Assembly (NCBI RefSeq): GCF_002024805.1
Contig: NZ_CP014337.1
Span: forward strand, 2,666,001-2,730,000
Direction of reading: 5' to 3'
DNA from: Elizabethkingia bruuniana
GTDB lineage: Bacteria > Bacteroidota > Bacteroidia > Flavobacteriales > Weeksellaceae
DNA: 64,000 nt
The first letter of the stretch is position 1. Each line of letters begins with the position of its first letter. Position numbers and translations under genes: made by a program. Below the pieces are notes generated by a model that worked only from the letters and a program-made list of their open reading frames with translations, searched no databases and was not told the origin of the DNA. Positions 1 through 64,000 of this stretch are shown one piece after another.

Positions 1-273
1 ATAATATATTATATAGGTTAATTATTTAGCATTTATATTACAATGCAAACACAAAGTTTTATAGAAATTAAAATAAAAGAAGCCACTTCATCTTTTCCCA
101 TAAATTCTATTTTTCATAAAGCTTCATTTTTTTAATAAAGAATGCGATTTTACAATTGTACATTTCGAAAGGCTACTAGATGATAGCGTCTTCAGACAAA
201 CCAATTACATATTAAACAAAAATCATTTTGTTCAAACACCATCATAGAGCAGATAGTTTACAATTATATTTCT

Positions 274-659
274 TTGATGGTGAAAAAAGACATTTCATAT
301 AAAAATGGGATATCCATGCAAATCAAAATTTATGCAGATTGGAAATCATTAAAAATTATTCTAAAAAATATTTTGGATAATACAATTAAGTATAATTTAC
401 CTAAAGGAAACACAAGCACCAATGAAAACATACTTACTGATAATTATTTTTCTATTACCATTGAAGACATTGGAATAAGTAGAAGTAAAGAACCACAAAA
501 AGAAATTTCATGCAAATCATAGAAATCATCATCATCAATATAAGAGTTTAGGATTCCAATTCTGCGAATTAATATCAGAAAAAAAACAATAATTTTCTAG
601 AATTGAAATCAGTAGAGAATAAAGGAACTAAAGTGACTATCTTTTTATTAAAGACATAA
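274..659 (+). pseudogene. Decayed sensor histidine kinase C-terminus (HATPase remnant)
   Basis: Pieces of a histidine kinase ATP-binding domain lie in three different reading frames. Positions 274-522 encode an N-box-like stretch (DWKSLKIILKNILDNTIKYN) followed by a degenerate G1 box (EDIGIS). Around 542-590, in a second frame, come residues resembling the G2 box (LGFQFCELISE). In a third frame, up to the stop at 657-659, the usual terminal motif (ENKGTKVTIFLL) is readable. At least two frameshifts are therefore needed to restore one protein. Bases 1-273 hold no continuous frame and probably represent more of the same decayed gene. The remnant ends 2 bases before the intact LytTR regulator, as expected for a former kinase-regulator pair. 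Confidence 0.65.
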
Positions 660-661
660 AA

Positions 662-1402
662 ATGGATAAAATAAATATTCTAATTGTAGAAAACTCTGCA
701 GAAGAAGGTCTGTTACTAGCAAATGTATTGGTGGCAAACAATTATAATATTACTGGAATAGCATCCACTTACGAAGACGCTCTAAATTTTTTTTACAACC
801 ATCCAACAGATCTTGTCATTATTGATATATTCTTAAACAATAGCACACAAGGAATAAATCTAGCACAAACCATCAATAACAATCCTAAAACTGCTAAGCC
901 TTTTGTTTTCCTTACGAGTTCATCAGATCGTCAGATATTTGAAAGAGCAAAACTAACCAAACCATTTAGCTATTTACTAAAGCCATTTAATGAGTTAGAG
1001 ATACTGTATGCTATAGAAATGGGTATAGAAAAATTTTATCAAAAAGAAGATACTTTTAGTATAATGCATAATTCTATAATGGGTACTGATTCTATCTTTG
1101 TAAAAAAAGGGAAAAGTCTTAAAAAAGTTTTGATAAAAGATATTATATATATAGAAGTAGAAGAACGCTACTGCCATGTAGTTACTATAACCGAAAGATT
1201 TTTAATACAAATATCCCTTACTAAAATTTTACCTATTCTAGATTCTGATAAATTTATTAGAACTCATCGAAATTTCATTGCCAATATCGACAAAATCATA
1301 GAAGTTACTCTCTCTGAAAACATCATTTTATTACATGGAAATCACACTATTGTACTGAGTAATAAGTATAAAGATTTTTTATCCTGTTACAAAATTTTCT
1401 AA
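662..1402 (+). CDS. LytTR-family two-component response regulator
   Basis: This is a 246-residue DNA-binding response regulator. Residues 1-120 form a receiver domain with the phospho-acceptor Asp at D55 (in LVIIDIF) and the conserved Lys in the LLKPF motif near residue 110. The acidic pocket is E10-N11 rather than two acidic residues. Residues 148-246 form a LytTR domain, recognisable by IKDIIYIEVEERYCHV and FIRTHRNFIANIDKI. Such proteins in Bacteroidota are usually paired with a 7TM- or TPR-type histidine kinase. Here the kinase immediately upstream is broken, so the regulator is an orphan unless another kinase serves it. It is the nearest regulator to the DUF2589-like gene set downstream, which it may control; that link is inferred from position only. 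Confidence 0.9.
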   Translation: MDKINILIVENSAEEGLLLANVLVANNYNITGIASTYEDALNFFYNHPTDLVIIDIFLNNSTQGINLAQTINNNPKTAKPFVFLTSSSDRQIFERAKLTKPFSYLLKPFNELEILYAIEMGIEKFYQKEDTFSIMHNSIMGTDSIFVKKGKSLKKVLIKDIIYIEVEERYCHVVTITERFLIQISLTKILPILDSDKFIRTHRNFIANIDKIIEVTLSENIILLHGNHTIVLSNKYKDFLSCYKIF

Positions 1403-1716
1403 GCGGTTTGAAAATTATTTATATCATGTAAAAAAAATTTCATCTTAAATCTCATACCAAATTTTTTAAACTTTATGTCATAGAATATTTACCTCATGAC
1501 ATTATATCTTATTTTCCTTATTCATATTTCTAATTTCACTTCAGATTAACAAAAGAAGCTAGCACTTTTAGTTACAATTTACAACAAGTTTATTAAATGG
1601 AATAGACCCACATGTGCTCACATGAAACAATTACCATCTGATCCTAAAATAAATGCAATGTAAAAATAGGGAAGCCGAAAACTATATAGAGTAGGTGAAA
1701 TTAAAAAAAATAAATT
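1403..1716. other. Intergenic AT-rich stretch before the DUF2589-like gene set
   Basis: No ORF with coding character is visible on either strand over these 314 bases. The only recognisable item is the first copy of the GGGAAGCCG leader repeat at its 3' end. A promoter for the downstream genes must lie here, but I could not pick out a convincing TAnnTTTG box. Confidence 0.5.
1669..1700 (+). repeat. Leader repeat copy 1, 48 nt before the caspase-like gene
   Basis: A 32-nt segment starting GGGAAGCCGAAAACT and continuing ATAGA-TAGGT is repeated at 2133-2164 with four differences. Both copies begin about 50 nt before a start codon (48 and 52 nt), which argues for a shared 5'UTR or regulatory function rather than chance. 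Confidence 0.75.
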
Positions 1717-2088
1717 ATGGCATCAGTAATTATTTCCAAGCCATCCAGACCTCAGCCAATCTATGGCTTTGATAACATCACAAATGGCGATGAGGTTACA
1801 GAACTTGTAAAATACATTCGCAAGAACCTTGGTCCACAATCTATGAATAAGGTAATGATTTATATTCTTTCCGGAACTCATGGTGACACTCAAGGTAATT
1901 TAGTCGGAGAAGATGATTTCTACCAGGAGGACAAATTAGTAGAATTACAAACTGTTAAAGCTGTAAGAGCAAATGAAAAAACACCGACCAACACATGGGC
2001 CAATTATTTCGGGAAAACTAATAGTATTCTGATTTTGGCATGGTGCTACAGCAACAGATGGTCTGGCTTAACCACTTACAACAAATAA
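1717..2088 (+). CDS. Small caspase-like (clan CD) putative protease
   Basis: I do not recognise a named family for this 123-residue protein. It has the layout of a minimal caspase-fold protease: a hydrophobic strand ending in a His-Gly pair (MIYILSGTHGD, H55) and a second hydrophobic strand ending in Cys (SILILAWCYS, C110). A 55-residue spacing between His and Cys is in the normal range for caspase-like enzymes. There is no signal peptide, so it should be cytoplasmic. It is preceded by the leader repeat and followed 96 bases later by the first DUF2589-like gene, which carries the same leader. The protease assignment is inference from motif spacing. It lacks obvious extra domains and could also be an inactive or non-enzymatic relative. 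Confidence 0.5.
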   Translation: MASVIISKPSRPQPIYGFDNITNGDEVTELVKYIRKNLGPQSMNKVMIYILSGTHGDTQGNLVGEDDFYQEDKLVELQTVKAVRANEKTPTNTWANYFGKTNSILILAWCYSNRWSGLTTYNK

Positions 2089-2132
2089 GCATGTCCTCCA
2101 CAAATGTTTTATCAAAAAAATAATAATTAACA

Positions 2133-2164
2133 GGGAAGCCGAAAACTGTATAGAATAGGTAAAA
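2133..2164 (+). repeat. Leader repeat copy 2, 52 nt before the first DUF2589-like gene
   Basis: This is the second copy of the element at 1669-1700. The first 15 bases (GGGAAGCCGAAAACT) are identical, and the remainder differs by a few substitutions. It lies between the caspase-like gene and the next gene, 52 nt upstream of its ATG. Confidence 0.75.
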
Positions 2165-2184
2165 AATCACAAAATTTTAATAAA

Positions 2185-2829
2185 ATGGACGATCAATTAT
2201 TATCCATAGCCCAGCAATTCTCCGGGCTACCTATAGACTCTCTTATAGGGGGACCATTATTGGCTGCTGCTAAAGCAAATGCCAATATGGCATACACACA
2301 GACACAATTCTTATTAGACACATGCTTTAACAAGGATGACAAAACCAATAACTATACTCCTATCATTATCAATATGGAGTTACAAAACAATGCAATTACT
2401 CCTGCAACAGATGGGAAAGATGCTGTAGTTACTCCATTCACTACAATTTTCAATCTACCTATTTTAACGATTATTCCCTTAAACTCATTGGCTGTAGATA
2501 ACGTAGATGTAGACTTTGAAATGGAAGTAAAATCCAGTTTTTCACAAGATACAAATCTAAGTAAACAAACAGATTTAAGCGGACAAGGAGGGTTTGAAGC
2601 AAAAGTCGGTTGGGGTCCCCTTTCAGTAACAGTACATGGAAGTGTTAGTTATGATTCTAAAGAATCATCTTCTAATGAAACACACTATCAAAAAAGCAAC
2701 AGTGCTAAGTATAGTGTAAAAGTACATGCTGGTCAACTACCTCTTCCACAAGGTGTACTTACAATTATTGAAGCATATAGTAAAAATATTACACCTATTC
2801 AGATGCCTGTACCAACAACAAAGGCATAA
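2185..2829 (+). CDS. DUF2589-like protein, paralog 1
   Basis: This 214-residue protein looks like the DUF2589 family, whose function is unknown. Residues 17-48 (IDSLIGGPLLAAAKANANMA, then TQTQFLLDTCF) resemble the family's N-terminal helix. The centre is beta-rich with alternating hydrophobics (VDVDFEMEV, FEAKVGWGPLSVTVHGSVSY). The C-terminus carries the LPLPQGVLTIIEAYSKNI pattern, which recurs in the next paralog. No signal peptide or membrane segment is present. Two paralogs follow, at 2900 and 3641. The glycine-rich beta segment around residues 130-160 is absent from the two shorter paralogs. Family membership is from memory of the motif pattern and would need a profile search. Confidence 0.65.
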   Translation: MDDQLLSIAQQFSGLPIDSLIGGPLLAAAKANANMAYTQTQFLLDTCFNKDDKTNNYTPIIINMELQNNAITPATDGKDAVVTPFTTIFNLPILTIIPLNSLAVDNVDVDFEMEVKSSFSQDTNLSKQTDLSGQGGFEAKVGWGPLSVTVHGSVSYDSKESSSNETHYQKSNSAKYSVKVHAGQLPLPQGVLTIIEAYSKNITPIQMPVPTTKA

Positions 2830-2846
2830 TATACAGTAATTTATAA

Positions 2847-2873
2847 ATGTTTGGAGGTAATCCCTCCAAACAT
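2847..2873 (+). terminator. Perfect hairpin between DUF2589-like paralogs 1 and 2
   Basis: An 11-bp perfect stem (ATGTTTGGAGG paired with CCTCCAAACAT) encloses a 5-nt loop. No U-tract follows, so it may act as a partial terminator, an mRNA-processing site or a 3'-end stabiliser within the operon rather than as a full terminator. Confidence 0.5.
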
Positions 2874-2899
2874 ATTATCAACCAATAAATAGTATTACA

Positions 2900-3433
2900 A
2901 TGAGCGATCCAGAAGAATACAAACACAACGCAGCACTTATAGAGGATCTTTTAGCTGCTCCATTTATAGCTGCAGCAAATGCAAACTCTAAAATGGCTCA
3001 AGAACAGGTGAAATTCTTAATAGAAACCTGTTTTGAAACTCATGAAGATTCCTTTATACCTAAAATGGTAAACTTAATAATAAAAAAAAACAACCCATCC
3101 GAAGATGATTATTTACCTGTAGAAACGATCAACGTTGGTTTACCTCTAATAACCATTTTACCTTTTAACTCTCTATGTGTAAAAGACATTAATGTAAAAT
3201 TTGAAATGGAGGTTACATCTTTAACTCCCAGCAATAATACCAACGAAACCGGAAATGAAAAAAAAATGCAAATGAGAGGAAGTATATCTTCTTCCAAAGA
3301 AGAAAGTAATTCTATTCAAAGGAGAAACCAATCCAAAATAGCTGTAGAAATTACAGGAGGTTCTATACCATTACCAATAGGGTTAACCACACTACTAAAT
3401 TTTTACTCTCATAATATTCATCTAAAATCTTAA
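2900..3433 (+). CDS. DUF2589-like protein, paralog 2
   Basis: This 177-residue protein is a clear paralog of the one at 2185. It shares the N-terminal helix (IEDLLAAPFIAAANANSKMA, then EQVKFLIETCF), the middle strand pattern (INVGLPLITILPFNSLCVKDINVKFEMEV) and the C-terminal SIPLPIGLTTLLNFYSHNI. The central insert of paralog 1 is reduced to a hydrophilic Ser/Asn/Lys linker. The next gene starts 4 bases after its stop, so the two are cotranscribed. Its function is unknown. Repetition of the family in one operon suggests a hetero-oligomeric assembly, which is inference. Confidence 0.65.
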   Translation: MSDPEEYKHNAALIEDLLAAPFIAAANANSKMAQEQVKFLIETCFETHEDSFIPKMVNLIIKKNNPSEDDYLPVETINVGLPLITILPFNSLCVKDINVKFEMEVTSLTPSNNTNETGNEKKMQMRGSISSSKEESNSIQRRNQSKIAVEITGGSIPLPIGLTTLLNFYSHNIHLKS

Positions 3434-3437
3434 AACT

Positions 3438-3635
3438 ATGACAATCAACCAAAAACTCCCATGTCCAAATTGCAACGCTAATATTATATATAATGTACAA
3501 GCACTAATAGCAGGAGCAAGTTTCGAGTGCCAAGGCTGTAAAGCACAAATAAAAATTTCTACTTCTAGTATCGGAGAGGTAAAGAAAGCCTATGAAAATT
3601 TCACAAAATTAAAAAGCAAAATATCTCAAAAATAA
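3438..3635 (+). CDS. Mini zinc-ribbon protein
   Basis: This 65-residue protein has two CxxC knuckles, C9-C12 (CPNC) and C31-C34 (CQGC), spaced as in a zinc ribbon. A short Lys-rich helix follows. It sits between two DUF2589-like paralogs, 4 bases after one and 5 bases before the next, so it belongs to the same transcript. It resembles the zinc-ribbon modules that bind nucleic acid or serve as protein-protein adaptors. No specific function can be assigned. Confidence 0.6.
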   Translation: MTINQKLPCPNCNANIIYNVQALIAGASFECQGCKAQIKISTSSIGEVKKAYENFTKLKSKISQK

Positions 3636-3640
3636 CTAAT

Positions 3641-4105
3641 ATGGTAAATTTAAAAAACTTAATAGAAGCTCTTAATGATTCTATAAGTATTGCTAATGAT
3701 ACTTTATTGAGTTCACACAATGACTTTATTAATGCATACTTTGAACAATCTGAAAATGGAGGCTTGATTGCCAAAACTGTTTCGTTGAACTATCCAGTAA
3801 AAATGGGAGATAGCAGTATAAAAAATGTAGCTGTAAATACTCCTATAATAACACTGATTCCTGTCTACTCACCTAAAATAGATGAAGTTAAATTAACTAC
3901 AAATCTAGAAATAGCTTTAGATAATAATGAGTTATTAGTTAGTTTTTCTAATGATGAGCTAAAGGCTGGAAATTTATTTGGAAAAAAACGGAAATCTTCT
4001 ACAGCAAAACTTGAAATCATTTTAAAGCCCGGTGAAAATACAGAAGGCCTTAAAAATATTATTGAAGGATATGAAAAAATATTAAGAGCTCAAATTCCAG
4101 GATAA
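3641..4105 (+). CDS. Divergent DUF2589-like protein, paralog 3
   Basis: This 154-residue protein keeps the overall order of the two preceding DUF2589-like proteins. It has an N-terminal helix (LIEALNDSISIANDTLLSSHNDFINA), a strand segment ending VNTPIITLIPVYSPKIDEVKL, and a C-terminal helix after a KPGENTEGLKNIIEGYEKI segment. It lacks the LIGGPL motif and is the most diverged of the three. It starts 5 bases after the zinc-ribbon gene and is followed 44 bases later by the GH25 gene. Assignment rests on gene context plus the matching segment order, so it is tentative. Confidence 0.5.
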   Translation: MVNLKNLIEALNDSISIANDTLLSSHNDFINAYFEQSENGGLIAKTVSLNYPVKMGDSSIKNVAVNTPIITLIPVYSPKIDEVKLTTNLEIALDNNELLVSFSNDELKAGNLFGKKRKSSTAKLEIILKPGENTEGLKNIIEGYEKILRAQIPG

Positions 4106-4149
4106 AGATTATCAAAATAATATTATTAATTCAATTATAAATATAAATC

Positions 4150-4959
4150 ATGAACATTATATCAAGAATAGTATTAGGACTTCTAATATTCAATATTTTA
4201 GCACTAACAGTTGTAACCTATAAAGTCATAAAATCAGATAATAAAAAAGAAAATATCAATTTTATCGCTTCTGGAAAAACAAATAGTTTTACTCCAAACA
4301 ATTCAAATATTAAAGCAAAACAAGCAATAGATTATAAAGACAGTATTTATAGCAATACGATACAAAACACATCACTAGTAGGCATTGACATATCCCACTG
4401 GAACGGTAATATTATAGAAGATTTACCAAAAATAGACAAACTAAATTTTGTTATTTGCAAGTCTACTCAGGGCGAAAGAGATATTGATCCTGATTTTATA
4501 AAAAACTGGAAATTTCTCACAGTAAATAATATCACAAAAGGAGCTTATCATTTTTATATGTATACTCAGGACCCTGTTCAACAAGCCTCCCATTTTTATA
4601 ATACCGTTGGAGCAACAAAATCTCCTGATTTTCCCCTCATTATAGACATCGAGGAGCTAAGCCTCCCAAAAAAATACATAGATAATAAAAGACTTAAAAA
4701 TGATTTGTTAAAATTCTTACAATGGATTGAAAACAAAACAAATACAACTCCTATTATATATTCAGATTATTATTTTTTAAGCAAATATCTGAATGATAAA
4801 GCCTTTTCTAAATATCCACTATGGCTTGCCGAATATTCACACAATCCTAAACCACTAATTCCTGAAGCATGGAAAGAATCGGGTTGTATGATTTGGCAAA
4901 AAACAGACAATTACCATATTAATTCTTCAGAAACAGATCTTGATGTTTATTTTAAATAA
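4150..4959 (+). CDS. GH25-family muramidase, membrane-anchored
   Basis: This 269-residue protein begins with one N-terminal hydrophobic segment (residues 5-25) and a polar linker to about residue 75. The rest is a glycosyl hydrolase 25 domain: VGIDISHWNG with D80, and the catalytic IIDIEEL strand with D166 and E168. The C-terminal part contains the PIIYSDYYF and LWLAEYS strands and a final DLDVYF. GH25 enzymes cleave the MurNAc-GlcNAc bond of peptidoglycan. The N-terminal segment would place the catalytic domain in the periplasm. It ends the DUF2589-like gene set and is followed by a hairpin. A lysozyme-like enzyme here suggests that the set acts at the envelope or on another cell's wall, which is inference. 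Confidence 0.85.
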   Translation: MNIISRIVLGLLIFNILALTVVTYKVIKSDNKKENINFIASGKTNSFTPNNSNIKAKQAIDYKDSIYSNTIQNTSLVGIDISHWNGNIIEDLPKIDKLNFVICKSTQGERDIDPDFIKNWKFLTVNNITKGAYHFYMYTQDPVQQASHFYNTVGATKSPDFPLIIDIEELSLPKKYIDNKRLKNDLLKFLQWIENKTNTTPIIYSDYYFLSKYLNDKAFSKYPLWLAEYSHNPKPLIPEAWKESGCMIWQKTDNYHINSSETDLDVYFK

Positions 4960-4982
4960 CAATACCCAAAAACACTTATAAT

Positions 4983-5016
4983 AGAACCCTCTGCTTTAAA
5001 TATGCAGAAGGGTTCT
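4983..5016 (+). terminator. Hairpin after the GH25 gene
   Basis: AGAACCCTCTGC pairs with GCAGAAGGGTTCT, with one bulged A and a 9-nt loop. It ends the DUF2589-like/GH25 set and lies in the leader of the next gene. The downstream U-tract is weak. Confidence 0.55.
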
Positions 5017-5049
5017 ATTAATTATTTCCTAATTTTGTATAAACGAACT

Positions 5050-6081
5050 ATGAAAATAAGTATATTTTCATTTCTATTAAGTTGTACATTTTATTCAGCC
5101 CAAATAAAAACTTATACTGAGAAAAATCTTAGCATACCATATTTCGAAAACAGAATTAAAAAGGTTATGGATTCCCTGCAAGTACTTGGAATGTCTGTCG
5201 CAATCATTAATAATGGTAAAATTGTATACAATAAAGGATTTGGAGTCTCAGACATTAAGCAGAAAAAACAAGTTACCAATCACACCCTTTTTGAAGCCGC
5301 TTCTCTATCCAAACCTGTTTTCAGCTATTTTGTTTTAAAGCTTGTACATGAGAGAAAACTAAATTTAGACGAACCTTTGTATAAATATTTACCGGCTGAT
5401 AATATCAGTGACGAACGTTATAAAAAAATTACAGCCAGAATGGTTCTGAGCCATACAACAGGTTTGCCTAACTGGAGTGAAACTACACCAATTCCATTAC
5501 TATTCAATCCTGGTGAAAAATTCTCGTATTCCGGTGAAGCGTTTGTATACCTGGCCAAAGTCATTGCTAAAATTACCAATACCAATCTTCAGAATCTCGA
5601 TCAGGTTTTCCAACAAAAGGTTGCCAAAAAACTTGGTTTGGAAAATTTTCATTTTGTGATAACAAAAGAAGCGGAATACAATCAGGCAACTGGATACCAA
5701 AATAGACAACAAGTAAAAGATATCAGAGATCGAGCAATATTTGACCCCGCTGGCGGACTTTATGCCAACACATCAAATTATACACAATTCCTTATTAAAC
5801 TCATGAAGCAAAAAAAAGAATATAAAGAGATGTTCACCTCAGCATCCCGTCTGGATGATAATGACCCAATAAAAAGCTACTTTGGAATACAAAACTGGAC
5901 ACTGGGACTGGCTGTGGTCAAAATTAAAAATTCAATTAATTACTGGCATGGTGGAAATAACCTTGGCTTTACATCATCATTTATGATTAACCCGGAAAAA
6001 GAGTTCGGTCATGTATTTTTCACTAATGCCGACCAATGCAATGACATGAAGAAAGTTTTTGAAGATATCCTGTGGAGATAA
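5050..6081 (+). CDS. Secreted serine hydrolase, class C beta-lactamase fold
   Basis: The ATG at 5050 is preferred over one at 5002 because it starts a clean signal peptide (MKISIFSFLLSCTFYSAQ), and the earlier start lies inside a hairpin. The mature protein has the serine beta-lactamase/DD-peptidase fold. It has an SxxK motif (SLSK in EAASLSKPVFSY), a Y-S-G motif in place of YxN (KFSYSGEAFVYL), and an HGGNNLGFTS segment near the C-terminus where the KTG-like box sits. Such proteins in Bacteroidota are mostly esterases or peptidases of unknown substrate. Nothing in the sequence singles it out as a resistance enzyme. Confidence 0.85.
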   Translation: MKISIFSFLLSCTFYSAQIKTYTEKNLSIPYFENRIKKVMDSLQVLGMSVAIINNGKIVYNKGFGVSDIKQKKQVTNHTLFEAASLSKPVFSYFVLKLVHERKLNLDEPLYKYLPADNISDERYKKITARMVLSHTTGLPNWSETTPIPLLFNPGEKFSYSGEAFVYLAKVIAKITNTNLQNLDQVFQQKVAKKLGLENFHFVITKEAEYNQATGYQNRQQVKDIRDRAIFDPAGGLYANTSNYTQFLIKLMKQKKEYKEMFTSASRLDDNDPIKSYFGIQNWTLGLAVVKIKNSINYWHGGNNLGFTSSFMINPEKEFGHVFFTNADQCNDMKKVFEDILWR

Positions 6082-6111
6082 CTTAATATTAATACTCTCA
6101 TAAATACTCTG

Positions 6112-6507
6112 TCAACCTCGTTTAATAACTTCAGTTTTTGCCAGAATATCATGCAAAGGTTTATATTTAGGAATAAGAATAAAGAACAAATCAAATGGAA
6201 ATAATCTTATAAGTGTGCGAATAATAGCTGATAAAAGCCGATTTTTATTATATACTATTTTTAGTTTAAAAATTTTCTTTCCTAATGTTTTTGAAAAAAT
6301 ATATTCACACAAAAAGAAATATAACAAAGTATTAATTAAAAATAAAAATCTAAAATTTTGAATTATATACAACAAACTTAATCGAAAAAGATCTGAAGAA
6401 ATATATCTATACAATGAAAAAATAATTATTTGAGATGTTGTAATAAAATAAATATCAAATATATAAGCCAAACCTCTTCTAAAAAAATCAATAATTTTAT
6501 CTTCCAA
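6112..6507 (-). CDS. RDD-family integral membrane protein
   Basis: This 131-residue protein shows the RDD pattern: RRGLAYIFDIYF near the N-terminus, SKTLGKKIFKLKIV in the middle and IRTLIRLFPFD...HDILAKTEV at the end. About three membrane segments are predicted by eye. RDD proteins are small transport- or osmotolerance-related membrane proteins without an agreed function. The gene is convergent with the serine hydrolase at 5050 and is very AT-rich, like the first 6 kb. Confidence 0.8.
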   Translation of the reverse strand: MEDKIIDFFRRGLAYIFDIYFITTSQIIIFSLYRYISSDLFRLSLLYIIQNFRFLFLINTLLYFFLCEYIFSKTLGKKIFKLKIVYNKNRLLSAIIRTLIRLFPFDLFFILIPKYKPLHDILAKTEVIKRG

Positions 6508-6579
6508 TCTTATTATTTTTAATATTTAAACTTGAGTATAATTCAAACCTCTAATATAACATTTAGTTTTATTTATTAA

Positions 6580-6612
6580 AAAAAAGAACCTTCCTTCGGA
6601 AGATTCTTTTTA
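6580..6612 (-). terminator. Terminator of the M20 peptidase gene
   Basis: AAAAAGAACCTTCC, a TTCG tetraloop and GGAAGATTCTTTTT form a hairpin with a flanking U-tract on the minus strand, directly after the M20 peptidase stop. Confidence 0.75.
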
Positions 6613-6644
6613 AGAGTAATATATTCTATATTGAGGACTATACG

Positions 6645-8177
6645 TTATTTATCATAATTTTTCATCACATATTCGAAATAGCGAATCATCCGCATATAGT
6701 TTTCAATACTGATATATTCATTTGTACTGTGGATACTTTGCTGTTCGGCATGATTTATTTTAAATGGAATAAATCTGTAAATATTCTTACTTACAATCTG
6801 ATATTTATAAGCATCTGTACCACCTACAGTAAGGTAAGGAGAAACTAAAGCTTCCGGATACAATTCCTTAATTCCCGATTCTATTACTTTATAAGCTTTT
6901 GTTTTTGTAGAAGACACTGCAGAAGCTTCTCTGGTATTATCAACTTCTTCTATTTCCACATCAAAGCCTTTAGTAGCCTTAGCGATATGATTTTTAACAT
7001 CTTTCACAGTATTTCCGGGAAGTAATCTGAAATTCACTACAAATTCTACTTCAGGAGAGAGCACATTGGTCCCATCACTCCCTTTCATCATTGTAAGAGC
7101 TGTAGTCGTGCGCACTAATGCATTGGTAGAATTATTTTTAGTAAGCTGTGAAAGCAAAACAGGGTTCAGCAGCCAACGGTTTGCAATAGCCATACGGTTA
7201 GTAAAAGGCATTGCTCCGCCAACATTGTCAAAAAATTCCTGTATTAACGGAGTAATCATTGGTTTCATCTGATGATCTTCCAATCGCTGCATAATAACAG
7301 CGGCTTTTCCAATTGCACTTTCCATAGGTGGCATGGAAGAATGTCCTCCCAATCCTTTTACTTTTATTCTGGCGGAAAGAAAGCCTTTTTCTGCACATCC
7401 TATTAATGCGACATCAGAATCAATTCCGGATATACTGCCTTTTTCTACAATAATTCCGCCTTCATCGTAAACAGCATCAAATTCCAATCCTTTCGATTTA
7501 AAATATTCGGCAATCTTTACGGCTCCTTTTCTTCCGCCAACTTCTTCATCAAAACCAAAAGCAAGATAAATATCCCGCTGTGGCACATGCTTTTCTTTAA
7601 TAAGTGTAGTCAAAGATTCCATTAAAGAGAAAAGCATTCCCTTCATATCCAATGCTCCCCTTCCATAAATACGTCCGTTTGCAACAGCACCCGAAAAAGG
7701 TGCATAATCCCAGTCCTCTGCTACTTCTTTTGGAGAAGCAGCTGGTTTATCCTGTGGTCTGAAAATATTTCCTCCTTTATTTTTAACATCTGCATCGCCG
7801 GGTGGCACAACATCCATATGGGAAAGAAACAGAATAGGCTGTAAACCTGAATTACTTCCCTTCAACTTAAAAACCAATCCGTAACCGTTTACTTCCTGGT
7901 ATTCTGTATGCTGATAAATAAGAGGGTAAGTCTCTTTTAAATATTTTTTAAATTGGTCAAAACTGGTATAGTCAAAATCACCTAACTCCCCCGTAGAAAT
8001 AGTCGGAATTTTCAATCCTTCCGAAAATCGATATATCGCTGAATCATTCTGTGGAATATTCATTGCTGACTTTGCATTTACATTTACTTTTTTAAACGGA
8101 TAAGTATAAGTCTTTACCAATACAATTACAACCAGAAGAACAAGTACTGTTATAATTCCTAAAATAATTTTTTTCAT
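6645..8177 (-). CDS. M20-family metallopeptidase, carboxypeptidase S/PM20D1-like
   Basis: This 510-residue protein has an N-terminal membrane anchor (residues 4-22) followed by a full M20 peptidase. Metal ligands and catalytic residues are visible in LFLSHMDVVPPG (His and Asp), RGALDMKGML (bridging Asp), FGFDEEVGGRKG (Glu-Glu), YDEGG, and the C-terminal INHAEQQSIHSTNEYI (His). The dimerisation insert lies around residues 270-390. The length and the anchor match the carboxypeptidase S/PM20D1 subgroup, which cleaves or condenses N-acyl amino acids and dipeptides. It stands alone, with terminators on both sides. Confidence 0.9.
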   Translation of the reverse strand: MKKIILGIITVLVLLVVIVLVKTYTYPFKKVNVNAKSAMNIPQNDSAIYRFSEGLKIPTISTGELGDFDYTSFDQFKKYLKETYPLIYQHTEYQEVNGYGLVFKLKGSNSGLQPILFLSHMDVVPPGDADVKNKGGNIFRPQDKPAASPKEVAEDWDYAPFSGAVANGRIYGRGALDMKGMLFSLMESLTTLIKEKHVPQRDIYLAFGFDEEVGGRKGAVKIAEYFKSKGLEFDAVYDEGGIIVEKGSISGIDSDVALIGCAEKGFLSARIKVKGLGGHSSMPPMESAIGKAAVIMQRLEDHQMKPMITPLIQEFFDNVGGAMPFTNRMAIANRWLLNPVLLSQLTKNNSTNALVRTTTALTMMKGSDGTNVLSPEVEFVVNFRLLPGNTVKDVKNHIAKATKGFDVEIEEVDNTREASAVSSTKTKAYKVIESGIKELYPEALVSPYLTVGGTDAYKYQIVSKNIYRFIPFKINHAEQQSIHSTNEYISIENYMRMIRYFEYVMKNYDK

Positions 8178-8330
8178 ATTATTTTAATTTTGTCAATATT
8201 TATAAAAGCTCTGAAAGCCATTTTTGTGAATTTAAGAAAATAAATAATTATTTCATTCACAAATAACAATCTATTTCACATCAATGATTAAAGTCACAAA
8301 ATAATTAAAATTAGGGTACTGCAATTAAAC

Positions 8331-8358
8331 AAAAGAGCCCCAAATTGAGGCTCTTTTA
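8331..8358 (-). terminator. Terminator after the VKOR-thioredoxin gene
   Basis: AAAAGAGCC pairs with GGCTCTTTT around a 10-nt loop, giving a U-tract on the minus strand 20 bases after the stop. It ends the peptide-export operon. Confidence 0.8.
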
Positions 8359-8378
8359 TATTATTTTTGGATTAGAAA

Positions 8379-9893
8379 CTATTGTTCTTCCATCAAATCA
8401 TCGATAAAATAATAAATATCTTCGCGTTCATATACGCTTGGATATTTATACTTATTAACAATAAATATTGGTGTAAAATTCAGTGAATGTTTATCATTTT
8501 CGAGTGTCTGTATTTCCAATGCATGAAGGAATGGCTGATTAATTTCTGCTTCGCCATAAGTCTTGAAAAATAGATCATGATCTCTTTTTTCAAACCAGAA
8601 GTGTAAAGCCGTCAAAAACTCTTTCTGATCTTTTAAATAAATTTCATACAGCTTGGATAAGAGCTTTTTAAAATTCTCATCTGCACGGAAGTCACGATAA
8701 TTAAACCTTATTTGAACCGAAATATCCTCTGATTTTTCCAATAACTTCTGAATAATTTCATGTCCTCCTTTACAAAATCCACAATAAGGATTGGAAATTA
8801 TTGCCATATGAAGCTTACCACCAGGATTACCTACAAAGAATAATTCTTTAGGATTTTCAAAGGTAATAGGTTCCTCAGCTTCTAACTCTCGTTTAAACAA
8901 CTGGAAATTCCTTTTAAATCTTATATTCTTCATATGATTCTTCTTCAGTTCATCATATTTCAGATTTAAATTTTTAAGATAATAAACAAGTCCAAATATC
9001 CCTCCCATAAGTACCAATGAGATCAGGAACGGATAAATATGGTACCCTCCATTTAATTTCAGGAGACTTAATACAAACTGTCCTATAAGAATTGCCGCTA
9101 TAAAAAGACATACTTTACAAAAAGCTTTAAGCACTACAGACTGCATATATAGTGAATATCCAACTACAAGTAAGGATATTGTACTTAATACAAATAAAAC
9201 GGTTCCTGAAAACGGAATTAGTATACCAATGAAAAATAAACTCAGGAAATAGATAAAACTATAATCCTGAAGTTTTAATCCGAACAAACTAAACGTACCT
9301 GAGCCAATTACTTTATCACAGGAAGAACGCTCATCGGAGCCCTGACCTGCCCCACCACCACAAATATTACTAATGATAGCGGAAGTTTGTCCCAGATCCT
9401 GAAAGAATAGTTCATAGGAAAGCATAATTCCTATAACACTCAAAATATTAAAAGCGCTTACCCACCATGTATTAAATGGTAAACTGATTAACAGAAACAG
9501 TCCAATGAGTATATAGAATATATTCTTTTTTTCTATTTTATCAGATTTCTCCTGGTGCTGATCGTTCATGATCAGCACAAAATTACCAACATTTTCTAAA
9601 AATTCTTTTTCAGAATAATGGTATTTTTTATCCGAAAACAAATCATAGCCATCTTTTGTGCGCTGTACCAATGTAAATTTACTCTGTCCATCCTGCTTTA
9701 CTATCGCTACATATTTATCAGGAAGTTCTCCCCATATATCCTCTTCTATTTCATAAGCATCATTCTCTATTCTGAAAAAGCCCAGTGTATCACTCAACGC
9801 AAGTGCTGATGGGTAATCAGGATGTGAGTTAAATTGAAAATAAAATTCTTCTTTATCGAGTTTTAACTGGTGTATTAGCTGGTCAAAATTCAT
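8379..9893 (-). CDS. VKOR-thioredoxin disulfide-forming protein with C39-like N-domain
   Basis: This 504-residue protein has three parts. Residues 1-110 resemble a C39 peptidase-like domain (HPDYPSALALSDTLGFF, then YVAIVKQD) without its catalytic Cys. Residues 125-305 are a multi-helix VKOR domain with C178, C192 and the active CxxC C259-C262 (FCKVC). Residues 345-504 are a thioredoxin-like domain with the redox motif C371-GF-C374 and a cis-Pro loop near FTPIFI. Known VKOR-Trx proteins reoxidise a periplasmic thioredoxin and so make disulfides. It is the last gene of an operon that exports Cys-rich peptides, so oxidising those peptides is the obvious proposed role (inference). Confidence 0.85.
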   Translation of the reverse strand: MNFDQLIHQLKLDKEEFYFQFNSHPDYPSALALSDTLGFFRIENDAYEIEEDIWGELPDKYVAIVKQDGQSKFTLVQRTKDGYDLFSDKKYHYSEKEFLENVGNFVLIMNDQHQEKSDKIEKKNIFYILIGLFLLISLPFNTWWVSAFNILSVIGIMLSYELFFQDLGQTSAIISNICGGGAGQGSDERSSCDKVIGSGTFSLFGLKLQDYSFIYFLSLFFIGILIPFSGTVLFVLSTISLLVVGYSLYMQSVVLKAFCKVCLFIAAILIGQFVLSLLKLNGGYHIYPFLISLVLMGGIFGLVYYLKNLNLKYDELKKNHMKNIRFKRNFQLFKRELEAEEPITFENPKELFFVGNPGGKLHMAIISNPYCGFCKGGHEIIQKLLEKSEDISVQIRFNYRDFRADENFKKLLSKLYEIYLKDQKEFLTALHFWFEKRDHDLFFKTYGEAEINQPFLHALEIQTLENDKHSLNFTPIFIVNKYKYPSVYEREDIYYFIDDLMEEQ

Positions 9894-9954
9894 ATCAATA
9901 TTGTTGTGATTTTAATGTATAATTTTTTGGTGTTTTTCTTGTGTTATATGCTAT

Positions 9955-11259
9955 TTAGCTCTGATAGCCTAATAGCTTTCTGAATTGATAGAAGAAACGC
10001 TCTATCAGTCGGAGATCTTGTGTTACAATCTCTGCATTGCCTTTTAATTCTTTATCAAAAGACAATTTTTTATTAAAAGAGGTTGTTAACCCCTTAGGAA
10101 GACTTACATCTACATAATAGTTTCCATCTTTGTCCGGCACTGAGGACATATTTCGCACACGACCTTCTACTATTCCGAACTCCTGGAACTGATAATTATC
10201 TAATTTTATTAAAACTTTTTGTCCCGGTTTAACTTTTCCGGAGTTGACTGAAGGTACTGTCAGCCTGCCAATCAGTGTTTCCTTTTCTTTAGGCATCACT
10301 GTAATCAATACTTCTCCTGCTTTCACAAACTGATGCTCTCCCAGATATTGCTGAAAGCTTACCGTTCCATTGGCAGATGAAGTAAATAAATAATTTTGTT
10401 CCCAGTTGTTAAGAGATTTTCTCAATTGCTCGAACAGCTGAATTGCCTGGGAAGAATAGTTAACTTTATCTTTCTGTGCATTAATAGAAACACCACTTTT
10501 GGTCTTTTGTATTCCGGAAATCCCTTCCTGTAGCTGTGAGATTGACATATTAACATTTTCCACACTCTGTCCTGCCTGCAGAAGTTTGATTCTTTCCTGA
10601 TCTAGTTCAGATGCAGAAATCACACCCTGATTATAAAGCTGTTGTGATCTTTCAAATTCTTTTTTAGACAATTCGTACTTCGCCTGTTCCAGCCTTTTTT
10701 GCTGCTGTAACGCCTGAATCCTGTTTCTGGATTCAGAAAGGCTCTGCTCTGCAGCTACATTATCCGGAGCGTACGGCTGAAGACGTGTATATAGCTGTTC
10801 ATCTGTTAAAGCTTTGGCAAAAGCATTATAATCTCCCTGAACTTCTCCTAATTTAAATCCGGAAGTTTCTACTAAAGGAAAATTCTGCAGCTGCCTGTTG
10901 TCTAAATTATTAACTATATCCCGAAGTTTTAGCACATCCTGATAGTGTGCTGTGGACTGCAAAATTAATAATTGCTCCCCTTTATTAACCACTTGGTGAT
11001 CTTTTACAAAAAGAGCTTCTATTTTACTATTAATTCTTGATTCTAATTTCTCTGGTGGATTCTGCGTAGAGATTATAACCTGAGAAGGTACAAATTCGGG
11101 GTATTTTATAATATAACTCATTAATAATATGAGTAGTAAAATAATAAAAATAATAGTATTTCCCCATCGGATCATCCAGTGTGGCGGACGGGTTAAAATG
11201 TCCTGTACACCTTCAGAACGCAATTCTATTTCGTCTAAAATATCTCTCTTTACTTCCAT
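9955..11259 (-). CDS. HlyD-family adaptor of a peptide exporter
   Basis: This 434-residue periplasmic adaptor protein has a cytoplasmic N-terminus and one membrane helix (about residues 30-48). Biotinyl-lipoyl-like half-motifs follow, on both sides of a long coiled-coil hairpin (about 150-270, rich in Gln, Glu, Leu and Lys). A beta-barrel segment ends the protein. It matches the partner of C39-peptidase ABC exporters in type 1 secretion of GG peptides. It is separated from the peptide genes by a perfect inverted repeat, which may lower its expression relative to theirs. No dedicated TolC gene is present in this locus. Confidence 0.9.
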   Translation of the reverse strand: MEVKRDILDEIELRSEGVQDILTRPPHWMIRWGNTIIFIILLLILLMSYIIKYPEFVPSQVIISTQNPPEKLESRINSKIEALFVKDHQVVNKGEQLLILQSTAHYQDVLKLRDIVNNLDNRQLQNFPLVETSGFKLGEVQGDYNAFAKALTDEQLYTRLQPYAPDNVAAEQSLSESRNRIQALQQQKRLEQAKYELSKKEFERSQQLYNQGVISASELDQERIKLLQAGQSVENVNMSISQLQEGISGIQKTKSGVSINAQKDKVNYSSQAIQLFEQLRKSLNNWEQNYLFTSSANGTVSFQQYLGEHQFVKAGEVLITVMPKEKETLIGRLTVPSVNSGKVKPGQKVLIKLDNYQFQEFGIVEGRVRNMSSVPDKDGNYYVDVSLPKGLTTSFNKKLSFDKELKGNAEIVTQDLRLIERFFYQFRKLLGYQS

Positions 11260-11267
11260 ATAATAAA

Positions 11268-11300
11268 ATTATGAATCCTTTCTTGAAAAGGATTCATAAT
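11268..11300 (-). terminator. Perfect inverted repeat between peptide genes and HlyD
   Basis: A 14-bp perfect stem (ATTATGAATCCTTT and its complement) with a 5-nt loop lies 8 bases before the HlyD start. It may be an attenuator that lets the small peptides be made in excess over the export machinery. Confidence 0.6.
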
Positions 11301-11353
11301 TATTTAGATTGAATACTTTTACTTATTCTTGATTAATATTCTGTTAATGAATA

Positions 11354-11536
11354 TTAGAAGGGATTCCCCGGATTGGGAGCCATACAGATAGGCTGAGTTT
11401 TCATTTTATCCGGGCAATACTCATTACAAGGTGTTGGGATATGTTCGCCTTTAACAATACAAATTCCCCATCCTTCTGGTAATGGTTCTCCGCCACCTAC
11501 GATTTCTTTAAGTCCTTTTCTTTCGATCTTTTTCAT
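11354..11536 (-). CDS. GG-leader Cys-rich peptide precursor 1
   Basis: This 60-residue bacteriocin-like precursor has the leader MKKIERKGLKEIVGGG, ending in a double-glycine site. The core is about 45 residues, rich in Pro and Gly, with four Cys (I-C, P-C, Y-C, I-C). The leader matches the other precursors in the locus (MKKL-x-R-x-x-L-K-x-V-x-GG). A shared upstream box (CAACCAAATTA) precedes the start by about 19 nt. It should be cleaved after GG by the C39 exporter encoded upstream. The activity of the core is unknown. Confidence 0.8.
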   Translation of the reverse strand: MKKIERKGLKEIVGGGEPLPEGWGICIVKGEHIPTPCNEYCPDKMKTQPICMAPNPGNPF

Positions 11537-11579
11537 AATATAAATAATTTGGTTGTTTTATTTAGTCTATATTTTATTT

Positions 11580-11756
11580 TTAAGGATTAGGAGCCCAACA
11601 TGCCCCTTCGTATGTTGATGCCCTACAAATTCCCGAAGGACTATCAAAGCTTAGTGCACAACATTTTGATTTTCCGGGACAATCGATGCCAGCACCAGGA
11701 TTACATGCCAATCCACCTGTTATAACCTTTAATTGGTCTCTTACTAATTTTTTCAT
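11580..11756 (-). CDS. GG-leader Cys-rich peptide precursor 2 (C-C-CC-C-C framework)
   Basis: This is a 58-residue ORF that standard length cut-offs miss. The leader MKKLVRDQLKVITGG is followed by a 43-residue core with six Cys at 18, 26, 32, 33, 44 and 53. The spacing C-x7-C-x5-CC-x10-C-x8-C, followed by Trp, is nearly the same as in the precursor at 12472. That order is the one used by inhibitor cystine knot (knottin) peptides. The upstream box TCACCAAATTA is present. The ATG at 11756 is fixed by the conserved MKKL leader. Confidence 0.8.
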   Translation of the reverse strand: MKKLVRDQLKVITGGLACNPGAGIDCPGKSKCCALSFDSPSGICRASTYEGACWAPNP

Positions 11757-11790
11757 AATGTTTTAATTTGGTGATTTTATAAAAGCATTC

Positions 11791-11988
11791 TTATTTTACG
11801 GGAAAGCCTATAGGATAGACATCATTACCTCCAAAGACAGGATCATTTCCACCATCTGGACAAGCTAAATGTTCTGCTTCACATGGACGCCATATTCCAA
11901 AACACCAATCTCCACATGCCTCAGGACCTCCCGGTAAAACCGCTCCTCCTTTTACATTTCTAAGCGTTTTTCTTTCTAGTTTTTTCAT
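11791..11988 (-). CDS. GG-leader Cys-rich peptide precursor 3
   Basis: This is a 65-residue precursor with leader MKKLERKTLRNVKGG. The core has four Cys (EAC, DWC, RPC, LAC) in its first half and a glycine/proline-rich tail (DGGNDPVFGGNDVYPIG) in the second. It is acidic and aromatic. The upstream box AACCAAATTAAA lies about 20 nt before the ATG, as in its neighbours. It is a likely substrate of the C39 exporter; its function is unknown. Confidence 0.8.
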   Translation of the reverse strand: MKKLERKTLRNVKGGAVLPGGPEACGDWCFGIWRPCEAEHLACPDGGNDPVFGGNDVYPIGFPVK

Positions 11989-12021
11989 ATTGAATATATT
12001 TAATTTGGTTAAATTAGAGAC

Positions 12022-12225
12022 TTAGATTTCACAAAAATCAGGAATACCATTTGCCGAAACTGTTATACAAGCTCCCATATTTCTGCAAAATACCTGGGTA
12101 TTACAAGGACAATCATAGTACCCTCCTTCTTCCGGAAGTTGATCTCCTGGAACAAGATGATTGTTACATACTTTAGAACCGCTTCCTGAGAAACTTTTCA
12201 ACTCTTTTCTTTCAAGTTTTTTCAT
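12022..12225 (-). CDS. GG-leader Cys-rich peptide precursor 4 (degenerate GG site)
   Basis: The start is placed at the internal ATG at 12225 because the MKKLERKELKSFSGSG leader begins there; an upstream in-frame ATG adds 15 residues unlike any sibling. The precursor is 67 residues with six Cys in the core, including D-C-P-C. The cleavage site reads S-G-S-G instead of GG, so processing may occur after the last Gly or be inefficient. The upstream box is a variant (AATCAATAAAATA). Confidence 0.75.
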   Translation of the reverse strand: MKKLERKELKSFSGSGSKVCNNHLVPGDQLPEEGGYYDCPCNTQVFCRNMGACITVSANGIPDFCEI

Positions 12226-12420
12226 AATAAATATTTTATTGATTAGTAAATCTAATATAGGATTTTTCACACTATATTGAAAAATTATTTGTCAATATTT
12301 TATTATTTATAGTGCTAATCAATCATTCCTTAATTAATTATATAACAATATTGACAAGACAAAATAAATTAAACTATATTCATTTCCAGCCTGCCAAGGT
12401 TAATTATACCCAGTAAAAAT

Positions 12421-12448
12421 GAAAAGCCTAATTTAAAATAGGCCTTTC
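12421..12448 (-). terminator. Hairpin downstream of peptide precursor 5
   Basis: GAAAAGCCTA pairs with TAGGCCTTTC with one mismatch and a short loop; minus-strand U residues follow. It lies between precursors 5 and 4, so the next peptides may depend on read-through or on their own promoter. Confidence 0.5.
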
Positions 12449-12471
12449 AAATATTTCAATCCAAAAGTCAA

Positions 12472-12645
12472 TTATGGTAGCCAACATTCAGCAGGTTCAT
12501 CACCTATAGCATAACACAATCCGCTATACCCCTGAAATCTTGCACAACAAGTAAAACCATTTTCACAGTTAAAGCCTGCGCTTGGTCTGCAAATTCCTTT
12601 TCCTCCTTGAATTTCTTTCAACTGATTTCTAATTAGTTTTTTCAT
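12472..12645 (-). CDS. GG-leader Cys-rich peptide precursor 5 (C-C-CC-C-C framework)
   Basis: This is a 57-residue ORF below usual length cut-offs. The leader MKKLIRNQLKEIQGG is followed by a 42-residue core with Cys at 19, 27, 33, 34, 44 and 54 (C-x7-C-x5-CC-x9-C-x9-C), followed by Trp. This is the same framework as in precursor 2 at 11580, although the residues between the cysteines differ. The upstream AACCAATTAAATA box is present. It is the first peptide gene after the exporter gene, 74 bases below its stop. Confidence 0.8.
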   Translation of the reverse strand: MKKLIRNQLKEIQGGKGICRPSAGFNCENGFTCCARFQGYSGLCYAIGDEPAECWLP

Positions 12646-12719
12646 ATTAAATATTTAATTGGTTATTTACCAAAATAATACTTTTAACAATAAACACTCA
12701 AATTATTTATCAATAATTT

Positions 12720-14921
12720 TTAGTTTCCAAGCTCCAACTGGTTTTTCACTAATCTGTAATACTCTCCTTGTAATGCAACTAATTCTGTATGATTCCCCTC
12801 TTCTACCACTTTTCCTTTGTCCAGAACAATAATCTTATCAGCATGCTTCACAGTTGATAATCTATGAGCAATAACAATAGCTGTTTTTCCTTTAAAGAAC
12901 TGTTCCAGATTTTCCATGATAACTTTTTCATTATTAGCATCCAATGCACTGGTCGCCTCATCAAAAAAGATATATTCGGGAGATTTATAAACTGCACGAG
13001 CAATAAACAGACGTTGCTTTTGTCCGCCACTCACACCAATACCTTCATTTCCTATTTTAGTATTATAGCTTAACGGAAGCCCTTCAATAAATTCCTTAAT
13101 ATTAGCTATATCAACTGCTTTTCGAAGTTTTTGTTTATCTATATAATCTTCTCCAACTGCAATATTATTGGCAATAGTATCATTGAAGACATAGCCTTCC
13201 TGCATCACAACACCACAATGATCTCTCCAAAAGCGTGGTGAAACATTTTTTAACGGTGTATTTCCTATTTTGAGCTCACCTTCCTGTGGTTCATAAAACT
13301 TCATCAGTAATTTTAACAATGTTGTTTTCCCACTTCCGCTGGCTCCAACAATTGCCGTTGTTTTCTGATAAGGAATACTCAGATTAAGGTTTTCAAAAAC
13401 ATAAGCATCCGAGCCTACATAGCGAAAAGTAAGATTTTTAACCTCTATGTCCTGTTGAGGTATCTCTGACGCATACTGCTCTTCAGCATTTTCTTCATCT
13501 TCTTTATCATGAATTTCTCCCAAACGTTCTAATGATATTTTTGCATCCTGAGTTTGGCGAATAAAATCAATAAGCTGCATCAACGGTCCGTTTAACTGTC
13601 CGATGATATACTGCACGGAAAGCATCATCCCCAGAGTCAAATTACCATCTAATACCAGTTTTGCTGATAAAAAGCTAACCAGAATATCTTTCATCTGATT
13701 GATAAAATTACCTCCTACAGATTGCCATTGCTCCAATGAAAGTGATTTGATACGAAGCTTGAATAATTTTACTTGCAGAAACTCCCATCCCCAACGCTTT
13801 TGCTTTTCAGCATTGTGCATTTTTATTTCCTGCATTCCGTTAACAAGCTCTATCACCTTACTCTGCTCCTGCGAAATCTGTGAAAACCTTTTATAATCAA
13901 GCTCTTTTCTTTTTTTCAGGAAAAAAGTAATCCATCCAATATAAAGAACTGCTCCTAAAAGATAAATTAGGAATAAACGGTAATCATAAAATAATAGTAC
14001 AATACTAAATATAATAAGATTGACCAATGAAAATAAAGTATTGAGAGAAGAGTTCGTTAGTAACTGTTCAATACGATGGTGGTCATTTATCCGCTGCATG
14101 ATATCACCGGTCATCCTTGTATCAAAGAAACTAATCGGCAACTTCATCAATTTGATAAAGAAATCAGAAATAATAGAAATATTAATCCGGGTAGAAAGAT
14201 GAAGTAAGATCCAGCTGCGAATAACTTCTATTCCCATCCTGCCTGCAAAAAGCATCACCTGTGCTAATAACACTAGATAAATAAAGTTAATATCATGATT
14301 CTGAATACCGACATCGACAATACTTTGAGTAAGAAATGGAAAAATCAAAGAAAGTAAACTTCCCGCCAGAAGCCCAACTGCCAGCTGCAAAATCAGATTT
14401 TTATACTTTAGTAAGTACTTTGAAAGAAATTTAAAACTGGCTTTACTTTCTTTATCATCCCATTCAGTCTGATAAAAAGCAGGTGTAGTTTCCAAAATAA
14501 GAGCAATACCCTCTTCTGTTTTTTCATCTGCATTTTCCCCAATCCAGAATTTAATAAACTCTTCCCTTGTATAAGTAATTAACCCATAACTTGGATCAGA
14601 AACATATACTGTATAATCGTTTTTCTTTTTTTCAATTTTATAAACCACAACAAAGTGGTTTTTGTTCCAGTGAACAACACAAGGTAGCGGAACTTCGGAC
14701 ACTAAATCATCAAAATTAATCTGTACACCTAGTGTGCGGTATCCGAGATTTTCTGCAGCATCACTTAGCCCTAACAGACTACTTCCTTCACGTGTGGTTT
14801 CAGAAAGACCACGTATTTGTTGTAATGGTATGCTTTTTCCGTAATATTTACTTACAATCCGCAAACATGTAGGACCACAGTCCTTGGCATCAGGCTGCTT
14901 ATAGAATGGAAATTTTTTCAA
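12720..14921 (-). CDS. C39-peptidase-containing ABC exporter for GG-leader peptides
   Basis: This 733-residue bacteriocin-type exporter starts at a TTG codon, fixed by the conserved MKKFPFYKQPDAKDCGPTCL start. The N-terminal C39 protease carries C15, H89 and D109 as the catalytic triad. Six transmembrane helices follow (about 165-440). The ATP-binding domain has Walker A GASGSGKTT, signature VSGGQKQR, Walker B YIFFDEATSALD and a switch His in VIAHRLSTV. It should remove the GG leader and export the peptide core. Peptide genes flank it on both sides on the same strand (15090 upstream, five downstream), with HlyD and VKOR-Trx after them. Confidence 0.95.
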   Translation of the reverse strand: MKKFPFYKQPDAKDCGPTCLRIVSKYYGKSIPLQQIRGLSETTREGSSLLGLSDAAENLGYRTLGVQINFDDLVSEVPLPCVVHWNKNHFVVVYKIEKKKNDYTVYVSDPSYGLITYTREEFIKFWIGENADEKTEEGIALILETTPAFYQTEWDDKESKASFKFLSKYLLKYKNLILQLAVGLLAGSLLSLIFPFLTQSIVDVGIQNHDINFIYLVLLAQVMLFAGRMGIEVIRSWILLHLSTRINISIISDFFIKLMKLPISFFDTRMTGDIMQRINDHHRIEQLLTNSSLNTLFSLVNLIIFSIVLLFYDYRLFLIYLLGAVLYIGWITFFLKKRKELDYKRFSQISQEQSKVIELVNGMQEIKMHNAEKQKRWGWEFLQVKLFKLRIKSLSLEQWQSVGGNFINQMKDILVSFLSAKLVLDGNLTLGMMLSVQYIIGQLNGPLMQLIDFIRQTQDAKISLERLGEIHDKEDEENAEEQYASEIPQQDIEVKNLTFRYVGSDAYVFENLNLSIPYQKTTAIVGASGSGKTTLLKLLMKFYEPQEGELKIGNTPLKNVSPRFWRDHCGVVMQEGYVFNDTIANNIAVGEDYIDKQKLRKAVDIANIKEFIEGLPLSYNTKIGNEGIGVSGGQKQRLFIARAVYKSPEYIFFDEATSALDANNEKVIMENLEQFFKGKTAIVIAHRLSTVKHADKIIVLDKGKVVEEGNHTELVALQGEYYRLVKNQLELGN

Positions 14922-15054
14922 TACTAATATTTTTTCACTAAATACAGAAATAAAGAATATAGCTTATACTCCTTCTTCTATTTTTTTATTTTGGATATTT
15001 ATATCTGATTCTGACTATGCATTCAGATATTTTCGTTGCGTATAATTGAATATT

Positions 15055-15079
15055 AAAGGCAGATATAAATACCTGCCTT
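15055..15079 (-). terminator. Hairpin after peptide precursor 6
   Basis: AAGGCAG pairs with CTGCCTT around a 10-nt AT loop, 11 bases after the precursor stop, with U-rich sequence on the minus strand. It may attenuate transcription into the exporter gene. Confidence 0.45.
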
Positions 15080-15089
15080 CAGTTTTGTA

Positions 15090-15215
15090 TTAAGGATTTA
15101 GACAGCCGCCATCCCACATTTCACATCTTCTTTTTATAGGATCCCAGTCAATACAGCATTTTGGAGCCATTCCTCCATTAACCTTTTTAAGTTCGTCTTT
15201 TTGTAACTTTTTCAT
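15090..15215 (-). CDS. GG-leader Cys-rich peptide precursor 6
   Basis: The start is set at the internal ATG at 15215, where the conserved leader MKKLQKDELKKVNGG begins; the longer frame up to 15326 adds an unrelated hydrophobic stretch. The precursor is then only 41 residues with a 26-residue core containing four Cys, two of them adjacent (KCC). The upstream box ACCAACCAAATAAAA lies about 20 nt before the start. It is the promoter-proximal gene of the export locus. Confidence 0.75.
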   Translation of the reverse strand: MKKLQKDELKKVNGGMAPKCCIDWDPIKRRCEMWDGGCLNP

Positions 15216-15380
15216 TGTATAATATTTTATTTGGTTGGTATACAAATATGATTTTTTCAAACGACATGCGCAAGTATTTTTACAAAATAACACCAAAAAG
15301 GGAAATATAATAACACTCTTATACATTAATAATATTGACTAAAATTCTATATCGGTGTTTTTCAGCAAGTCTGAATTACT

Positions 15381-15388
15381 TAAATTTG
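15381..15388 (+). promoter_or_regulatory. Candidate -7 box for the DeoR gene
   Basis: TAAATTTG matches the flavobacterial TAnnTTTG box and lies 17 bases before the DeoR start codon, implying a very short leader. No clear upstream TTG box was found. Confidence 0.45.
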
Positions 15389-15404
15389 TATGTAATAAAA
15401 AAAC

Positions 15405-16181
15405 ATGGATCATAATCATTTAGCCAATTATACCAAAGAAGAAAGGAAAGCTCATATTTTAAAAGAAATTAACCTGCATACCCGTGTTAGTTTTGATACA
15501 CTTTCCAATCAACTTTTTGTTTCTGAGGATACCATAAGAAGAGACATTAACGAACTGGAAGCAGAATCACTAATTATAAAGATAAAAGGTGGTGCCATGA
15601 CAAAGGCTTATCACCACTCTTCTGCTGCTACCCAGGTATATTCCGGGGAAGCTAAACAGATTATCGCTCAAAAAACGCTTGAATTATTGCATGACGGTAT
15701 GGTCTTATTAATGGGCGGAGGCACTACAGTAAGAGAATTTATTCGCTTAATTCCGAATGACATGCATATTACTGTATTTACGGTTTCTGTAATCTCAGCT
15801 ATAGAATTACTGGACAAACCTAATATTAAAACAATTATGATAGGTGGAGCAATCTCTCCCTACAGCCAGATGTGCATTAGTGGTGATGTTTATAATACAT
15901 TAGGAAGTATTAAAGCTGATTTATTGATTCTGGGCACTAATGCACTGGACATAGAAGGCGGTTTTTCAGATTCAGACTGGGATACAGTCCAGGTAAAAAA
16001 AATGATGATAAAAGCTTCACAAAAAGTAGCTATTCTTTCAATATCCGAGAAACTAAATACGGTATTAAAAATGAAAATAGCTGATCTTTCCGAAGTAGAT
16101 TATGTTATTACAGAAACTGATTCTGATAACGAAAAACTGCAGCCTTACAAAAGTGCAGTTCCAAGTCTTACATTTATCTAA
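15405..16181 (+). CDS. DeoR-family transcriptional regulator
   Basis: This 258-residue protein has an N-terminal DeoR winged helix (residues 14-70), with VSFDTLSNQLFVSEDTIRRD as its helix-turn-helix and the LIIKIKGGAM wing. The C-terminal DeoRC sugar-phosphate sensor domain is recognisable by LMGGGTTVREFI and LGTNALDIEGGFSDSD. The latter motif normally contacts Lys or Asp pairs for phosphosugar binding. No sugar operon is adjacent: upstream is the divergent peptide-export locus, and downstream is a decayed amidohydrolase fragment on the other strand. Its target cannot be named from this window. Confidence 0.9.
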   Translation: MDHNHLANYTKEERKAHILKEINLHTRVSFDTLSNQLFVSEDTIRRDINELEAESLIIKIKGGAMTKAYHHSSAATQVYSGEAKQIIAQKTLELLHDGMVLLMGGGTTVREFIRLIPNDMHITVFTVSVISAIELLDKPNIKTIMIGGAISPYSQMCISGDVYNTLGSIKADLLILGTNALDIEGGFSDSDWDTVQVKKMMIKASQKVAILSISEKLNTVLKMKIADLSEVDYVITETDSDNEKLQPYKSAVPSLTFI

Positions 16182-16324
16182 TCCCAATTATTCATCAGAA
16201 AGTTTATCCAGTTTTGATGGAAAATATTTTTGATATCATTCTCTGAATAGCCATGATCTCTGAATATTGAAAATAATATTTTCTTCATAACTGCTTTTTC
16301 ATTTTTTAATATAAGCACATATAT
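16178..16324 (-). pseudogene. C-terminal remnant of an amidohydrolase-superfamily enzyme
   Basis: Read on the minus strand, 48 codons end in DHGYSENDIKNIFHQNWINF, then a stop that overlaps the DeoR stop. The pattern G-Y-S-x-x-D-I-x-x-I-x-x-x-N is typical of the last helix of membrane dipeptidases (M19) and phosphotriesterase-like amidohydrolases. No start or catalytic part is present, and the frame is closed by a stop on the 5' side. It therefore looks like the tail of a deleted gene. The family call is by eye and tentative. Confidence 0.4.
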
Positions 16325-16558
16325 CTATTTTTACAGAATACGTTTTTTTGCAATTATTTAAATTCTGGTATGCTGTATTTGAACATGATATATTTCAATA
16401 AAATAATTTTACCTCATCGAAACCCCAACAGAACGCTCTGAAATGCAGAAAGAGCCAAATTAAATTCTGTACAGCTTTTTACTTATTCTGATAAATTAAA
16501 ATAAACTCACTATTTTTGCAGCTGAAACTAATAGTTATTACGACTGAGTGAATTTAAT
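16325..16558. other. Intergenic region before the efflux locus
   Basis: No coding frame is visible. The stretch holds a TATTTTTG promoter-like box close to its 3' end and otherwise nothing I can name. Confidence 0.4.
16511..16518 (+). promoter_or_regulatory. Candidate -7 box for the efflux locus
   Basis: TATTTTTG matches TAnnTTTG and lies about 40 bases before the small secreted-protein gene that precedes the RND operon. No -33 TTG was found at ideal spacing. Confidence 0.4.
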
Positions 16559-16888
16559 ATGAAAAATATAAATTCATACATCTTATTATTCTTTCTGTCC
16601 TTTGTAAGTATTTTTAGCAATGACTGGACTGATTCTGTCACTAAAAATATTCCTAATACTCAGGATAGTATTGTTGTTCACACCATAGATCTCGGTGAGG
16701 ATACGGATATTAGTATTCTGGTATCAAGCAGAACGATTCATGTTCTAAAAAAAGTATTCTACGACGATTCCTATTTTTACAGCCTCTTAGCCCCTTCTAA
16801 AGTTGGTAAGAAGGTTTACGTTACGGATCTTCCGGTCCATATTAAATGTTCCGTTAAATCCTTTTTGCATTTACTTCAATTATTTTAG
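16559..16888 (+). CDS. Small secreted protein of unknown function
   Basis: This 109-residue protein has an N-terminal signal-like segment (residues 5-20, SYILLFFLSFVSIFS). The rest has several beta-strand-like stretches (SIVVHTIDLG, DISILVSSRTIHVLKKVF, KKVYVTDLPVHIKC). I do not recognise the family. It lies 58 bases upstream of the RND adaptor gene on the same strand and could be cotranscribed with it. It ends in a hydrophobic SFLHLLQLF tail. Confidence 0.55.
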   Translation: MKNINSYILLFFLSFVSIFSNDWTDSVTKNIPNTQDSIVVHTIDLGEDTDISILVSSRTIHVLKKVFYDDSYFYSLLAPSKVGKKVYVTDLPVHIKCSVKSFLHLLQLF

Positions 16889-16946
16889 ACATAAGTGACT
16901 TATAATCAGATTTATAAAATTCACTTTTCAACTAAAATATTCAACA

Positions 16947-18035
16947 ATGTATTTAAAACATGTAATAATCTGTATTGTTACAGTATTACTTATTGCTTCA
17001 TGTAGCAAGGCCAAAGATGCAGCTAACAAAGAAGTAAAAAATGTACCCGTATTAAAAATTATCAAAAAAGACACCTTAGTAAGCAACCAGTTTGTAACTG
17101 ATATTCAGGCAAAAAAGAATGTAGAAATACATTCCAGAATTGCAGGAATCATGCAATATATTTCGGTTAATGAAGGCCAATTCGTAAAGCAGGGTCAGCG
17201 ACTTTTCAAGATTAACGATGCTGAATTACAAATGGAACTTTTAAAGTCTAACGCCAGCCTTAAACAGGCAGAAGCAGATGTCCGTATTGCTGAAGTAGAA
17301 GTAAAACAAATTCAGAGCCTTTACGACAAAAAGTTTGTTGCCGGTAACGAACTGGAAATGGTAAAAGCGAAGCTATCTTCCGCAAGAGCCAAATTAGCTT
17401 ATGCAGATGCCGAGCGTAAAACTGTTCTACAGAAAATAAGCTTCACCAATATTGTAGCACCATTCGACGGGGTTATAGACGTCATCCCATACAAAGAAGG
17501 AAGTCTTGTAGAAAATGGTTCTCTCCTTACAACATTATCCCAGCTTAATGAAATCTATGCTTATTTCTCTATTCCTGAAAACAAGTATTTTGAGATGCTG
17601 GCTAATGACAAAATCGGAGCTCATCAGAAAATTGAGCTAATGCTGCCAAACGGAATGAAATATCAATACAACGGGACTCTAAGAACTGCTGAGGGCGAAA
17701 TTGACAAGGCTACAGGATCTATCAGATATAAAGTATCTTTTCCAAATCCTGACCACCTCATCAAACACGGTACTTCCGGAAAGCTTATTATTTCAGAAGA
17801 CCAGCCGGACGCTATACTTATTCCGCAAAAATCTACATTTTCTATTCAGGATAAAACTTATGTTTTTATAGTTGATTCACAGAATAAAGTCAAAATGAGG
17901 AATATCGGTATCGGATCAACGCTTAGAGATTCTTATATTGTGGACAGCGGACTAAAAACTGGTGATATTATCGTTTATGAAGGTACACAGTCTTTAAGAG
18001 ATGGTGAATCTATCCGTATAAAGAAGACTTATTAA
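16947..18035 (+). CDS. RND efflux periplasmic adaptor (MFP), lipoprotein
   Basis: This 362-residue membrane-fusion protein has a lipoprotein signal (LLIASC, lipid Cys at residue 19). Domain order is the classic one: a lipoyl half (SRIAGIMQYISVNEGQFVKQG), an alpha-hairpin (about 95-165), the second lipoyl half (IVAPFDGVIDVIPYKEGSLV), a beta-barrel and a membrane-proximal domain. It bridges the RND pump at 18068 and the outer-membrane channel at 21171; the three genes form one operon. Substrates cannot be predicted from sequence, although HAE1 pumps usually export drugs, dyes or detergents. Confidence 0.9.
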   Translation: MYLKHVIICIVTVLLIASCSKAKDAANKEVKNVPVLKIIKKDTLVSNQFVTDIQAKKNVEIHSRIAGIMQYISVNEGQFVKQGQRLFKINDAELQMELLKSNASLKQAEADVRIAEVEVKQIQSLYDKKFVAGNELEMVKAKLSSARAKLAYADAERKTVLQKISFTNIVAPFDGVIDVIPYKEGSLVENGSLLTTLSQLNEIYAYFSIPENKYFEMLANDKIGAHQKIELMLPNGMKYQYNGTLRTAEGEIDKATGSIRYKVSFPNPDHLIKHGTSGKLIISEDQPDAILIPQKSTFSIQDKTYVFIVDSQNKVKMRNIGIGSTLRDSYIVDSGLKTGDIIVYEGTQSLRDGESIRIKKTY

Positions 18036-18067
18036 AATCCTTTCATAACCTATAAAATCAACTAGAA

Positions 18068-21000
18068 ATGGTAGAAATGTTTATCAGGCGAAAGGTTCTT
18101 TCGCTCGTAATCTCTATAATTATTGTCCTATTGGGTGTAATGGCTTTATTAAAATTACCTATTACCCAATTTCCGGACATTGTCCCTCCTTCTGTAACTG
18201 TTACAGCAAGGTATACAGGTGCCAACGCCGAAGTATCGGCTAATGCAGTTGCTCTTCCATTGGAAAGAGCCATCAATGGTGTGCCCGGAATGACTTATAT
18301 GTCGACAGTAACCTCCAATGATGGACTAACCCTTATTCAGGTATTCTTTGAAGTAGGAACAGATCCCGATGTAGCTGCCGTCAACGTACAGAACAGAGTA
18401 ACCACTGTTCTCGATGAATTGCCTGAAGAAGTTATCCGCGCAGGGGTAACTACTGAAAAAGAGGTAAACAGTATGCTGATGTATCTTAACATCACCAGTA
18501 AGGACGAAAGTCAGGATGAGCAGTTTATTTATAACTTCACGGATATCAATATTCTGCAGGAGCTAAAACGTATTGATGGTGTAGGCCGTGCCGAAATTAT
18601 GGGACAAAAGGAATACTCCATGCGGGTATGGTTGGATCCTCAGAAAATGGCAGCCTATCATATCTCGGCAGATGAAGTTATTACTTCTTTGCAAAAGCAG
18701 AATATTGCCGCAGCTCCCGGAAAAGTAGGTGAAACATCCGGAAAGACGTCCAGTCAGCTGCAATATGTTATAAAATATACCGGAAAATTCTTCGATCCTA
18801 AACAATATGATGAAGTACCAATTCGTGCGGACGCCAACGGTACAATCCTAAAATTAAAGGATATTGCCAAAGTAGAATTTGGAGCCATGAACTATGGAAT
18901 GGTATCCAAAACCGACGGAAGACCATCTGCATCGATTATGATGAAACAGCGTCCAGGCTCCAACGCTTCGGAAGTTATTAAAAACGTAAAAGAAAAAATG
19001 GCGGAGCTGAAAGAAACCTCTTTCCCTCCGGGCATGGAATACAATATGGCTTACGATGTATCCCGATTTTTGGATGCCTCCATAGACTCGGTATTGCATA
19101 CATTGATTGAAGCCTTCATCCTTGTAGGAATTGTAGTATTTATCTTCCTGCAAGACTGGCGCTCTACATTAATACCGGTTCTGGCTGTACCTGTTGCCTT
19201 AATCGGAACATTTGCATTTATGCAGACGCTGGATTTCTCCATTAACTTACTAACACTATTCGCTCTGGTTCTGGCCATTGGTATTGTGGTGGATAATGCC
19301 ATTGTTGTTGTTGAAGCTGTCCATGTTAAAATGGAAGAAGGCCTCAGTCCTCTGGATGCCACCATTACTGCAACAAAGGAAATTGCAGGTGCTGTAGTCG
19401 CTATTACCATTGTAATGTCTGCAGTATTTATTCCGGTAGCATTTCTGGACGGGCCTGTAGGTGTATTCTACAGACAGTTCTCTCTTACACTGGCTATTAG
19501 TATTGTTATTTCAGGAGTCAATGCATTAACGCTAACACCGGCGCTTTGTGCCATTATCCTGAAACCACACGACCACAATAAAAAGAAAAATGTTGTGGAT
19601 AAACTCTTCCAGCGATTTAACAATGGATTTGATAAACTAACCAAAGGCTATACTAACGTACTTTCCAAATTCGCCACAAGGACAACAGTAACTTTCGGAC
19701 TATTATTCCTGTTTATTGGACTTACTTGGGCTACATCCAAATTTTTACCAAGCGGATTTATCCCAATGGAGGATCAGGGAATGGCTTATGTAAGCGTAAC
19801 AACTCCACAAGGTGCTACAGTGGAAAGAACTGAAAAAGTTCTGGATGAAGTTACCGAAATTGCTAAAAAAATTGAAGGTGTAGAAAACGTAACAACCCTT
19901 GCCGGATATAGTATTGTTACAGAAATTGCTGGGGCCTCATATGGTATGGCAATGATTAACCTGAAGGACTGGAAAGACCGGAATATTTCTGTTAATGAAT
20001 TCATTGCTGAACTATCGAAAAAAACAAAAGGTATTTCCGATGCTCAGATCGAAATTTTTGCTCCCCCTACAGTTCCGGGATTTGGTAACACCAGTGGTTT
20101 CGAACTTCGATTATTAGATCGTTCGGGCGGAGACATTGTCAATACCGATAAAGTCACTAAGGAATTTATTAAAAAACTAAATGGAGCTCCTGAAATCCAG
20201 AATAGCTTTACCAGTTTCGACGCTACCTTCCCGCAGTATATGATCCATATTGACTATGACATGGCTGCTAAAAAAGGAGTATCTGTGGACAATGCCATGT
20301 CTACCCTGCAGACTATGCTTGGGTCCTATTATGCCACCAACTTTATTCGCTTTAGCCAGATGTATAAAGTAATGGTTCAGGCAAGTCCGGAACACCGTGA
20401 CACACCGGAAAGCATCCTGAACCTGTATCTGAAAAATGATGCCGGTGAAATGGTTCCGTTCTCTACATTTATTACGATAGAACGGGTATACGGGCCAGAA
20501 GTTCTTACCCGATATAATATGTACATGTCGGCCATGATCAATGGTGAACCTGCTGAGGGTTACAGTTCCGGAGATGCTATTGCAGCTGTAGAACGTGTAA
20601 CAGCTGAAACACTTCCGAGAGGTTTCGACATCGAATGGTCTGGTATGACCCGGGAAGAAATTCTCTCTGGTAACCAGACGGTGTATATCTTCGGAATCTG
20701 TCTATTATTTGTTTATCTGCTTCTTGCAGCACAATACGAAAGTTTCCTGCTGCCAATGCCGGTACTTCTGAGTTTACCAACAGGTATTTTCGGATCTTAT
20801 ATTGCTTTGGTTTTGGTCGGCTTGGACAATAATATTTATGCACAGGTTGCACTAGTCATGCTGATTGGATTACTTGCTAAGAATGCCATTTTGATTGTGG
20901 AATTCGCCATCGCCCGGAATAAAGAAGGTTATGACATTATTCCTGCAGCCATTGAAGGAGCACGCCAGCGTCTTCGTCCGATCCTGATGACATCTTTTGC

Positions 21001-21190
21001 GTTTGTAGCCGGACTTATTCCGCTATGTATTGCAACGGGTGCAGGAGCCACAGGAAACCGTTCCATTGGTATTGCAGCAGCTGGTGGTATGCTTATCGGA
21101 ACCATCTTCGGATTAGTCATTATCCCCGGACTTTACATATTTTTTGCCAAACTAGAAAACAAGAAGAAAGATGAACAAAAAGTTTCATAA
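18068..21190 (+). CDS. RND (HAE1/AcrB-type) efflux pump inner-membrane transporter
   Basis: This 1040-residue protein has the normal length and two-fold repeat of AcrB-like pumps: the N-terminal helix FIRRKVLSLVISIIIVLLGV, large periplasmic loops (about 35-335 and 560-870) and two blocks of membrane helices. TM4 reads LAIGIVVDNAIVVVE, so the AcrB D407-D408 pair is Asp-Asn here, a variant seen in some relatives. The TM10 Lys is present (LLAKNAILIVEFA). The gene starts 32 bases after the adaptor gene, and its 3' end overlaps the outer-membrane channel gene by 20 bases. Confidence 0.95.
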   Translation: MVEMFIRRKVLSLVISIIIVLLGVMALLKLPITQFPDIVPPSVTVTARYTGANAEVSANAVALPLERAINGVPGMTYMSTVTSNDGLTLIQVFFEVGTDPDVAAVNVQNRVTTVLDELPEEVIRAGVTTEKEVNSMLMYLNITSKDESQDEQFIYNFTDINILQELKRIDGVGRAEIMGQKEYSMRVWLDPQKMAAYHISADEVITSLQKQNIAAAPGKVGETSGKTSSQLQYVIKYTGKFFDPKQYDEVPIRADANGTILKLKDIAKVEFGAMNYGMVSKTDGRPSASIMMKQRPGSNASEVIKNVKEKMAELKETSFPPGMEYNMAYDVSRFLDASIDSVLHTLIEAFILVGIVVFIFLQDWRSTLIPVLAVPVALIGTFAFMQTLDFSINLLTLFALVLAIGIVVDNAIVVVEAVHVKMEEGLSPLDATITATKEIAGAVVAITIVMSAVFIPVAFLDGPVGVFYRQFSLTLAISIVISGVNALTLTPALCAIILKPHDHNKKKNVVDKLFQRFNNGFDKLTKGYTNVLSKFATRTTVTFGLLFLFIGLTWATSKFLPSGFIPMEDQGMAYVSVTTPQGATVERTEKVLDEVTEIAKKIEGVENVTTLAGYSIVTEIAGASYGMAMINLKDWKDRNISVNEFIAELSKKTKGISDAQIEIFAPPTVPGFGNTSGFELRLLDRSGGDIVNTDKVTKEFIKKLNGAPEIQNSFTSFDATFPQYMIHIDYDMAAKKGVSVDNAMSTLQTMLGSYYATNFIRFSQMYKVMVQASPEHRDTPESILNLYLKNDAGEMVPFSTFITIERVYGPEVLTRYNMYMSAMINGEPAEGYSSGDAIAAVERVTAETLPRGFDIEWSGMTREEILSGNQTVYIFGICLLFVYLLLAAQYESFLLPMPVLLSLPTGIFGSYIALVLVGLDNNIYAQVALVMLIGLLAKNAILIVEFAIARNKEGYDIIPAAIEGARQRLRPILMTSFAFVAGLIPLCIATGAGATGNRSIGIAAAGGMLIGTIFGLVIIPGLYIFFAKLENKKKDEQKVS

Positions 21191-22622
21191 AATTATATAC
21201 ATTCCTCTTGTAGTGCTGGGGCTAAACTCATGTACTACTCCGCAGGTATCTGAAATAAAAAAAGCACCAGCATTACCCGTCAATATTCTGCCGTCTGGAA
21301 AAGATCAGCAAGCGGAATTTAAGCCAGTGAATATAAAGACCTATTTCAACGACCAGTCCTTAATCGAATTGTTCGATCAGGCTGTTAAAGCTAATCCCGA
21401 TTTTCAGATTGCACAACAGCGTGTAGAAATTGCGAACAGTTTCCTCAGAAGATCGAAAATGGATTTACTGCCTTCACTGGATATCGGAGCATCTGTGTCC
21501 GGAGATCATTATGGTAAATATACTATGGAGGGTGTTGGTAACTACGATACCAACCTCTCTCCTAATATTACAGATGAACAGAAGATCAATCGTGACTTTA
21601 CACCCAATTACTGGCTGGGCGCAAGAAGCAGCTGGGAAATAGATGCATGGGGAAAGCTGAAAAATAAAAAGATAGCAGCACAGAAAAGATATCTGGCTTC
21701 CACAGAAGGTTTGCGTTTGCTACAGGTAGAGTTGTTTACAGATATTGCCAATTTATATTATCAACTTGTAGCGCTGGATCATAAACTAACAATTTATAAA
21801 CAAAACTATCAGCTCCAGCAACGCGCTTTCGAAATTATTACGGCACAACGAGCAGTAGGAAAAGCAACCGAGCTGGCTGTACAACAATTCAGAGCACAAA
21901 ACAACAACTGGCTGGCTGAAGTGGAGCATATTAAAGCCGAAATCGTAGCAGTAGAACAGGCTGTAATGACACTTACCGGATCTTGCGGCGGTGAAGTAAA
22001 ACGCAGTAAAGTACTTATAACAAGCAATATGGATATTCTCAACAAATCTATAGATGTAAAAAATATTATCCATTCCCGACCGGATGTTGCTTCAAATTAT
22101 TATGTACTGGAAGCTACACATGCTGATGCAAAAGCTGCAAAGGCAGCATTCTATCCTCGTATAGATATTGGTGCAGGTGTAGGTTTTAATTCATTTTCTG
22201 CAGAGTCATTATTTAAGCCTAGTTCATTGGCAGCCCAGCTTTTAGGCGGATTGGTTGTTCCTATATTCAACAAAGGTCAGCTAAAACATGAATTCAATGT
22301 CGCTGACAAAGAACAGGAAATCGCTTTCCTTAATTATCAGAAGAGTATTACTACAGCATATAATGAGCTTCAGTCTATTTTAAAGCAAACTAAGATTTAC
22401 GAAAAAGTTTTAAAATTAAAATCTGAAGAAGTGGGCTTCCTGGAAAGAGGAATTGAAGTGTCCAACGATTTATATGTTACTGGCTATGCCAATTATCTGG
22501 AGTTAATTAACTCTCAAAAGAATAAGCTACAGGCTGAACTGGATTTACTGGAGTTTCAGCATCAGAATACCCGAAACAATGTTCTTTTATTCAAAGCACT
22601 TGGTGGAAATCTGGACGATTAG
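21171..22622 (+). CDS. Outer-membrane efflux channel, TolC/NodT family lipoprotein
   Basis: This 483-residue protein begins with a lipoprotein signal (VVLGLNSCTTP, lipid Cys at about residue 17). The body has the two-fold TolC repeat of long amphipathic helices with beta-strands, including NYWLGARSSWEIDAWGKLKN and FYPRIDIGAGVGF. It is the third component of the RND system, translationally coupled to the pump gene by a 20-base overlap. A strong terminator follows. Confidence 0.9.
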   Translation: MNKKFHKIIYIPLVVLGLNSCTTPQVSEIKKAPALPVNILPSGKDQQAEFKPVNIKTYFNDQSLIELFDQAVKANPDFQIAQQRVEIANSFLRRSKMDLLPSLDIGASVSGDHYGKYTMEGVGNYDTNLSPNITDEQKINRDFTPNYWLGARSSWEIDAWGKLKNKKIAAQKRYLASTEGLRLLQVELFTDIANLYYQLVALDHKLTIYKQNYQLQQRAFEIITAQRAVGKATELAVQQFRAQNNNWLAEVEHIKAEIVAVEQAVMTLTGSCGGEVKRSKVLITSNMDILNKSIDVKNIIHSRPDVASNYYVLEATHADAKAAKAAFYPRIDIGAGVGFNSFSAESLFKPSSLAAQLLGGLVVPIFNKGQLKHEFNVADKEQEIAFLNYQKSITTAYNELQSILKQTKIYEKVLKLKSEEVGFLERGIEVSNDLYVTGYANYLELINSQKNKLQAELDLLEFQHQNTRNNVLLFKALGGNLDD

Positions 22623-22630
22623 ATAATAAA

Positions 22631-22661
22631 AACAGCCTGAAATTTATCAGGCTGTTTTTTT
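22631..22661 (+). terminator. Terminator of the RND operon
   Basis: AACAGCCTGA and TCAGGCTGTT form a perfect 10-bp stem with a run of T behind it, 8 bases after the channel stop codon. Confidence 0.9.
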
Positions 22662-22792
22662 ATGTATTAAATTTCATCCGGTTGGGAAAGTATTTTATTA
22701 ATTTCTGATTAGCTGTTAATAATAGTTAAAGTTTAAAATCTGGTGAAACTTTTCTCACTACATGGTGTCATATATATAAATACCATAAAAAC

Positions 22793-24439
22793 ATGTACAA
22801 ATTTGGATGTATAACACTACTATCTTTATTGAGCATCAATGCTTATGCCCAGTCTGTTATTACAGGGAATGTAAAAAATCAGGATAACAAAGTAATCCCT
22901 TATTGTTCAATAGGAATAAAAGATTCCAAAACCGGAACCATTACTGACGGGAATGGGAATTACAAACTGGAGATTCCTGACGAAGTAAAAAACAAGGAAA
23001 TCATTTTCGCTGCAGCCGGATATTCGGACAGAAATATTCCTGCAAACGATTTAAAAACCAACAGCAATATTGTGATGGATTACAAAGTTACAACCATTGA
23101 GGCTGTTGTAATGGGCGCTAAGAAGCTGAAAGAAAAAACAATTGGTCAAAAGTCCCGTCCCTTCCTCACTTTTTCTAAAATGTTCGATCAGAATGTTCCC
23201 ACTATAGAACAGGGCAATATTTTCGCTGTATACCAAAAGACCAGGCCTGTTTCTTATAACTTCTATATTATTCCAAGTTCTAGATTCGAACAGATAACAA
23301 TGAAGCTAAATATTTACAGTGTAACAAATAATGAACCGGACCGATCTCTTTTACAGGAAAACATCATCTACAAAACCTCAACTACAGGCTGGCAAAAAAT
23401 TGACCTTTCGGAATATAAATTAAGCTTCAACAATCTGGACAAGATAGCAGTTACTCTGCAATTAGTAGATCATAAAGCGCTACCCGATATAGATTTCGTA
23501 TTTGGTGTTTCTGCTAAAAAGTCGCTTTCAAAAAATCTGCTATTCAGATACCAGAGCCAGGGAAACTGGGAAACTAGTGAAGGAAGTTTTATTACCAACC
23601 TCGACATCCGTTATGATAAAGTTAAAGGAGAAAAGGATATTACTGAAGAACAAGAAACAGAAGTAAAGAACGATCCTGATACAGAATCCCTCATTAATTA
23701 CTATAAACAAAAAAACCTAGCACAAAAAACAGTTTACGGCAAAAATAAAAACGGAAAATATATAGATCTGAAAGATGCTAAAATCTATTATGAAGAATAT
23801 GGAAAGGGGCAACCATTGCTATTTCTGCATGGAAATAACGGAAGTATTTCCGATTTTTCTCAGCAGATTCCTTTTTTTGCCAAACATTATCGTGTAATAG
23901 CTATAGATACCAGAGGTCAGGGAAGAAGTACAGACCTTACACAAGATACTTATAGTTATCAGAAGTTTGCTGCAGATTTGTATCAGGTTACCAAAAGTCT
24001 TAATCTGGAACAGGTTGATATTGTAGGCTGGAGCGACGGTGGCAATACTGCTCTGATTTTTAATTATGAGCATCCTGAAATGGTTAACCGTGTTGTAGCT
24101 ATTGGCGCTAACATGAATCCTGTTGGTGTAAAGGAAAAATTAATTGAATCACTCAAAAAACAAATAGCAGGTAATGATCCTAAAACCAATCAGCGGCTAA
24201 TACAGCTTATGCTGGATCATCCGGATATTAAATCTAATCAACTCAGCCTTATTACCAATCCTGTTCTGATAGTTGCCGGAAGTGATGATGTAATTAAAGA
24301 TGAGCATACCAGACTTATCCACAAACTTATCCGCAATTCAGAATTGGCTATCATCCCAAATGCTACACATTATATTCCATTTGAGCAGCCTGAAAAACTG
24401 AATGAACTGATGTTAAACTTTCTGAAAAACAAATCCTGA
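22793..24439 (+). CDS. Secreted fusion: carboxypeptidase-regulatory-like domain plus alpha/beta hydrolase
   Basis: This 548-residue protein has a signal peptide ending near YAQ (residue 20). Residues 20-105 are a CarboxypepD_reg-like beta domain (VITGNVKNQDNKVIPYCSIG, DGNGNYKL). Residues 110-290 form a second beta-rich region unlike any domain I can name. Residues 325-548 are an alpha/beta hydrolase with oxyanion strand LLFLHGNNG, nucleophile elbow GWSDGGN, an Asp in IVAGSDD and His in NATHYIPFEQP. The regulatory-like domain is usually the N-terminus of TonB receptors, so joining it to a hydrolase is unusual. The substrate is unknown. Confidence 0.85.
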   Translation: MYKFGCITLLSLLSINAYAQSVITGNVKNQDNKVIPYCSIGIKDSKTGTITDGNGNYKLEIPDEVKNKEIIFAAAGYSDRNIPANDLKTNSNIVMDYKVTTIEAVVMGAKKLKEKTIGQKSRPFLTFSKMFDQNVPTIEQGNIFAVYQKTRPVSYNFYIIPSSRFEQITMKLNIYSVTNNEPDRSLLQENIIYKTSTTGWQKIDLSEYKLSFNNLDKIAVTLQLVDHKALPDIDFVFGVSAKKSLSKNLLFRYQSQGNWETSEGSFITNLDIRYDKVKGEKDITEEQETEVKNDPDTESLINYYKQKNLAQKTVYGKNKNGKYIDLKDAKIYYEEYGKGQPLLFLHGNNGSISDFSQQIPFFAKHYRVIAIDTRGQGRSTDLTQDTYSYQKFAADLYQVTKSLNLEQVDIVGWSDGGNTALIFNYEHPEMVNRVVAIGANMNPVGVKEKLIESLKKQIAGNDPKTNQRLIQLMLDHPDIKSNQLSLITNPVLIVAGSDDVIKDEHTRLIHKLIRNSELAIIPNATHYIPFEQPEKLNELMLNFLKNKS

Positions 24440-24498
24440 TTTCATAGAAGCAAATGTTTATATATTGATCCTTCCGGGAATACCAGATTCTGAAAATA

Positions 24499-24951
24499 TT
24501 ATTTCCAGAATTCATCATGATAGGTATCGGCTTCTGTTTCATGAATAAGATCTAAAGCCTTTCCTATTTTTTCCAGTGTCTGGGTATCCAAAATCTCTTC
24601 TAAATGAGGAAACCACGTCCGCTCTTCAAAGCGGATGTGTTGTTCCAGAGCATCTGCAAAAGCTGTTAATAACTCAATGCTTACAGTTGTTTCAATATCA
24701 GAAGCAAGAGTCTTGATTAACTGATGCTCTCTTCTGATCTGATCAGCCATTTCATCATTAGCATAAGGAAACAAAATTTCTTCTTCTTCCCGAAAGTGTT
24801 CCTTAAGATGAGAAGCCCAGAAGTATTGTACATAATTCTTTATACGTTCAATTTCAGCTTCTTTTTTTAATCCCTGACGTATTTTCCAAGCACACAGCAG
24901 TCCAAAATGGTGGTCGTGTGACAGCAAAACTATATTTTCATTACGTTTCAT
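24499..24951 (-). CDS. Hemerythrin-domain protein
   Basis: This 150-residue protein consists of one hemerythrin domain. Probable di-iron ligands are visible in LLSHDHHFGLL, HLKEHFREEEEILFP, a central HQLIKT, and LEQHIRFEERTWFPHLEE. It has no signal peptide. It is the last gene of the nitrite/NO locus, 60 bases below the NO reductase gene. The family binds O2 or NO at the di-iron site and often serves in NO or peroxide tolerance. Context supports an NO-related role. Confidence 0.85.
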   Translation of the reverse strand: MKRNENIVLLSHDHHFGLLCAWKIRQGLKKEAEIERIKNYVQYFWASHLKEHFREEEEILFPYANDEMADQIRREHQLIKTLASDIETTVSIELLTAFADALEQHIRFEERTWFPHLEEILDTQTLEKIGKALDLIHETEADTYHDEFWK

Positions 24952-25011
24952 ACGATGTGTTTTTATAAAATCTTCAGAGCACTTTTGCTCTGAAGATTTG
25001 CTTCAGTACGT

Positions 25012-27255
25012 TTATCTTTTCTCTTTCAACGACCATCCGAACTTCAGCCCTATAATAAATATAACCAGTAACAACTCTCCAAGTGCCAACAGGATATCCC
25101 CCGGCACACGCATCCAGCGTAAAAAATGCATTATGTCCGTCTGCATAAATTCAGCAGAACGCGCATACCAATAGCCTTCTTTAATAGAAGCCATCGACTG
25201 CATAATTCCGATAGGTAACAGACTAATGGTTACCATGATCAACAAACCTATATTGATAAGCCAGAATGCCCAGCCTATCAGTTTGTCGTTCCATTGCCTT
25301 TCCGGATATAGCCCTCTAAGCATAAACATCATAAGTCCTATACCAAGTATCCCATATACACCAAACAATGCTGCATGACCATGAACAGCCGTCGTATTCA
25401 GCCCTTGTATATAGTATAATGCGATGGGCGGATTAATAGCAAAACCAAATATTCCGGCTCCCAGAAAATTCCAGAAACACATTGCAATGAAACAATAAAT
25501 TGGCCATTTGTAGGCTTTGATCCATTTGGTAGATTTACTTAGCTGATAATTGTGATAGGCCTCGTAACCGATAAGCACTAGCGGTACAATTTCCAAAGCA
25601 CTAAAGGTTGCCCCTAATGCCAGAACAGCTGTAGGCGTTGCCGAAAAATATAAATGGTGGAATGTCCCCAAAATCCCTCCTGCTAAAAAGATAATAGTAG
25701 AGAACAATACCGCATTGGTTGCAGATTTCATTCTCAGCAGACCTAATCTGGTAAACAGGAAGGCAGCTACTACTGTAGCAAATACTTCAAAGAAACCTTC
25801 TACCCAAAGATGCACTACCCACCATCTCCAATACTCGGCAATAGCCATATGTGTTTGTCTTCCGTACATCAATCCTGCTCCATAAAACATGGCTATCGCT
25901 ACTGATGCCAGTACAAAGAGTGTAAGCATGTGACGGTTTTCGTCTTTCTTTTTCAATGCAGGCATCAACGCTCTCAACATTAATATAAGCCACAAAACCA
26001 ATCCTACTAATAGCAGAATCTGCCATATTCTGCCAAGTTCTATATATTCATAACCCTGGTGCCCCCATAAAAAGTTATCCACAAGTCCTAATTTCTGCAT
26101 TACACCTAGCCATTGTCCGGTAAGGGATCCCAACACTACAATAAGTAAAGCTCCAAATAATATATTCACTCCCAATTTCTGATATTTCGGTTCATATCCC
26201 GAAACAGCCGGAGCAATATATAGTCCTGTTGCCAGCCAGGAAGTAGCAATCCAGAAAATAGCCAGCTGAACATGCCAGCTTCGCGATACAGATTGCGGTA
26301 AATACTGATCCAGAGGGATACCATAAAATGCGCTGCCCTCTACCCCATAATGTGCTGTTACTACACCAGCTAACATCTGCACAAGAATTAAAAGTGCTAC
26401 TACCCAGATGTACTTCAGGGTTGCTTTCATCGAAGGTGTAGGCTTCATATTACGCAAAGGGTCTTCCAAAGGTAATTCCTCCTTTATTTCTTCTTCTTTG
26501 TTCCGGGCATGGTACAATACTAAAATCCCCAGACAAGCTAATAGCATGAGTATGCTGAATCCGGACCACATGTGCAATGAGCTTGGCGGTGTATTTCCTA
26601 CCAGCTCATCATGTGGCCAATTGTTGGTATAAGTAACATTATCCCCAGGGCGGCTCGTAATACATACCCATGTACTCCATGCAAAAAAGGCATTCATCTT
26701 TTCCATACGCCCGATATCTTTAACAGTATTTACAGGGATAGCATACGCATTTCTGAGCTTATTCATCGAAGGGTCTCCCATAAAGAGTTTCTCATAATAA
26801 ACCGCCAACTCGCGTTGTACTTTTGCCCTTTCAGGAGAAATTACAATCGTATTGGAAGTCTCATCAAAAGTATTAGTCCGTAATTCTTTTTGTAATAAAA
26901 TCTTATATCTGGCCTGCTCTTCATCAGGTAAATTATGGTAGACTTTATTATCTTTTTTAGCCAGTTCATCCAGAAGTAATGCCGCTTCACGGTGCAGATA
27001 ATCTGCCGTCCAGTCCGGAGCAATATAAGCGCCGTGTCCCCAGACACTTCCTACCGTTTGCCCGCCAATAGACTGCCATACATTCTGTCCGTCTTTTACA
27101 TCCTGTCCTGTATACAATACCTGTCCTTCTGTGGTTACTACTTTTTCCGGAATCGGAGGTATTTTGCGGTAGATATCCACGCCGTAGTATATAAGTACCG
27201 CAAATGAAGTAATGATTACAGCGGCCAGCCAGGTCCATAGTTTTTTAGGTGTCAT
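25012..27255 (-). CDS. norZ: Quinol-dependent nitric oxide reductase (qNOR)
   Basis: This 747-residue single-chain NO reductase has an N-terminal helix and a periplasmic cytochrome c-like region without a heme motif (about 10-230), as in quinol-type enzymes. About 13 further membrane helices of the heme-copper oxidase fold follow. Landmarks are SVSRSWHVQLAIFWIATSW, the Glu-rich WVVHLWVEGFFEVFATV, the metal-site HHLYFSATP, and VHGHAALFGVYG. The enzyme reduces two NO to N2O with electrons from quinol. It follows scdA by 21 bases and precedes the hemerythrin gene, so it belongs with NO detoxification or partial denitrification (NirK is encoded upstream). Confidence 0.95.
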   Translation of the reverse strand: MTPKKLWTWLAAVIITSFAVLIYYGVDIYRKIPPIPEKVVTTEGQVLYTGQDVKDGQNVWQSIGGQTVGSVWGHGAYIAPDWTADYLHREAALLLDELAKKDNKVYHNLPDEEQARYKILLQKELRTNTFDETSNTIVISPERAKVQRELAVYYEKLFMGDPSMNKLRNAYAIPVNTVKDIGRMEKMNAFFAWSTWVCITSRPGDNVTYTNNWPHDELVGNTPPSSLHMWSGFSILMLLACLGILVLYHARNKEEEIKEELPLEDPLRNMKPTPSMKATLKYIWVVALLILVQMLAGVVTAHYGVEGSAFYGIPLDQYLPQSVSRSWHVQLAIFWIATSWLATGLYIAPAVSGYEPKYQKLGVNILFGALLIVVLGSLTGQWLGVMQKLGLVDNFLWGHQGYEYIELGRIWQILLLVGLVLWLILMLRALMPALKKKDENRHMLTLFVLASVAIAMFYGAGLMYGRQTHMAIAEYWRWWVVHLWVEGFFEVFATVVAAFLFTRLGLLRMKSATNAVLFSTIIFLAGGILGTFHHLYFSATPTAVLALGATFSALEIVPLVLIGYEAYHNYQLSKSTKWIKAYKWPIYCFIAMCFWNFLGAGIFGFAINPPIALYYIQGLNTTAVHGHAALFGVYGILGIGLMMFMLRGLYPERQWNDKLIGWAFWLINIGLLIMVTISLLPIGIMQSMASIKEGYWYARSAEFMQTDIMHFLRWMRVPGDILLALGELLLVIFIIGLKFGWSLKEKR

Positions 27256-27276
27256 GTGTTTTTTATTTTCCGGTTA

Positions 27277-27996
27277 TTATGCGCTAAATTCTTTTTCCAA
27301 ATGGATAGATTTAGGGAACAGTATATTATTTTCAAGATGAATGTGAGTATGCAGATCATTTTCAAAATCCTGTAACATGGCAAATGCTACCTTATATGTA
27401 TTACAGGCATCTTCAGGAGGTGTATACCCGTCTGTTAGTTGTGCTATTTTTTCAAACCGTTCTCCTTCTACAGTATGCTCATGCTGCATCATATTCACAG
27501 GATTCTCTACCGTTCCGAAATGCGGTTGTCGTAGAGCTTCACCAGTCTGTTGTGCTTTAATCATATTGCGGACAAAAGGGAAAAGGATAAGCTCTTCTTT
27601 CTTCATGTGGGCTGCAAGATCCTTCGCAGACTCATCAAACAACTCACGAATTTCAAAAAGTTCCGGATGCCTTTCTCCGTGCACCTTACAAAGTTTATCC
27701 AGAAATGCCTGTAAAACCGGTGTTTTTTCTTCTACATAACGATGGTGTGTTTTTTCGACATAATCTGCTAATAAATCCAGAGGCCATGAAGTAAAATCAA
27801 TATTAGCACCTCCGCTTTTAGGCAGATTCTCTATTTCTTCATAGATTTTTTGTTCATCTATGCCTTTTTTCTCACAAGCATCCGAGATTGTTCTACCTCC
27901 TTTGCAGCAGAAATCTATTCCATATTTTTTGAATACAGCTGCTGTTCTGAAATCCTCAGCTACCATAGCTCCGATATAATCTGTTTTTGTGTTCAT
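27277..27996 (-). CDS. scdA: Iron-sulfur cluster repair di-iron protein (ScdA/RIC/YtfE)
   Basis: This 239-residue protein begins with the ScdA_N (DUF542) domain, which carries the paired Cys C30-C31 in KYGIDFCCKGG. A hemerythrin-like domain (about 85-235) follows, with His and Glu in KTHHRYVEEKTPVL, HMKKEELILFPF, MQHEHTVEGERF and HTHIHLENNILFP. RIC proteins repair iron-sulfur clusters after nitrosative or oxidative damage. The start codon lies 4 bases from a perfect 37-bp repeat that recurs inside the Rrf2 reading frame, suggesting control by the local NO regulator. The NO reductase gene follows 21 bases later. Confidence 0.95.
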   Translation of the reverse strand: MNTKTDYIGAMVAEDFRTAAVFKKYGIDFCCKGGRTISDACEKKGIDEQKIYEEIENLPKSGGANIDFTSWPLDLLADYVEKTHHRYVEEKTPVLQAFLDKLCKVHGERHPELFEIRELFDESAKDLAAHMKKEELILFPFVRNMIKAQQTGEALRQPHFGTVENPVNMMQHEHTVEGERFEKIAQLTDGYTPPEDACNTYKVAFAMLQDFENDLHTHIHLENNILFPKSIHLEKEFSA

Positions 27997-28000
27997 AATA

Positions 28001-28037
28001 AAATACCTTTTTATCTTTTATTGTTTTAAATTTTTTT
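28001..28037 (-). repeat. 37-bp perfect repeat, copy at the scdA start
   Basis: This stretch is identical over 37 bases to 32247-32283 and lies 4 bases upstream of the scdA ATG. It contains the 15-mer TTTTTATCTTTTATT, which also occurs in reverse in the Rrf2 promoter region at 32755-32769. It probably carries a promoter or operator of the NO regulon. Confidence 0.75.
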
Positions 28038-28043
28038 GATTAA

Positions 28044-28075
28044 AACCCCACAGGTTTTTAAGGCCTGTGAGGTAT
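28044..28075 (-). terminator. Terminator of the cytochrome c gene
   Basis: CCTCACAGG pairs with CCTGTGGGG on the minus strand, followed by TTTTAATC. It separates the nirK-to-cytochrome part from the scdA-norZ part of the locus, so scdA needs its own promoter (the adjacent 37-bp repeat). Confidence 0.75.
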
Positions 28076-28081
28076 GTCTAT

Positions 28082-28486
28082 TTATTTCTTCAGGGAAAGA
28101 ATATATTTCACCATTAACTTGGCATTATCCTGACTTAGCCCTGCATGCGGTGTCATAGGAATATCGCCCCATACACCTTTTCCGCCTTCAATAATTTTTC
28201 CGGCAAGATGATCTATATCAGCGTCTGTATATTTTGCTGCAACGTCCTGATATGACGGGCCTACAAGTTTGGCATCTACTTTATGACAGGATAAACAGTC
28301 CGCTCCTTCTACCAGTTTCTTTCCTTCTTCTTCCGGAGTCCCTGCAGTTGCAGATTCCTGGGCAGTTTTCGGTTCTTCCAACATGACATTGGATTCAGTT
28401 TTTGGCTGCTCCGGAGCTTCTTCTTTTTTGGAACAGGAGATAATTGCTAAAGATGCTAATGCGAGGGTAAATACTATTTTTTTCAT
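28082..28486 (-). CDS. Small c-type cytochrome lipoprotein
   Basis: This 134-residue protein has a lipoprotein signal (LAIISC, lipid Cys at 18), an acidic linker to about residue 50 and one cytochrome c domain. The heme-binding motif is C64-LS-C67-H68, and the axial Met is probably in GDIPMTPHAG. It sits between the SCO gene and the terminator in the nirK operon. It is a plausible electron donor to NirK, since copper nitrite reductases take electrons from cytochromes or cupredoxins. Confidence 0.9.
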   Translation of the reverse strand: MKKIVFTLALASLAIISCSKKEEAPEQPKTESNVMLEEPKTAQESATAGTPEEEGKKLVEGADCLSCHKVDAKLVGPSYQDVAAKYTDADIDHLAGKIIEGGKGVWGDIPMTPHAGLSQDNAKLMVKYILSLKK

Positions 28487-28512
28487 TTCTTCTTTGGGGT
28501 ATTAAATTTTAC

Positions 28513-29079
28513 TTATTTTATTTGTTCCTTTATTTTATCCACTGTTGTATTAATGTCTATATTCAGTCCCTCTTTCTGGTAAGCCAGAACACCGGATTTA
28601 GAGAATACACTAATGATGTTGGAATGCGAAAAGTCCATTGGTGTTATCTTCTTGTATTTCACTGCCAGTACATTAGCCAGCTCCCGTGTATCTTCTTCAC
28701 TACCCCGCAGAAATACCCATTGCTTTCCTTCCAGTTTGTTGTTTTTTATAAAAGCTCTCATTCTTTCCGGAGTATCGTGCTCAGGATCTATAGAGACCAG
28801 TACATATTGTAATTCGTCTGAATTCTGTTTTCCAACTTTGGATTCTATATCTTTCATATCCGCCGTTAATCGTGGACAAGCAGTTTTACAAGAGGTATAG
28901 ATCATCACCATTGTCAGTACCTTTCCTTTTAGCTCTTCTAATTTTATTTTAGTACCATCCGGTTTTTCCCAGGATGACTGTAAGTTGAAAATAGAATCGG
29001 GATCTATATTTTCGTTCTGTTTTTTCTGGCATCCACCCAGTATAAAAACAGATAATAAGCTTATAATAAATGTTCTCAT
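28513..29079 (-). CDS. SCO1/SenC-family copper chaperone-like lipoprotein
   Basis: This 188-residue protein has lipid Cys at 17 (ILGGC) and a thioredoxin-like SCO domain with the copper-binding C64-KTA-C68 pair in YTSCKTACPRL and the partner His in DFSHSNI (about 151). SCO proteins deliver copper or reduce thiols during assembly of copper enzymes. Placement between the NirV-like gene and the cytochrome gene, downstream of nirK, points to copper-site assembly in NirK. That role is inference from context. Confidence 0.9.
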   Translation of the reverse strand: MRTFIISLLSVFILGGCQKKQNENIDPDSIFNLQSSWEKPDGTKIKLEELKGKVLTMVMIYTSCKTACPRLTADMKDIESKVGKQNSDELQYVLVSIDPEHDTPERMRAFIKNNKLEGKQWVFLRGSEEDTRELANVLAVKYKKITPMDFSHSNIISVFSKSGVLAYQKEGLNIDINTTVDKIKEQIK

Positions 29080-29093
29080 TTTACTTTTTACTT

Positions 29094-29918
29094 TTATTGA
29101 TTTTCAGCATCTCTGGCACATCTGAAACCAAGATTGTTGATGGTATAATCTGCTTTCACGCTGCCCCGGAGAGCAAAACGTATAAAGGCAGCATAGTTCT
29201 TCAAGTCGGATGAAGTAACAGACGCTCCGGCACAAAAAAGAGTCTCATTGGTTGTATTATCTTTTCGGGATTCTCCTGACATCATAACCGAACTGAAATC
29301 TTCTGTCCACTCCCATATAGTTCCAAACATATCGTATACTCCCCATACATTGGGTTTTGACTGTTTTACAGGCTTTTTATACATTAACTTTTGCTGATAG
29401 AGTTGCAGTATTCGCTGTGTAAATTCCGGAGTTGCAGCGGCATTTTTATTATTTTCGTCTGCCCTAGCCACATACTCCCATTCATCTACTGTCGGAAGTC
29501 TTTTCCCTACACTCTCGGCATAAGCTTTTGCAGCAAACCACGATATGCTGGTTACAGGTGCTTCCGGACTTACATCATCCGGGATCTCATAATCTCCTTT
29601 CCAATGCTTCAGATAAGTGGAATCCGCGAATAGTCGCAATACTCTGCTCTTTGTCCATTGAGGATTAGCTTTCAGAAAAGTCAGAAACTCTGCATTGGTT
29701 ACGGCAGTCTCATCAAGATAAAAAGTCTTTACTTTTACCAGACTGTCAGTTTCTTTTCCTACAAATGGTTTATAACTCCCGCCCTCTATTTTCAGCATTT
29801 TTTTAGTATCTACAACTGGCATGAGTACATGGGAAACAGATTTTGGTTGTTTTTTATTTTGTTTCTCGGAACAGGAAATACTAAAGAATATAACCAATAT
29901 GTATATTAAATTTCGCAT
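29094..29918 (-). CDS. Formylglycine-generating-enzyme-like (NirV-type) lipoprotein
   Basis: This 274-residue protein has a lipoprotein signal (FFSISC) followed by an SUMF1/FGE-sulfatase-type domain: YLDETAVTNAEFLTFL, VTSISWFAAKAYAESVGKRLPTVDEWEYVARA, GVYDMFGTIWEWTEDF, and a C-terminal NNLGFRCARD. The spot where active FGEs have the RGG-S-W strand reads CAGASV here, and only two Cys remain in that part. It lies next to nirK, like nirV of other denitrifiers, whose function is unresolved. It is more likely a NirK accessory protein than a sulfatase modifier, because no sulfatase lies nearby. Confidence 0.8.
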   Translation of the reverse strand: MRNLIYILVIFFSISCSEKQNKKQPKSVSHVLMPVVDTKKMLKIEGGSYKPFVGKETDSLVKVKTFYLDETAVTNAEFLTFLKANPQWTKSRVLRLFADSTYLKHWKGDYEIPDDVSPEAPVTSISWFAAKAYAESVGKRLPTVDEWEYVARADENNKNAAATPEFTQRILQLYQQKLMYKKPVKQSKPNVWGVYDMFGTIWEWTEDFSSVMMSGESRKDNTTNETLFCAGASVTSSDLKNYAAFIRFALRGSVKADYTINNLGFRCARDAENQ

Positions 29919-29956
29919 GATATGAGCTCCTGACTTTTGCTGCCTGACTTCTGCAA

Positions 29957-30991
29957 TTAATTATTCTTTTTATATACTTTAGGGTTATCATCGCCTACTA
30001 CTTTAATCTTACCAAGAGCGCCTTTATTAAAAGCTCTGAAAATAGCATGGTCTACAATCACATACTCACCAGGAACTGTTGCTTTAAATTCTACAATTGA
30101 AGCTCCACCGGGAGGGATTACAGTAGTCTGAACATTTTCATTGATTTTGCTTCCCCCCTCCATATAGACTTTATCGAAAATTTCACCGATGATATGAAAA
30201 GATGATGTCAGATTAGGGCCTCCGTTTCCTACAAAGAATCTTACATTTTCACCCACCTTTACTTTCAATTCATTGTCTCCCAGAAGTGCTCCTGTTTTAC
30301 CATTGAACACTACATATTCCGGATGCTCTGCAATTGCTTTATCCATATCAAACTCCTGAAGACCTTTGTCTCCGTATTTACCTTTGGTATAGAAATCTCC
30401 CTGCATGATGTAGAACTCTTTATCTACCTTCGGCAATCCGCCTTCTGGCTCTATCAGTATTAATCCATACATTCCGTTGGCAATATGCATTCCTACCGGA
30501 GCAGTTGCACAATGGTATACATACAGACCCGGATTCAGGGCTTTAAAATTAAATACGGCTTCTTTTCCCGGAGCAACAAACGTAGCCTCTGCACCGCCAC
30601 CAGGACCGTTTACAGCATGAAGGTCTATATTATGCGGGAATGTACTGTTCTCATTATTCTTTAAATGAAATTCAATTTCGTCTCCTACTCTCGCCCGAAT
30701 AAAGCTTCCCGGAACAGTTCCGCCAAAAGTCCAGAAGTTATATTGAGTGCCGTCTGACAGCTCACCTGTTTTTTCGATGGTCTCCAGACGCACAATCAGC
30801 TTTTTTGCAGCTCTGTTTCCTATTGGTTCAGGCACCATTGGAGGCGATGTCAGTTTGGCTTCTTCTGCATTTCCCTGGACAGCAATACTTTCAGTATTTC
30901 CGGATTGTGAGGCTTCAGAAGGATTTTGTTTACACGCATTTAATGCGAAAATTGCAGACAAAACAACAGCAAGCATAATAGAATTTTTCAT
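29957..30991 (-). CDS. nirK: Copper-containing nitrite reductase, lipoprotein
   Basis: This 344-residue two-cupredoxin enzyme has lipid Cys at 20 (ALNAC). Type 1 copper ligands are H120, C161, H169 and M174 (FPHNID and [16 protein letters not shown]). Type 2 ligands are H125, H160 and H315 (DHAIFRAF), and the catalytic pair D123 and H266 (SSFHIIGE) is present. It reduces nitrite to NO, which the downstream qNOR then removes. The methyltransferase and Rrf2 genes lie upstream on the same strand, and the NirV-like, SCO and cytochrome genes follow with short gaps. All ligands are intact, so it should be active. Confidence 0.97.
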
Positions 30992-31014
30992 GTGTTTACT
31001 TTTTTATTTTACTT

Positions 31015-31791
31015 CTAATCTTTTCTGGCAATAATAATTACCGCACACAGGTTTTTGTTGTATTTGGCAAAAATGCTTTTCATCTTCAAAACCCTTTCCC
31101 TTATCCCCGGATGCAAAACCATATTCTTAGCAATGTTCAGGAAACCTAAAAAGCCCTCGTCACTTATTATTCGTTTAGGTTCCAGAAGATGCATAGGTGC
31201 TGTCTCAATATTCAGTATACTAAAACCTTCTTTTTCCAATACCTTTTTCCATTCATCCGAAGTAAGAGGTCTGGCATTTACTTTTATAACTTCTGCCAGC
31301 TCCCGCTGAATGTGAGTTTTTACACTTTCATCCAATGCTTCCGGCATTAGCGCCAGCTCGTGTATGGCATAAAGACCTCCTGGTTTCAGGATACGATAAG
31401 CTTCTTTTACAATTTCAGATTTTCTGTGATCTGCCTGCATGGTAAGTATGGCTTCTCCCAAAACTTTAGTCTGACTGTTATCATTCAGCCTTGTTTGTGC
31501 AGCATGATCGTTCTGAAATATTGCTTTGGTTTCTGAGAATTTCCTTTTCAGCAATTCTATAGCTTCTTCGTCTGCATCGATTCCGGTATATACCTCAGGT
31601 TGATACTCCATTACTTTTCTGGCTGTGAATCCAAGTCCCGGTGCAAACTCTGTTACCTGATCTTTTTTATTGATAGCCAGCAATTCCAGCATTTTCAGGG
31701 TTAAATCTTTTCCTCCGGGGCGCAGCACTTTTTTACCAATTTTTGCCAAAAGCCAGTGTCCCGACATTTTTTCTATACTTCCCGTTCTCAT
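31015..31791 (-). CDS. Class I SAM-dependent methyltransferase
   Basis: This 258-residue protein has the methyltransferase motif I region VTEFAPGLGFTARKV, an acidic strand end in YTGIDADEEAIEL, and motif III-like AYRILKPGGLYAIHELAL. It has no signal peptide. Its start overlaps the stop of the upstream Rrf2/membrane-protein frame by 4 bases (ATGA), which implies translational coupling, and nirK begins 23 bases after its stop. The substrate is unknown. The gene's placement between the NO regulator and nirK is consistent but not predictive. Confidence 0.85.
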   Translation of the reverse strand: MRTGSIEKMSGHWLLAKIGKKVLRPGGKDLTLKMLELLAINKKDQVTEFAPGLGFTARKVMEYQPEVYTGIDADEEAIELLKRKFSETKAIFQNDHAAQTRLNDNSQTKVLGEAILTMQADHRKSEIVKEAYRILKPGGLYAIHELALMPEALDESVKTHIQRELAEVIKVNARPLTSDEWKKVLEKEGFSILNIETAPMHLLEPKRIISDEGFLGFLNIAKNMVLHPGIRERVLKMKSIFAKYNKNLCAVIIIARKD

Positions 31792-32714
31792 TTCTTTATC
31801 ATTTTTAGCTGAAGAAATATTCCTCCAACAATTAATATTAATTTTCCAACCTCGGCATATATAAAGTAGTCATGCAAAGAAGTTGGCTGTACTGCTTTTC
31901 CGCTAGCCAACATATCTGCTCTGGCATTCAGTATTGGTAACATCCAGAACTTTTCAAGCAGTAACAGAATCACCAGCAGTATATAAGAGATTATAATTCC
32001 GGCAGTCAAATATCTTTTTACCAGTAAAAAGTTCAGGATAACTGCCCCGGCAAGTAATAGCTGGATATTGGTGGAAACTCCAAACATTAGTTTACCCAGT
32101 TCCAATGCGACAGGCAGCGTCATACCCGGAACCTGAAATTTTAAAGGTGTTTCCAGAAAACTGATACTCAGCATTAGTCCCAGCCAAAAGCATAAAACTG
32201 CAAAAACAAACGGATATCTGATTTGTGTTTTCATATTAAAAGAATTAAATACCTTTTTATCTTTTATTGTTTTAAATTTTTTTTTTCTCCTCAAGAAAGT
32301 TTCATGAGCATCCAGTTTATTGATAAACTCACCTATCTTAGCATTTTCCAGCATTTCTCTCAGATTTTTACGGATATGCTTAAATTCATTATGTACTGGG
32401 CATGGATGAGACTCGGAGCATTCTTTAAGCCCCAAAGCACAGCCATTGAAGATACGGTCACCATCCATTGTCTTTACAATATCCGCTATTGGTCTGTTCA
32501 GATTATAATCGTCCAGATAAAATCCACCTGTAGGTCCTTTTGCAGATTGTACTAAACCTTTTCTACTAAGATCCTGCAATATCTTGGCAATGAAATGTTC
32601 CGGTGAATCAATACCTTTTGCAATATCTTTAATACCAATCCTGCTACCGTCCTTTGTCTGCTGGGCGATAAAAATCAGGGCACGAATAGCATATTCACAA
32701 GTTTTTGAAAACAT
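31788..32714 (-). CDS. Rrf2/NsrR-like regulator reading in frame into a four-helix membrane protein
   Basis: The frame encodes 308 residues. Residues 1-145 are an Rrf2 winged-helix regulator with a probable iron-sulfur ligand set C92, C99 and C105, spaced as in NsrR. Residues 161-308 are a separate four-helix membrane protein with its own ATG at 32234. The linker is encoded by a run of ten A followed by the 37-bp repeat also found at scdA. Losing or gaining one A would stop the regulator shortly after residue 145, as in ordinary Rrf2 proteins. Two genes joined by tract length, or a sequencing indel, are therefore at least as likely as a real fusion. The membrane part is of unknown function. 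Confidence 0.75.
   Translation of the reverse strand: MFSKTCEYAIRALIFIAQQTKDGSRIGIKDIAKGIDSPEHFIAKILQDLSRKGLVQSAKGPTGGFYLDDYNLNRPIADIVKTMDGDRIFNGCALGLKECSESHPCPVHNEFKHIRKNLREMLENAKIGEFINKLDAHETFLRRKKKFKTIKDKKVFNSFNMKTQIRYPFVFAVLCFWLGLMLSISFLETPLKFQVPGMTLPVALELGKLMFGVSTNIQLLLAGAVILNFLLVKRYLTAGIIISYILLVILLLLEKFWMLPILNARADMLASGKAVQPTSLHDYFIYAEVGKLILIVGGIFLQLKMIKK
32247..32283 (-). repeat. 37-bp perfect repeat, copy within the Rrf2 frame
   Basis: This copy is identical to 28001-28037 and lies 12 bases before the ATG of the membrane-protein segment at 32234. It contains TTTTTATCTTTTATT. Its promoter-proximal location relative to that ATG suggests that the membrane protein was a separate gene with its own control region. 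Confidence 0.75.
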
Positions 32715-32754
32715 TTCTCTACTTTTTCTATGACAAATGTACAGTAAAAAGATT

Positions 32755-32780
32755 AATAAAAGATAAAAAACTCTTTTATT
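32755..32780 (-). promoter_or_regulatory. Inverted-repeat operator candidate upstream of Rrf2
   Basis: AATAAAAGA and TCTTTTATT form a perfect 9-bp inverted repeat with an 8-nt spacer, about 40 bases before the Rrf2 start. The left half plus spacer (AATAAAAGATAAAAA) is the complement of the 15-mer in the two 37-bp repeats. This fits an autoregulatory Rrf2/NsrR site. Confidence 0.5.
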
Positions 32781-32839
32781 TTAATATGATTTTTTTCAGT
32801 CCTATTCAGACTGCCTTTAGAAAGAAGGTTTATTAATTA

Positions 32840-33727
32840 TTATTTAGTAAGAAAAGCTTGTCTTACCGGAAGACCTCTCCAACTTTCCGGTGCTTTTAAT
32901 CCTAACAGCCATGCAATAGTAGCTCCTGTATCGTAAGTGATAATTGTATTTTTTAATTCCTGTCCTTTTTTAACTCCTTTACCATAAGCAACCCATGGAA
33001 TCTGAACCTCATCCAAAGATTTTCCGCCATGCCCCTTGTCCTTACCACCATGATCGGCTGTTACAATAATTACAGTTTCGTTGGCAATACCTGCATCTTT
33101 AACAGCCTGTACAATTTTTCCGATACGCGCATCTACCTTCTTTAATTCTTCATAATAAGCAGGTGTACGATGTCCTATATCATGCCCTACTCCGTCAGGT
33201 TGATCTAAATGCACAAATGTTAATGTTGGTTTTTTAGTTTTGATAACTTCTACAGCAGAATCTGTACAGAAATCGTCATTATCTTTTGCAGGAATTCTTA
33301 TATCTGTTGTTCCTTTCTGAACTAACGGATCAATCCCTTGCCAACTGTATATCAATGCTGTTATCAAAGAAGGTTGCTGCTCTTTTAGTATACTGAAAAT
33401 GGAAGGAAACATTCCTTCTTTTGTAAGATCTGAGGAAGGAATCTCCGGAACTGCACTGTTCCATTCGGTATAGCCATGCAATGTAGGACCTGCTCCCATA
33501 ATCATAGATGCCCAGTTAACAGCACTGGACGAAGGCAGTACAGAACGTGCTTTTAATGACCAGGAACCTTCTTTCATTAAATTTTTCAGGTTGGGCATAT
33601 CCGCTTCCGGCAAAGCATAGGCGCCAAAGCCATCGCACCCGATAAGAACTACATGTTTTACTTTTTGTTGTGCAAACACTGTCAATGCAATGAAAAAACT
33701 CATCAACATCAGAACAGATTTTCTCAT
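32840..33727 (-). CDS. Secreted alkaline-phosphatase-superfamily phosphodiesterase
   Basis: The ATG at 33727 is preferred because it begins a signal peptide (MRKSVLMLMSFFIALTVFAQ); an upstream in-frame ATG adds 12 residues. The 295-residue protein belongs to the type I phosphodiesterase/nucleotide pyrophosphatase group. Metal and nucleophile regions are visible in VVLIGCDGFGAY, SSSAVNWASMIMG, HLDQPDGVGHDIGH and VTADHGGKDKGHGG. It should hydrolyse phosphodiesters or phosphomonoesters in the periplasm; the substrate is unknown. It stands alone between the NO locus and the biotin operon. Confidence 0.88.
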   Translation of the reverse strand: MRKSVLMLMSFFIALTVFAQQKVKHVVLIGCDGFGAYALPEADMPNLKNLMKEGSWSLKARSVLPSSSAVNWASMIMGAGPTLHGYTEWNSAVPEIPSSDLTKEGMFPSIFSILKEQQPSLITALIYSWQGIDPLVQKGTTDIRIPAKDNDDFCTDSAVEVIKTKKPTLTFVHLDQPDGVGHDIGHRTPAYYEELKKVDARIGKIVQAVKDAGIANETVIIVTADHGGKDKGHGGKSLDEVQIPWVAYGKGVKKGQELKNTIITYDTGATIAWLLGLKAPESWRGLPVRQAFLTK

Positions 33728-33849
33728 GATAATTATTTTAATGGTTATTGACCAAAGATACACAAACTATGAGAGTTATATGGAAATTCTGTATTATTAA
33801 GAGTTAACATAATTTAAAAAGAAAAGATAATTAAAAATGATTTACAAAA

Positions 33850-33879
33850 CCTTGTCAGAATTTTGAACTCTGACAAGGC
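33850..33879 (-). terminator. Terminator of the biotin operon
   Basis: CCTTGTCAGA and TCTGACAAGG form a perfect 10-bp stem, followed on the minus strand by TTTTG, 24 bases after the bioA stop. Confidence 0.85.
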
Positions 33880-33902
33880 TAATTGTTTTACTGATTATAA
33901 AT

Positions 33903-35171
33903 TTATAATATATCCAGAGCCTCTAAAATAACATGGTAAATTTCTTCTAGATCTTCTTTAGTAGTACAGTAAGGAGGCACCAGATAAATGATATTTCCTA
34001 ACGGACGCATTAGTATACCGCGCTGCAAGAAATAAGGATATAATATCTCGTGCATGTCACTGAAATAGGAAGTCTCCTCATTTATTCTCCATTCCATAGC
34101 AAAGATTGTCCCTGCCTGACGTACCTCTTTTACTTTTGGATGTTTTTTTAATACTTCTCCAAATTCCTTATGCTGTTTGACAATACGTTCTATATTCCGC
34201 TGCGTATCTTTTAGCAGCAATAGGTCCAGACTGGCGAGTGCTGCTGCACAGGCTAAAGGGCTTGCCGTAAATGAATGCCCGTGAAATAATGCTTTTGTTT
34301 TATCGTCTGAATAAAAAGCATTATATATTTCTTCTGTACAGGTCGTTATCCCTAAAGGAAGTGTTCCGCCTGTAAGCCCTTTTGAAAAACACATGATATC
34401 AGGAATTTCCGACAGATGATCAACAGCAAATAATTTTCCTGTACGTCCAAAACCTACAAATATTTCATCCTGTATCAACAAAATTTCTTTGGATTTACAA
34501 AACTGCATCAGTTCTGAAAGGGCTTCTGCTTCATGCATCAGCATTCCACCAGCTCCCTGCACCAAAGGTTCATATACAAAGCATGCTGCCTCCCTTGCAT
34601 GCAGATCTATATAAGATTTTATTTCTTTCAGATTTTCTTTTGTTGGAACATCTATAAATAAAACCTCAAAAAGTTGTTCACCAAAAGGATTTGTCCACAA
34701 CCCGCGTCCGCTTACCGACATAGCCCCGAAAGTGTCACCATGATAGCCATTTCTGAAAGCAAGAATTTTATTCTTTTTTTCACCGCGGTTATAGTGGAAT
34801 TGCAGGCACATTTTCAGAGCAACTTCTATTGCTGTGGAGCCATTATCTGTATAAAATACTTTCTCCTGGTTATCCGGAAGCAATGTCAGAAGTCTTTCTG
34901 ATAATTCAATAGCATTTGGATGGGTAAAACCTGCAAAAATCACCTGCTCCAAAGTTTGCAACTGCTCGGATACTTTTGCAGCGATATAAGGATGTGCATG
35001 CCCATGAAGAGTTACCCACCAAGAAGATACAGCATCTATATACCTCTTCCCGTCCGCATCATAAATATAAGAACCTTCACCTCTTACTATGGGAATATGG
35101 CTGGCAGTTTTCATTTGGGTATAAGGATGCCAGTTCACTTTACGATCCCGATCTATTAACTCTTGCTGCAT
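33903..35171 (-). CDS. bioA: Adenosylmethionine-8-amino-7-oxononanoate aminotransferase
   Basis: This 422-residue class III aminotransferase converts KAPA to DAPA, usually with SAM as amino donor. Visible features are the N-terminal [37 protein letters not shown], the cofactor-binding [12 protein letters not shown] and the PLP Lys in CFSKGLTGG. The [15 protein letters not shown] segment is typical of BioA. It is the last gene of the operon and overlaps bioB by 16 bases. Confidence 0.95.
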
Positions 35172-36151
35172 ACTGTTTCTCTTTCTTTAACCATAGGCTT
35201 CAGCCCTAAATTCAGAAGCATCTGCATATCTTCCGATACGCCCGGATTCGGAGTTACTAATAAAGTTTCCCGCTCGCCGGTAAAAATAGAATTAGCCCCG
35301 GCCATAAAACACCATGCCTGGTCAGCTTCTGTCATTTCTATACGTCCGGCACTAAGGCGTACCATAGAGGCAGGCATTGCAATACGAGCTGTTGCAATCA
35401 TTCTTACCATTTCCCATATATCTACTTTTGGATTATTTTCCAGCGGTGTTCCTTTTACTCGTGCCAAAGCATTTACCGGAACCGATTCGGGATGTATCTC
35501 CATATTAGCCAAAGTTCTCAGCATTGCCACGCGGTCTCCATGAGTTTCGCCTAAGCCGATAATACCACCGGAGCATACCGTAATTCCTGCTTTTCGCACA
35601 TTGTTTATCGTATTGATACGGTTATCAAATTTTCGGGTGGAAATAATCTCATCATAATATTCCTCCGAAGTATCCAGATTATGATTGTAAGCATATAGAC
35701 CTGCTTCCTGTAGTCTTTTAGCCTGTGACTCACTAAGCATTCCTAAAGTACAGCAAACTTCCAATCCCAGATCGTTCACCCCTTTTACCATATCTATAAT
35801 ACGGTCGAAATCTCTGTTATCTCTCACTTCTCGCCATGCAGCTGCCATGCAGAAACGGGAAGCTCCTCTTTCTTTTGCTTTTTGTGCATGGGCCATTACA
35901 GTTGCGGTAGGCAAAAGTGCCTGTACTTTAATATCTGTATGATATCGCGCTGCCTGTCCACAATAAGAACAATCTTCAGGACAGCCCCCTGTTTTTACTG
36001 ACAGCAATGTTGATATCTGTACCTCATCTGCTTTATGCCATTCGCGATGTACCGTTGCAGCTTCATAAATAAGCTCCATTAATGGTTTATTATAAATCTC
36101 CAGTAACTCTTCTTTTGTCCAGTCGTGACGCAATGTTCTTTCTTTAGCCAT
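35156..36151 (-). CDS. bioB: Biotin synthase (radical SAM)
   Basis: This 331-residue enzyme has the radical-SAM CxxxCxxC motif at C57, C61 and C64 ([12 protein letters not shown]), conserved [22 protein letters not shown], and the Arg ligand region [10 protein letters not shown] for the [2Fe-2S] cluster. It inserts sulfur into dethiobiotin to give biotin. Its 3' end overlaps bioA by 16 bases and bioD lies 57 bases upstream, so it is part of the operon. Confidence 0.97.
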
Positions 36152-36208
36152 TTTGTTTGATTTTTACTTTTATTTTTTAATATCAGTATTTACCGGTATT
36201 TGTTTCTT

Positions 36209-36829
36209 TTACTTTAAATTTCGCTGAATACTGTCAACCACTTCCTGAATCGATACTCTTGTAAGATCGTTGACCTCGGGTAACTCTATTATTCTTGAAT
36301 TTTCCGGAATATGCTTCAGCAGGACTTCTCTGGTTTCCGGAACAAAGTTTCCGTTGAAAACAACATAAGCAACTTCGATATTCCTTAATTTTAGTACTTC
36401 CAGAGAAAGAAGTGTATGATTAATACAACCCAGATAATCTCTGACGACAAGAATAACCGGGATATTAAAATGTTCGATAAGGTCAATTATAAATTCCCTG
36501 TGGTTTAGCGGAACAAATAACCCTCCAGCACCTTCTACCAAAAGTATATTCTCTGCCACAGGTAACTGAAAATCATTAATCTTTATCTCTATTCCTTCCA
36601 TGGCCGCAGACTGATGTGGCGATGCCGGATATTGCAAACGGAATCGCTCAGGATGTATTCTCAATTCATCACTGGTCAATTCCCTCACCAGCATACTATC
36701 TGACTGATCCAGATCTCCGGACTGTACAGGTTTCCAGTAATCTGCTTGAAAGTATTGCCTTAATATAGCAGAGGTGATTGTTTTGCCAACTCCTGTACCA
36801 ATTCCTGTTATAAAATATTTAGTATTCAT
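36209..36829 (-). CDS. bioD: Dethiobiotin synthetase
   Basis: This 206-residue P-loop enzyme has the nucleotide-binding loop G11-TGVGKT at the N-terminus (YFITGIGTGVGKT), YWKPVQSGD, and the second loop VEGAGGLFVPL. It forms the ureido ring of dethiobiotin from DAPA, CO2 and ATP. It is separated from bioF by 215 bases that contain a 139-bp inverted-repeat element. Confidence 0.95.
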   Translation of the reverse strand: MNTKYFITGIGTGVGKTITSAILRQYFQADYWKPVQSGDLDQSDSMLVRELTSDELRIHPERFRLQYPASPHQSAAMEGIEIKINDFQLPVAENILLVEGAGGLFVPLNHREFIIDLIEHFNIPVILVVRDYLGCINHTLLSLEVLKLRNIEVAYVVFNGNFVPETREVLLKHIPENSRIIELPEVNDLTRVSIQEVVDSIQRNLK

Positions 36830-36855
36830 TCTGTTATTTTCTTGTTATTTTTTTC

Positions 36856-36994
36856 AATCACATAGACACATAGCCGTGTACCGTTATACCAAGGTATCTT
36901 CGATACTGATATAGAATACATAGCTGATGTGTAAAAATTTATTTTCTATGCAAAACTTTATTCTTCATTATTAAATCTATGTTTCTATGTGGTT
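36856..36994. repeat. 139-bp element with inverted ends between bioF and bioD
   Basis: The ends are near-perfect inverted repeats of 18 bases (AATCACATAGACACATAG versus the complement of CTATGTTTCTATGTGGTT, 16 of 18 matching). Internal short ACATAG motifs occur as well. The element lies wholly between bioF and bioD and has no ORF. It resembles a small palindromic or miniature mobile repeat; whether it is multicopy cannot be judged here. Confidence 0.5.
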
Positions 36995-37044
36995 TGAAAC
37001 AGTCATTTATCTCTTTTGTAATCAAATTAGCCTGGATATTACTT

Positions 37045-38151
37045 TCATAAATTATTTTTAATTATCCTGGCCAATTCATCTATTTCTGTAATTGAATTGA
37101 ACTGATGCAGTGTAATCCGCAAACGCTCGCTTCCAGTTTTTACCGTGGGAGAAAAGATGGGATAAGTATTTATCTTTTGTTGTTTTAGCTCTTGTGTGGC
37201 TTTACAAAGTTTTTCCACAGCAGGGAATTGTACAATTTGTACAGGACTCTTACTTTGAGACAAAGAATGAATCTGGTGTTGCCGAAAGTATTCTATATTG
37301 TTTTGTAATTCATTTTCTAAATGTGGATAAGTCTCAAGAAACTGATAAGCCTCAACAATCCCCTGTACCTGATATCCCTGCATTGCAGTGGAATAAATAA
37401 ATGGTGAAGCAAAATTGACAAGGTATTCTTTTAGTACACTGCTCCCCGCTACTACTGCGCCTTGCATTCCAAAAGCTTTTCCATATGTTATCACTGTAGC
37501 AAGAACACGGTTCTGTAAATTATGCCGGTGAACTAATCCTTTTCCAAATACTCCTACTGTATGAGCTTCATCCACAATTACCCAGGCACCATATCGTTCT
37601 GCCAGTGTAACAATTTCTTCTAGCGGAGCAAAGTCTCCATCCATGGAATACAGACTTTCCACAGCGATAAATACGGGTCCTGTTGCACGGGATAATAAAT
37701 ACTCTAAATGATTTAGATCATTATGTCTGAATTTCTTTTTCTGAGCATAAGACAAAGCACAACCATCGTATACAGAACGGTGTACCAGCTCATCTATCAA
37801 TATGGTCTGATTCCTGCCTGCAATACAGGAAAACAATGCGAGATTCGCTTTGTATCCTGACGGAAACAATAAGGCATTTTCTAACTGATGGATTTTGGCA
37901 ATAAACTCTTCCGCTTGTACATAAACAAGACTGTTACCGCTAATCAATCGTGATCCTGTAGCTCCGGAAAGCAGTTCCGGATTTATATTTAACAATTCGA
38001 GTAAATGTTGCTGAAAAGCTTTGTTACCTGCAATTCCCAGATAATCATTGGAAAAAAAATCAACACCTTCTTCCTGTATTTTCAGACTGCGGTAATTTCC
38101 ATTTTCCCGCCTGTCCGCTAATACCTTATGCCAATGCTCCGGCTGATTCAT
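37045..38151 (-). CDS. bioF: 8-amino-7-oxononanoate synthase (KAPA synthase)
   Basis: The ATG at 38151 (MNQPEHWHKVLADRRENGNY) fits the family N-terminus better than the one at 38202. The 368-residue alpha-oxoamine synthase has FFSNDYLGIAGN, GATGSRLISGN, VDEAHTVGVFG and the PLP Lys in VITYGKAFGMQGA. It condenses pimeloyl-thioester with alanine. It overlaps the stop of the upstream di-iron gene by 26 bases, so translation of the two is probably coupled. No gene for making pimeloyl-ACP in the known ways (bioC/bioH, bioI, bioW) is seen in the window. Confidence 0.93.
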   Translation of the reverse strand: MNQPEHWHKVLADRRENGNYRSLKIQEEGVDFFSNDYLGIAGNKAFQQHLLELLNINPELLSGATGSRLISGNSLVYVQAEEFIAKIHQLENALLFPSGYKANLALFSCIAGRNQTILIDELVHRSVYDGCALSYAQKKKFRHNDLNHLEYLLSRATGPVFIAVESLYSMDGDFAPLEEIVTLAERYGAWVIVDEAHTVGVFGKGLVHRHNLQNRVLATVITYGKAFGMQGAVVAGSSVLKEYLVNFASPFIYSTAMQGYQVQGIVEAYQFLETYPHLENELQNNIEYFRQHQIHSLSQSKSPVQIVQFPAVEKLCKATQELKQQKINTYPIFSPTVKTGSERLRITLHQFNSITEIDELARIIKNNL

Positions 38152-38755
38152 AAGATAATACTTCTCTTCCCACCGCATTGATCCAGTCCTGAAATAGTTC
38201 ATTCTCTATTTTCAGAACTTCATCGGCATAGCTTTCCCAGTTCTCGTGGAAACGTTCCAGCTGCTGAATCATTTCCTCCAGATGACCTTCTTCTTCCAGA
38301 ATAATAGACTTCACCATTACTCTGGATTTCGCTTTATCCAATGCTTCCTGATAAACAGGATAAAGCTCATCTGCTCTTACTTCTATTGCATAAGTTACGA
38401 ACAGGTAAGAGGCATATCGAAGTGCTTTTCCGTCTAACTGAAAAGTATCTTTCAGAAAACGACTGGCCTGCATATCCAATCTGTGAAGATATTGTCGGGT
38501 ATATCCCTGTGCCAGCATTTCATCTGCTTTATAATTAATACAGTAGTCCGGTATCAGCTTCAGGATTTGTTTTTTCAGATAATAAGCATGACGGTGTTCT
38601 TCTGCAGCATGCTTTAGCTGTATAAGATCTACCGTTACCGGATCTTCACAGGCAGATATTTTCCGGGCACCAGCATTTTCCATAAAGGAAAGTGTATTCA
38701 GCCATTTCGCATGCATCTCATTGTTCCGGATAATTGCTTCTATTATTTTTTGCAT
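38126..38755 (-). CDS. Ferritin-like di-iron protein at the head of the biotin operon
   Basis: I do not recognise a named family for this 209-residue all-helical protein. It carries the ligand pattern of ferritin-like di-iron carboxylate proteins: an early Glu (E13 or E26), E53xxH56 in AAEEHRHAYY, a third-helix Glu (E125 in YAIEVRADE), and E155xxH158 in ILEEEGHLEEM. No signal peptide is present. It is the first gene of the bio operon and overlaps bioF. Such folds include oxygenases and desaturases acting on acyl chains, so a role in providing the pimeloyl precursor is a reasonable hypothesis. Iron storage or an oxygen-protection role for BioB are alternatives. Confidence 0.75.
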   Translation of the reverse strand: MQKIIEAIIRNNEMHAKWLNTLSFMENAGARKISACEDPVTVDLIQLKHAAEEHRHAYYLKKQILKLIPDYCINYKADEMLAQGYTRQYLHRLDMQASRFLKDTFQLDGKALRYASYLFVTYAIEVRADELYPVYQEALDKAKSRVMVKSIILEEEGHLEEMIQQLERFHENWESYADEVLKIENELFQDWINAVGREVLSYESAGALA

Positions 38756-38769
38756 ATTATTATTTGAAG

Positions 38770-38777
38770 CAAAATTA
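38770..38777 (-). promoter_or_regulatory. Candidate -7 box for the biotin operon
   Basis: On the minus strand TAATTTTG matches TAnnTTTG and lies 15 bases before the start of the di-iron gene, in the 61-bp gap to the divergent MocR gene. Confidence 0.5.
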
Positions 38778-38794
38778 TTATCTTGCCGGACCTT

Positions 38795-38810
38795 AAATGG
38801 TACCAGATTT
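38795..38810. promoter_or_regulatory. Near-palindromic operator candidate between bio operon and MocR gene
   Basis: AAATGGTACCAGATTT is a near-palindrome centred on GGTACC in the short divergent intergenic region. It lies upstream of the candidate -7 box of the bio operon and just before the MocR start, a good place for a regulator acting in both directions. Confidence 0.45.
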
Positions 38811-38816
38811 AAAATA

Positions 38817-40307
38817 ATGAGTAGTCCGGATCAGTTTTTATATAAGAAAATAATCTATATAGATAAAAAATCGTCACGACCTGTATATTTACAGATTGTT
38901 CATCAGATGATCAATGCTATCCAGCGGGGCTATCTGATGAAAGGAATGAAATTACTGGGAACCAGAAATATGAGTATTATTCTGGAAGTGCACCGGAAAA
39001 CGGTTATTGCCGCATATGAAGAACTGGATGCACAGGGATGGGTAGAGACAATTCCGAACAAAGGTACATTCGTCATTGAAAGCGGAAGCACCAAAAACAT
39101 TAATATAAAGACGCCGAAAAGACAGGATCTTGCAACTTATCCACAACAGACAGGCTTTAGTTTTCGCCAAAGTAATCTTCTGGACAATCCTTTTGAACAT
39201 TCGTCGTGTACTTATATTTTTAACGATGGTGTACCAGATACACGATTATCGCAGATTGGAAACTATTCCAGCTTTTACAGTGCGAATCTGAAGCGTAAAA
39301 GTAGTTATAAAAAAATAGGTTATTATAATACTGAAGGCAGCGAATACTTTAAAGAACATCTTGCTCAGTATCTTAACCTGAGCAGGGGTCTTCATATCAG
39401 TAAAAACAATCTTCTCATTACCAGAAGTACGGAAATGAGCATTTACATTATCTCTGAAATTCTTCTATCCGAAGGCGATATGGTCGTTGTAGGAGATCCC
39501 AGCTATTTTGCCGTAAATATGATCTTTCAGAAATCCGGCGCTGTTATTAAAACTATTCCGGTAGATGAGGAGGGCATTCGTACCGACCTTATAGAAGAGC
39601 TTTGTAAAAAGACCAAGATTAGAATGCTTTACCTTACGCCTCACCACCACTATCCGACTACAGTACCTCTTAGTGCCCAGCGACGTATTGAATTACTGTC
39701 TCTGGCTTCACAGTATGGTTTCGCCATTGTAGAGGATGACTATGATTTCGAATTTCATTATGACAATTCTGCGATATTGCCTATGGCCAGTTCGGATACC
39801 GATGGCATGGTAATCTATGTAGGTTCATTTGGTAAATCTCTGGCCCCGGGTTTCCGTACCGGTTTTATTGTAGCACCTGAAAACCTGATGACAGAAATGC
39901 GTAAATATCTGGGGATTATAGACAGACAAGGAGATATTATTATGGAACAGGCGTTGGGCGAAATGATTGCTGAAGGAGAAATTAACCGGCATCTGAAGAA
40001 ATCTGCGAAAATATATAAAGAACGAAGAGACTTGTTCACGAACTTACTTCAGGAACATCTTGGAGGTCAGATAAAGTTCAGCATTCCTTCCGGCGGACTG
40101 GCGGTATGGATGGAATGGCAGTCACCAGTCAATCTCTTTCAGCTAAGTGCTCACTGCCAGCAACATGATCTTTTTATTCCCCGTACATTATTATATCAAA
40201 ACAAAGACTTTACTGCTCTCAGATTGGGCTACGGCCATTTAGAAGAAGATGAAATGAATAAATCATTACAAATCCTTCGCCAAGCAAATGAGTCACTGAA
40301 GAAATAA
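38817..40307 (+). CDS. MocR/PdxR-type GntR-aminotransferase regulator
   Basis: The ATG at 38817 gives 496 residues starting MSSPDQFLYKKIIYIDKK; an upstream frame adds 32 residues that overlap the divergent gene. Residues 10-85 are a GntR winged helix (SRPVYLQIVHQMINAIQRG, GTRNMSIILEVHRKTVIAAYE). The rest is a fold type I aminotransferase with LYLTPHHHYPTT, IVEDDYDFEFHY and the PLP Lys in VGSFGKSLAPGFRTG. MocR regulators sense PLP-linked amino compounds. Being divergent from the bio operon across only 61 bp, it probably regulates that operon, perhaps through KAPA, DAPA or PLP (inference). Confidence 0.9.
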   Translation: MSSPDQFLYKKIIYIDKKSSRPVYLQIVHQMINAIQRGYLMKGMKLLGTRNMSIILEVHRKTVIAAYEELDAQGWVETIPNKGTFVIESGSTKNINIKTPKRQDLATYPQQTGFSFRQSNLLDNPFEHSSCTYIFNDGVPDTRLSQIGNYSSFYSANLKRKSSYKKIGYYNTEGSEYFKEHLAQYLNLSRGLHISKNNLLITRSTEMSIYIISEILLSEGDMVVVGDPSYFAVNMIFQKSGAVIKTIPVDEEGIRTDLIEELCKKTKIRMLYLTPHHHYPTTVPLSAQRRIELLSLASQYGFAIVEDDYDFEFHYDNSAILPMASSDTDGMVIYVGSFGKSLAPGFRTGFIVAPENLMTEMRKYLGIIDRQGDIIMEQALGEMIAEGEINRHLKKSAKIYKERRDLFTNLLQEHLGGQIKFSIPSGGLAVWMEWQSPVNLFQLSAHCQQHDLFIPRTLLYQNKDFTALRLGYGHLEEDEMNKSLQILRQANESLKK

Positions 40308-40493
40308 TTAACATATTATTTAATACACTATTCCCATTTCATCTATATCATTCCCAGGTTTATTATTCACATCCCCAGCAAATACATAAATTAAGATTAT
40401 TTTACATTAATTATTAAAATATTAATAATAATTTACCATTTTTATCTGAAAATATTATTTAATTTTAAATCATTAATCAGAAAAAATTTTGAT

Positions 40494-40736
40494 ATGGAAA
40501 ATTTCAAATCTCTTTCAAGGAATGCCCTTAGAACCGTAATAGGAGGTTTCAATTCGACTTGTTCTACTACATGTTCTAATGGTAAAAACATTGAAGTTAC
40601 ATGCCCTGCAGGGTGTTCCAGCATAGATGGAAAACATGTTGGATGTAATGGTGGAGGTTCCTGGGAAACAAATATTTGTCCTAAAACAGACAAAGAAAAT
40701 AAAGAAACGAAAGCAAATCAAGATATTGATTATTAG
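40494..40736 (+). CDS. GG-leader Cys-rich peptide precursor 7 (GLPGLI-linked)
   Basis: This 80-residue precursor has leader MENFKSLSRNALRTVIGGF with a double-Gly site at residues 17-18, followed by a Gly/Cys-rich core with six Cys. The last 20 residues are highly charged (Lys, Glu, Asp, Asn). The leader differs from the MKKL-type leaders of the export locus. It lies 30 bases upstream of a GLPGLI-family gene, a pairing recurrent in Bacteroidota, and has no exporter beside it. It could use the C39 exporter at 12720. Confidence 0.7.
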   Translation: MENFKSLSRNALRTVIGGFNSTCSTTCSNGKNIEVTCPAGCSSIDGKHVGCNGGGSWETNICPKTDKENKETKANQDIDY

Positions 40737-40766
40737 AAAAAATGGCTTTTCATTATTATTTTGAAT

Positions 40767-41603
40767 ATGAAAAAAGTATTACTACTCTTACTATCCGTTA
40801 TTATTTTTCCTATACATACTAAAGCTCAGTCAATACGTTTTGAATATGAATTAAGTCAGATAGAAGATACACTAAGCAAGTACCCTCAAAAATTCAATAC
40901 GGCCTTGGAAATAACACCAAGTGTAAAAAAGTTTTATGATATGGATATTTACCAACATGATTCTATTCTGGTCAAGAAAGGAGGAAGCGGATATATGAAT
41001 ACAGGTTTTGATCAGAACTTACTGAAATCAAAATCAGATCAAATCAACCAGACCTTTCACAATATCGCCTATGACGATTTTTATCGATTACAGTCTAAAG
41101 ATCAGTTCAACTGGGAGATCACAAAAGAAGAAAAGAATGAGAAGGGATACCAATTACAAAAAGCTGTTACCAATTTCGGAGGGAGGAAATGGACAGCATG
41201 GTTCACACAGAATATTCCCATTCCCGAAGGCCCCTATAAGTTCAGCGGTCTACCTGGGCTGATTGTAGAAATATATGATTCTCAGAACCATTATCACTAT
41301 GAACTAACCAAAGTAACGAAGCTTTCAAAAGCTTCAGAGACAACTAATATACTTGAGAGACAAAGAGGTAAAAAACCAATAGACATTACACTGGCTATTT
41401 ATCAGAGACTATTATTAGACCACTATATCGAACCCTATAAACACTTGTTGAGTAGTGAAAGTTTCAGTCTTTATGACGTTACCATTAAAAAAGAATATAC
41501 AAAAACACAAGAATTAAGAGAGGCGAAGACTAATGAACAAAGCAGAATAAAGAAATACTATAACCCTTTGGAGTTAGACAAAGCTGTTACTTATCCTGAA
41601 TAA
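40767..41603 (+). CDS. GLPGLI-family secreted protein
   Basis: The ATG at 40767 starts a signal peptide (MKKVLLLLLSVIIFPIHTKAQ); the frame also has a TTG two codons earlier. The 278-residue protein carries the family hallmark FSGLPGLIVEIYD near the middle, preceded by WTAWFTQNIPIPEGPYK. GLPGLI proteins are found only in Bacteroidota, are secreted and have no proven function. Association with a GG-leader peptide gene upstream is typical and suggests a partner or maturation role. Confidence 0.88.
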   Translation: MKKVLLLLLSVIIFPIHTKAQSIRFEYELSQIEDTLSKYPQKFNTALEITPSVKKFYDMDIYQHDSILVKKGGSGYMNTGFDQNLLKSKSDQINQTFHNIAYDDFYRLQSKDQFNWEITKEEKNEKGYQLQKAVTNFGGRKWTAWFTQNIPIPEGPYKFSGLPGLIVEIYDSQNHYHYELTKVTKLSKASETTNILERQRGKKPIDITLAIYQRLLLDHYIEPYKHLLSSESFSLYDVTIKKEYTKTQELREAKTNEQSRIKKYYNPLELDKAVTYPE

Positions 41604-41617
41604 ATCCAAAACACCCA

Positions 41618-42883
41618 TCACTTACCTGCTTTCATTCCATAAGTATATACATTGTAAGGTAGTAAGCGCTGTGCAAAAAACTTCGAAACAAAGCTTCCCA
41701 ACAGCAAAGGAAAAAATAATAAATAACCATTAGGCACTAAACTGCAAACCAGAAAAAGAGCTGTTAATGGAGCATAGATTGATGCAGACAAAGTTGCTGC
41801 AGCCCCAACCAAGACAAAATTGATAAGAATAAGATCTGTATGAAGGTAAGTATTACATGCCAAAGCAAATAATAATCCCAGCAATGCACCCGAAACAATA
41901 CTCGGTGCAAATACACCACCATCGCCACCAGCACCAAGAGTTAAAGAAGATGCTACAGGCTTCAGAAATACCAGAACTAAAAGTAAAAGCATGGATACTT
42001 CTTTATGATGTAAAGCCTGATTCAGAATACCTTTAAGTCCATGGTAGCTATCACCGTACAATACAGGCAAAAAGAAAATCATACTTCCCACAATAAGAGC
42101 GCCCAGATTTACGCGAAGAAAATTATTATCAATCTTTGAGAAAAAGTCTTTGATACGGATAACCAAAACGGTAAAATAAACTGACAAAATCCCACCCAGT
42201 AAACTTAGTATCACAAAAAACGGTAATGCCGACCATTTCCAACCACTAATACTAATATCCAGTAAAGGTTTACTATCGAATAAAAAGATGAATAATCCTG
42301 CAATAAGAGCGGATGCTGTGCAGCTTATTGCCAGTGATTTATTGATCCTGCGGGCTATAACTTCCATCGCAAATAACCAACCAGCCAGTGGGCTCCCGAA
42401 CAAAATGGCTACTCCGGCAGTTACTCCGGCACAGATCAGTTCGCGTTTATACATTTTTGCAGAAAAACCTCGTTCATAAGCCATATTACCAACAGTCGCT
42501 GTAGCAACAACAGTGGAAACCTCAACACCTGTAGAACCTCCGAAGATTACCGTAAGAAAACCATTCAGATAATGAGATGGTATTTTGAAAAAAGGTAAAT
42601 GATCTTTTCGTTGATCCAGTGTTTTATAAATTTCTGTAATCCCTTTATTTTTTCTGTTCTGAAAAAAATATTTTCTAAGAAAATAAATTGCCGTAATACC
42701 AATAGTAGGTAGCACAATAAATAATAAAGAGTTATACTCTTTTGCCAGAGAAAAAAGTTTTTCTTCAAGATGTTCAGTAATATGCTTTAGAGAGAAAGCC
42801 AGCAATGCACATATTAGTCCCACCAACAATGATAATAATACAAGTCTGAAGTAATGTCGAATAATGACCTTTTTTCTTTCCAT
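41618..42883 (-). CDS. ClC-family anion channel/transporter without the usual gating Glu
   Basis: This 421-residue ClC membrane protein retains the C-terminal filter motif GGDGGVFAPS and helix patterns typical of the family. The motif corresponding to GREGP reads GSTGV here, placing Thr where the gating/proton Glu normally sits. The GSGIP-like loop is also unrecognisable. These changes would fit a channel, or a transporter with altered coupling or ion specificity, rather than a canonical Cl-/H+ antiporter. It has no CBS domains, unlike the second ClC at the end of the window. Confidence 0.88.
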   Translation of the reverse strand: MERKKVIIRHYFRLVLLSLLVGLICALLAFSLKHITEHLEEKLFSLAKEYNSLLFIVLPTIGITAIYFLRKYFFQNRKNKGITEIYKTLDQRKDHLPFFKIPSHYLNGFLTVIFGGSTGVEVSTVVATATVGNMAYERGFSAKMYKRELICAGVTAGVAILFGSPLAGWLFAMEVIARRINKSLAISCTASALIAGLFIFLFDSKPLLDISISGWKWSALPFFVILSLLGGILSVYFTVLVIRIKDFFSKIDNNFLRVNLGALIVGSMIFFLPVLYGDSYHGLKGILNQALHHKEVSMLLLLVLVFLKPVASSLTLGAGGDGGVFAPSIVSGALLGLLFALACNTYLHTDLILINFVLVGAAATLSASIYAPLTALFLVCSLVPNGYLLFFPLLLGSFVSKFFAQRLLPYNVYTYGMKAGK

Positions 42884-42914
42884 GTCAAAGATTTATGCAT
42901 TGAAAAATGCTCTG

Positions 42915-42944
42915 CAAAATTACAACAATCATATTTTTTTTCAA
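42915..42944 (-). promoter_or_regulatory. Promoter of the ClC gene
   Basis: On the minus strand a TTG and a TAATTTTG box are separated by exactly 19 bases, matching the Bacteroidota TTG/TAnnTTTG promoter arrangement, 31 bases before the start codon. Confidence 0.6.
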
Positions 42945-43079
42945 AATATACAGAAACAATATCTATATTCAGCAAAAGCATTGTTATTCAGAAAAATAAC
43001 TGCATAAAATTTATGAATTTTCAGTAAATTGCAAATACAGTCAGACATGGCCGGCTGCATTTAATAATAAGCAAAATAT

Positions 43080-43853
43080 ATGACCGAAATACACCACCTA
43101 AACTGTGTACGAATTGTTTCTCCACTTCATGATAATGTATGTGGACACTGTTTGCTTATAAAAGAAAACAACAAACTTATCCTTATTGATACAGGTATCG
43201 GGCTTTTGGACACACAAAATCCCGTGGAAAGAATAGGTCAGCAGCTTATTGATATGGTAGGTTATCGTTTTAGCGAAGATATGACTGTTATACGACAAAT
43301 TGAAGGTTTGGGTTTTGATCCAAAACAGGTGACCGATTGTATTATATCTCATATGGATAACGATCATATTGGCGGTGTTGCCGATTTTCCTCTGGCAACT
43401 GTACATATAGGGTCTGAAGAATATGAAAGTTTTAATTCCGGAAATCCAAGATACCTGAAATTGCCAATGGCTAATCAACCAGCCGTTAAAACATATGCTG
43501 AAAAAACCGATGAATGGTATGGCTTTGAAGCACGAAAAATTGATGTAAATACCGAAACCGAAATTTACCTCATTCCTCTTTTTGGACATACTACAGGACA
43601 TTGTGGTATTGCTATAAAAGCGAACAATAAATGGATATTTTACATTGCAGATGCTTATTATCTGAGAGCAGAGTTAAGCGACAGCAGTCATCCTGTAAAT
43701 GAATTAGCCAGAATGCGTGCTGAAAATGATGACCTGCGTCTGGTGAGTATCAGCAAAATACGAAAGCTAATTGAAGAACATCCTGAAATTGAAGTATTTG
43801 GCTATCATGACATAGAAGAGTTCAGACGCTATACCCCTGAAACAGTACACTAA
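43080..43853 (+). CDS. MBL-fold metallohydrolase, lactonase-like
   Basis: This 257-residue cytoplasmic metallo-beta-lactamase-fold protein has its first metal motif at H91-M-D93-N-D95-H96, the HxDxDH variant. Further ligands lie in LFGHTTGHCG, the Asp of YIADAYY and the His of FGYHDIEEF. The layout resembles N-acyl homoserine lactonases and related lactonases, but substrate specificity cannot be read off. It starts a plus-strand run of small enzyme genes (NTF2-like, VOC, serine hydrolase, Crp regulator). Confidence 0.85.
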   Translation: MTEIHHLNCVRIVSPLHDNVCGHCLLIKENNKLILIDTGIGLLDTQNPVERIGQQLIDMVGYRFSEDMTVIRQIEGLGFDPKQVTDCIISHMDNDHIGGVADFPLATVHIGSEEYESFNSGNPRYLKLPMANQPAVKTYAEKTDEWYGFEARKIDVNTETEIYLIPLFGHTTGHCGIAIKANNKWIFYIADAYYLRAELSDSSHPVNELARMRAENDDLRLVSISKIRKLIEEHPEIEVFGYHDIEEFRRYTPETVH

Positions 43854-43875
43854 TCTAAGAGAAACACCCAATCAT

Positions 43876-44253
43876 ATGAGCAGAAAAGAACATATTATCA
43901 GAAGTTATATTAATGCTTACAACCAGTTTGACATTCCCGGAATGGTAGCTAACCTCCACGACAATATTATTTTTAAAAATATTCAGGATGGGGAAACTAA
44001 CCTGCTTTTACAAGGAAAAAAAGAGTTCAGACAACAGGCTGAACTTACTAAAACTTACTTCACCGAAAGACAACAAAATATCATATCTGTAAAACACGCC
44101 GAAGATCAAACTGAGATCGAAATAGATCACTACGCTGTTTTGGCTACAGATATGCCAAACGGATTAAAAAAAGGAAATGAACTCAAATTAACGGGCAAAT
44201 CCATTTTTAAATTTTCAGATGACAGAATAATTGAACTAACAGATATAAGCTAA
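43876..44253 (+). CDS. NTF2/SnoaL-like protein
   Basis: This 125-residue protein has the NTF2-like cone pattern: HIIRSYINAYNQFDIPGMVANLHDNI at the start, IQDGETN, a strand with EIEIDHYAVL, and a terminal KFSDDRIIELTDI. Such proteins are small isomerase-like or ligand-binding folds. It lies 22 bases after the MBL gene and 2 bases before the VOC gene, so it is cotranscribed with both. Confidence 0.8.
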   Translation: MSRKEHIIRSYINAYNQFDIPGMVANLHDNIIFKNIQDGETNLLLQGKKEFRQQAELTKTYFTERQQNIISVKHAEDQTEIEIDHYAVLATDMPNGLKKGNELKLTGKSIFKFSDDRIIELTDIS

Positions 44254-44255
44254 GT

Positions 44256-44624
44256 ATGGTAAGAACAGAAACCATAATTGCCGTAAAAAATGTATCCAAA
44301 AGTTCACAGTTCTACCAGAAATTATTAAACTGTAGCAGCGCTCATGGTGGAGAAACTTTCGAAATACTAAAAGATAACGATACCGTAATCTTGTGTCTTC
44401 ATAAATGGGGTGAGCATGACCACCCTACAATGCTGGAGGCAGAAAAAGAAAATGGCAACGGTCTTATTTTATTTTTCAGAGTCAGTAATATCAATAGCAT
44501 CTTAGAAAACGCCAAAATTCTGAATGCAGCAATAGAAAAAGAAATTCATTACAATGAAAATTCTCTTAAAAATCAGTTTATTCTGAGGGATCCGGACAAC
44601 TATTATCTTATTATTTCTGAATAA
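44256..44624 (+). CDS. VOC-family (glyoxalase/bleomycin-resistance-fold) protein
   Basis: This 122-residue vicinal oxygen chelate domain protein has two beta-alpha-beta-beta-beta halves: TIIAVKNVSKSSQFYQKLL and LILFFRVSNINSILENAKI, ending FILRDPDNYYLIISE. Possible metal-site residues are the His in CLHKWGEHDHP and the terminal Glu region. No substrate can be named. It begins 2 bases after the NTF2-like stop and is followed closely by a serine hydrolase gene. Confidence 0.8.
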   Translation: MVRTETIIAVKNVSKSSQFYQKLLNCSSAHGGETFEILKDNDTVILCLHKWGEHDHPTMLEAEKENGNGLILFFRVSNINSILENAKILNAAIEKEIHYNENSLKNQFILRDPDNYYLIISE

Positions 44625-44638
44625 AATACAGCACTGAT

Positions 44639-45721
44639 ATGAACAATACTAAAAACACACTATCAGGATTTTTAATATTTGTAATGAATGTTATTTATCC
44701 ACAAATTCAAAATGTGGAAAAAGTAATAGACACAAGTATAAAAAAAGACAATTTCAATGGTGCTGTTCTTCTGGCAAAAAACGGAAAAACAGAATTGCTT
44801 ACATACACCGGACTTGCAGACAGGCATTATAACATCAGCTTTTCGGACAAAACAAAGTTTCATATTTTCTCACTTACCAAAACATTTACTGCGGTATTAA
44901 TTATGCAATTGTATGAAAGAGGTAAAATAAATCTGGATGCCCCAATAGCAACCTATTATCCAGAATACAAAGGCGAGGCAGCTAAAAAAGCGTCGATAAG
45001 AAATTTACTAACCTACAGCAGCGGACGTGAAAATAAGGATATCAGCTCTCCTGAATTTATTCATCAGGCATATGATAATACGATCTGGGATCTGGACGAT
45101 TTTATTAATACATATCTTTCTGAAAAATTAGTGGATCAGCCAGGCACGAAGTTTAGTTACAATAATGGTGATTATATCCTACTAGGAAAAATTATTGAAA
45201 AAATATACAAAAAGTCTTTTGAACAGGTTTTGAAGGAAGAAATATTAACCCCTCTTAAGATGTCCAATACAGGCATGTTGCATCATAATGCTATTATGCA
45301 GAATATTGATGATGGCTATGTTGCAGACGAATCTGATGCATTTGCACTTCATACCCCAACCAATACTTATATCGATAATTTTTACGCTGCGGGCGCAATG
45401 TATTCCACACCAAAAGATTTACTAATATTTGATCAGGCAGTTTTTAACCATACCATAATTAAAAAATCTACTCTGGATACCATGCTTACATCAAATAAAG
45501 AGTTAGGAGATGTTGCTTTAGGCCTTTGGGTTTATCCTAAAAAGTTTGGCACCATAAATACGTTATTTGCAGAACGCCAGGGAGAAGGTTATGGACATAG
45601 TGCTAATTGGGTACATTTGGTTGATAAAAATATCTCATTGATTATTTTGTCTAATACCAAGGATATTAAATACCTGAACAAAATGAGAGAAAGATTAATC
45701 TCTGCTTATTACGGACAATAA
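44639..45721 (+). CDS. Serine hydrolase, class C beta-lactamase fold
   Basis: This 360-residue protein with a hydrophobic N-terminus (residues 8-20) has the serine beta-lactamase/DD-peptidase fold. It has S78-LT-K81 in FSLTKTFTA, a Y-N-N motif in KFSYNNGDYILLG and an HSANWVHL segment in place of the KTG strand. It is the most canonical of the three such proteins in the window. It is probably an esterase or peptidase, with no evidence for antibiotic hydrolysis. It belongs to the run that starts at 43080. Confidence 0.85.
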   Translation: MNNTKNTLSGFLIFVMNVIYPQIQNVEKVIDTSIKKDNFNGAVLLAKNGKTELLTYTGLADRHYNISFSDKTKFHIFSLTKTFTAVLIMQLYERGKINLDAPIATYYPEYKGEAAKKASIRNLLTYSSGRENKDISSPEFIHQAYDNTIWDLDDFINTYLSEKLVDQPGTKFSYNNGDYILLGKIIEKIYKKSFEQVLKEEILTPLKMSNTGMLHHNAIMQNIDDGYVADESDAFALHTPTNTYIDNFYAAGAMYSTPKDLLIFDQAVFNHTIIKKSTLDTMLTSNKELGDVALGLWVYPKKFGTINTLFAERQGEGYGHSANWVHLVDKNISLIILSNTKDIKYLNKMRERLISAYYGQ

Positions 45722-45750
45722 CTTTAGCCAGAAAAAGATAAAACACAAGC

Positions 45751-46335
45751 ATGAAAGAAATACTTGATGACTATGAAACATACGGACCATTATTTTTAGT
45801 AGACAGGGAGCATTATGAAGAATTTTGCAGCTATTTGAAAAAAATAACCTTAAGAAAATCTGAATACTTTCTGAAAGAAGGTGAACAGTGTGAATATTTA
45901 GGTTTTCTGAAAGAAGGACTTATGCGAACATTCTATATCAATGAAAACGGAGAAGATATAAACTTTAATTTTCATTTCAACCATCATTTTTTCACAGATT
46001 ATGAAAGTATTCTTCAAAATGTAAAATCCAAAATGAATATTAAAGCTTTGAAAGACTCCGAAATTATGTTGTTACATAAAGATGATTTGCAAAAATTGTA
46101 TCGGAAAGAAGCATACTGGCAGGAATTCGGAAGAAAAATGACAGAAGTAATTTATCTAAGTGCCCAGAAAAGAATAGAAGAGCTTTTGTACTACGTTCCG
46201 GAAAGAAGATATTATAATTTATTATCAGAAAACCCTCAGGTTTTCCAGTTAATTCCTTTGAAACATATTGCAAGCTATTTAGGGATAAAACCACAATCTC
46301 TGAGCAGAATCAGAAACAGAACTGTAAAACATTAA
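45751..46335 (+). CDS. Crp/Fnr-family transcriptional regulator
   Basis: This 194-residue protein has an N-terminal cyclic-nucleotide-binding-like beta roll (about 25-120; FLKEGEQCEYLGFLKEGLMRTF) and a C-terminal winged helix (IPLKHIASYLGIKPQSLSRIR). The ligand-binding pocket lacks the Arg-Ser phosphate cassette of true cAMP receptors, as usual in Bacteroidota. It follows the serine hydrolase by 29 bases and precedes an alpha/beta hydrolase gene, so it may regulate this run of enzymes. Confidence 0.88.
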   Translation: MKEILDDYETYGPLFLVDREHYEEFCSYLKKITLRKSEYFLKEGEQCEYLGFLKEGLMRTFYINENGEDINFNFHFNHHFFTDYESILQNVKSKMNIKALKDSEIMLLHKDDLQKLYRKEAYWQEFGRKMTEVIYLSAQKRIEELLYYVPERRYYNLLSENPQVFQLIPLKHIASYLGIKPQSLSRIRNRTVKH

Positions 46336-46397
46336 CTTAAGTGAAGCATTTTTAGCCGCGACCAGTTATATATTTGTTACTACCAAAACATAACATT

Positions 46398-47093
46398 ATG
46401 GAAACAAACAGCGTAACAGTTATTTTAGTTCATGGAGCCTGGGGCGATGGATCGCACTGGAGACACGTTATCGAAAATCTTCACAATGAAGACTATATTG
46501 TAAGAAGTGTTCAACTGCCATTAACATCTTTAGAAGATGATATTCAGAAAACAAAAGACCTTATTGACATGCAGGAAGGCAGAGTCATTCTTGTAGGTCA
46601 TTCTTATGGTGGAGCCGTAATTTCTGGCGCAGGCCATCACGACAAAGTTATTGGCCTTGTATATATTGCAGCCTTTGCACCAGATAAGGGTGAAAGCCTG
46701 GGTGGTATTTTTGCCAGAAGAGAACAGCCCTCAGGCGCTGCCAATATTTACCCGGATTCCAAAGGTTTCTTATGGATCAAATATGACAAATTCCATGAGA
46801 GCTTTGCACAGGATCTGAATCCTGATGATTCAGTGGTAATGTCTTTATCACAAAAACCAATTCACGGAAGTATTTTCGGAACAGAAGCTGGTGAGCCTGC
46901 GTGGAAAACCAAACCAAACTGGTATCAGGTTTCCGATCAGGATCATATGATACCACCAGCCACACAGAAAGAAATGGCAGAACGTATGGACCCGAGAAGG
47001 ATTTTACATCTGGATGCCAGCCATGCATCATTGGCAACACATCCAAAAGAAGTTACAGCTCTTATTAAGGAGGCTGTAAGCGTTATGTATTAA
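46398..47093 (+). CDS. Alpha/beta hydrolase, EstC-like
   Basis: The ATG at 46398 is used (231 residues); the frame extends upstream only through a TTG. The alpha/beta hydrolase fold shows the oxyanion strand VILVHGAWGDGSHW, nucleophile elbow GHSYGG, an Asp in the VSDQDHMIPP region and the His of HLDASHASLATHP. The HGAWG start and the last helix resemble salicylate/cyanate-type esterases of the family. No signal peptide is present. A strong terminator follows. Confidence 0.88.
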   Translation: METNSVTVILVHGAWGDGSHWRHVIENLHNEDYIVRSVQLPLTSLEDDIQKTKDLIDMQEGRVILVGHSYGGAVISGAGHHDKVIGLVYIAAFAPDKGESLGGIFARREQPSGAANIYPDSKGFLWIKYDKFHESFAQDLNPDDSVVMSLSQKPIHGSIFGTEAGEPAWKTKPNWYQVSDQDHMIPPATQKEMAERMDPRRILHLDASHASLATHPKEVTALIKEAVSVMY

Positions 47094-47116
47094 AATTTTC
47101 GGTTTATTTATAATCT

Positions 47117-47152
47117 AAAACCTCCCTTTTCAGGGAGGTTTTTATTTTTTGT
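47117..47152 (+). terminator. Terminator after the alpha/beta hydrolase gene
   Basis: AAAACCTCCC and GGGAGGTTTT form a 10-bp stem with loop TTTTCA and a long T-run on the plus strand. Confidence 0.9.
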
Positions 47153-47276
47153 TGGAAATCATAACAAAATAATTTTATATATCACTAATAAAATAGTTGT
47201 ACATATCAAATCTTTATCTAACTTTACATAACTAAATAATTAGTTATATGTGTTTTTTTACCAAGCTTTTATTAAT

Positions 47277-48389
47277 ATGAAACCAATCTTAATTAGCTTT
47301 TTAGCATTCATCGTGTGCCAGCAAATTTCTGCACAGGAAGTAAATTATGATGAGGCAAACCGAAAAACAGATGCCTTTATTCAGAAAAAGATGAAAGACC
47401 TCAGCATTCCGGCTATTGCTGTTGCTGTAATAAAAAACGGAAAAATAGTGAAGAAAACTGTGTACGGAACAGCGAATATAGAATGGAATGATAAAGTTAC
47501 ACCACATTCTGCTTTTCAAATTGCCTCTTGTACCAAACTACTTACCTCTACTCTCTTGCTGAAAAGCATTTATAATAAAAAAATAGACTTGTATGAATCG
47601 CTGGGTAAATATCTGGATTCAATTCCTGAAGCGTGGAAAAAAATAAAAATAACAAATCTGATTAGCCATTCCAGTGGAATCCCTGAATTTTATGAGAGCA
47701 ATACCTATCTGCCTACTAAAGAAATCGTAAAACAGCTAAAAGATAAACCATTGATTTTTGAACCCGGGACAAAAGAACAATATGGACAGTCGGATTTCAT
47801 GGTATTGTCCTATATTTTCGAAAAAATATACAACAAGCCCTTTACCAAAATTTTGCATGACGAAGTAATTATTCCATTGGGTATGACTGATGGCGGATAT
47901 GATATGGAATATAAAGTAGATGGCAGGTTTCTAAAGACAGATTTGATAAAAGAAAAAGTGATTACCTATTACGACGATGCCGGTAAACTGGTTAGTTATA
48001 AGTTTCTTTATCCACAATATACCTATCCGGGAGGTGGATATTTCGCGTCTATTAATGATATGGCTAACTGGGCAGCCGGACTGGATAAGAGTAGATTATT
48101 CCCATTGGATTTCGCAAATGAACTGGTATACAGCAGCGAAAAACTGGGAGATAAAACCGCTGAATTCTCAAAAGTAGGCTGGGCCTTGGAAAACGACGGA
48201 AATATATATTATGGAGGACATAGCGGTGGTCCGGGACTTGGAGATGTTTTAAGATTCCCGAAAGAGAAAATAACCATAATTACCTTATCAAATGACGGAG
48301 AATTATATCCTCAGTTCTCACGGGCTATTGCATCGTGGTATATAAAGGGCTTATCCCAAAAATTAGAAATAAAAAAATTCGACAGATAA
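47277..48389 (+). CDS. Secreted serine hydrolase, class C beta-lactamase fold
   Basis: The ATG at 47277 begins a signal peptide (MKPILISFLAFIVCQQISAQ) and is preferred over one at 47250. The 370-residue protein has the SxxK motif in QIASCTKLLTS, the Y-G-Q replacement of YxN in KEQYGQSDF, and an HSGGPGLG box near the C-terminus. It belongs to the beta-lactamase-related esterase/peptidase group. It is convergent with the MFS gene at 48416. Confidence 0.85.
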   Translation: MKPILISFLAFIVCQQISAQEVNYDEANRKTDAFIQKKMKDLSIPAIAVAVIKNGKIVKKTVYGTANIEWNDKVTPHSAFQIASCTKLLTSTLLLKSIYNKKIDLYESLGKYLDSIPEAWKKIKITNLISHSSGIPEFYESNTYLPTKEIVKQLKDKPLIFEPGTKEQYGQSDFMVLSYIFEKIYNKPFTKILHDEVIIPLGMTDGGYDMEYKVDGRFLKTDLIKEKVITYYDDAGKLVSYKFLYPQYTYPGGGYFASINDMANWAAGLDKSRLFPLDFANELVYSSEKLGDKTAEFSKVGWALENDGNIYYGGHSGGPGLGDVLRFPKEKITIITLSNDGELYPQFSRAIASWYIKGLSQKLEIKKFDR

Positions 48390-48415
48390 ATACGGTTATT
48401 ATTTAGTTGAGATAT

Positions 48416-49624
48416 TTAATCTTCTACATATCTCCTGCCTGCTGCTCTGAATCCGAAAAAGAACATCAGAAGAACTGCAGCTGCCAAAAAATAAAAAGAA
48501 CTCTGCCAACCAGAACCCCAATCATGTAACTTACCAAATACCGGAGGTCCGAAGGCTGCTATAAGATAACCAACAGATTGTGCCATTCCGGATATTTTAA
48601 TGGCATTGGCACTGGACTTTGTACGCAGTGAGAAAAACAGAATCGAAAGACTGAACGATAATCCGTTTGACAGTCCCAATAATACAGCTGTAAAATAGAC
48701 CCAGTCAGACTTAAGCCATGCAAACATAAGTACACTTGCCAGCATAGGTACACAGACAAAAAATATCATAATTTTCTGATCTTTCATCTTATTAGCTATA
48801 ATAGGCCCCACAAATGTAATAGGAAGCATCGCAATCTGAATGGCAAACAATACCCAACCCGGTGCATTACCTGTCATTCCGTAGTCACCTAAAACAGCAG
48901 GCAGCCAGGATACAAGGCTATAATATACCAAAGACTGCAATCCCATAAATATACTAATATTCCATGCCTGAGCCGATTTAAACATATTAAAATCCGATTT
49001 GGTCATATCTGTTTTCTGTTGCTGTGCTGTACTTTTATTGAAAATGAGCTCTAGTACAACAACCAATAAAGCTAGTAATGCAATAACAAGCCATATCCCC
49101 AGAGAACCCTGCCAGCCATATCCTGTCCATTTCCCGATACTGATACTGTAGCCGGACGCCAGAGCAGCAGTAAGATTCATTGCTACAGCAAATATTCCGG
49201 TCATAAGGCCAATCTGTTTTGGAAAATTATTTTTGATATACCCGGGTGTTATTACATTACCAATGGCAATCCCAAGACCAATAAAAACAGAGCCTGCAAA
49301 TAGAGTCCATACAGAGCCAAACACCCTTAGAAACAGGCCAAAACTAAGTATAATAAGTGCATAAAGTAAAAATCTGTTAATGCTGAGTTTATGTGAAAAA
49401 CGACTAACCAATACCGAACAACTGGCGAACATAAATAAAGGGATAGAAGTCAGCAGACTGCTCTGAAAATGGTCCAGATGCAGGGTGCTCCCTATCTGAT
49501 CCAATACCGGACCAACAGCCGTTATAGGAGATCTGAGGTTACTGGATACCAGTATAACAACTAAAACATTAATCAGTAATAAAAAAACTGAGGCTTCTTT
49601 TCTTGTTTCGTATTTCATCGTCAT
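48416..49624 (-). CDS. MFS transporter, CynX/NimT family
   Basis: This 402-residue protein has 12 membrane helices and the CynX-type N-terminus (SSNLRSPITAVGPVLDQI). Members are annotated as cyanate or nitroimidazole-related transporters, but most have no proven substrate. It is transcribed divergently from an AraC regulator 68 bases away, which is its likely regulator. The start may be the ATG at 49624 or the one two codons later. Confidence 0.88.
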   Translation of the reverse strand: MTMKYETRKEASVFLLLINVLVVILVSSNLRSPITAVGPVLDQIGSTLHLDHFQSSLLTSIPLFMFASCSVLVSRFSHKLSINRFLLYALIILSFGLFLRVFGSVWTLFAGSVFIGLGIAIGNVITPGYIKNNFPKQIGLMTGIFAVAMNLTAALASGYSISIGKWTGYGWQGSLGIWLVIALLALLVVVLELIFNKSTAQQQKTDMTKSDFNMFKSAQAWNISIFMGLQSLVYYSLVSWLPAVLGDYGMTGNAPGWVLFAIQIAMLPITFVGPIIANKMKDQKIMIFFVCVPMLASVLMFAWLKSDWVYFTAVLLGLSNGLSFSLSILFFSLRTKSSANAIKISGMAQSVGYLIAAFGPPVFGKLHDWGSGWQSSFYFLAAAVLLMFFFGFRAAGRRYVED

Positions 49625-49692
49625 AAAGATTAGGGTACAAAAGTAATTACGTAATTTTATTTAAATTTGCCATAATATTAATATAAAACGAC

Positions 49693-50478
49693 ATGAGCTG
49701 CAGCCAGAATCCTATCAATATAGATGATATAGAAAAACCCTATTTTGTTTGGTTTGAAGACAACTGGATACATGATGATGAATTGCACTCGCATCATAAA
49801 GGTCAGTTGGTATATGTGGAAAGCGGCTTCCAATATCTGACAGTTGAAGGAAAGATTTACCTTTTACCACAAAACCATGCTGCATGGATACCATCAGGGC
49901 ATATTCACAAAACCAACTCACATTCGGAAAAGATAAAATTGATGATTATGTTTTTCGATGTGGAAAAAGATATTCCTTTTTACAATGAAGTAAGTGTTTT
50001 TCTAGTACCTCCGGTTTTAAAAGAGATGATTAAATATGCTGAAAAGTGGTCAAAAAAGATACAGGAGGATCCACACGAAACTTTATTCCTAAAGGCTTTG
50101 AGCAATGAACTCCCACAATTTGTTGCGCGATCACTGCAACTGCACATCAGCCCGCCGGAAGATAAAAGACTGTGTAAAGCCATTGATTATCTTCACGAAC
50201 ATTATACAGAAGATTTGAGTATGGAAGATCTTAGCGAAATTGCTGCTCTGTCCTTGCGTACACTGGAACGGATTTTCAAAAAAGAAACAGGATTAACGCT
50301 AAGTAAATACCAACAAATGCTCCGCATTATTAAAAGTCTGGAATTATTGAGTGACCAGCAATGGACCATTTCTGAAATAGCTTTTAAAACAGGTTATAAA
50401 AGCCTGCAGGCATATACCAATAGTTTCTTTTCTGTTATGCAATACCGTCCCAGTGAGTTTCTGAAAAAACTAGTTTAG
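49693..50478 (+). CDS. AraC-family transcriptional regulator
   Basis: This 261-residue protein has an N-terminal cupin-like sensor (residues 15-90; ELHSHHKGQLVYVESGFQYL, AAWIPSGHIHK) and a C-terminal AraC double helix-turn-helix (about 160-258; LSMEDLSEIAALSLRTLERIF, ISEIAFKTGYKSLQAYTNSF). It is divergent from the MFS gene, which it probably controls. Confidence 0.9.
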   Translation: MSCSQNPINIDDIEKPYFVWFEDNWIHDDELHSHHKGQLVYVESGFQYLTVEGKIYLLPQNHAAWIPSGHIHKTNSHSEKIKLMIMFFDVEKDIPFYNEVSVFLVPPVLKEMIKYAEKWSKKIQEDPHETLFLKALSNELPQFVARSLQLHISPPEDKRLCKAIDYLHEHYTEDLSMEDLSEIAALSLRTLERIFKKETGLTLSKYQQMLRIIKSLELLSDQQWTISEIAFKTGYKSLQAYTNSFFSVMQYRPSEFLKKLV

Positions 50479-50605
50479 ATTTTGGATAGCTTTTTAAAGA
50501 GCAAAGCATTACTCCAGATTTTATATTTCGTAGTGAGTTAGTTAACAATTGCTCATAGTTTATAAATTCTCATATTAAATTACTCACTATGTAGTGATAA
50601 AATAT

Positions 50606-50613
50606 TATATTTG
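50606..50613 (+). promoter_or_regulatory. Promoter box before the candidate small RNA
   Basis: TATATTTG is an exact TAnnTTTG match. A perfect inverted repeat, TCACTATGTAGTGA, lies just upstream near 50584-50597 and may be an operator. Confidence 0.5.
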
Positions 50614-50617
50614 TATT

Positions 50618-50730
50618 GTAAATAGTCTTCCCCCGACTATTTTACAATTATTGGACTAATAAGTTATACAGGTGAGAAAGCCGGCTACCTTTATGTATGA
50701 TGAAGAAGTGGTCGGCATTCTCTTTTTATT
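50618..50730 (+). ncRNA. Candidate small structured RNA
   Basis: A hairpin (GTAAATAGTC with GACTATTTTAC around a C-rich loop, 50618-50645) starts at the expected distance after a TATATTTG box. A second stem (GAGAAAGCCGG...ACC with GGTCGGCATTCTC, 50674-50725) ends in CTTTTTATT, resembling an intrinsic terminator. No ORF occupies the stretch. It lies between the AraC gene and the cobalamin riboswitch. I cannot place it in a named RNA family. Confidence 0.4.
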
Positions 50731-50769
50731 CCTTTATATCTCAATCATTTACATTACATTATAAATACC

Positions 50770-50777
50770 TATATTTG
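50770..50777 (+). promoter_or_regulatory. Promoter box of the B12-uptake operon
   Basis: TATATTTG matches TAnnTTTG exactly and lies a few bases before the start of the cobalamin riboswitch, which fits a transcript beginning with the aptamer. Confidence 0.6.
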
Positions 50778-50782
50778 CCACC

Positions 50783-50943
50783 AGTTTTTGGTGCACCTTA
50801 AAAAGTGCTTAAAAGGGAATCAGGTGTAAATCCTGAACAGACCCGCTGCTGTAAACTTCATAAAAAATCTTGGCAATACGTCACTGTTACTATCGGTAAT
50901 GGGAAGGCGCTAAAGAGAAGTAAGTCAGAAGACCTGCCAGAAG
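50783..50943 (+). ncRNA. Cobalamin riboswitch
   Basis: The conserved cobalamin aptamer elements are present in order: TTTTGGTGC at the 5' side, AAAAGGGAATCAGGTG, AAATCCTGAACAGACCCGC, GCTGTAA, a CACTG box, GGGAAGGCG, and the closing AGTCAGAAGACCTGCC. About 130 bases separate it from the TonB receptor gene, enough for an expression platform. Binding of adenosyl- or other cobalamins normally switches off the downstream uptake genes. Confidence 0.95.
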
Positions 50944-51071
50944 TATATGTTTGATGCTTTCGTGGAATAAAGCTATATCGACCTGAATAAACTCTCCCGG
51001 ACTTTTCTCTGGGTTAGTCATGTACTGATATTTGCAGCAAAGGCATAAACATTTTAATAAATGTAAAGCCA

Positions 51072-53087
51072 ATGCTAAAAAGACTATTCTCTTTCTGTTT
51101 AATTCCCTTGCTTCTGCTTTTTGCAACCGGGTTTTCTTTTGCACAGAAAAAAGATACAACACGAATAAGAGAAGTTGAGGCTGTAGACATTTTCAAAAAA
51201 AATACACGTACTGTTCTCCCGCCTCAGAAGTTAACATCTGATATTATTGAAAAGCTAAATAATAATTCAGTTGCCGATGCGCTTCGATATTTTTCCGGTG
51301 TTCAGATTAAAGATTATGGTGGTGTCGGCGGACTAAAGACAGTTGATATCCGAAGTCTCGGAGCACAGCAAGTTGGTGTTTTCTATGATGGAATTCCCAT
51401 CGGAAATGCACAAAACGGAATTGTAGATCTTGGCAAGTTTTCTCTGGATGATCTGGAAGAAATAACATTATACAATGGTCAGAAAAGTGACATTTTCCAA
51501 CCTGCAAAAGATTTCGGAAGCTCGGGGACCATTTATCTTCAGCCTAAAAAACCCGTATTCAGAGAAAGCAGGACAACCAATCTTACAGTCCGCACGAAAA
51601 GTGGTTCTATACAAACTTTCAATCCTTCTTTCAGATTAGAGCAAAAGCTTTCTAATTCTGTTTCTGCATCCTTTAGCGGAGAATATCTGGATACTGACGG
51701 AATTTATAAGTTCAGATATTACCGGAAATATCTAAATGGTCAGATTGCCTATGATACCATTGCAAAGCGACATGATGCAGATGTAAAGGCAAAGCGATTT
51801 GAAACCAGCATTAACGGAGATCTGAAAAACGGAAAATGGGATCTGAGAGCCTATGCCTATTTATCTAACCGTGGGTTACCGGGCGCTATAGTGAACGGAC
51901 GATTCGGCGACGAAGGCCAAAGACTAAAAGATGCCAATTATTTTGTTCAGGGAAGCTGGATGCAGAAAATCTTTCCAAAAGTACAAACACAGCTGAAAGC
52001 TAAATTTGCATACGATTACAATCGTTATATAGATACCCTTGCACCTCAGCGTCCAAAAATCGACAATCAGTATATACAACGGGAATTCTACATCTCCTCC
52101 TCTACCCTTTACCAAATTAACAATAACTGGGATGCAGCTATTTCCGCAGACTTTCAGTACAATAATATGGCAGCAAATCTTTACAATTTCAGTTATCCCA
52201 AACGTTATACCACCCTTCTTGCTTTAGCTATGAATTATCGTTGGGGAAGACTGAAAGCACAGGGAAGTTTACTCGGAACCTTTGTCCAGAATAAAGTTTT
52301 ACAAAATGCTGCACCGGGAGATGAAAATAAATGGACGCCTGCCCTTTTTATCAATTACCAGCCCTTCAGTCAACATGAATTTTATTTAAAGGCTTTCTAT
52401 AAGCAGGTTTTCAGGCTTCCTACTTTCAATGAAATGTATTACAAAACATTAGGGATGTCACTCCTGAAACCCGAATTTACACACCAGTATGATTTTGGTT
52501 TTACCTACCGGAAAAATTTCTCACGGGGAATCGTAAAAAATATCAGTCTTAATGTTGACGGTTACTACAATAATGTCACCAATAAGATTACTTCAACCTT
52601 TAATGGTAATATGTTTATCTGGATGAATCTGAGTCTGGGCAAAGTAGAAATTATAGGAACAGATGTCAATCTTCAAAGTGAATTGGAATTAGGTCAATGG
52701 CGCATACGCCCGCTCCTTACTTATACCTACCAAAGAGCAAGAGATTTTACAGATCCTAAAAAAAGTTACTACGGCCATCAGATTCCTTATACTCCATGGA
52801 ACAGTGGCAGCTTTGCTCTGATGACAGAATACAAATCATGGGGCTTGAACTACAGTTTTGTATATGTAGGCGAGCGCTATGATTCCAGCCAGAATAACAT
52901 TCAGTACAATTATTTGCTTCCGTGGTATACTCATGATCTGTCTGTGCAAAAAACTTTTAAACTGAATAAACATCAGTTGAAAGCATCTTTCGAAGTCAAT
53001 AATCTTTTCAATCAATACTATGATGTTGTACTTAACTATCCTATGCCCGGACGCAACTTCAGGTTTATTTTAAATTTTACCTTATGA
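51072..53087 (+). CDS. btuB: TonB-dependent cobalamin receptor, BtuB-like
   Basis: This 671-residue outer-membrane receptor has a signal peptide ending FSFAQ (about residue 24), a plug domain (about 40-160; VADALRYFSGVQIKDYGGVGG, VDIRSLGAQQVGVFYDGI) and a 22-strand barrel ending RNFRFILNFTL with the C-terminal aromatic. No CarboxypepD-like N-domain is present, in line with BtuB-type transporters. The upstream cobalamin riboswitch fixes B12 or related corrinoids as the likely substrate. Its stop overlaps the next gene start by 4 bases. Confidence 0.92.
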   Translation: MLKRLFSFCLIPLLLLFATGFSFAQKKDTTRIREVEAVDIFKKNTRTVLPPQKLTSDIIEKLNNNSVADALRYFSGVQIKDYGGVGGLKTVDIRSLGAQQVGVFYDGIPIGNAQNGIVDLGKFSLDDLEEITLYNGQKSDIFQPAKDFGSSGTIYLQPKKPVFRESRTTNLTVRTKSGSIQTFNPSFRLEQKLSNSVSASFSGEYLDTDGIYKFRYYRKYLNGQIAYDTIAKRHDADVKAKRFETSINGDLKNGKWDLRAYAYLSNRGLPGAIVNGRFGDEGQRLKDANYFVQGSWMQKIFPKVQTQLKAKFAYDYNRYIDTLAPQRPKIDNQYIQREFYISSSTLYQINNNWDAAISADFQYNNMAANLYNFSYPKRYTTLLALAMNYRWGRLKAQGSLLGTFVQNKVLQNAAPGDENKWTPALFINYQPFSQHEFYLKAFYKQVFRLPTFNEMYYKTLGMSLLKPEFTHQYDFGFTYRKNFSRGIVKNISLNVDGYYNNVTNKITSTFNGNMFIWMNLSLGKVEIIGTDVNLQSELELGQWRIRPLLTYTYQRARDFTDPKKSYYGHQIPYTPWNSGSFALMTEYKSWGLNYSFVYVGERYDSSQNNIQYNYLLPWYTHDLSVQKTFKLNKHQLKASFEVNNLFNQYYDVVLNYPMPGRNFRFILNFTL

Positions 53088-54214
53088 AATTCAAAAATTT
53101 AGCATATCTGTTATTTATTGTTTTCCTTACTTCCTGTCGCGGAGATCAGTATATCATACAAAAAGAAACCGAAGAGATAACTCCTCCACAAAATATAGCA
53201 ACCAGAGGCTTTTATCTTCTTAACGAAGGCAACATGAACAGCAATAAAGCTACCCTGGATTACTTTGACTATACTAAAGGTACTTACTCACGCAATATCT
53301 ATGCAGAAGCCAATCCAAATGTGGTAAAAGAGATGGGTGATGTTGGTAATGATATTAAAATTTATGGCAGCAAGATGTATGTTGTGGTAAATGCTTCCAA
53401 TAAAGTTGAAGTACTGGATTCCAGAACTGCAAAAAAAATAAAAAGCATTACAGTAGAAAATGGCAGATACCTAGCCTTTGCGAATGGCAAAGCTTATGTC
53501 TCTTCTTATGCAGGACCTATATCTGTAGATCCGAAAGCACCGCTGGGAAAGGTGATGGAAATAGACACTATTTCTTTATCGGTTACCCGCGAAGCTGTAG
53601 TTGGCTACCAACCAGAGGAAATGGCTGTTGTAAAAAACAAACTTTATGTGGCTAACTCCGGAGGCTATCGTGTACCTAATTATGATAGAACGATATCGGT
53701 AATTGATCTCGCCAATTTTAAAGAAGCAACCAAATACGATATTGCTATTAATCTTAATAGGCTGAAAGCAGATTCCAATGGTGATCTCTACGTAACCTCC
53801 AGAGGGGATTATCTGACTGCTTCTTCAAACTTATTTGTTGTAGACAGCCAAACCGGTACTATAAAAAAGACATTCAATATTCCGATCAATAACTTCACAA
53901 TTGTTAATGATAAACTTTATTATCTCGGCAATGAATTTAACTATAATACAAAAAAAACTGTAAAGTCTTACGGTATTATTGATCTCAAAACCAAAGAAAT
54001 AATTTCTAAAAAGCTATTTGATTCCAAATATGAAACAGAAATAGAAACTCCTTATGGCATTGCTGTAAATCCAATCACAGAAGATTTGTATATAACCGAT
54101 GCCGGTAACTATGTTTCTACAGGAAGCCTGTACTGTTTCGACAAAAACGGAACCTTCAAATGGAAGACTGAAGGTGGAAATATCCCGGCACATTTTGCCT
54201 TTTTATATAAATAA
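53084..54214 (+). CDS. YncE-like beta-propeller lipoprotein, BtuG-like
   Basis: This 376-residue protein has lipobox VFLTSC and a beta-propeller of YncE/DUF5074 type, with repeated blade motifs such as KMYVVVNASNKVEVLDSRT, KLYVANSGGYR, VIDLANF and DLYVTSRGDY. In Bacteroides, BtuG-type surface propellers bind B12 and cap BtuB. This one is translationally coupled to the BtuB-like receptor in a riboswitch-controlled operon, so the same job is likely. Sequence alone does not prove cobalamin binding. Confidence 0.82.
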   Translation: MKFKNLAYLLFIVFLTSCRGDQYIIQKETEEITPPQNIATRGFYLLNEGNMNSNKATLDYFDYTKGTYSRNIYAEANPNVVKEMGDVGNDIKIYGSKMYVVVNASNKVEVLDSRTAKKIKSITVENGRYLAFANGKAYVSSYAGPISVDPKAPLGKVMEIDTISLSVTREAVVGYQPEEMAVVKNKLYVANSGGYRVPNYDRTISVIDLANFKEATKYDIAINLNRLKADSNGDLYVTSRGDYLTASSNLFVVDSQTGTIKKTFNIPINNFTIVNDKLYYLGNEFNYNTKKTVKSYGIIDLKTKEIISKKLFDSKYETEIETPYGIAVNPITEDLYITDAGNYVSTGSLYCFDKNGTFKWKTEGGNIPAHFAFLYK

Positions 54215-54242
54215 ACATTGACGTTACACTAAAAAAATATCC

Positions 54243-55178
54243 ATGAAATTTTCAGACAAATCGAACATTGCTAAAACATTCTTACTGGGAAGCATAGTGC
54301 TTACAAGCCTTTACAACTGTTCTTCGGACAATGACACTACCGAGCCTGTAGTCTATAGTAAATACATAAGTGAGGTGCTGGATTATATGCCTGCTCCGGG
54401 ACAGTTCACCAACGATTTGCCAAAATATAATGCCGGGGAAACTAAAAAGGATATGGTACAAAAAGCGAATGATGCTATAGCAAAAGGAGCCAATGGTATG
54501 ATACACTTAGGTGGCTTTGGGGGCTATGTTACCTTCAGATTTGACCACACTGTTGCAAATGGTGAAGGCGCTGATTTTAAAATTTTGGGTAATACTTTTA
54601 CCGGAAGTTCAGAACCTGGGATTATTATGGTTGCATTGGATAGAAATAAAAATGGAAAACCAGATGATGATGAATGGTATGAAATTGCGGGTAGTGAGTA
54701 TTTTAAAGATACTACTATTAAAAACTATAGTATCACCTACTATAAGCCAGATGAATCTAAAACTCCGGTAAAAGGTTCTGCAAACTGGCAGACCGATACG
54801 GAATATATCCGTTGGGAAGACAATCAGGGAGGTAAAGGCTATTTAACCAAAAACTCATTTCATAAACAAAGCTACTATCCGATGTGGGTTGGTGAATCTT
54901 CCATTACTTTTAAAGGGACCAGAATTGCCGATAATTTTAAACAGAACAATGGTTTATGGAGTTCTGTTCCGTTCGAGTTCGGATATGCTGACAATGCTAC
55001 TAATGAGAGTGACGCTTCTAACATCGATATCTCATGGGCTGTAGATAAAAACGGGAAATATGTAAAGCTACCCGGTATTGACTTTGTAAAAGTATACAGT
55101 GCTATCCGTCAGGAAAACGGAATGCTGGGAGAAGTAAGTACAGAAGTTACGGGTGCTTATGACCTGCGGATAAAATAA
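54243..55178 (+). CDS. B12-locus surface lipoprotein of unknown function
   Basis: This 311-residue lipoprotein has lipobox LTSLYNC (Cys at about 26). The mature protein is beta-rich, with patterns typical of a cell-surface family found next to DUF5074 propellers in Bacteroidota: MIHLGGFGGYVTFRFDH, NTFTGSSEPGIIMVALD and WYEIAGSEYF. The DRNKNGKPDDDEW stretch looks like an EF-hand-type calcium loop. It sits between two propeller genes in the riboswitch operon and probably belongs to the surface corrinoid-binding complex. Confidence 0.75.
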   Translation: MKFSDKSNIAKTFLLGSIVLTSLYNCSSDNDTTEPVVYSKYISEVLDYMPAPGQFTNDLPKYNAGETKKDMVQKANDAIAKGANGMIHLGGFGGYVTFRFDHTVANGEGADFKILGNTFTGSSEPGIIMVALDRNKNGKPDDDEWYEIAGSEYFKDTTIKNYSITYYKPDESKTPVKGSANWQTDTEYIRWEDNQGGKGYLTKNSFHKQSYYPMWVGESSITFKGTRIADNFKQNNGLWSSVPFEFGYADNATNESDASNIDISWAVDKNGKYVKLPGIDFVKVYSAIRQENGMLGEVSTEVTGAYDLRIK

Positions 55179-55248
55179 CTTCACTATCATAAACAGAAAA
55201 CACAAAACTACTATATATCAACTATTTATTAAACAATTAAAAAAAATT

Positions 55249-56643
55249 ATGAGAAAAGTATATACCTCTTTTGCTTTACCTTTATTGAGCTTTCTAGCGC
55301 TGTCATCATGTTCTAATGATGATTTTGTTGAACCCTTAGAATCTGCTCCTTCAGCAGTAGTATCTACACAAGGATTTTATGTTGCCAACGAAGACTGGTT
55401 CGGCCATGATAACGGATCTGTAAACTATTTTAAAAATGATGGTTCTATTATATACAGAGCATACCGTGCAGCCAACAACGGCGAAAAACTTGGAGTAACT
55501 ACACAATTTGCCACTATTTACGGTAACAATGCTTACCTAATATCCAAACAAAAAAACAGATTAGTTGTGGCAGATGCCAAAACTTTAAAAATGAAAGCTG
55601 TGCTTACCGAAATCGGTGGTGACGGTCGTGCCTTTGTAGGTATCAACCCTAAAAAAGCTTATATCTCTACAGGCAACGGAATTTCTATATTCAATATTGA
55701 AACGCTAAAAGTAGAAGGTAATATCTCGGGAGTGAGTGGGCAAACGGGAAATATGCTTTTAGTGGGTGATTATGTAATTGCTATTACACAATCAAAAGGA
55801 GCTTATGTAATCAATACCAAAACCAACACTGTAGAGAAATTAATCAGCGGAACCGACTTTGCTTCTGTTGTACAAAGTAAAGATGGTAAAGTATGGATAG
55901 GAGCCAATAAAAAATTAATCCAGATCGATCCTTATACATTAGAAAAAACGGACGAAATTGATATTACAAATGCTCCAATCGGTGCAACATGGTATGCATG
56001 GACTGCGGGAAGCCTTTCTGCAAGTACAAAACAAAATGTATTGTATTGGACAAAGGGAAATTCAGTTGTGAAATATAATATAGCAACTAAATCACTTAAT
56101 ACTTCTTTTTATGATTTAGGTAAAGACGATCAGGGTATACAGCTTTCTTTTTACGGAGCAGGACTGCGTGTAGATCCATTGACAGATAAACTTGTATTAA
56201 CGGTAAAACGTAATGGCTGGGGCGAAGCCGGCAGTTACAACTGGATACATATCGTAGGCAATACCGGTGCTTTAGAAAAGAGCATTGTTGTAAATGGAGG
56301 TAATGGTACCAGTTCCCAAGACGAACGTTATTACTGGTTCCCGGCAGTACCGTTCTTCGAAGATGTAAATGCGCCAGAAATTTTATTGAACAAGATAATT
56401 ATAGCACCAGGAAAAAGAAGAGCTATTGCCCTGAATGATAAGATTGTTGATGCTGATAATATTTCTTCTTCTATTGTAAAATCTATCAGCGCTAAAGGAA
56501 CTGAACTTGCCACTTACGAGCTGAAAACAGATTCCCTTATTATCAAAGCTAAAGAATTGACAGGAAAAGAAAGAATTACCATTTCAGCAGTTTCTAATGG
56601 TAAATATGTAGAAAAAACAGTCAATATAGACGTTACACAATAA
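55249..56643 (+). CDS. DUF5074-type beta-propeller lipoprotein, second BtuG-like
   Basis: This 464-residue protein has lipobox LALSSC and an N-terminal propeller (about 40-380), with motifs such as QGFYVANEDWFGHDNGSVNYF, LVVADAKTLKMKAVL and GNGISIFNIETLKVEG. A C-terminal beta-sandwich of about 80 residues is Lys-rich (IIAPGKRRAIALNDKIVDAD). It shares the opening with the propeller at 53084 but is longer. It is the last gene of the B12 operon and is followed by a terminator. It is probably a second surface binding protein. Confidence 0.8.
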   Translation: MRKVYTSFALPLLSFLALSSCSNDDFVEPLESAPSAVVSTQGFYVANEDWFGHDNGSVNYFKNDGSIIYRAYRAANNGEKLGVTTQFATIYGNNAYLISKQKNRLVVADAKTLKMKAVLTEIGGDGRAFVGINPKKAYISTGNGISIFNIETLKVEGNISGVSGQTGNMLLVGDYVIAITQSKGAYVINTKTNTVEKLISGTDFASVVQSKDGKVWIGANKKLIQIDPYTLEKTDEIDITNAPIGATWYAWTAGSLSASTKQNVLYWTKGNSVVKYNIATKSLNTSFYDLGKDDQGIQLSFYGAGLRVDPLTDKLVLTVKRNGWGEAGSYNWIHIVGNTGALEKSIVVNGGNGTSSQDERYYWFPAVPFFEDVNAPEILLNKIIIAPGKRRAIALNDKIVDADNISSSIVKSISAKGTELATYELKTDSLIIKAKELTGKERITISAVSNGKYVEKTVNIDVTQ

Positions 56644-56666
56644 TAATTTAAAGTAATTTAACTTGT

Positions 56667-56700
56667 AAGAAAGGGATCCGAATATTCAGATCCCTTTCTT
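56667..56700 (+). terminator. Terminator of the B12-uptake operon, bidirectional
   Basis: AAGAAAGGGATC and GATCCCTTTCTT form a perfect 12-bp stem with a 10-nt loop between the convergent propeller and SulP genes. Confidence 0.9.
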
Positions 56701-56718
56701 CATTTTTATTTGGTAAAA

Positions 56719-58248
56719 TTACTCCGGCATTACGTTATACACAGGATCCTCTTCAATATTTACTTCTATAAATCCGCCGGCGTTTTCCAACAAGCGTATA
56801 CAATCTGCACTCAGATGTCTTAATACAACCTCTTTATTATGATTTTTATACTGTTCTGTTAGTTTTTTCAGTGCTTCGATAGCCGACATATCTGCTACCC
56901 TGGATTCTTTAAAATCAATAATAATTTTATCTGTATCATTCACTGCATCAAACTTATCCACAAAAGCTGTTGTACTTCCAAAGAATAATGGGCCAAATAT
57001 TTCATAGACTCTGTTTCCGTCTTCATCCAGAAACTTTCGGGCACGTATTCTTTTAGCATTATCCCATGCAAATACCAATGCAGAAATAATAACACCTACT
57101 AACACAGCTAATGCAAGATTATGAAGTACAACTGTTATAACAGCTACCAATATTCCGACAAAAATATCGGACTTGGGCATTTTATTCACAATCTTTAAGG
57201 AAACCCACTGAAATGTTCCTATTGCCACCATCATCATTACACCAACCAAAGCTGCCATAGGAATCTGTTCGATCACTGGTCCGCCCACCAGAATAATCAG
57301 CAGTATCGTTAATGCTCCTATAATTGCAGATATTCTGGTTCTGGCTCCCGCTCCAATATTGACAAGTGTTTGAGCAACCATAGCACATCCGCCCATTCCT
57401 CCGAAAAAGCCATTGACAATATTAGCTGTACCTTGAGCCATTGCTTCTCTGTTGGACTCTCCTTTTGTTCTGGTAATTTCATCCACCATATTTAGCGTCA
57501 GCAAAGATTCCACAAGCCCCACTCCTGCCATAATCAGGGAATAAGGAAAGATTATCTTAAGCGTTTCCATATTAAATGGAATTGCAGGTATATGAAAAGA
57601 AGGTAATGATCCGCTTACTGAAGCAATATCCACAACTTTTTTAGTATCTATATTCAGAAAATAGGCAAGAACCGATACTATAACAATGGCTACCAAAGAT
57701 GATGGAACAGCCTTTGTAATTTTCGGAAAAATAAGTACTATGGCAATTGTAAGTAATGTAAGCCCGGCCATTATATAAAGCATATTCCCGTTCATCCAGC
57801 CACTCATCCCATTTTGTACTATTTTAAATTGGGCAACCTGAGCCATAAAAATAATAATTGCCAAACCATTCAGAAAGCCATACATTACAGGCTGAGGGAT
57901 TAGCCTTACAAATTTCCCTAATTTAAAAACGCCCACCAATAACTGAAGTATACCAGCCAATACAACTGCTGCCAGCAGATATTGTACTCCATGAGAAGCA
58001 GCCAAAGCCATCAGCACAACAACAGTAGCTCCTGCACCGCCGGACACCATCCCGGGTCTGCCTCCCAAAACAGCCGTCACAATTCCCATAAGGAAGGCAG
58101 CATAAAGTCCCATTAGTGGAGATAAGCCTGCTAATATGGCAAAGGACAGAGATTCCGGAATCATGGTCATGGCTACGGTTAGTCCTGCCAGTATTTCATT
58201 CTTAAAATTGATATTCCGGAGTGATTGAAAATTTAAAAGATTATTCAT
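56719..58248 (-). CDS. SulP-family anion transporter with STAS domain
   Basis: This 509-residue protein has a SulP N-terminal signature (GLTVAMTMIPESLSFAILAGLSPLMGLYAAF), about 12-14 membrane helices, and a C-terminal STAS domain (about 410-505; IIDFKESRVADMSAIEALKKL). Members carry sulfate, bicarbonate or other anions. Its nearness to sulfur-handling genes at 58.9-62.2 kb favours sulfate, but it is separated from them by the YegP gene on the other strand. Confidence 0.92.
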   Translation of the reverse strand: MNNLLNFQSLRNINFKNEILAGLTVAMTMIPESLSFAILAGLSPLMGLYAAFLMGIVTAVLGGRPGMVSGGAGATVVVLMALAASHGVQYLLAAVVLAGILQLLVGVFKLGKFVRLIPQPVMYGFLNGLAIIIFMAQVAQFKIVQNGMSGWMNGNMLYIMAGLTLLTIAIVLIFPKITKAVPSSLVAIVIVSVLAYFLNIDTKKVVDIASVSGSLPSFHIPAIPFNMETLKIIFPYSLIMAGVGLVESLLTLNMVDEITRTKGESNREAMAQGTANIVNGFFGGMGGCAMVAQTLVNIGAGARTRISAIIGALTILLIILVGGPVIEQIPMAALVGVMMMVAIGTFQWVSLKIVNKMPKSDIFVGILVAVITVVLHNLALAVLVGVIISALVFAWDNAKRIRARKFLDEDGNRVYEIFGPLFFGSTTAFVDKFDAVNDTDKIIIDFKESRVADMSAIEALKKLTEQYKNHNKEVVLRHLSADCIRLLENAGGFIEVNIEEDPVYNVMPE

Positions 58249-58465
58249 AAAGCTGGTTGTATAAATTCCGGCCTCAGAGAATCCCGGCCAAAAAAGTATT
58301 TCGAAATTTAAAGTCTAATCTGATACAAAATACTGACTGCAAAAATACGGAAAACTATAGATGCTGAAAAGCACAAGCCGGAAATATCTTTATAACAACT
58401 CCTATTCAACAAACACATAAAGCATTATATTTCAGATATTTTCATTAACTTTAAACAAAAACATT

Positions 58466-58798
58466 ATGGGAAAATTTGAAATTTCAAAAAGAAAAAATGG
58501 TGAATTTCAGTTTAATCTGAAAGCAACTAACGGGCAGGTAATCTTAGCAAGCGAAGGTTATTCCACTAAGGCTAACTGCGAAAACGGTATAGAATCGGTA
58601 AAGAAAAATTCACAGGATGAGAATAAATTCGACAAGAAGACTTCATCCAATGGCAAGCATTATTTCAACCTCAAAGCAACAAACGGGCAGATTATTGGTA
58701 CAAGCGAAATGTATGAAAGTGCAGCCGGCAGAGATAACGGTATAGCTTCTGTAAGAAATAATGCTCCTGAAGCTTCCGTAGAAGATACAACAGTATAA
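58466..58798 (+). CDS. YegP/DUF1508 protein with two repeats
   Basis: This 110-residue protein is built of two DUF1508 repeats. The first is GEFQFNLKATNGQVILASEGY...NGIESVKKN (about 12-48); the second is KHYFNLKATNGQIIGTSEMY...NGIASVRNN (about 64-102). YegP-type proteins are small cytoplasmic beta proteins without a settled function, often linked to stress. It stands alone on the plus strand between SulP and the sulfur genes. Confidence 0.9.
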   Translation: MGKFEISKRKNGEFQFNLKATNGQVILASEGYSTKANCENGIESVKKNSQDENKFDKKTSSNGKHYFNLKATNGQIIGTSEMYESAAGRDNGIASVRNNAPEASVEDTTV

Positions 58799-58819
58799 AT
58801 TATTATTCAATAACAACAT

Positions 58820-58857
58820 AAACCCCACAGACCTAAAAATCTATGGGGTTTTATATT
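58820..58857. terminator. Terminator between YegP and sulfur genes
   Basis: AAACCCCA and TGGGGTTTT pair, extended by AGA/TCT, with a T-run on both sides; it serves the convergent YegP and YeeE/YedE genes. Confidence 0.8.
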
Positions 58858-58879
58858 TATACCTAAAGTATATATCAAA

Positions 58880-59326
58880 TTAATGTGGTAATCTGCTCCT
58901 TATCAATCCATATACCCATGTTCCGGCTATTGCACTTAGCAATGTAACAATGATAACGGTAACACCTGTGCCTATTTGTGCAAACAGGGGTCCTGGACAT
59001 GCACCGGTAACAGCCCATCCGAAACCAAACAACAACCCTCCATAGATTTGGCCTTTATTAAACTGCTTAGGTGTAATAGAAATTGACTCTCCGTGAATAG
59101 TTTTAATATTGAACTTCTTGATGATCCAGACTGAAATCATTCCCGTAAGTACAGCACTTCCTATAATGCCGTACATATGAAAAGACTGAAGCCTGAACAT
59201 TTCCTGAATACGGAACCAACTGATTACCTCAGATTTTACGAAGATAATTCCAAAAAGAATCCCCACTAACATATATTTAAGGTTGGAATACCACTTGCTG
59301 TTTATATCTTTTAAATTATTATTCAT
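58880..59326 (-). CDS. YeeE/YedE (DUF6691-type) sulfur transport protein, short half
   Basis: This 148-residue, four-helix membrane protein has the conserved Cys motif TGACPGPLFAQIGTG and a LLFGFGWAVTGACPG signature. It pairs with the 187-residue YeeE half encoded 10 bases upstream; together they match one full-length thiosulfate importer of the TsuA/YeeE type, split over two genes. It is the last gene of the persulfide locus. Confidence 0.88.
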   Translation of the reverse strand: MNNNLKDINSKWYSNLKYMLVGILFGIIFVKSEVISWFRIQEMFRLQSFHMYGIIGSAVLTGMISVWIIKKFNIKTIHGESISITPKQFNKGQIYGGLLFGFGWAVTGACPGPLFAQIGTGVTVIIVTLLSAIAGTWVYGLIRSRLPH

Positions 59327-59336
59327 GTATTACAGA

Positions 59337-59900
59337 TTAAAGGCTAAGAATAAAAGGTAGAATTAAATTTGCCATAATAAAACCACCTACCATAAAACAA
59401 ATAGTAGCAACTAATGAAGGCCATTGCAGATTAGACAGTCCCATAATTGCATGTCCGCTTGTGCAGCCTCCTGCATAGCGTGTTCCGAATCCTACTAAGA
59501 ATCCGCCAACAATCATCATAATAAACCCTCTTATACTAAGCAATGCACTCCAGTTGAATATTTCTGTCGGTACCAGATTACTATAATCAGTAATTCCATA
59601 ACTGCTCAATTCTTCAGCCAGTTTTGGATTTACTGCGACAGGATCAGGATTATTTAACAAAGTAACCGCAATAACTCCACCCAAAAATATTCCGAATACA
59701 AAAAACAAGTTCCATGCTTCTTTTTTCCAATCGTATTTAAAAAAAGAAATATTAGCAGGTATGCATGAGGCACAAATATGCCGCAATGATGAACTGATTC
59801 CAAAAGATTTATTCCCCAGAATTAGCAATGCGGGTACTGTAAGCCCAATAAGCGGACCGGCAATATACCATGGCCAAGGTTGTTTCAAAAATTCTATCAT
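59337..59900 (-). CDS. YeeE/YedE sulfur transport protein, long half
   Basis: This 187-residue membrane protein carries the YeeE Cys motif GTRYAGGCTSGHAIMGLS; TsuA/YeeE proteins use such Cys to relay thiosulfate. It lies 18 bases after the persulfide dioxygenase-rhodanese gene and 10 bases before its partner half. It probably moves thiosulfate or a related sulfur species across the inner membrane (family knowledge plus context). Confidence 0.9.
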   Translation of the reverse strand: MIEFLKQPWPWYIAGPLIGLTVPALLILGNKSFGISSSLRHICASCIPANISFFKYDWKKEAWNLFFVFGIFLGGVIAVTLLNNPDPVAVNPKLAEELSSYGITDYSNLVPTEIFNWSALLSIRGFIMMIVGGFLVGFGTRYAGGCTSGHAIMGLSNLQWPSLVATICFMVGGFIMANLILPFILSL

Positions 59901-59918
59901 ATTACATTCATTCTTAAA

Positions 59919-61328
59919 TTATTTCATGGTTTTACTCTGACATACAAAATCAGTTGTTGGCACTTCTGTTAATTTAATCTTACCAAAACCACCTTCCACT
60001 TCTGTAAAGTTACGATATCCTCTTGCCTGAAGAATACTTGCCGCTATCATACTTCTGTAACCTCCGGCACAGTGCAGAAAGAAATGCTCTTTCGGGTCAA
60101 CATCCTTTATCCATGTATTGATATAAGCTAACGGACGGCTATAAGCATCTGCTATATGTTCTGCAGCATATTCTCCTTCTTTTCTTACATCAATTATTTT
60201 AACATCTTCTGTATATCGTTGTGCAAATTCTTCAGGGGTAATTCTGTCCACGGAATCAGTTTCTTTTCCTGCTGATTGCCATGCAGAAACACCTCCCTTC
60301 AGATAGCCCAATACATTATCAAAACCTACACGGCTAAGACGGGTAATAACTTCTTCTTCACTTCCTTCATCCGTTACCAATAATAGCGGCTGCTTTACAT
60401 CTGCTATCATTACACCCACCCATGGCGCAAAATCTCCTTTCACTCCGATATTTACTGACTGTGGAATAAAGCCTTTATGAAATTCTGCTGCAAGTCTTGT
60501 GTCCAGTATCAATGCTCCGGTTTCATCTGCCACAGCTTCAAAATCTTCTGCTGATAATGGGTTAAGCCCTTGTTCAAGAACTTGATCAAAACTTTCATAG
60601 CCCTTTTTATTCATGGCAACATTCATGGCAAAATATCCTGGCGGCGGTGTTAATCCGTCCGTAACTTCTTTTACAAAAGTCGCTTTATCCGGTTGGTTCA
60701 GCGCATAGTTCGTTTTCTTCTGATTGCCCAAAGTATCCACCGTTTCCTTCTGCATGTTTTTACCACATGCACTTCCGGCTCCGTGAGCAGGGTAAACTGT
60801 TATTTCATCTGATAAAGGCATAATCTTATTTATCAGGCTATCATAAAGCATTCCTGCAAGATCTTCCTGCGTAAGGTCTTTACCTTTTTGTGCAAGATCT
60901 GGTCTTCCGACATCTCCTAAGAACAAAGTATCTCCCGAAAACAGAGCTGTTTCTTTTCCATTTTCGTCAATAAGCAAGTAGCATGAGCTTTCCATCGTAT
61001 GCCCGGGTGTATGCAATACTTTTATTTTAATATCGCCTATCTCAAAAATTTCCTCGTCTTTAGCAATAACTGCTTCAAATTCAGGTTTTGCTGTTGGTCC
61101 GTAAACTATAGCTGCACCTGTTTTATCACTCAAGTCAACATGCCCGGATACAAAATCTGCATGAAAGTGGGTCTCGAGAATATATTTAAGCTTCGCATTG
61201 TCCTCTTGTAATTTATCCAGATAGGGCTGCACCTCTCTTAAAGGATCTATAATTACGGCTTCTCCCTGGGATACAATGTAGTAAGCTCCCTGTGCAAGAC
61301 ATCCTGTATATATTTGTTCTACTTTCAT
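59919..61328 (-). CDS. Persulfide dioxygenase-rhodanese fusion
   Basis: This 469-residue cytoplasmic protein has three domains. Residues 1-250 are an ETHE1-like MBL domain with the iron-site motif ETHFHADFVSGH, a TPGHT motif and an FSGDTLFLGDVGRPDL loop. Residues 255-350 are a rhodanese domain that lacks an active-site Cys (the loop region reads VTDEGSEEE). Residues 365-460 are an active rhodanese with Cys in FLHCAGGYRS. The enzyme oxidises glutathione-type persulfide and exchanges sulfur with thiosulfate. A 22-bp repeat 53 bases upstream is a probable Crp/Fnr operator. Confidence 0.92.
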   Translation of the reverse strand: MKVEQIYTGCLAQGAYYIVSQGEAVIIDPLREVQPYLDKLQEDNAKLKYILETHFHADFVSGHVDLSDKTGAAIVYGPTAKPEFEAVIAKDEEIFEIGDIKIKVLHTPGHTMESSCYLLIDENGKETALFSGDTLFLGDVGRPDLAQKGKDLTQEDLAGMLYDSLINKIMPLSDEITVYPAHGAGSACGKNMQKETVDTLGNQKKTNYALNQPDKATFVKEVTDGLTPPPGYFAMNVAMNKKGYESFDQVLEQGLNPLSAEDFEAVADETGALILDTRLAAEFHKGFIPQSVNIGVKGDFAPWVGVMIADVKQPLLLVTDEGSEEEVITRLSRVGFDNVLGYLKGGVSAWQSAGKETDSVDRITPEEFAQRYTEDVKIIDVRKEGEYAAEHIADAYSRPLAYINTWIKDVDPKEHFFLHCAGGYRSMIAASILQARGYRNFTEVEGGFGKIKLTEVPTTDFVCQSKTMK

Positions 61329-61380
61329 TTTATTACATTTTAATTTAGTGGAGTAAAGTTATCATTATAAAATATGCTGT

Positions 61381-61402
61381 ACAGCTACTTTTGTCACATA
61401 AG
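61381..61402 (-). promoter_or_regulatory. 22-bp exact repeat, operator candidate before the persulfide gene
   Basis: This contains CTACTTTTGTCACATAAG and is identical over 22 bases to 62228-62249. It lies 53 bases upstream of the persulfide dioxygenase start and overlaps the end of the TauE gene. A Crp/Fnr regulator is encoded in the same locus. Confidence 0.6.
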
Positions 61403-62179
61403 AATTTCTTTTGCAAGAATATAGGTTCCCATAACCAGTATAAACCAGCCAAAAGCTGGTTTCAGCTTCTTTCCATCTATTCTACGGGAGAAAAAACTCC
61501 CTATATATATTCCAATAACAGCCATGGCTGTTACGCCTAGTAAAAATGACCAGTGTATGGTGGTATGGTGTAAAGAGAATATAAATCCGCTCAGAGAATT
61601 AAGTGCAATAATAACAAGTGAGGTCCCTATAGCAGTTTTCATAGGCATTTTAAGCAATCCAACAAGCGCAGGGATAATCATAAATCCTCCGCCTGCGCCA
61701 ATAAGCCCGGTCAATAGCCCCACAATAATCCCTTGAACAGCTACCAAAAGGTAGCCAGAATTACTTTCTGACAAATTTTCAGATTGAATTTTACGAATCA
61801 TTTTATATGCTGCGCCAACCATTAGTACAGCAAACAACAACATGATAAAATTATCCTTGGTAATTATAACACTTCCTATCTGGATCAGCTTCTGCGGGAT
61901 TGCGGGAAGCAAAAAATTTCTTGATAGAAACACCGAAATTACGGATGGAACTCCGAATATAATGACTGTTTTGAAGTCTACCCAAGCCTTTTGAAAGTAG
62001 GATACAGATCCGGCTATACTCGTTACGCCTACAATAAAAAGAGAATATACTGTAGCCTGAACAGTTCCTATGCTAAATAAATAAACCAAGACGGGTACTG
62101 TAAGAATACTACCTCCACCTCCTATCAGTCCTAAAGATACACCTATTAAAACAGATGCTAAATAACCTGCTATTTCCAT
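61394..62179 (-). CDS. TauE/SafE-family sulfite exporter-like membrane protein
   Basis: This 261-residue protein with about eight membrane helices in two similar halves carries the family glycine motifs ASVLIGVSLGLIGGGGSILTV and GLLTGLIGAGGGFMIIPAL. TauE/SafE proteins export sulfite or sulfoacetate-type anions. Located between the Crp/Fnr gene and the persulfide enzyme gene, it probably removes sulfite produced by persulfide oxidation. Its promoter region carries one copy of the 22-bp repeat. Confidence 0.9.
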   Translation of the reverse strand: MEIAGYLASVLIGVSLGLIGGGGSILTVPVLVYLFSIGTVQATVYSLFIVGVTSIAGSVSYFQKAWVDFKTVIIFGVPSVISVFLSRNFLLPAIPQKLIQIGSVIITKDNFIMLLFAVLMVGAAYKMIRKIQSENLSESNSGYLLVAVQGIIVGLLTGLIGAGGGFMIIPALVGLLKMPMKTAIGTSLVIIALNSLSGFIFSLHHTTIHWSFLLGVTAMAVIGIYIGSFFSRRIDGKKLKPAFGWFILVMGTYILAKEILM

Positions 62180-62227
62180 TACATTTTACAATTGATACTG
62201 CAAAAATGAAATACTCGGAATCATTAC

Positions 62228-62249
62228 ACAGCTACTTTTGTCACATAAG
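62228..62249 (-). promoter_or_regulatory. 22-bp exact repeat, operator candidate before the TauE gene
   Basis: This second copy of the element at 61381-61402 lies 49 bases upstream of the TauE start and overlaps the last codons of the Crp/Fnr gene. The near-equal distance to both starts (49 and 53 bases) argues for regulator binding. Confidence 0.6.
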
Positions 62250-62864
62250 GGTAATTTTATTTCTTCCCAGCTTTACGGTTCCGTTTTCTTCAAGCTGTTT
62301 TAGCAATCTGGAAACTACAGCTCTCGCCGTTCCCAATTCGTTTGCAAGCTGCTCATGGGTTGTCTGAATTGTTTTGGACACTGCAAGAGAAGATTTCTTT
62401 TGCAATAAATCCAGTAATCTTTCATCTACCTTTTTAAAGGCAATGGCATTTACAACCTCCAGAAGTTCTTCAAACCTTTTATGGTACAATCTGAAAATAT
62501 AATCCAGCCATTGTGGATATTCTTTAATAAAAAGTGAAACCTTATCTACCGGAAGAAAAAGAATTTCCGCATCCTCTTCTACCTCAGCCCTGACCTTGCT
62601 CGTATCATTATGCAATCCGCCAAGAAAAGACATAATGCAGCTTTCTCCGGGTTTTATGTAGTACAACAGAATCTCACGCCCGTCTTCTTCGGTACGGATT
62701 ACCTTCAGACTTCCTTTTACCACGATAGGAATAGCCCGGATATGGGAATTTTCATCCTGAATAATACTCCCTGCCTTATAGTCTTTTTGTACACTATTAG
62801 CATATAATCTTTCAATCAGTTCTGGTGAAGATTCAAATTCGGAAATTTTCTGCAGTTCTGTCAT
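62241..62864 (-). CDS. Crp/Fnr-family regulator of the sulfur locus
   Basis: This 207-residue protein has an N-terminal cNMP-binding-like roll (about 25-125; SIIQDENSHIRAIPIVVKGSLKVI, YIKPGESCIMSFLGG) and a C-terminal winged helix with TTHEQLANELGTARAVVSRLLKQL. There is one Cys in the sensor region (ESCIMS). It lies 61 bases upstream of the TauE gene and just after the ClC gene. The repeated 22-bp element before two downstream genes is the natural candidate for its binding site; a persulfide or sulfide signal would be expected. Confidence 0.9.
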   Translation of the reverse strand: MTELQKISEFESSPELIERLYANSVQKDYKAGSIIQDENSHIRAIPIVVKGSLKVIRTEEDGREILLYYIKPGESCIMSFLGGLHNDTSKVRAEVEEDAEILFLPVDKVSLFIKEYPQWLDYIFRLYHKRFEELLEVVNAIAFKKVDERLLDLLQKKSSLAVSKTIQTTHEQLANELGTARAVVSRLLKQLEENGTVKLGRNKITLM

Positions 62865-62873
62865 GTTCCGGAA

Positions 62874-64000
62874 TTATTCTATTCTAAGTTTTTTCAGGTT
62901 CTGTCGGTAAGCATCCATAATGGTAGATTTGGTAATATAACCGATATACTTTCCGTCTTTCGTTAATAAGACATAGTCATGCCGGCTTTCTTCCATTATC
63001 CGTATTATTTTTGCTGTAGCATCATCAACAGATACAATATTAGCAGTAATGATAAATTCGGAGAAGTCAGTTTCTTGATCAAAAAAGAGATGTTTTCGGA
63101 CATCGTTCAGCATAATAATTCCCTGAATAATTAATGACCGGTCGAGTACCGGAACAAAATACTGATTGGTATTGGTAAATATATCTTTAATCTCTTGCGA
63201 AGTAAAATCTGTAAATACTGTTTTCAGGTGACTGCTGTATAATAAACTTACATCGATTTTATCCAGGATATTGCGGTCTTTATCGGAAGTAAAAACAATA
63301 CCTTTATCTGCAATACTATAGATATCCATGCTATAATTATCATACCTCTTTGCAATGGCATAGCTTATAGAAGAAACCAGCATAAGCGGAATAATCAGCC
63401 CATAACCACCTGTTATTTCGGCAATAAGGAAAATTGCAGTGAGTGGTGCATGGAATAATCCACTTAATAAAGCAGCCATACCCACAACCGTAAAATTATC
63501 TATAGGAAGGTTTTTAATACCGATAAGCGTCACAACCTTGGAAACAAAGTATCCCAGATAAGAACCTACAAAAAGTGAAGGCGCAAAATTACCACCATTC
63601 CCCCCGCTTCCCAGTGTTAGTCCTGTAGCGACAGATTTAATCATCATGGTAATCAGCACAAAAAGCATAATCCACCATTCATTTCCGTTAAGGTGCTCAA
63701 ATAATGAATTATCCAGTAGCTCTCCGGCCTGATTATTGGCCAGTACTTTTATGTTTTCATAACCTTCACCAAATAATGGCGGAAACAGAAATATGAGCAT
63801 TCCCAGAATACCTGCTCCTACAAATGCTCTTGTATATACATTCTTGGAATAACTTCCTATGCGATGTTCGACCCACCTAAAGAGCCGTGCATGATATACA
63901 GACAGAAAACCAGCGATAATCCCCAGAAGAACATAATAAATAGTATTATGATAATCGAAATTCAGCCCTCTTTTAAAAGATAATAATATTCCGCCATTCA
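62874..64000 (-). CDS. ClC chloride channel/transporter with CBS domains (5' end outside window)
   Basis: The reading frame stays open to the window edge, so the start lies beyond 64000; the ATG at 63800 is internal. The visible 375 residues contain the second half of a ClC membrane domain, with the canonical filter motif GGNGGNFAPS, and a C-terminal pair of CBS domains (about the last 120 residues; NQYFVPVLDRSLIIQGIIML, DYVLLTKDGKYIGYITKS). The canonical GREGP segment would lie outside the window. It precedes the Crp/Fnr gene by 9 bases. Confidence 0.9.
   Translation of the reverse strand, partial: NGGILLSFKRGLNFDYHNTIYYVLLGIIAGFLSVYHARLFRWVEHRIGSYSKNVYTRAFVGAGILGMLIFLFPPLFGEGYENIKVLANNQAGELLDNSLFEHLNGNEWWIMLFVLITMMIKSVATGLTLGSGGNGGNFAPSLFVGSYLGYFVSKVVTLIGIKNLPIDNFTVVGMAALLSGLFHAPLTAIFLIAEITGGYGLIIPLMLVSSISYAIAKRYDNYSMDIYSIADKGIVFTSDKDRNILDKIDVSLLYSSHLKTVFTDFTSQEIKDIFTNTNQYFVPVLDRSLIIQGIIMLNDVRKHLFFDQETDFSEFIITANIVSVDDATAKIIRIMEESRHDYVLLTKDGKYIGYITKSTIMDAYRQNLKKLRIE

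What the first reader, a model, noticed from the sequence alone, without database searches (positions are those of the whole stretch)
1669..4959. Compact operon of DUF2589-like paralogs with a caspase-like protein, zinc ribbon and GH25 muramidase
A tight plus-strand set joins a small caspase-like protein, three DUF2589-like proteins (two clear, one divergent), a 65-residue zinc ribbon and a membrane-anchored lysozyme-type enzyme. Gaps between the middle genes are only 4-5 bases. The segment is more AT-rich than the rest of the window and has a regulator upstream. Repetition of one unknown family next to a protease and a wall hydrolase looks like a multi-protein machine, perhaps for defence, lysis or antagonism. 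I know of no described system with this composition.
Basis: partly seen in the sequence, partly recalled or inferred. Interest (0 to 1): 0.75.

Follow-up and report, generated by a model that had tools for sequence, protein, structure and literature searches.

The report
DUF2589 operon with swappable protease cargo
A small, undescribed bacterial gene set, found in many distant bacteria, pairs two or three related proteins of unknown function with a cell-wall-cutting enzyme and, in several cases, a small protease that differs from species to species; in its own bacterial family it carries the same control element as bacteriocin-like peptides, so it may be a machine for opening the cell envelope and releasing toxic proteins.

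Summary
All three paralogs are DUF2589 (Pfam, over cut-off). The set recurs intact in Chryseobacterium sp. FH1 and a second genome, and its core (DUFa-DUFb-zinc ribbon-DUFc) occurs in 13 of 15 triplet loci across Bacteroidota, including a distant same-phylum family.

New facts:
(1) The complete operon starts with a 133-residue protein and a TPR histidine kinase; in the window genome both are remnants, and only the LytTR regulator survives.
(2) A peptidoglycan-cutting enzyme adjoins 11 of 15 triplet loci. It comes from unrelated families (GH25, M15, GH19). Other DUF2589 loci have GH24, PF11860 muramidase, SLT transglycosylase or CHAP.
(3) The first gene is a swap slot: caspase/Tox-HDC-like here, C58-papain-like in another genome. 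A trypsin-like or another H/C-dyad protein lies at other positions elsewhere.
(4) Two DUF805b RNA elements (RF02914) sit just upstream of the cargo gene and DUFa. Elsewhere in these genomes the same element precedes bacteriocin-like leader peptides and a muramidase.

Best reading (about 0.4): a regulated envelope-opening module that releases leaderless effectors, working like a lysis cassette but sharing no parts with one except a wall enzyme. DUF2589's biochemical role is unknown; structure prediction failed.

The parts
190..656 (+). Remnant of the operon's TPR histidine kinase (matches kinase residues 417-521 and 551-577 of ~580, in two frames). A remnant of the 133-aa first gene lies just outside the window at about -281 to -129
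   Evidence: tblastn with FH1 and G161 kinases, E 1e-22; first-gene remnant E 3e-15; intact in L036/L037
662..1402 (+). LytTR-type response regulator (receiver + LytTR), intact
   Evidence: Pfam LytTR 3.7e-17, Response_reg 4.5e-12; syntenic orthologs in L036, L037, L076
1665..1697 (+). DUF805b cis-regulatory RNA element, copy 1, 19 nt before the protease gene
   Evidence: Rfam RF02914, 37.4 bits over gathering 35.6; conserved in 3 other genomes
1717..2088 (+). Small leaderless caspase/Tox-HDC-like protein, invariant H55 and C110; the swap slot
   Evidence: Tox-HDC 18 bits, below cut-off 21; A1 alignment; replaced by a C58-like protein in L076
2129..2161 (+). DUF805b cis-regulatory RNA element, copy 2, before DUFa
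   Evidence: RF02914, 34.5 bits, E 5.6e-7, just under gathering 35.6; same place in L036, L037, L076
2185..2829 (+). DUF2589 paralog a
   Evidence: Pfam PF11655 2.6e-29
2900..3433 (+). DUF2589 paralog b
   Evidence: Pfam PF11655 8e-21
3438..3635 (+). 65-aa zinc ribbon (CPxC...CxxC)
   Evidence: four Cys invariant in A3; MJ0042_CXXC 22.1 bits over 20.9; present in 13 of 15 triplet loci
3641..4105 (+). DUF2589 paralog c
   Evidence: Pfam PF11655 1.3e-14
4150..4959 (+). GH25 muramidase with N-terminal membrane anchor (hydrophobic stretch from residue 3)
   Evidence: Pfam GH25 1.9e-32; phage endolysin families in PHROGs 2.1e-34; hydropathy 2.35; D80, D166, E168 invariant

Best explanation
The operon is a regulated envelope-opening and effector-release module. 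A two-component system (now kinase-less in this genome) and the DUF805b leader elements switch it on. The DUF2589 paralogs and the zinc ribbon form the conserved core. The operon's own peptidoglycan hydrolase cuts the wall locally or lyses the cell, and the leaderless protease encoded in the swap slot leaves the producer or acts during its death. Shown: composition, recurrence, exchange of wall-enzyme families, the variable slot, absence of export signals on the cargo, shared cis-element with bacteriocin-like peptides. Inferred: that DUF2589 proteins form one complex, that they act at the membrane, that the cargo is released, and that the target is another bacterium.
For: Wall-cutting enzyme next to 11 of 15 triplet loci (GH25, M15+PG-binding, GH19) and next to many other DUF2589 loci (GH24, PF11860 muramidase, SLT, M15, CHAP). 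GH25 has only 1-2 copies per genome in six triplet-bearing genomes, yet one is beside the DUF2589 genes in all six. Non-homologous replacement points to a need for wall cutting, not for one enzyme. Cargo proteins have no signal or TM segment and vary: caspase/Tox-HDC-like, C58-like, trypsin-like, another H/C-dyad protein. DUF805b copies flank the cargo gene; the same element precedes leader_Chryseo bacteriocin-like peptides (at least 7 of 25 other elements inspected) and a stand-alone muramidase in the G549 genome that also holds a DUF2589 triplet. Precedent: Yersinia entomophaga lysis cassettes release a toxin cocktail under a PhoB-like regulator (PMC10847048, PMC10101115; abstracts).
Against: No holin or spanin homolog found in the operon. 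Four triplet loci lack an adjacent wall enzyme (one sits at a contig end, one has a muramidase elsewhere with the same RNA element). GH25 enzymes here are membrane-anchored, which also fits housekeeping wall remodelling or machine assembly. Distant loci of the set have no DUF805b match at the E-value used. No immunity gene recognised. Most triplet loci outside the window's group have no recognised protease. Structure of DUF2589 unresolved, so a membrane role is unsupported.
Confidence: 0.4

Rival explanations
1. DUF2589 proteins build a trans-envelope apparatus (secretion, adhesion or motility), and the wall enzyme makes the hole for its assembly, as specialised lytic transglycosylases do for secretion systems and flagella (established knowledge).
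For: Two or three paralogs of one family with a zinc ribbon look like structural parts; GH25 and SLT enzymes have N-terminal anchors facing the periplasm; enzyme families interchange.
Against: No membrane, outer-membrane or NTPase component in the operon; M15, GH19, GH24 and PF11860 enzymes in sister loci have no export signal.
Confidence: 0.2
2. A programmed-death or abortive-infection module: the protease and the muramidase kill the producer to protect kin, with no release of cargo.
For: Caspase-like, trypsin-like, patatin and SLATT neighbours are typical suicide effectors; conflict systems with mutually exclusive caspase and trypsin parts are described (PMC7159879).
Against: No PADLOC family matches any protein; no sensor or NTPase of the described conflict systems; a two-component system and a cis-element shared with bacteriocin-like peptides point to planned expression.
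Confidence: 0.2
3. Ordinary envelope-stress or cell-wall remodelling operon; the caspase-like protein is a local regulatory protease.
For: Two-component control; membrane-anchored GH25; strong conservation of DUFa and the protease.
Against: Patchy distribution: 0 of 5 other species of the genus have DUF2589; the protease gene is replaced by an unrelated one in L076 and is missing or displaced elsewhere; leaderless endolysin-type enzymes in sister loci.
Confidence: 0.15
4. Domesticated prophage lysis genes.
For: GH25 matches phage endolysin families; one faecal contig filed as phage carries the module.
Against: No PHROG matches the DUF2589 or cargo proteins; five scans of IMG/VR found one contig, where an integrase interrupts the locus; no phage genes seen around the operon.
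Confidence: 0.05

Closest known systems
Type 10 secretion / lysis cassettes (holin-endolysin-spanin), e.g. Yersinia entomophaga (PMC10847048, PMC10101115)
   Same: Regulated cassette with a peptidoglycan hydrolase; release of leaderless protein toxins; response-regulator control.
   Different: No holin or spanin found; core is DUF2589 plus zinc ribbon; wall enzyme changes family between loci; small protease cargo in the same operon.
Caspase/trypsin conflict systems of Kaur et al. 2020 (PMC7159879)
   Same: Caspase-like and trypsin-like peptidases replace one another; wall-active effectors occur.
   Different: No vWA, MoxR, VMAP, EAD or STAND component recognised; no NTPase in the operon.
DUF805b RNA (Rfam RF02914)
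   Same: The two elements match it and keep its stem.
   Different: Here it precedes DUF2589 and protease genes; in the same family of bacteria it also precedes bacteriocin-like peptides. No held paper describes its function.
DUF2589 / PF11655
   Same: All three paralogs are members.
   Different: Pfam gives no function, and no relative in the PDB was found by sequence.

Membership tests
DUF2589 (PF11655) | Score over Pfam gathering cut-off (23 bits) | tested here: met
   103, 75.4 and 55.3 bits
GH25 muramidase (PF01183) | Score over cut-off and catalytic acidic residues | tested here: met
   113.5 bits against 27; D80, D166, E168 invariant in A4
Caspase-like / Tox-HDC (PF15656) | Score over Pfam cut-off (21 bits) | tested here: not met
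   18 bits, E 0.0035
Caspase-like / Tox-HDC (PF15656) | Conserved His and Cys after beta-strands in an alpha/beta fold | tested here: inconclusive
   H55 and C110 invariant; strands end at 54 and 111 in a model with pLDDT 51; structure comparison uninformative
DUF805b RNA (RF02914) | Score over gathering score 35.6 | tested here: met
   copy 1, 37.4 bits; copy 2 at 34.5, just under
DUF805b RNA (RF02914) | Covarying 4-bp stem | tested here: met
   33 elements average 3.45 of 4 pairs against 2.03 in shuffles, 0 of 5000 reach it
Type 10 secretion / lysis cassette | Endolysin-type wall hydrolase in the cassette | tested here: met
   GH25 in the operon, PHROG endolysin match
Type 10 secretion / lysis cassette | Holin and spanin genes | tested here: not met
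   No TM-grade hydrophobic segment in any of the six operon proteins other than GH25; no holin/spanin match in Pfam or PHROGs
Known anti-phage defence system | Match to a PADLOC family | tested here: not met
   No hits for 10 proteins
Kaur 2020 conflict systems | vWA/MoxR/VMAP, EAD or STAND component | tested here: not met
   None among Pfam hits of the operon proteins; EAD domains not searched separately
Prophage lysis module | Phage genes nearby or homologs in phage genomes | tested here: not met
   one unannotated faecal contig filed as phage is the exception

The most novel reading that the evidence does not exclude
DUF2589 modules are a new class of non-phage envelope-opening machine, with the DUF2589 paralogs taking the place of the holin. 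They are spread over Bacteroidota and Pseudomonadota, use interchangeable wall enzymes and protease cargo, and in Flavobacteriales are co-controlled with bacteriocin-like peptides through DUF805b RNA.
Probability: 0.25. Interest if true: 0.87.

Novelty: categorically new. Interest (0 to 1): 0.68.

Why it matters
It turns an unstudied family (DUF2589) into a testable system with a clear functional partner (a wall-cutting enzyme), a variable cargo slot and a defined cis-regulatory RNA. It also gives DUF805b RNA, which has a name but no described function in the papers held here, a candidate regulon: bacteriocin-like peptides, a muramidase and DUF2589 operons. If the release model holds, it is a new way for bacteria to get leaderless proteins out of the cell.

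Tried and rejected
Structures: AlphaFold of DUFa (7 rows allowed) pLDDT 52.6 and of the caspase-like protein (2 rows) 51.2; Foldseek on the first gave nothing better than E 0.6; VIA-align on the second gave ketosynthase-like Z 5, not interpretable. PDB sequence searches, single and profile: none. Pore-forming-toxin idea for the Ser/Thr-rich hairpin of DUFa: no weak Pfam support over 27 members; dropped. Homology of the window protease to the H/C-dyad protein of L078/L079: none by profile comparison of very shallow alignments, so these are treated as different proteins. CheD/CNF-like reading of two L108 proteins and an L,D-transpeptidase-like reading of L179 were by eye; Pfam does not support them. 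Viral scans: nothing for the protease, DUFc or the mixed DUF2589 alignment. Literature: DUF2589 has one incidental hit, PF11655 and DUF805b none; the 2017 RNA-motif paper I recall is not held.

Full report
OBSERVATION. All three paralogs pass the Pfam DUF2589 cut-off, the last enzyme is GH25, and the 65-residue protein carries an invariant four-cysteine ribbon. The caspase label is weaker: a sub-threshold Tox-HDC match plus H55 (SGTHGD) and C110 (LAWCYS), invariant in three orthologs. Low GC is shared with the first 10 kb of the window and is not a mark of the operon.

FULL OPERON. The window is position 2,666,001-2,730,000 of a 4.43-Mb one-contig genome. Five other species of the genus have no DUF2589. 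Two other genomes of the same family, one of them Chryseobacterium sp. FH1, hold the same order with three genes in front: a 133-aa protein, a TPR histidine kinase and the LytTR regulator. In the window genome the first is cut after about 51 residues and the kinase survives only as its C-terminal part in two frames. The regulator and the six genes are intact, with dN well below dS wherever dS could be computed (many dS values are saturated). So this copy has lost its own sensor and is either run by another kinase or on the way to decay.

RECURRENCE OF THE CORE. Profile searches over 1,924 genomes and reading of the neighbourhoods give 15 triplet loci: the window, L036, L037, L076, L075, L038, L078, L108, L109, L110, L177, L178, L181, L182 and L183 (L038 has two of the three DUF2589 genes plus the ribbon). 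The zinc ribbon lies between DUFb and DUFc in 13 of them. They come from several families and orders of the phylum, including a same-phylum family far from the window's class (L078). Looser DUF2589 loci (one or two DUF2589 genes with other partners) are common in the window's family and also occur on Vibrio, deltaproteobacterial and Burkholderia replicons.

WALL ENZYME. A peptidoglycan-active enzyme adjoins 11 of the 15: GH25 in the window, L036, L037, L076, L108, L110, L181, L182 and L183, M15 with a PG-binding domain in L177, GH19 in L178 (L036, L037 and L183 assigned by profile match to the window GH25). Other DUF2589 loci carry GH24 (L115), PF11860 muramidase (L111, L114, L116), SLT transglycosylase (L112, L113), M15 with patatin (L039 type), CHAP (L090) or a PG-binding protein (L084, L088). 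In six triplet-bearing genomes GH25 has one or two copies in all, and one is beside the DUF2589 genes every time; by chance a given genome would do this well under 1% of the time (my estimate from genome size, not a tool value; three of the six are syntenic and so not independent). Different folds filling one place means that cutting the wall is the conserved need. GH25 and SLT enzymes have an N-terminal hydrophobic anchor, while M15, GH19, GH24 and PF11860 enzymes do not.

SWAP SLOT. Between the regulator and DUFa lies the caspase-like gene in three genomes and, in L076, an unrelated 186-aa protein with a weak Peptidase_C58 match (16.3 bits, cut-off 23). L075 has a trypsin-like protein (Trypsin_2 5.9e-15) downstream of the triplet, and L078 and L079 have a different small H/C-dyad protein after the zinc ribbon or DUFc, not related to the window protein by profile comparison. 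None has a signal or TM segment (L079 not scanned). Several triplet loci have no recognised protease, so the slot is a feature of part of the family.

RNA ELEMENT. Rfam finds DUF805b RNA at 1665-1697 and 2129-2161. The same two places hold it in L036, L037 and L076, with the C58-like gene between them in L076; two copies precede DUFa in L075 and one weaker match in L178 lies between regulator and DUFa. No match was reported for L108, L109, L110, L181 or L182. Thirty-three elements from these genomes keep 3.45 of 4 stem pairs against 2.03 after shuffling partners (0 of 5000), with changes on both sides, so the stem is real. The element ends 16-22 nt before the start codon where checked. Of 25 other elements inspected, at least seven precede genes that pass NCBIfam leader_Chryseo (bacteriocin-like protein), and one precedes a stand-alone PF11860 muramidase in G549, the genome of L075. 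This ties the operon to a set of genes for antagonism, in this part of the tree.

MECHANISM. Shown: composition, recurrence, exchange of wall enzymes, variable leaderless proteases, shared cis-element. Inferred: assembly of the DUF2589 proteins, action at the envelope, release of cargo, bacterial target. The nearest functional precedent is the lysis cassette of Yersinia entomophaga (PMC10847048, PMC10101115; abstracts seen), but no holin or spanin was found, so the operon is not filed as one. Conflict systems with exchangeable caspase and trypsin parts (PMC7159879) are the nearest precedent for the cargo, but their NTPase and adaptor parts are absent. Confidence in the release model is about 0.4.

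LIMITS. Both structure predictions were poor and fold searches gave nothing usable. Gene calls in fetched loci are mechanical. The held papers leave out most subscription journals, so 'undescribed' means undescribed in that library and in the curated databases searched. 'Categorically new' refers to the gene composition; if the release model is right, the function itself would be a new solution to a known task.

Noticed in passing
L135, L142-L144, L149, L155, L156, L163: DUF805b RNA directly precedes small bacteriocin-like leader peptides (NCBIfam NF047798) in several genomes of the window's family; a candidate regulon for a motif whose function I found in no held paper.
   Followed up: partly
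window 9955-11259 and 12720-14921: An HlyD-like protein and a peptidase-containing ABC exporter (both by eye) lie 5-10 kb downstream of the operon. In L144 a similar exporter gene is followed by DUF805b and leader peptides.
   Followed up: partly
L039:3800-7821 and similar loci (L040-L044, L093): A second DUF2589 gene set: DUF2589, a ~227-aa protein, a ~185-aa protein, patatin-like phospholipase and an M15 peptidase, conserved in order in the window's family.
   Followed up: partly
L092:186-6818: A DUF2589 set lies directly beside a large protein with SpvB/TcdB (Tc-toxin B-like) domains. Named only, not pursued.
   Followed up: no
L113:1-938: A Vibrio plasmid DUF2589 locus lies near a protein annotated with a TcdA/TcdB-type glycosyltransferase domain and a peptidase-ABC exporter. 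Named only.
   Followed up: no
L117:2956-4956: The one IMG/VR contig with DUF2589 shows an integrase-like gene right after a truncated DUF2589 gene, as if a mobile element inserted there.
   Followed up: no
L079:9159-10730: A 523-aa protein joins DUF2589 to bacterial Ig-like domains, the only such fusion seen.
   Followed up: no

Follow-up and report, generated by a model that had tools for sequence, protein, structure and literature searches.

Bacteroidetocins, which have been proposed as class IIf bacteriocins of Bacteroidales (PMC6671954, PMC8546649), are the closest described systems. They share with the locus analyzed below their origin in Bacteroidota, a 15-aa GG leader, a core with four Cys, a C39 ABC exporter, and a thiol oxidoreductase gene. 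Dedicated thiol oxidoreductases are already known from bacteroidetocin loci, where the gene is required for full toxin activity (PMC6671954). The bacteroidetocin locus differs in that it mostly has only one peptide and encodes a five-TM protein of unknown function as well as a thiol oxidoreductase that is a separate protein.

Our analysis of a 64,000-nucleotide window of the Elizabethkingia bruuniana genome (contig NZ_CP014337.1) concerns positions 8379-15215, where genes for six leader peptides, a C39 exporter, an HlyD adaptor, and a VKOR-thioredoxin protein are encoded on the minus strand (Table 1). These genes had been described as collinear in the original prediction, and every one of them was found in its place. 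The five-TM protein and the separate thiol oxidoreductase are absent; the locus contains no further long ORF, and its oxidase is a fusion protein. No candidate immunity gene was found in 8379-15215; an obvious one is likewise missing from bacteroidetocin loci.

Table 1. Features of the peptide locus in window coordinates; domains of the VKOR fusion are given in residues of the protein.
Feature	Position	Strand	Match or source
Hairpin and T run directly 3' of VKOR stop	8330..8362	(-)	read by eye in sequence
VKOR fusion, 504 aa	8379..9893	(-)	Pfam VKOR, Thioredoxin_4
C39-peptidase-like domain (predicted), catalytic residues absent	VKOR fusion residues 1-112
Extra TM helix (predicted)	VKOR fusion residues 119-140
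VKOR core, C178, C192, C259, C262	VKOR fusion residues about 142-283		PF07884 over cut-off
DsbA-like thioredoxin domain, C371-C374	VKOR fusion residues about 340-504		Thioredoxin_4
HlyD-type adaptor, 434 aa	9955..11259	(-)	TIGR01843 type_I_hlyD E 4e-28, under curated cut-off; PF13437 HlyD_3
Precursor, 60 aa, MKKI leader with terminal GG, 4 core Cys	11354..11536	(-)
Precursor, 58 aa, 6 Cys, C-C-CC-C-C order	11580..11756	(-)
Precursor, 65 aa, 4 Cys	11791..11988	(-)
Precursor, 67 aa, 6 Cys, SGSG at expected cleavage site	12022..12225	(-)
Terminator-like hairpin, 3' of 12472 precursor	12420..12449	(-)	hairpin scan
Precursor, 57 aa, 6 Cys, C-C-CC-C-C order	12472..12645	(-)
C39 peptidase ABC exporter (PCAT type), TTG start	12720..14921	(-)	PF03412, PF00664, PF00005
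Precursor, 41 aa, 4 Cys	15090..15215	(-)	bacteriocin_sig at its cut-off

Terminator-like sites are not in excess in the region (4 found, 4.2 expected from shuffles); the hairpin following the 12472 precursor may set transcript levels inside the locus. The hairpin following the VKOR gene, with a loop of 9 that is beyond the limits of the scan, is a plausible transcript end. A sigma-70 promoter scan of the locus yielded no excess over shuffles, the host using other promoters, and a search for TTG-N17-23-TAnnTTTG gave 0 sites on the coding strand.

The leaders end with GG in five precursors and with SGSG in one (12022). One leader starts with MKKI, in contrast to the common MKKL type of the original prediction. 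No Pfam match over the cut-off was obtained for the six precursors, and all fall under the curated cut-offs of the NCBIfam models leader_Chryseo (NF047798) and CCPGW_fam (NF047792). Same-length homologs with all Cys retained exist in other Elizabethkingia for five of the six, with codon changes mostly more often synonymous than non-synonymous; the 11354 precursor has 90% identity in three other Elizabethkingia, every Cys being kept. A same-length homolog of the 11791 precursor is absent from the three other Elizabethkingia loci; by eye, this precursor resembles a six-Cys peptide of Chryseobacterium. The shortest of the six is the 15090 precursor. The C39 domain of the exporter is catalytically complete (Cys15, His89, and Asp109, invariant across 113 aligned exporters). 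Judging by sequence, the GG or GG-like leaders, the complete C39 exporter, and the HlyD adaptor constitute a C39-processed GG-leader peptide export system.

A recount confirmed the even number of Cys reported for every core (4, 6, 4, 6, 6, and 4), for which the chance is 1/64 taken alone. Among 328 distinct precursors found near VKOR fusions and collected by leader only, the number of Cys is even in 316 and odd in 12, and none is Cys-free; after clustering at about 60% similarity, 188 of 199 are even (binomial p about 1e-42, shared ancestry being ignored). The Elizabethkingia genome itself contains about 50 precursors with this kind of leader: 45, all with four or six Cys, were read out around leader-family matches, and 22 places outside the locus pass the leader_Chryseo NF047798 model. 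The six peptides of the window are about one eighth of a repertoire dispersed over the genome, which the original prediction had not recognized. Core Cys spacing is very diverse both in relatives and in this genome. The C-C-CC-C-C order occurs in 18 of 107 six-Cys clusters, and the two window peptides having it (11580 and 12472) show fourth loops of 10 and 9; knottins combine this order with short loops. An AF2 core model (pLDDT 71) contains two short strands and gave no fold match in the PDB; therefore, a knottin fold, with its 1-4, 2-5, and 3-6 bonds, is not claimed.

It is established that VKORs of other bacteria serve general secreted proteins, and the VKOR fusion could be such a cell-envelope disulfide oxidase that merely neighbors the peptide genes. 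Conservation of linkage in relatives, proposed as a check in the original prediction, bears on this directly. Of 158 distinct VKOR-fusion loci, not counting the one in the window, 155 lie no more than 7 kb from the C39 exporter or from Cys-rich precursors (the C39 exporter in 121, a precursor in 141). Twenty divergent or paralogous VKOR loci have an exporter in only 6 cases and a precursor in 19, which indicates that VKOR follows the precursors. The fusion and the leader family are both present in 60 of 197 genomes of the family and discordant in 9; the fusion is missing from 130, and some genomes have several copies, nearly all adjoining precursors. A general oxidase should hardly be so tightly linked, so often lacking, and so consistently placed when multiplied, and we consider this explanation highly improbable. 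Another clade of C39 exporters (21 loci, none with VKOR) has 39 candidate precursors, of which 26 are Cys-free and none has at least four Cys. The arrangement of VKOR fusion and peptide genes, as compared at the sequence level, recurs across the phylum Bacteroidota. Linkage, parity, and the VKOR-less clade, all of them comparative evidence, thus support the predicted role of the locus as a putative producer of disulfide-stabilized secreted peptides with VKOR as the folding catalyst.

In the oxidase itself, both the VKOR and the thioredoxin parts are present as predicted, but a degenerate C39 domain and a predicted inverted topology had been overlooked. The N-terminal domain matches the C39 domain of the exporters (hhalign prob 97.7, E 2.4e-12), and its model (residues 1-112) matches PCAT1, ComA, and a leader-bound C39 protease with Z of 10.6-11.1. 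In these structural matches its start falls roughly at the end of the catalytic Cys segment; 131 of 159 homologs have no Cys in the domain, and the HF motif of the exporter aligns to a stretch of it without a conserved His. The N-terminus is thus predicted to be a catalytically dead C39 fold. The domain is kept in homologs of the fusion, and of all its domains this is the one whose sequence covaries most with the leaders: the partial Mantel correlation with leader distance, given the other domains, is 0.263 (0 of 500 permutations, which leave shared ancestry in), compared to -0.068 for the TM part and 0.089 for the DsbA-like domain. The VKOR core matches Synechococcus VKOR (Z 14.4). By structure, the DsbA-like domain resembles periplasmic enzymes; it also resembles the copper-resistance protein ScsC. 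The latter resemblance, together with the fact that four or six Cys fit metal sites as well, would agree with core Cys that bind metal or stay reduced, the thioredoxin part being a reductase that maintains this state for export. We give this very little credence, as VKOR is an oxidase family, its four Cys, along with C371 and C374, are invariant in the 159 homologs, and the diversity of core Cys spacing is unlike a metal site.

The AF2 model of the fusion (mean pLDDT 74, pTM 0.45) has six TM helices. The extra helix, preceded by about 116 residues, is hydrophobic in 97% of homologs. In canonical VKORs, K/R-rich loops are cytoplasmic and the active site is outside; here the computed charge bias is opposite, which is a prediction only. 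Compared with 14 canonical VKORs of Bacteroidota, the fusions have more K+R after TM5 (8.8 vs. 1.0) and fewer in the TM2-3 loop (0.70 vs. 2.71), and the active-site side is richer in K+R in 158 of 158 homologs. Given the extra helix and the reversed bias, the active sites, the thioredoxin domain, and the C39-like domain are predicted to face the cytoplasm; by the model, all three working parts most likely lie on this one side. The side was assigned from the positive-inside rule and the number of helices, and because an N-terminal domain of 115 residues that has no signal peptide would be difficult to export; should the extra helix not span the membrane, the active site would come to lie in the periplasm. 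In a reducing cytoplasm, moreover, disulfides normally do not persist. A precedent for a VKOR on the cytoplasmic side is the enzyme of the archaeon Aeropyrum pernix, reported to act in two compartments (Hibender 2017, as cited in PMC12453122); it is not known to have a C39-like domain or a link to peptides.

The VKOR active site and the DsbA-like domain could instead be periplasmic and oxidize peptides that have already been exported and have lost their leader; the C39-like domain would then be a docking module or functionless. The known VKOR-DsbA fusions work outside the cytoplasm, as do DsbA enzymes, and both parts find their top structural matches among these enzymes. The bacteroidetocin work, in the text covered, assumes an oxidoreductase without placing it. 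However, the charge bias speaks against this orientation, the extra helix would then put the C39-like domain on the periplasmic side, apart from the precursors that still bear a leader, and this domain is kept in homologs and covaries with leaders. We regard this alternative as possible but doubtful.

The best explanation, and one that we find somewhat probable, is leader-guided oxidation of the precursors at the inner face of the membrane, followed by C39 cleavage and export. Precursors would be made with a C39-type leader, which the dead C39-fold domain of the fusion would hold without cutting, and the DsbA-like domain would take a disulfide from the VKOR Cys relay and pass it into the peptide core. 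The relay would comprise C371-C374, C178/C192, and C259-C262, with a quinone as the probable final electron acceptor. As the working parts are most likely cytoplasmic, oxidation would occur on the leader-bearing precursor, ahead of export. The active C39 exporter would then remove the leader and, together with HlyD and an outer-membrane channel whose gene lies elsewhere, export the core. In this view, a large set of leader-bearing, Cys-paired peptides would be processed and exported centrally by the locus. Gene content, domain folds, conserved Cys, linkage, Cys parity, and charge bias are computational findings; leader binding, the membrane side, the order of steps, the quinone, and secretion are inferred from them. 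By analogy with bacteroidetocins, the peptides are most likely an antagonistic set; this weakest step is a guess, because neither an immunity gene nor killing activity is known. Tentatively, we also propose a class of Bacteroidota systems with inverted quinone-coupled oxidases, leader recognition by dead C39 domains, cytoplasmic disulfides formed before export, and one oxidase per dozens of dispersed precursors, the disulfide being the sole modification.

If this is true, a leader-guided disulfide-forming enzyme joins the known peptide-modifying enzymes, and ordinary mesophilic bacteria are shown to carry out oxidation at the membrane face that is reducing. Moreover, hundreds of Cys-paired peptides, often missed by gene finders, would be exposed in Chryseobacterium, Elizabethkingia, and more distant Bacteroidota as candidates for antibacterial or signaling roles, and the VKOR fusion could serve as a tool for producing disulfide peptides in the cytoplasm.

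No earlier description of the C39-like/VKOR/DsbA-like fusion or of its tie to large peptide repertoires was found in the literature searched. The search, which covered papers readable without subscription, retrieved nothing linking VKOR to a C39 peptidase or double-glycine leader. For VKOR and bacteriocins it returned only papers judged off-subject by title and abstract, and for vitamin K epoxide reductases and precursor peptides only general reviews; a term search of two papers on Bacteroidales peptides gave no mention of VKOR. The architecture itself may already be annotated, since a VKOR subgroup that has a peptidase domain at its N-terminus may be listed in CDD.

Several known systems resemble parts of the locus. 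The NCBIfam putative bacteriocin families leader_Chryseo and CCPGW_fam share the leader type, and their model descriptions do not name an oxidase. The C39 domains of PCAT and ComA (8vp5, 5xe9, and leader-bound 6mpz) have the fold of the N-terminal domain of the fusion, which differs from them in the missing catalytic Cys segment, the lack of a conserved catalytic His, and its attachment to an oxidase rather than an exporter. The Synechococcus VKOR-thioredoxin fusion (PDB 4nv2, 3kp9) has the same VKOR core fold, four catalytic Cys, and C-terminal thioredoxin-like domain, but neither the N-terminal C39-like domain nor the extra first helix, and its orientation is opposite to that predicted here, where the charge comparison was made on the 14 canonical Bacteroidota VKORs. 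Finally, the locus is distinguished from those of bacteroidetocins by the C39-like/VKOR/DsbA-like fusion, the HlyD adaptor, and its number of peptides, six, to which other parts of the genome add more than 40 precursors.

Translation confirmed the predicted gene content of the locus: six precursors, the C39 exporter, the HlyD adaptor and the VKOR-thioredoxin protein (VKOR fusion) are all present on the minus strand of this single-contig genome (4.43 Mb).

Features of the peptide locus (window coordinates, in coding direction)
Feature	Coordinates	Strand	Evidence	Minus-strand order
Precursor	15215-15090	minus	translation	first
C39 exporter	14921-12720	minus	translation	second
Precursor	12645-12472	minus	translation	third
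Precursor	12225-12022	minus	translation	fourth
Precursor	11988-11791	minus	translation	fifth
Precursor	11756-11580	minus	translation	sixth
Precursor	11536-11354	minus	translation	seventh
HlyD adaptor	11259-9955	minus	translation	eighth
VKOR fusion	9893-8379	minus	translation	last

The exporter C39 domain retains Cys, His and Asp and so should cut the leaders. The exporter ORF begins with TTG at 14921; since the ORF of a relative (L085) has 746 aa, the true start may lie further upstream. A long near-perfect hairpin, terminator-like on the coding strand, separates the last precursor from the HlyD gene (11267-11301).

The VKOR fusion, 96-97% identical to its E. miricola and E. occulta counterparts, was found in 67 of 197 Weeksellaceae and 41 of 395 Bacteroidota genomes. 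Neighbourhoods were read in regions from these family and phylum genomes and in 80 named loci, nearly all from Chryseobacterium, leaving 158 loci besides that of the window after removal of duplicates. Within 7 kb of the VKOR fusion, an exporter was present in 121 loci (median gap 424 bases), a leader-type precursor in 141 and at least one of them in 155, contig ends accounting for some of the loci lacking such neighbours. The Chryseobacterium order is VKOR, precursors, exporter, so that order varies and linkage is constant. Among 20 divergent or paralogous VKOR loci of the family only 6 have an exporter and 19 a precursor. At the genome level, 188 of the 197 family genomes are concordant for VKOR fusion and leader-model match (60 with both, 128 with neither; 7 with VKOR only, 2 with leader only), relatedness inflating the significance of this agreement. 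In a contrast set of 21 loci with exporters of another C39 clade, VKOR was absent from all; 26 of their 39 candidate precursors, listed by a pattern looser than the leader score and including a few doubtful ORFs, are Cys-free, and none has four or more Cys. One member is found at 4.217 Mb of the window's genome (L013, 5727-10267: exporter and Cys-free precursor); its exporter has near-identical (85-89%) counterparts in several genera, which suggest recent transfer.

The six precursors are genuine genes. Five have homologues of the same length in other Elizabethkingia, each retaining every Cys position, and synonymous changes exceed non-synonymous ones in most comparisons; 11580 varies fastest (19 non-synonymous and 15 synonymous changes against one relative). 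The precursor set differs among Elizabethkingia species: a 47-aa precursor with six Cys directly follows the VKOR gene in E. miricola, E. occulta and strain YR214, that of E. miricola falling in an unaligned stretch missing from the window, which has no such precursor at 8180-8379. Even Cys numbers, originally noted for this locus, extend well beyond it. Precursors near VKOR fusions were picked by a score that reads the leader up to and including the GG site and takes no account of the core; of 328 distinct ones, 316 have an even and 12 an odd number of Cys, none being Cys-free (188 and 11 after clustering; binomial p 1e-77 and 1e-42, respectively, ignoring shared ancestry, though the clusters are diverse). 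The 4-Cys peptide 11791 resembles, by eye, a 6-Cys Chryseobacterium peptide (L096) with the remaining pattern retained, a plausible example of Cys changing in pairs. The order C-C-CC-C-C, found in two peptides of the window and in many from Chryseobacterium, is reminiscent of knottins; a core model and PDB fold comparison gave no support for such a fold.

Pfam recognizes VKOR and thioredoxin domains in the VKOR fusion and nothing in residues 1-112, which profile comparison matches to the C39 domains of linked exporters (97.7% probability). The match starts past the catalytic-Cys segment, and the catalytic His is not retained. In an AF2 model (79 sequences, mean pLDDT 74, pTM 0.45), residues 1-112 match PCAT1, ComA and a leader-bound C39 protease (Z 10.6-11.1), and residues 340-504 match ScsC (Z 13.7). 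Residues 142-283 match Synechococcus VKOR (Z 14.4); as helical bundles can reach Z 13 by chance with this aligner, the VKOR assignment rests equally on Pfam with the Cys pattern and on fold. None of the six oxidase Cys varies among 159 sequences. A C39-like domain that binds leaders would be expected to track them in sequence; across 85 thinned loci, its partial correlation with the leader, given the other two parts, was 0.263, compared with -0.068 for the TM part and 0.089 for the DsbA-like domain, which is suggestive of leader recognition.

Six TM helices are present in the model (119-140, 143-163, 208-225, 230-254, 260-279 and 286-328). The VKOR core is thus preceded by one helix more than in canonical VKOR fusions, which would place the C39-like domain, active site and DsbA-like domain on a common side. 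The extra helix, preceded by about 116 residues, is strongly hydrophobic in 97% of homologues. Compared with 14 canonical Bacteroidota VKORs, the fusions have more Lys and Arg after TM5 (mean 8.8 vs 1.0) and fewer in the TM2-3 loop (0.70 vs 2.71) and TM4-5 (0.40 vs 1.79), with counting windows set by simple rules and 5 of the 14 stopping short of the TM5 stretch. The active-site side is the richer in all 158 homologues, across three groups, and by the positive-inside rule is predicted to be cytoplasmic. The Aeropyrum pernix VKOR reportedly acts in two compartments (Hibender 2017, cited in PMC12453122). Most likely, the C39-like domain would bind the precursor still bearing its leader, the DsbA-like domain would oxidize it, electrons would pass to VKOR and a quinone, and the exporter would then cut the precursor and export the product. 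The main rival places oxidation outside, against the predicted topology. A VKOR fusion dedicated to peptide oxidation is common to both readings.

The NCBIfam leader_Chryseo model gave 53 matches in this genome at a permissive threshold, 22 above the curated cut-off. ORFs read out there yielded 47 candidates, 45 with four (23) or six (22) Cys; the two Cys-free ones look spurious. Two of the 45 belong to the window locus, and its other four precursors plus one at 0.558 Mb bring the total to about 50. The dispersed precursors (L309-L356; contig 1, 0.20-4.39 Mb) lie mostly far from the locus, with clusters at 0.404, 1.656-1.664, 3.927, 4.311 and 4.392 Mb. Outside the window, the closest homologues of the exporter in this genome are 43% identical (lanthipeptide-like locus), 35% identical (Cys-free peptide locus) or truncated with a stop; we infer from this that it is the window locus that serves the dispersed peptides. 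The truncated copy (L014, 8596-9192; 3.12 Mb), a decayed relative of the window locus, is 62% identical over about 200 residues and has an orphan 4-Cys precursor at a distance of 5 kb. A C39 exporter at 0.95 Mb (L012, 2509-10148) has neighbours resembling, by eye, lanthipeptide dehydratase and cyclase, and no precursor was found there. A second VKOR fusion (L011, 5563-8600; 0.5556-0.5586 Mb), 27% identical, has next to it a 6-Cys precursor and a protein that by eye looks TlpA-like, with no exporter nearby.

A literature search, covering few subscription journals, found nothing tying VKOR to such leader peptides; NCBIfam lists related leaders as putative bacteriocins. Among known systems, bacteroidetocin loci need a thiol oxidoreductase gene for full activity, and their peptides shift in gels upon reduction (PMC6671954); the target of these peptides is BamA (PMC8546649).
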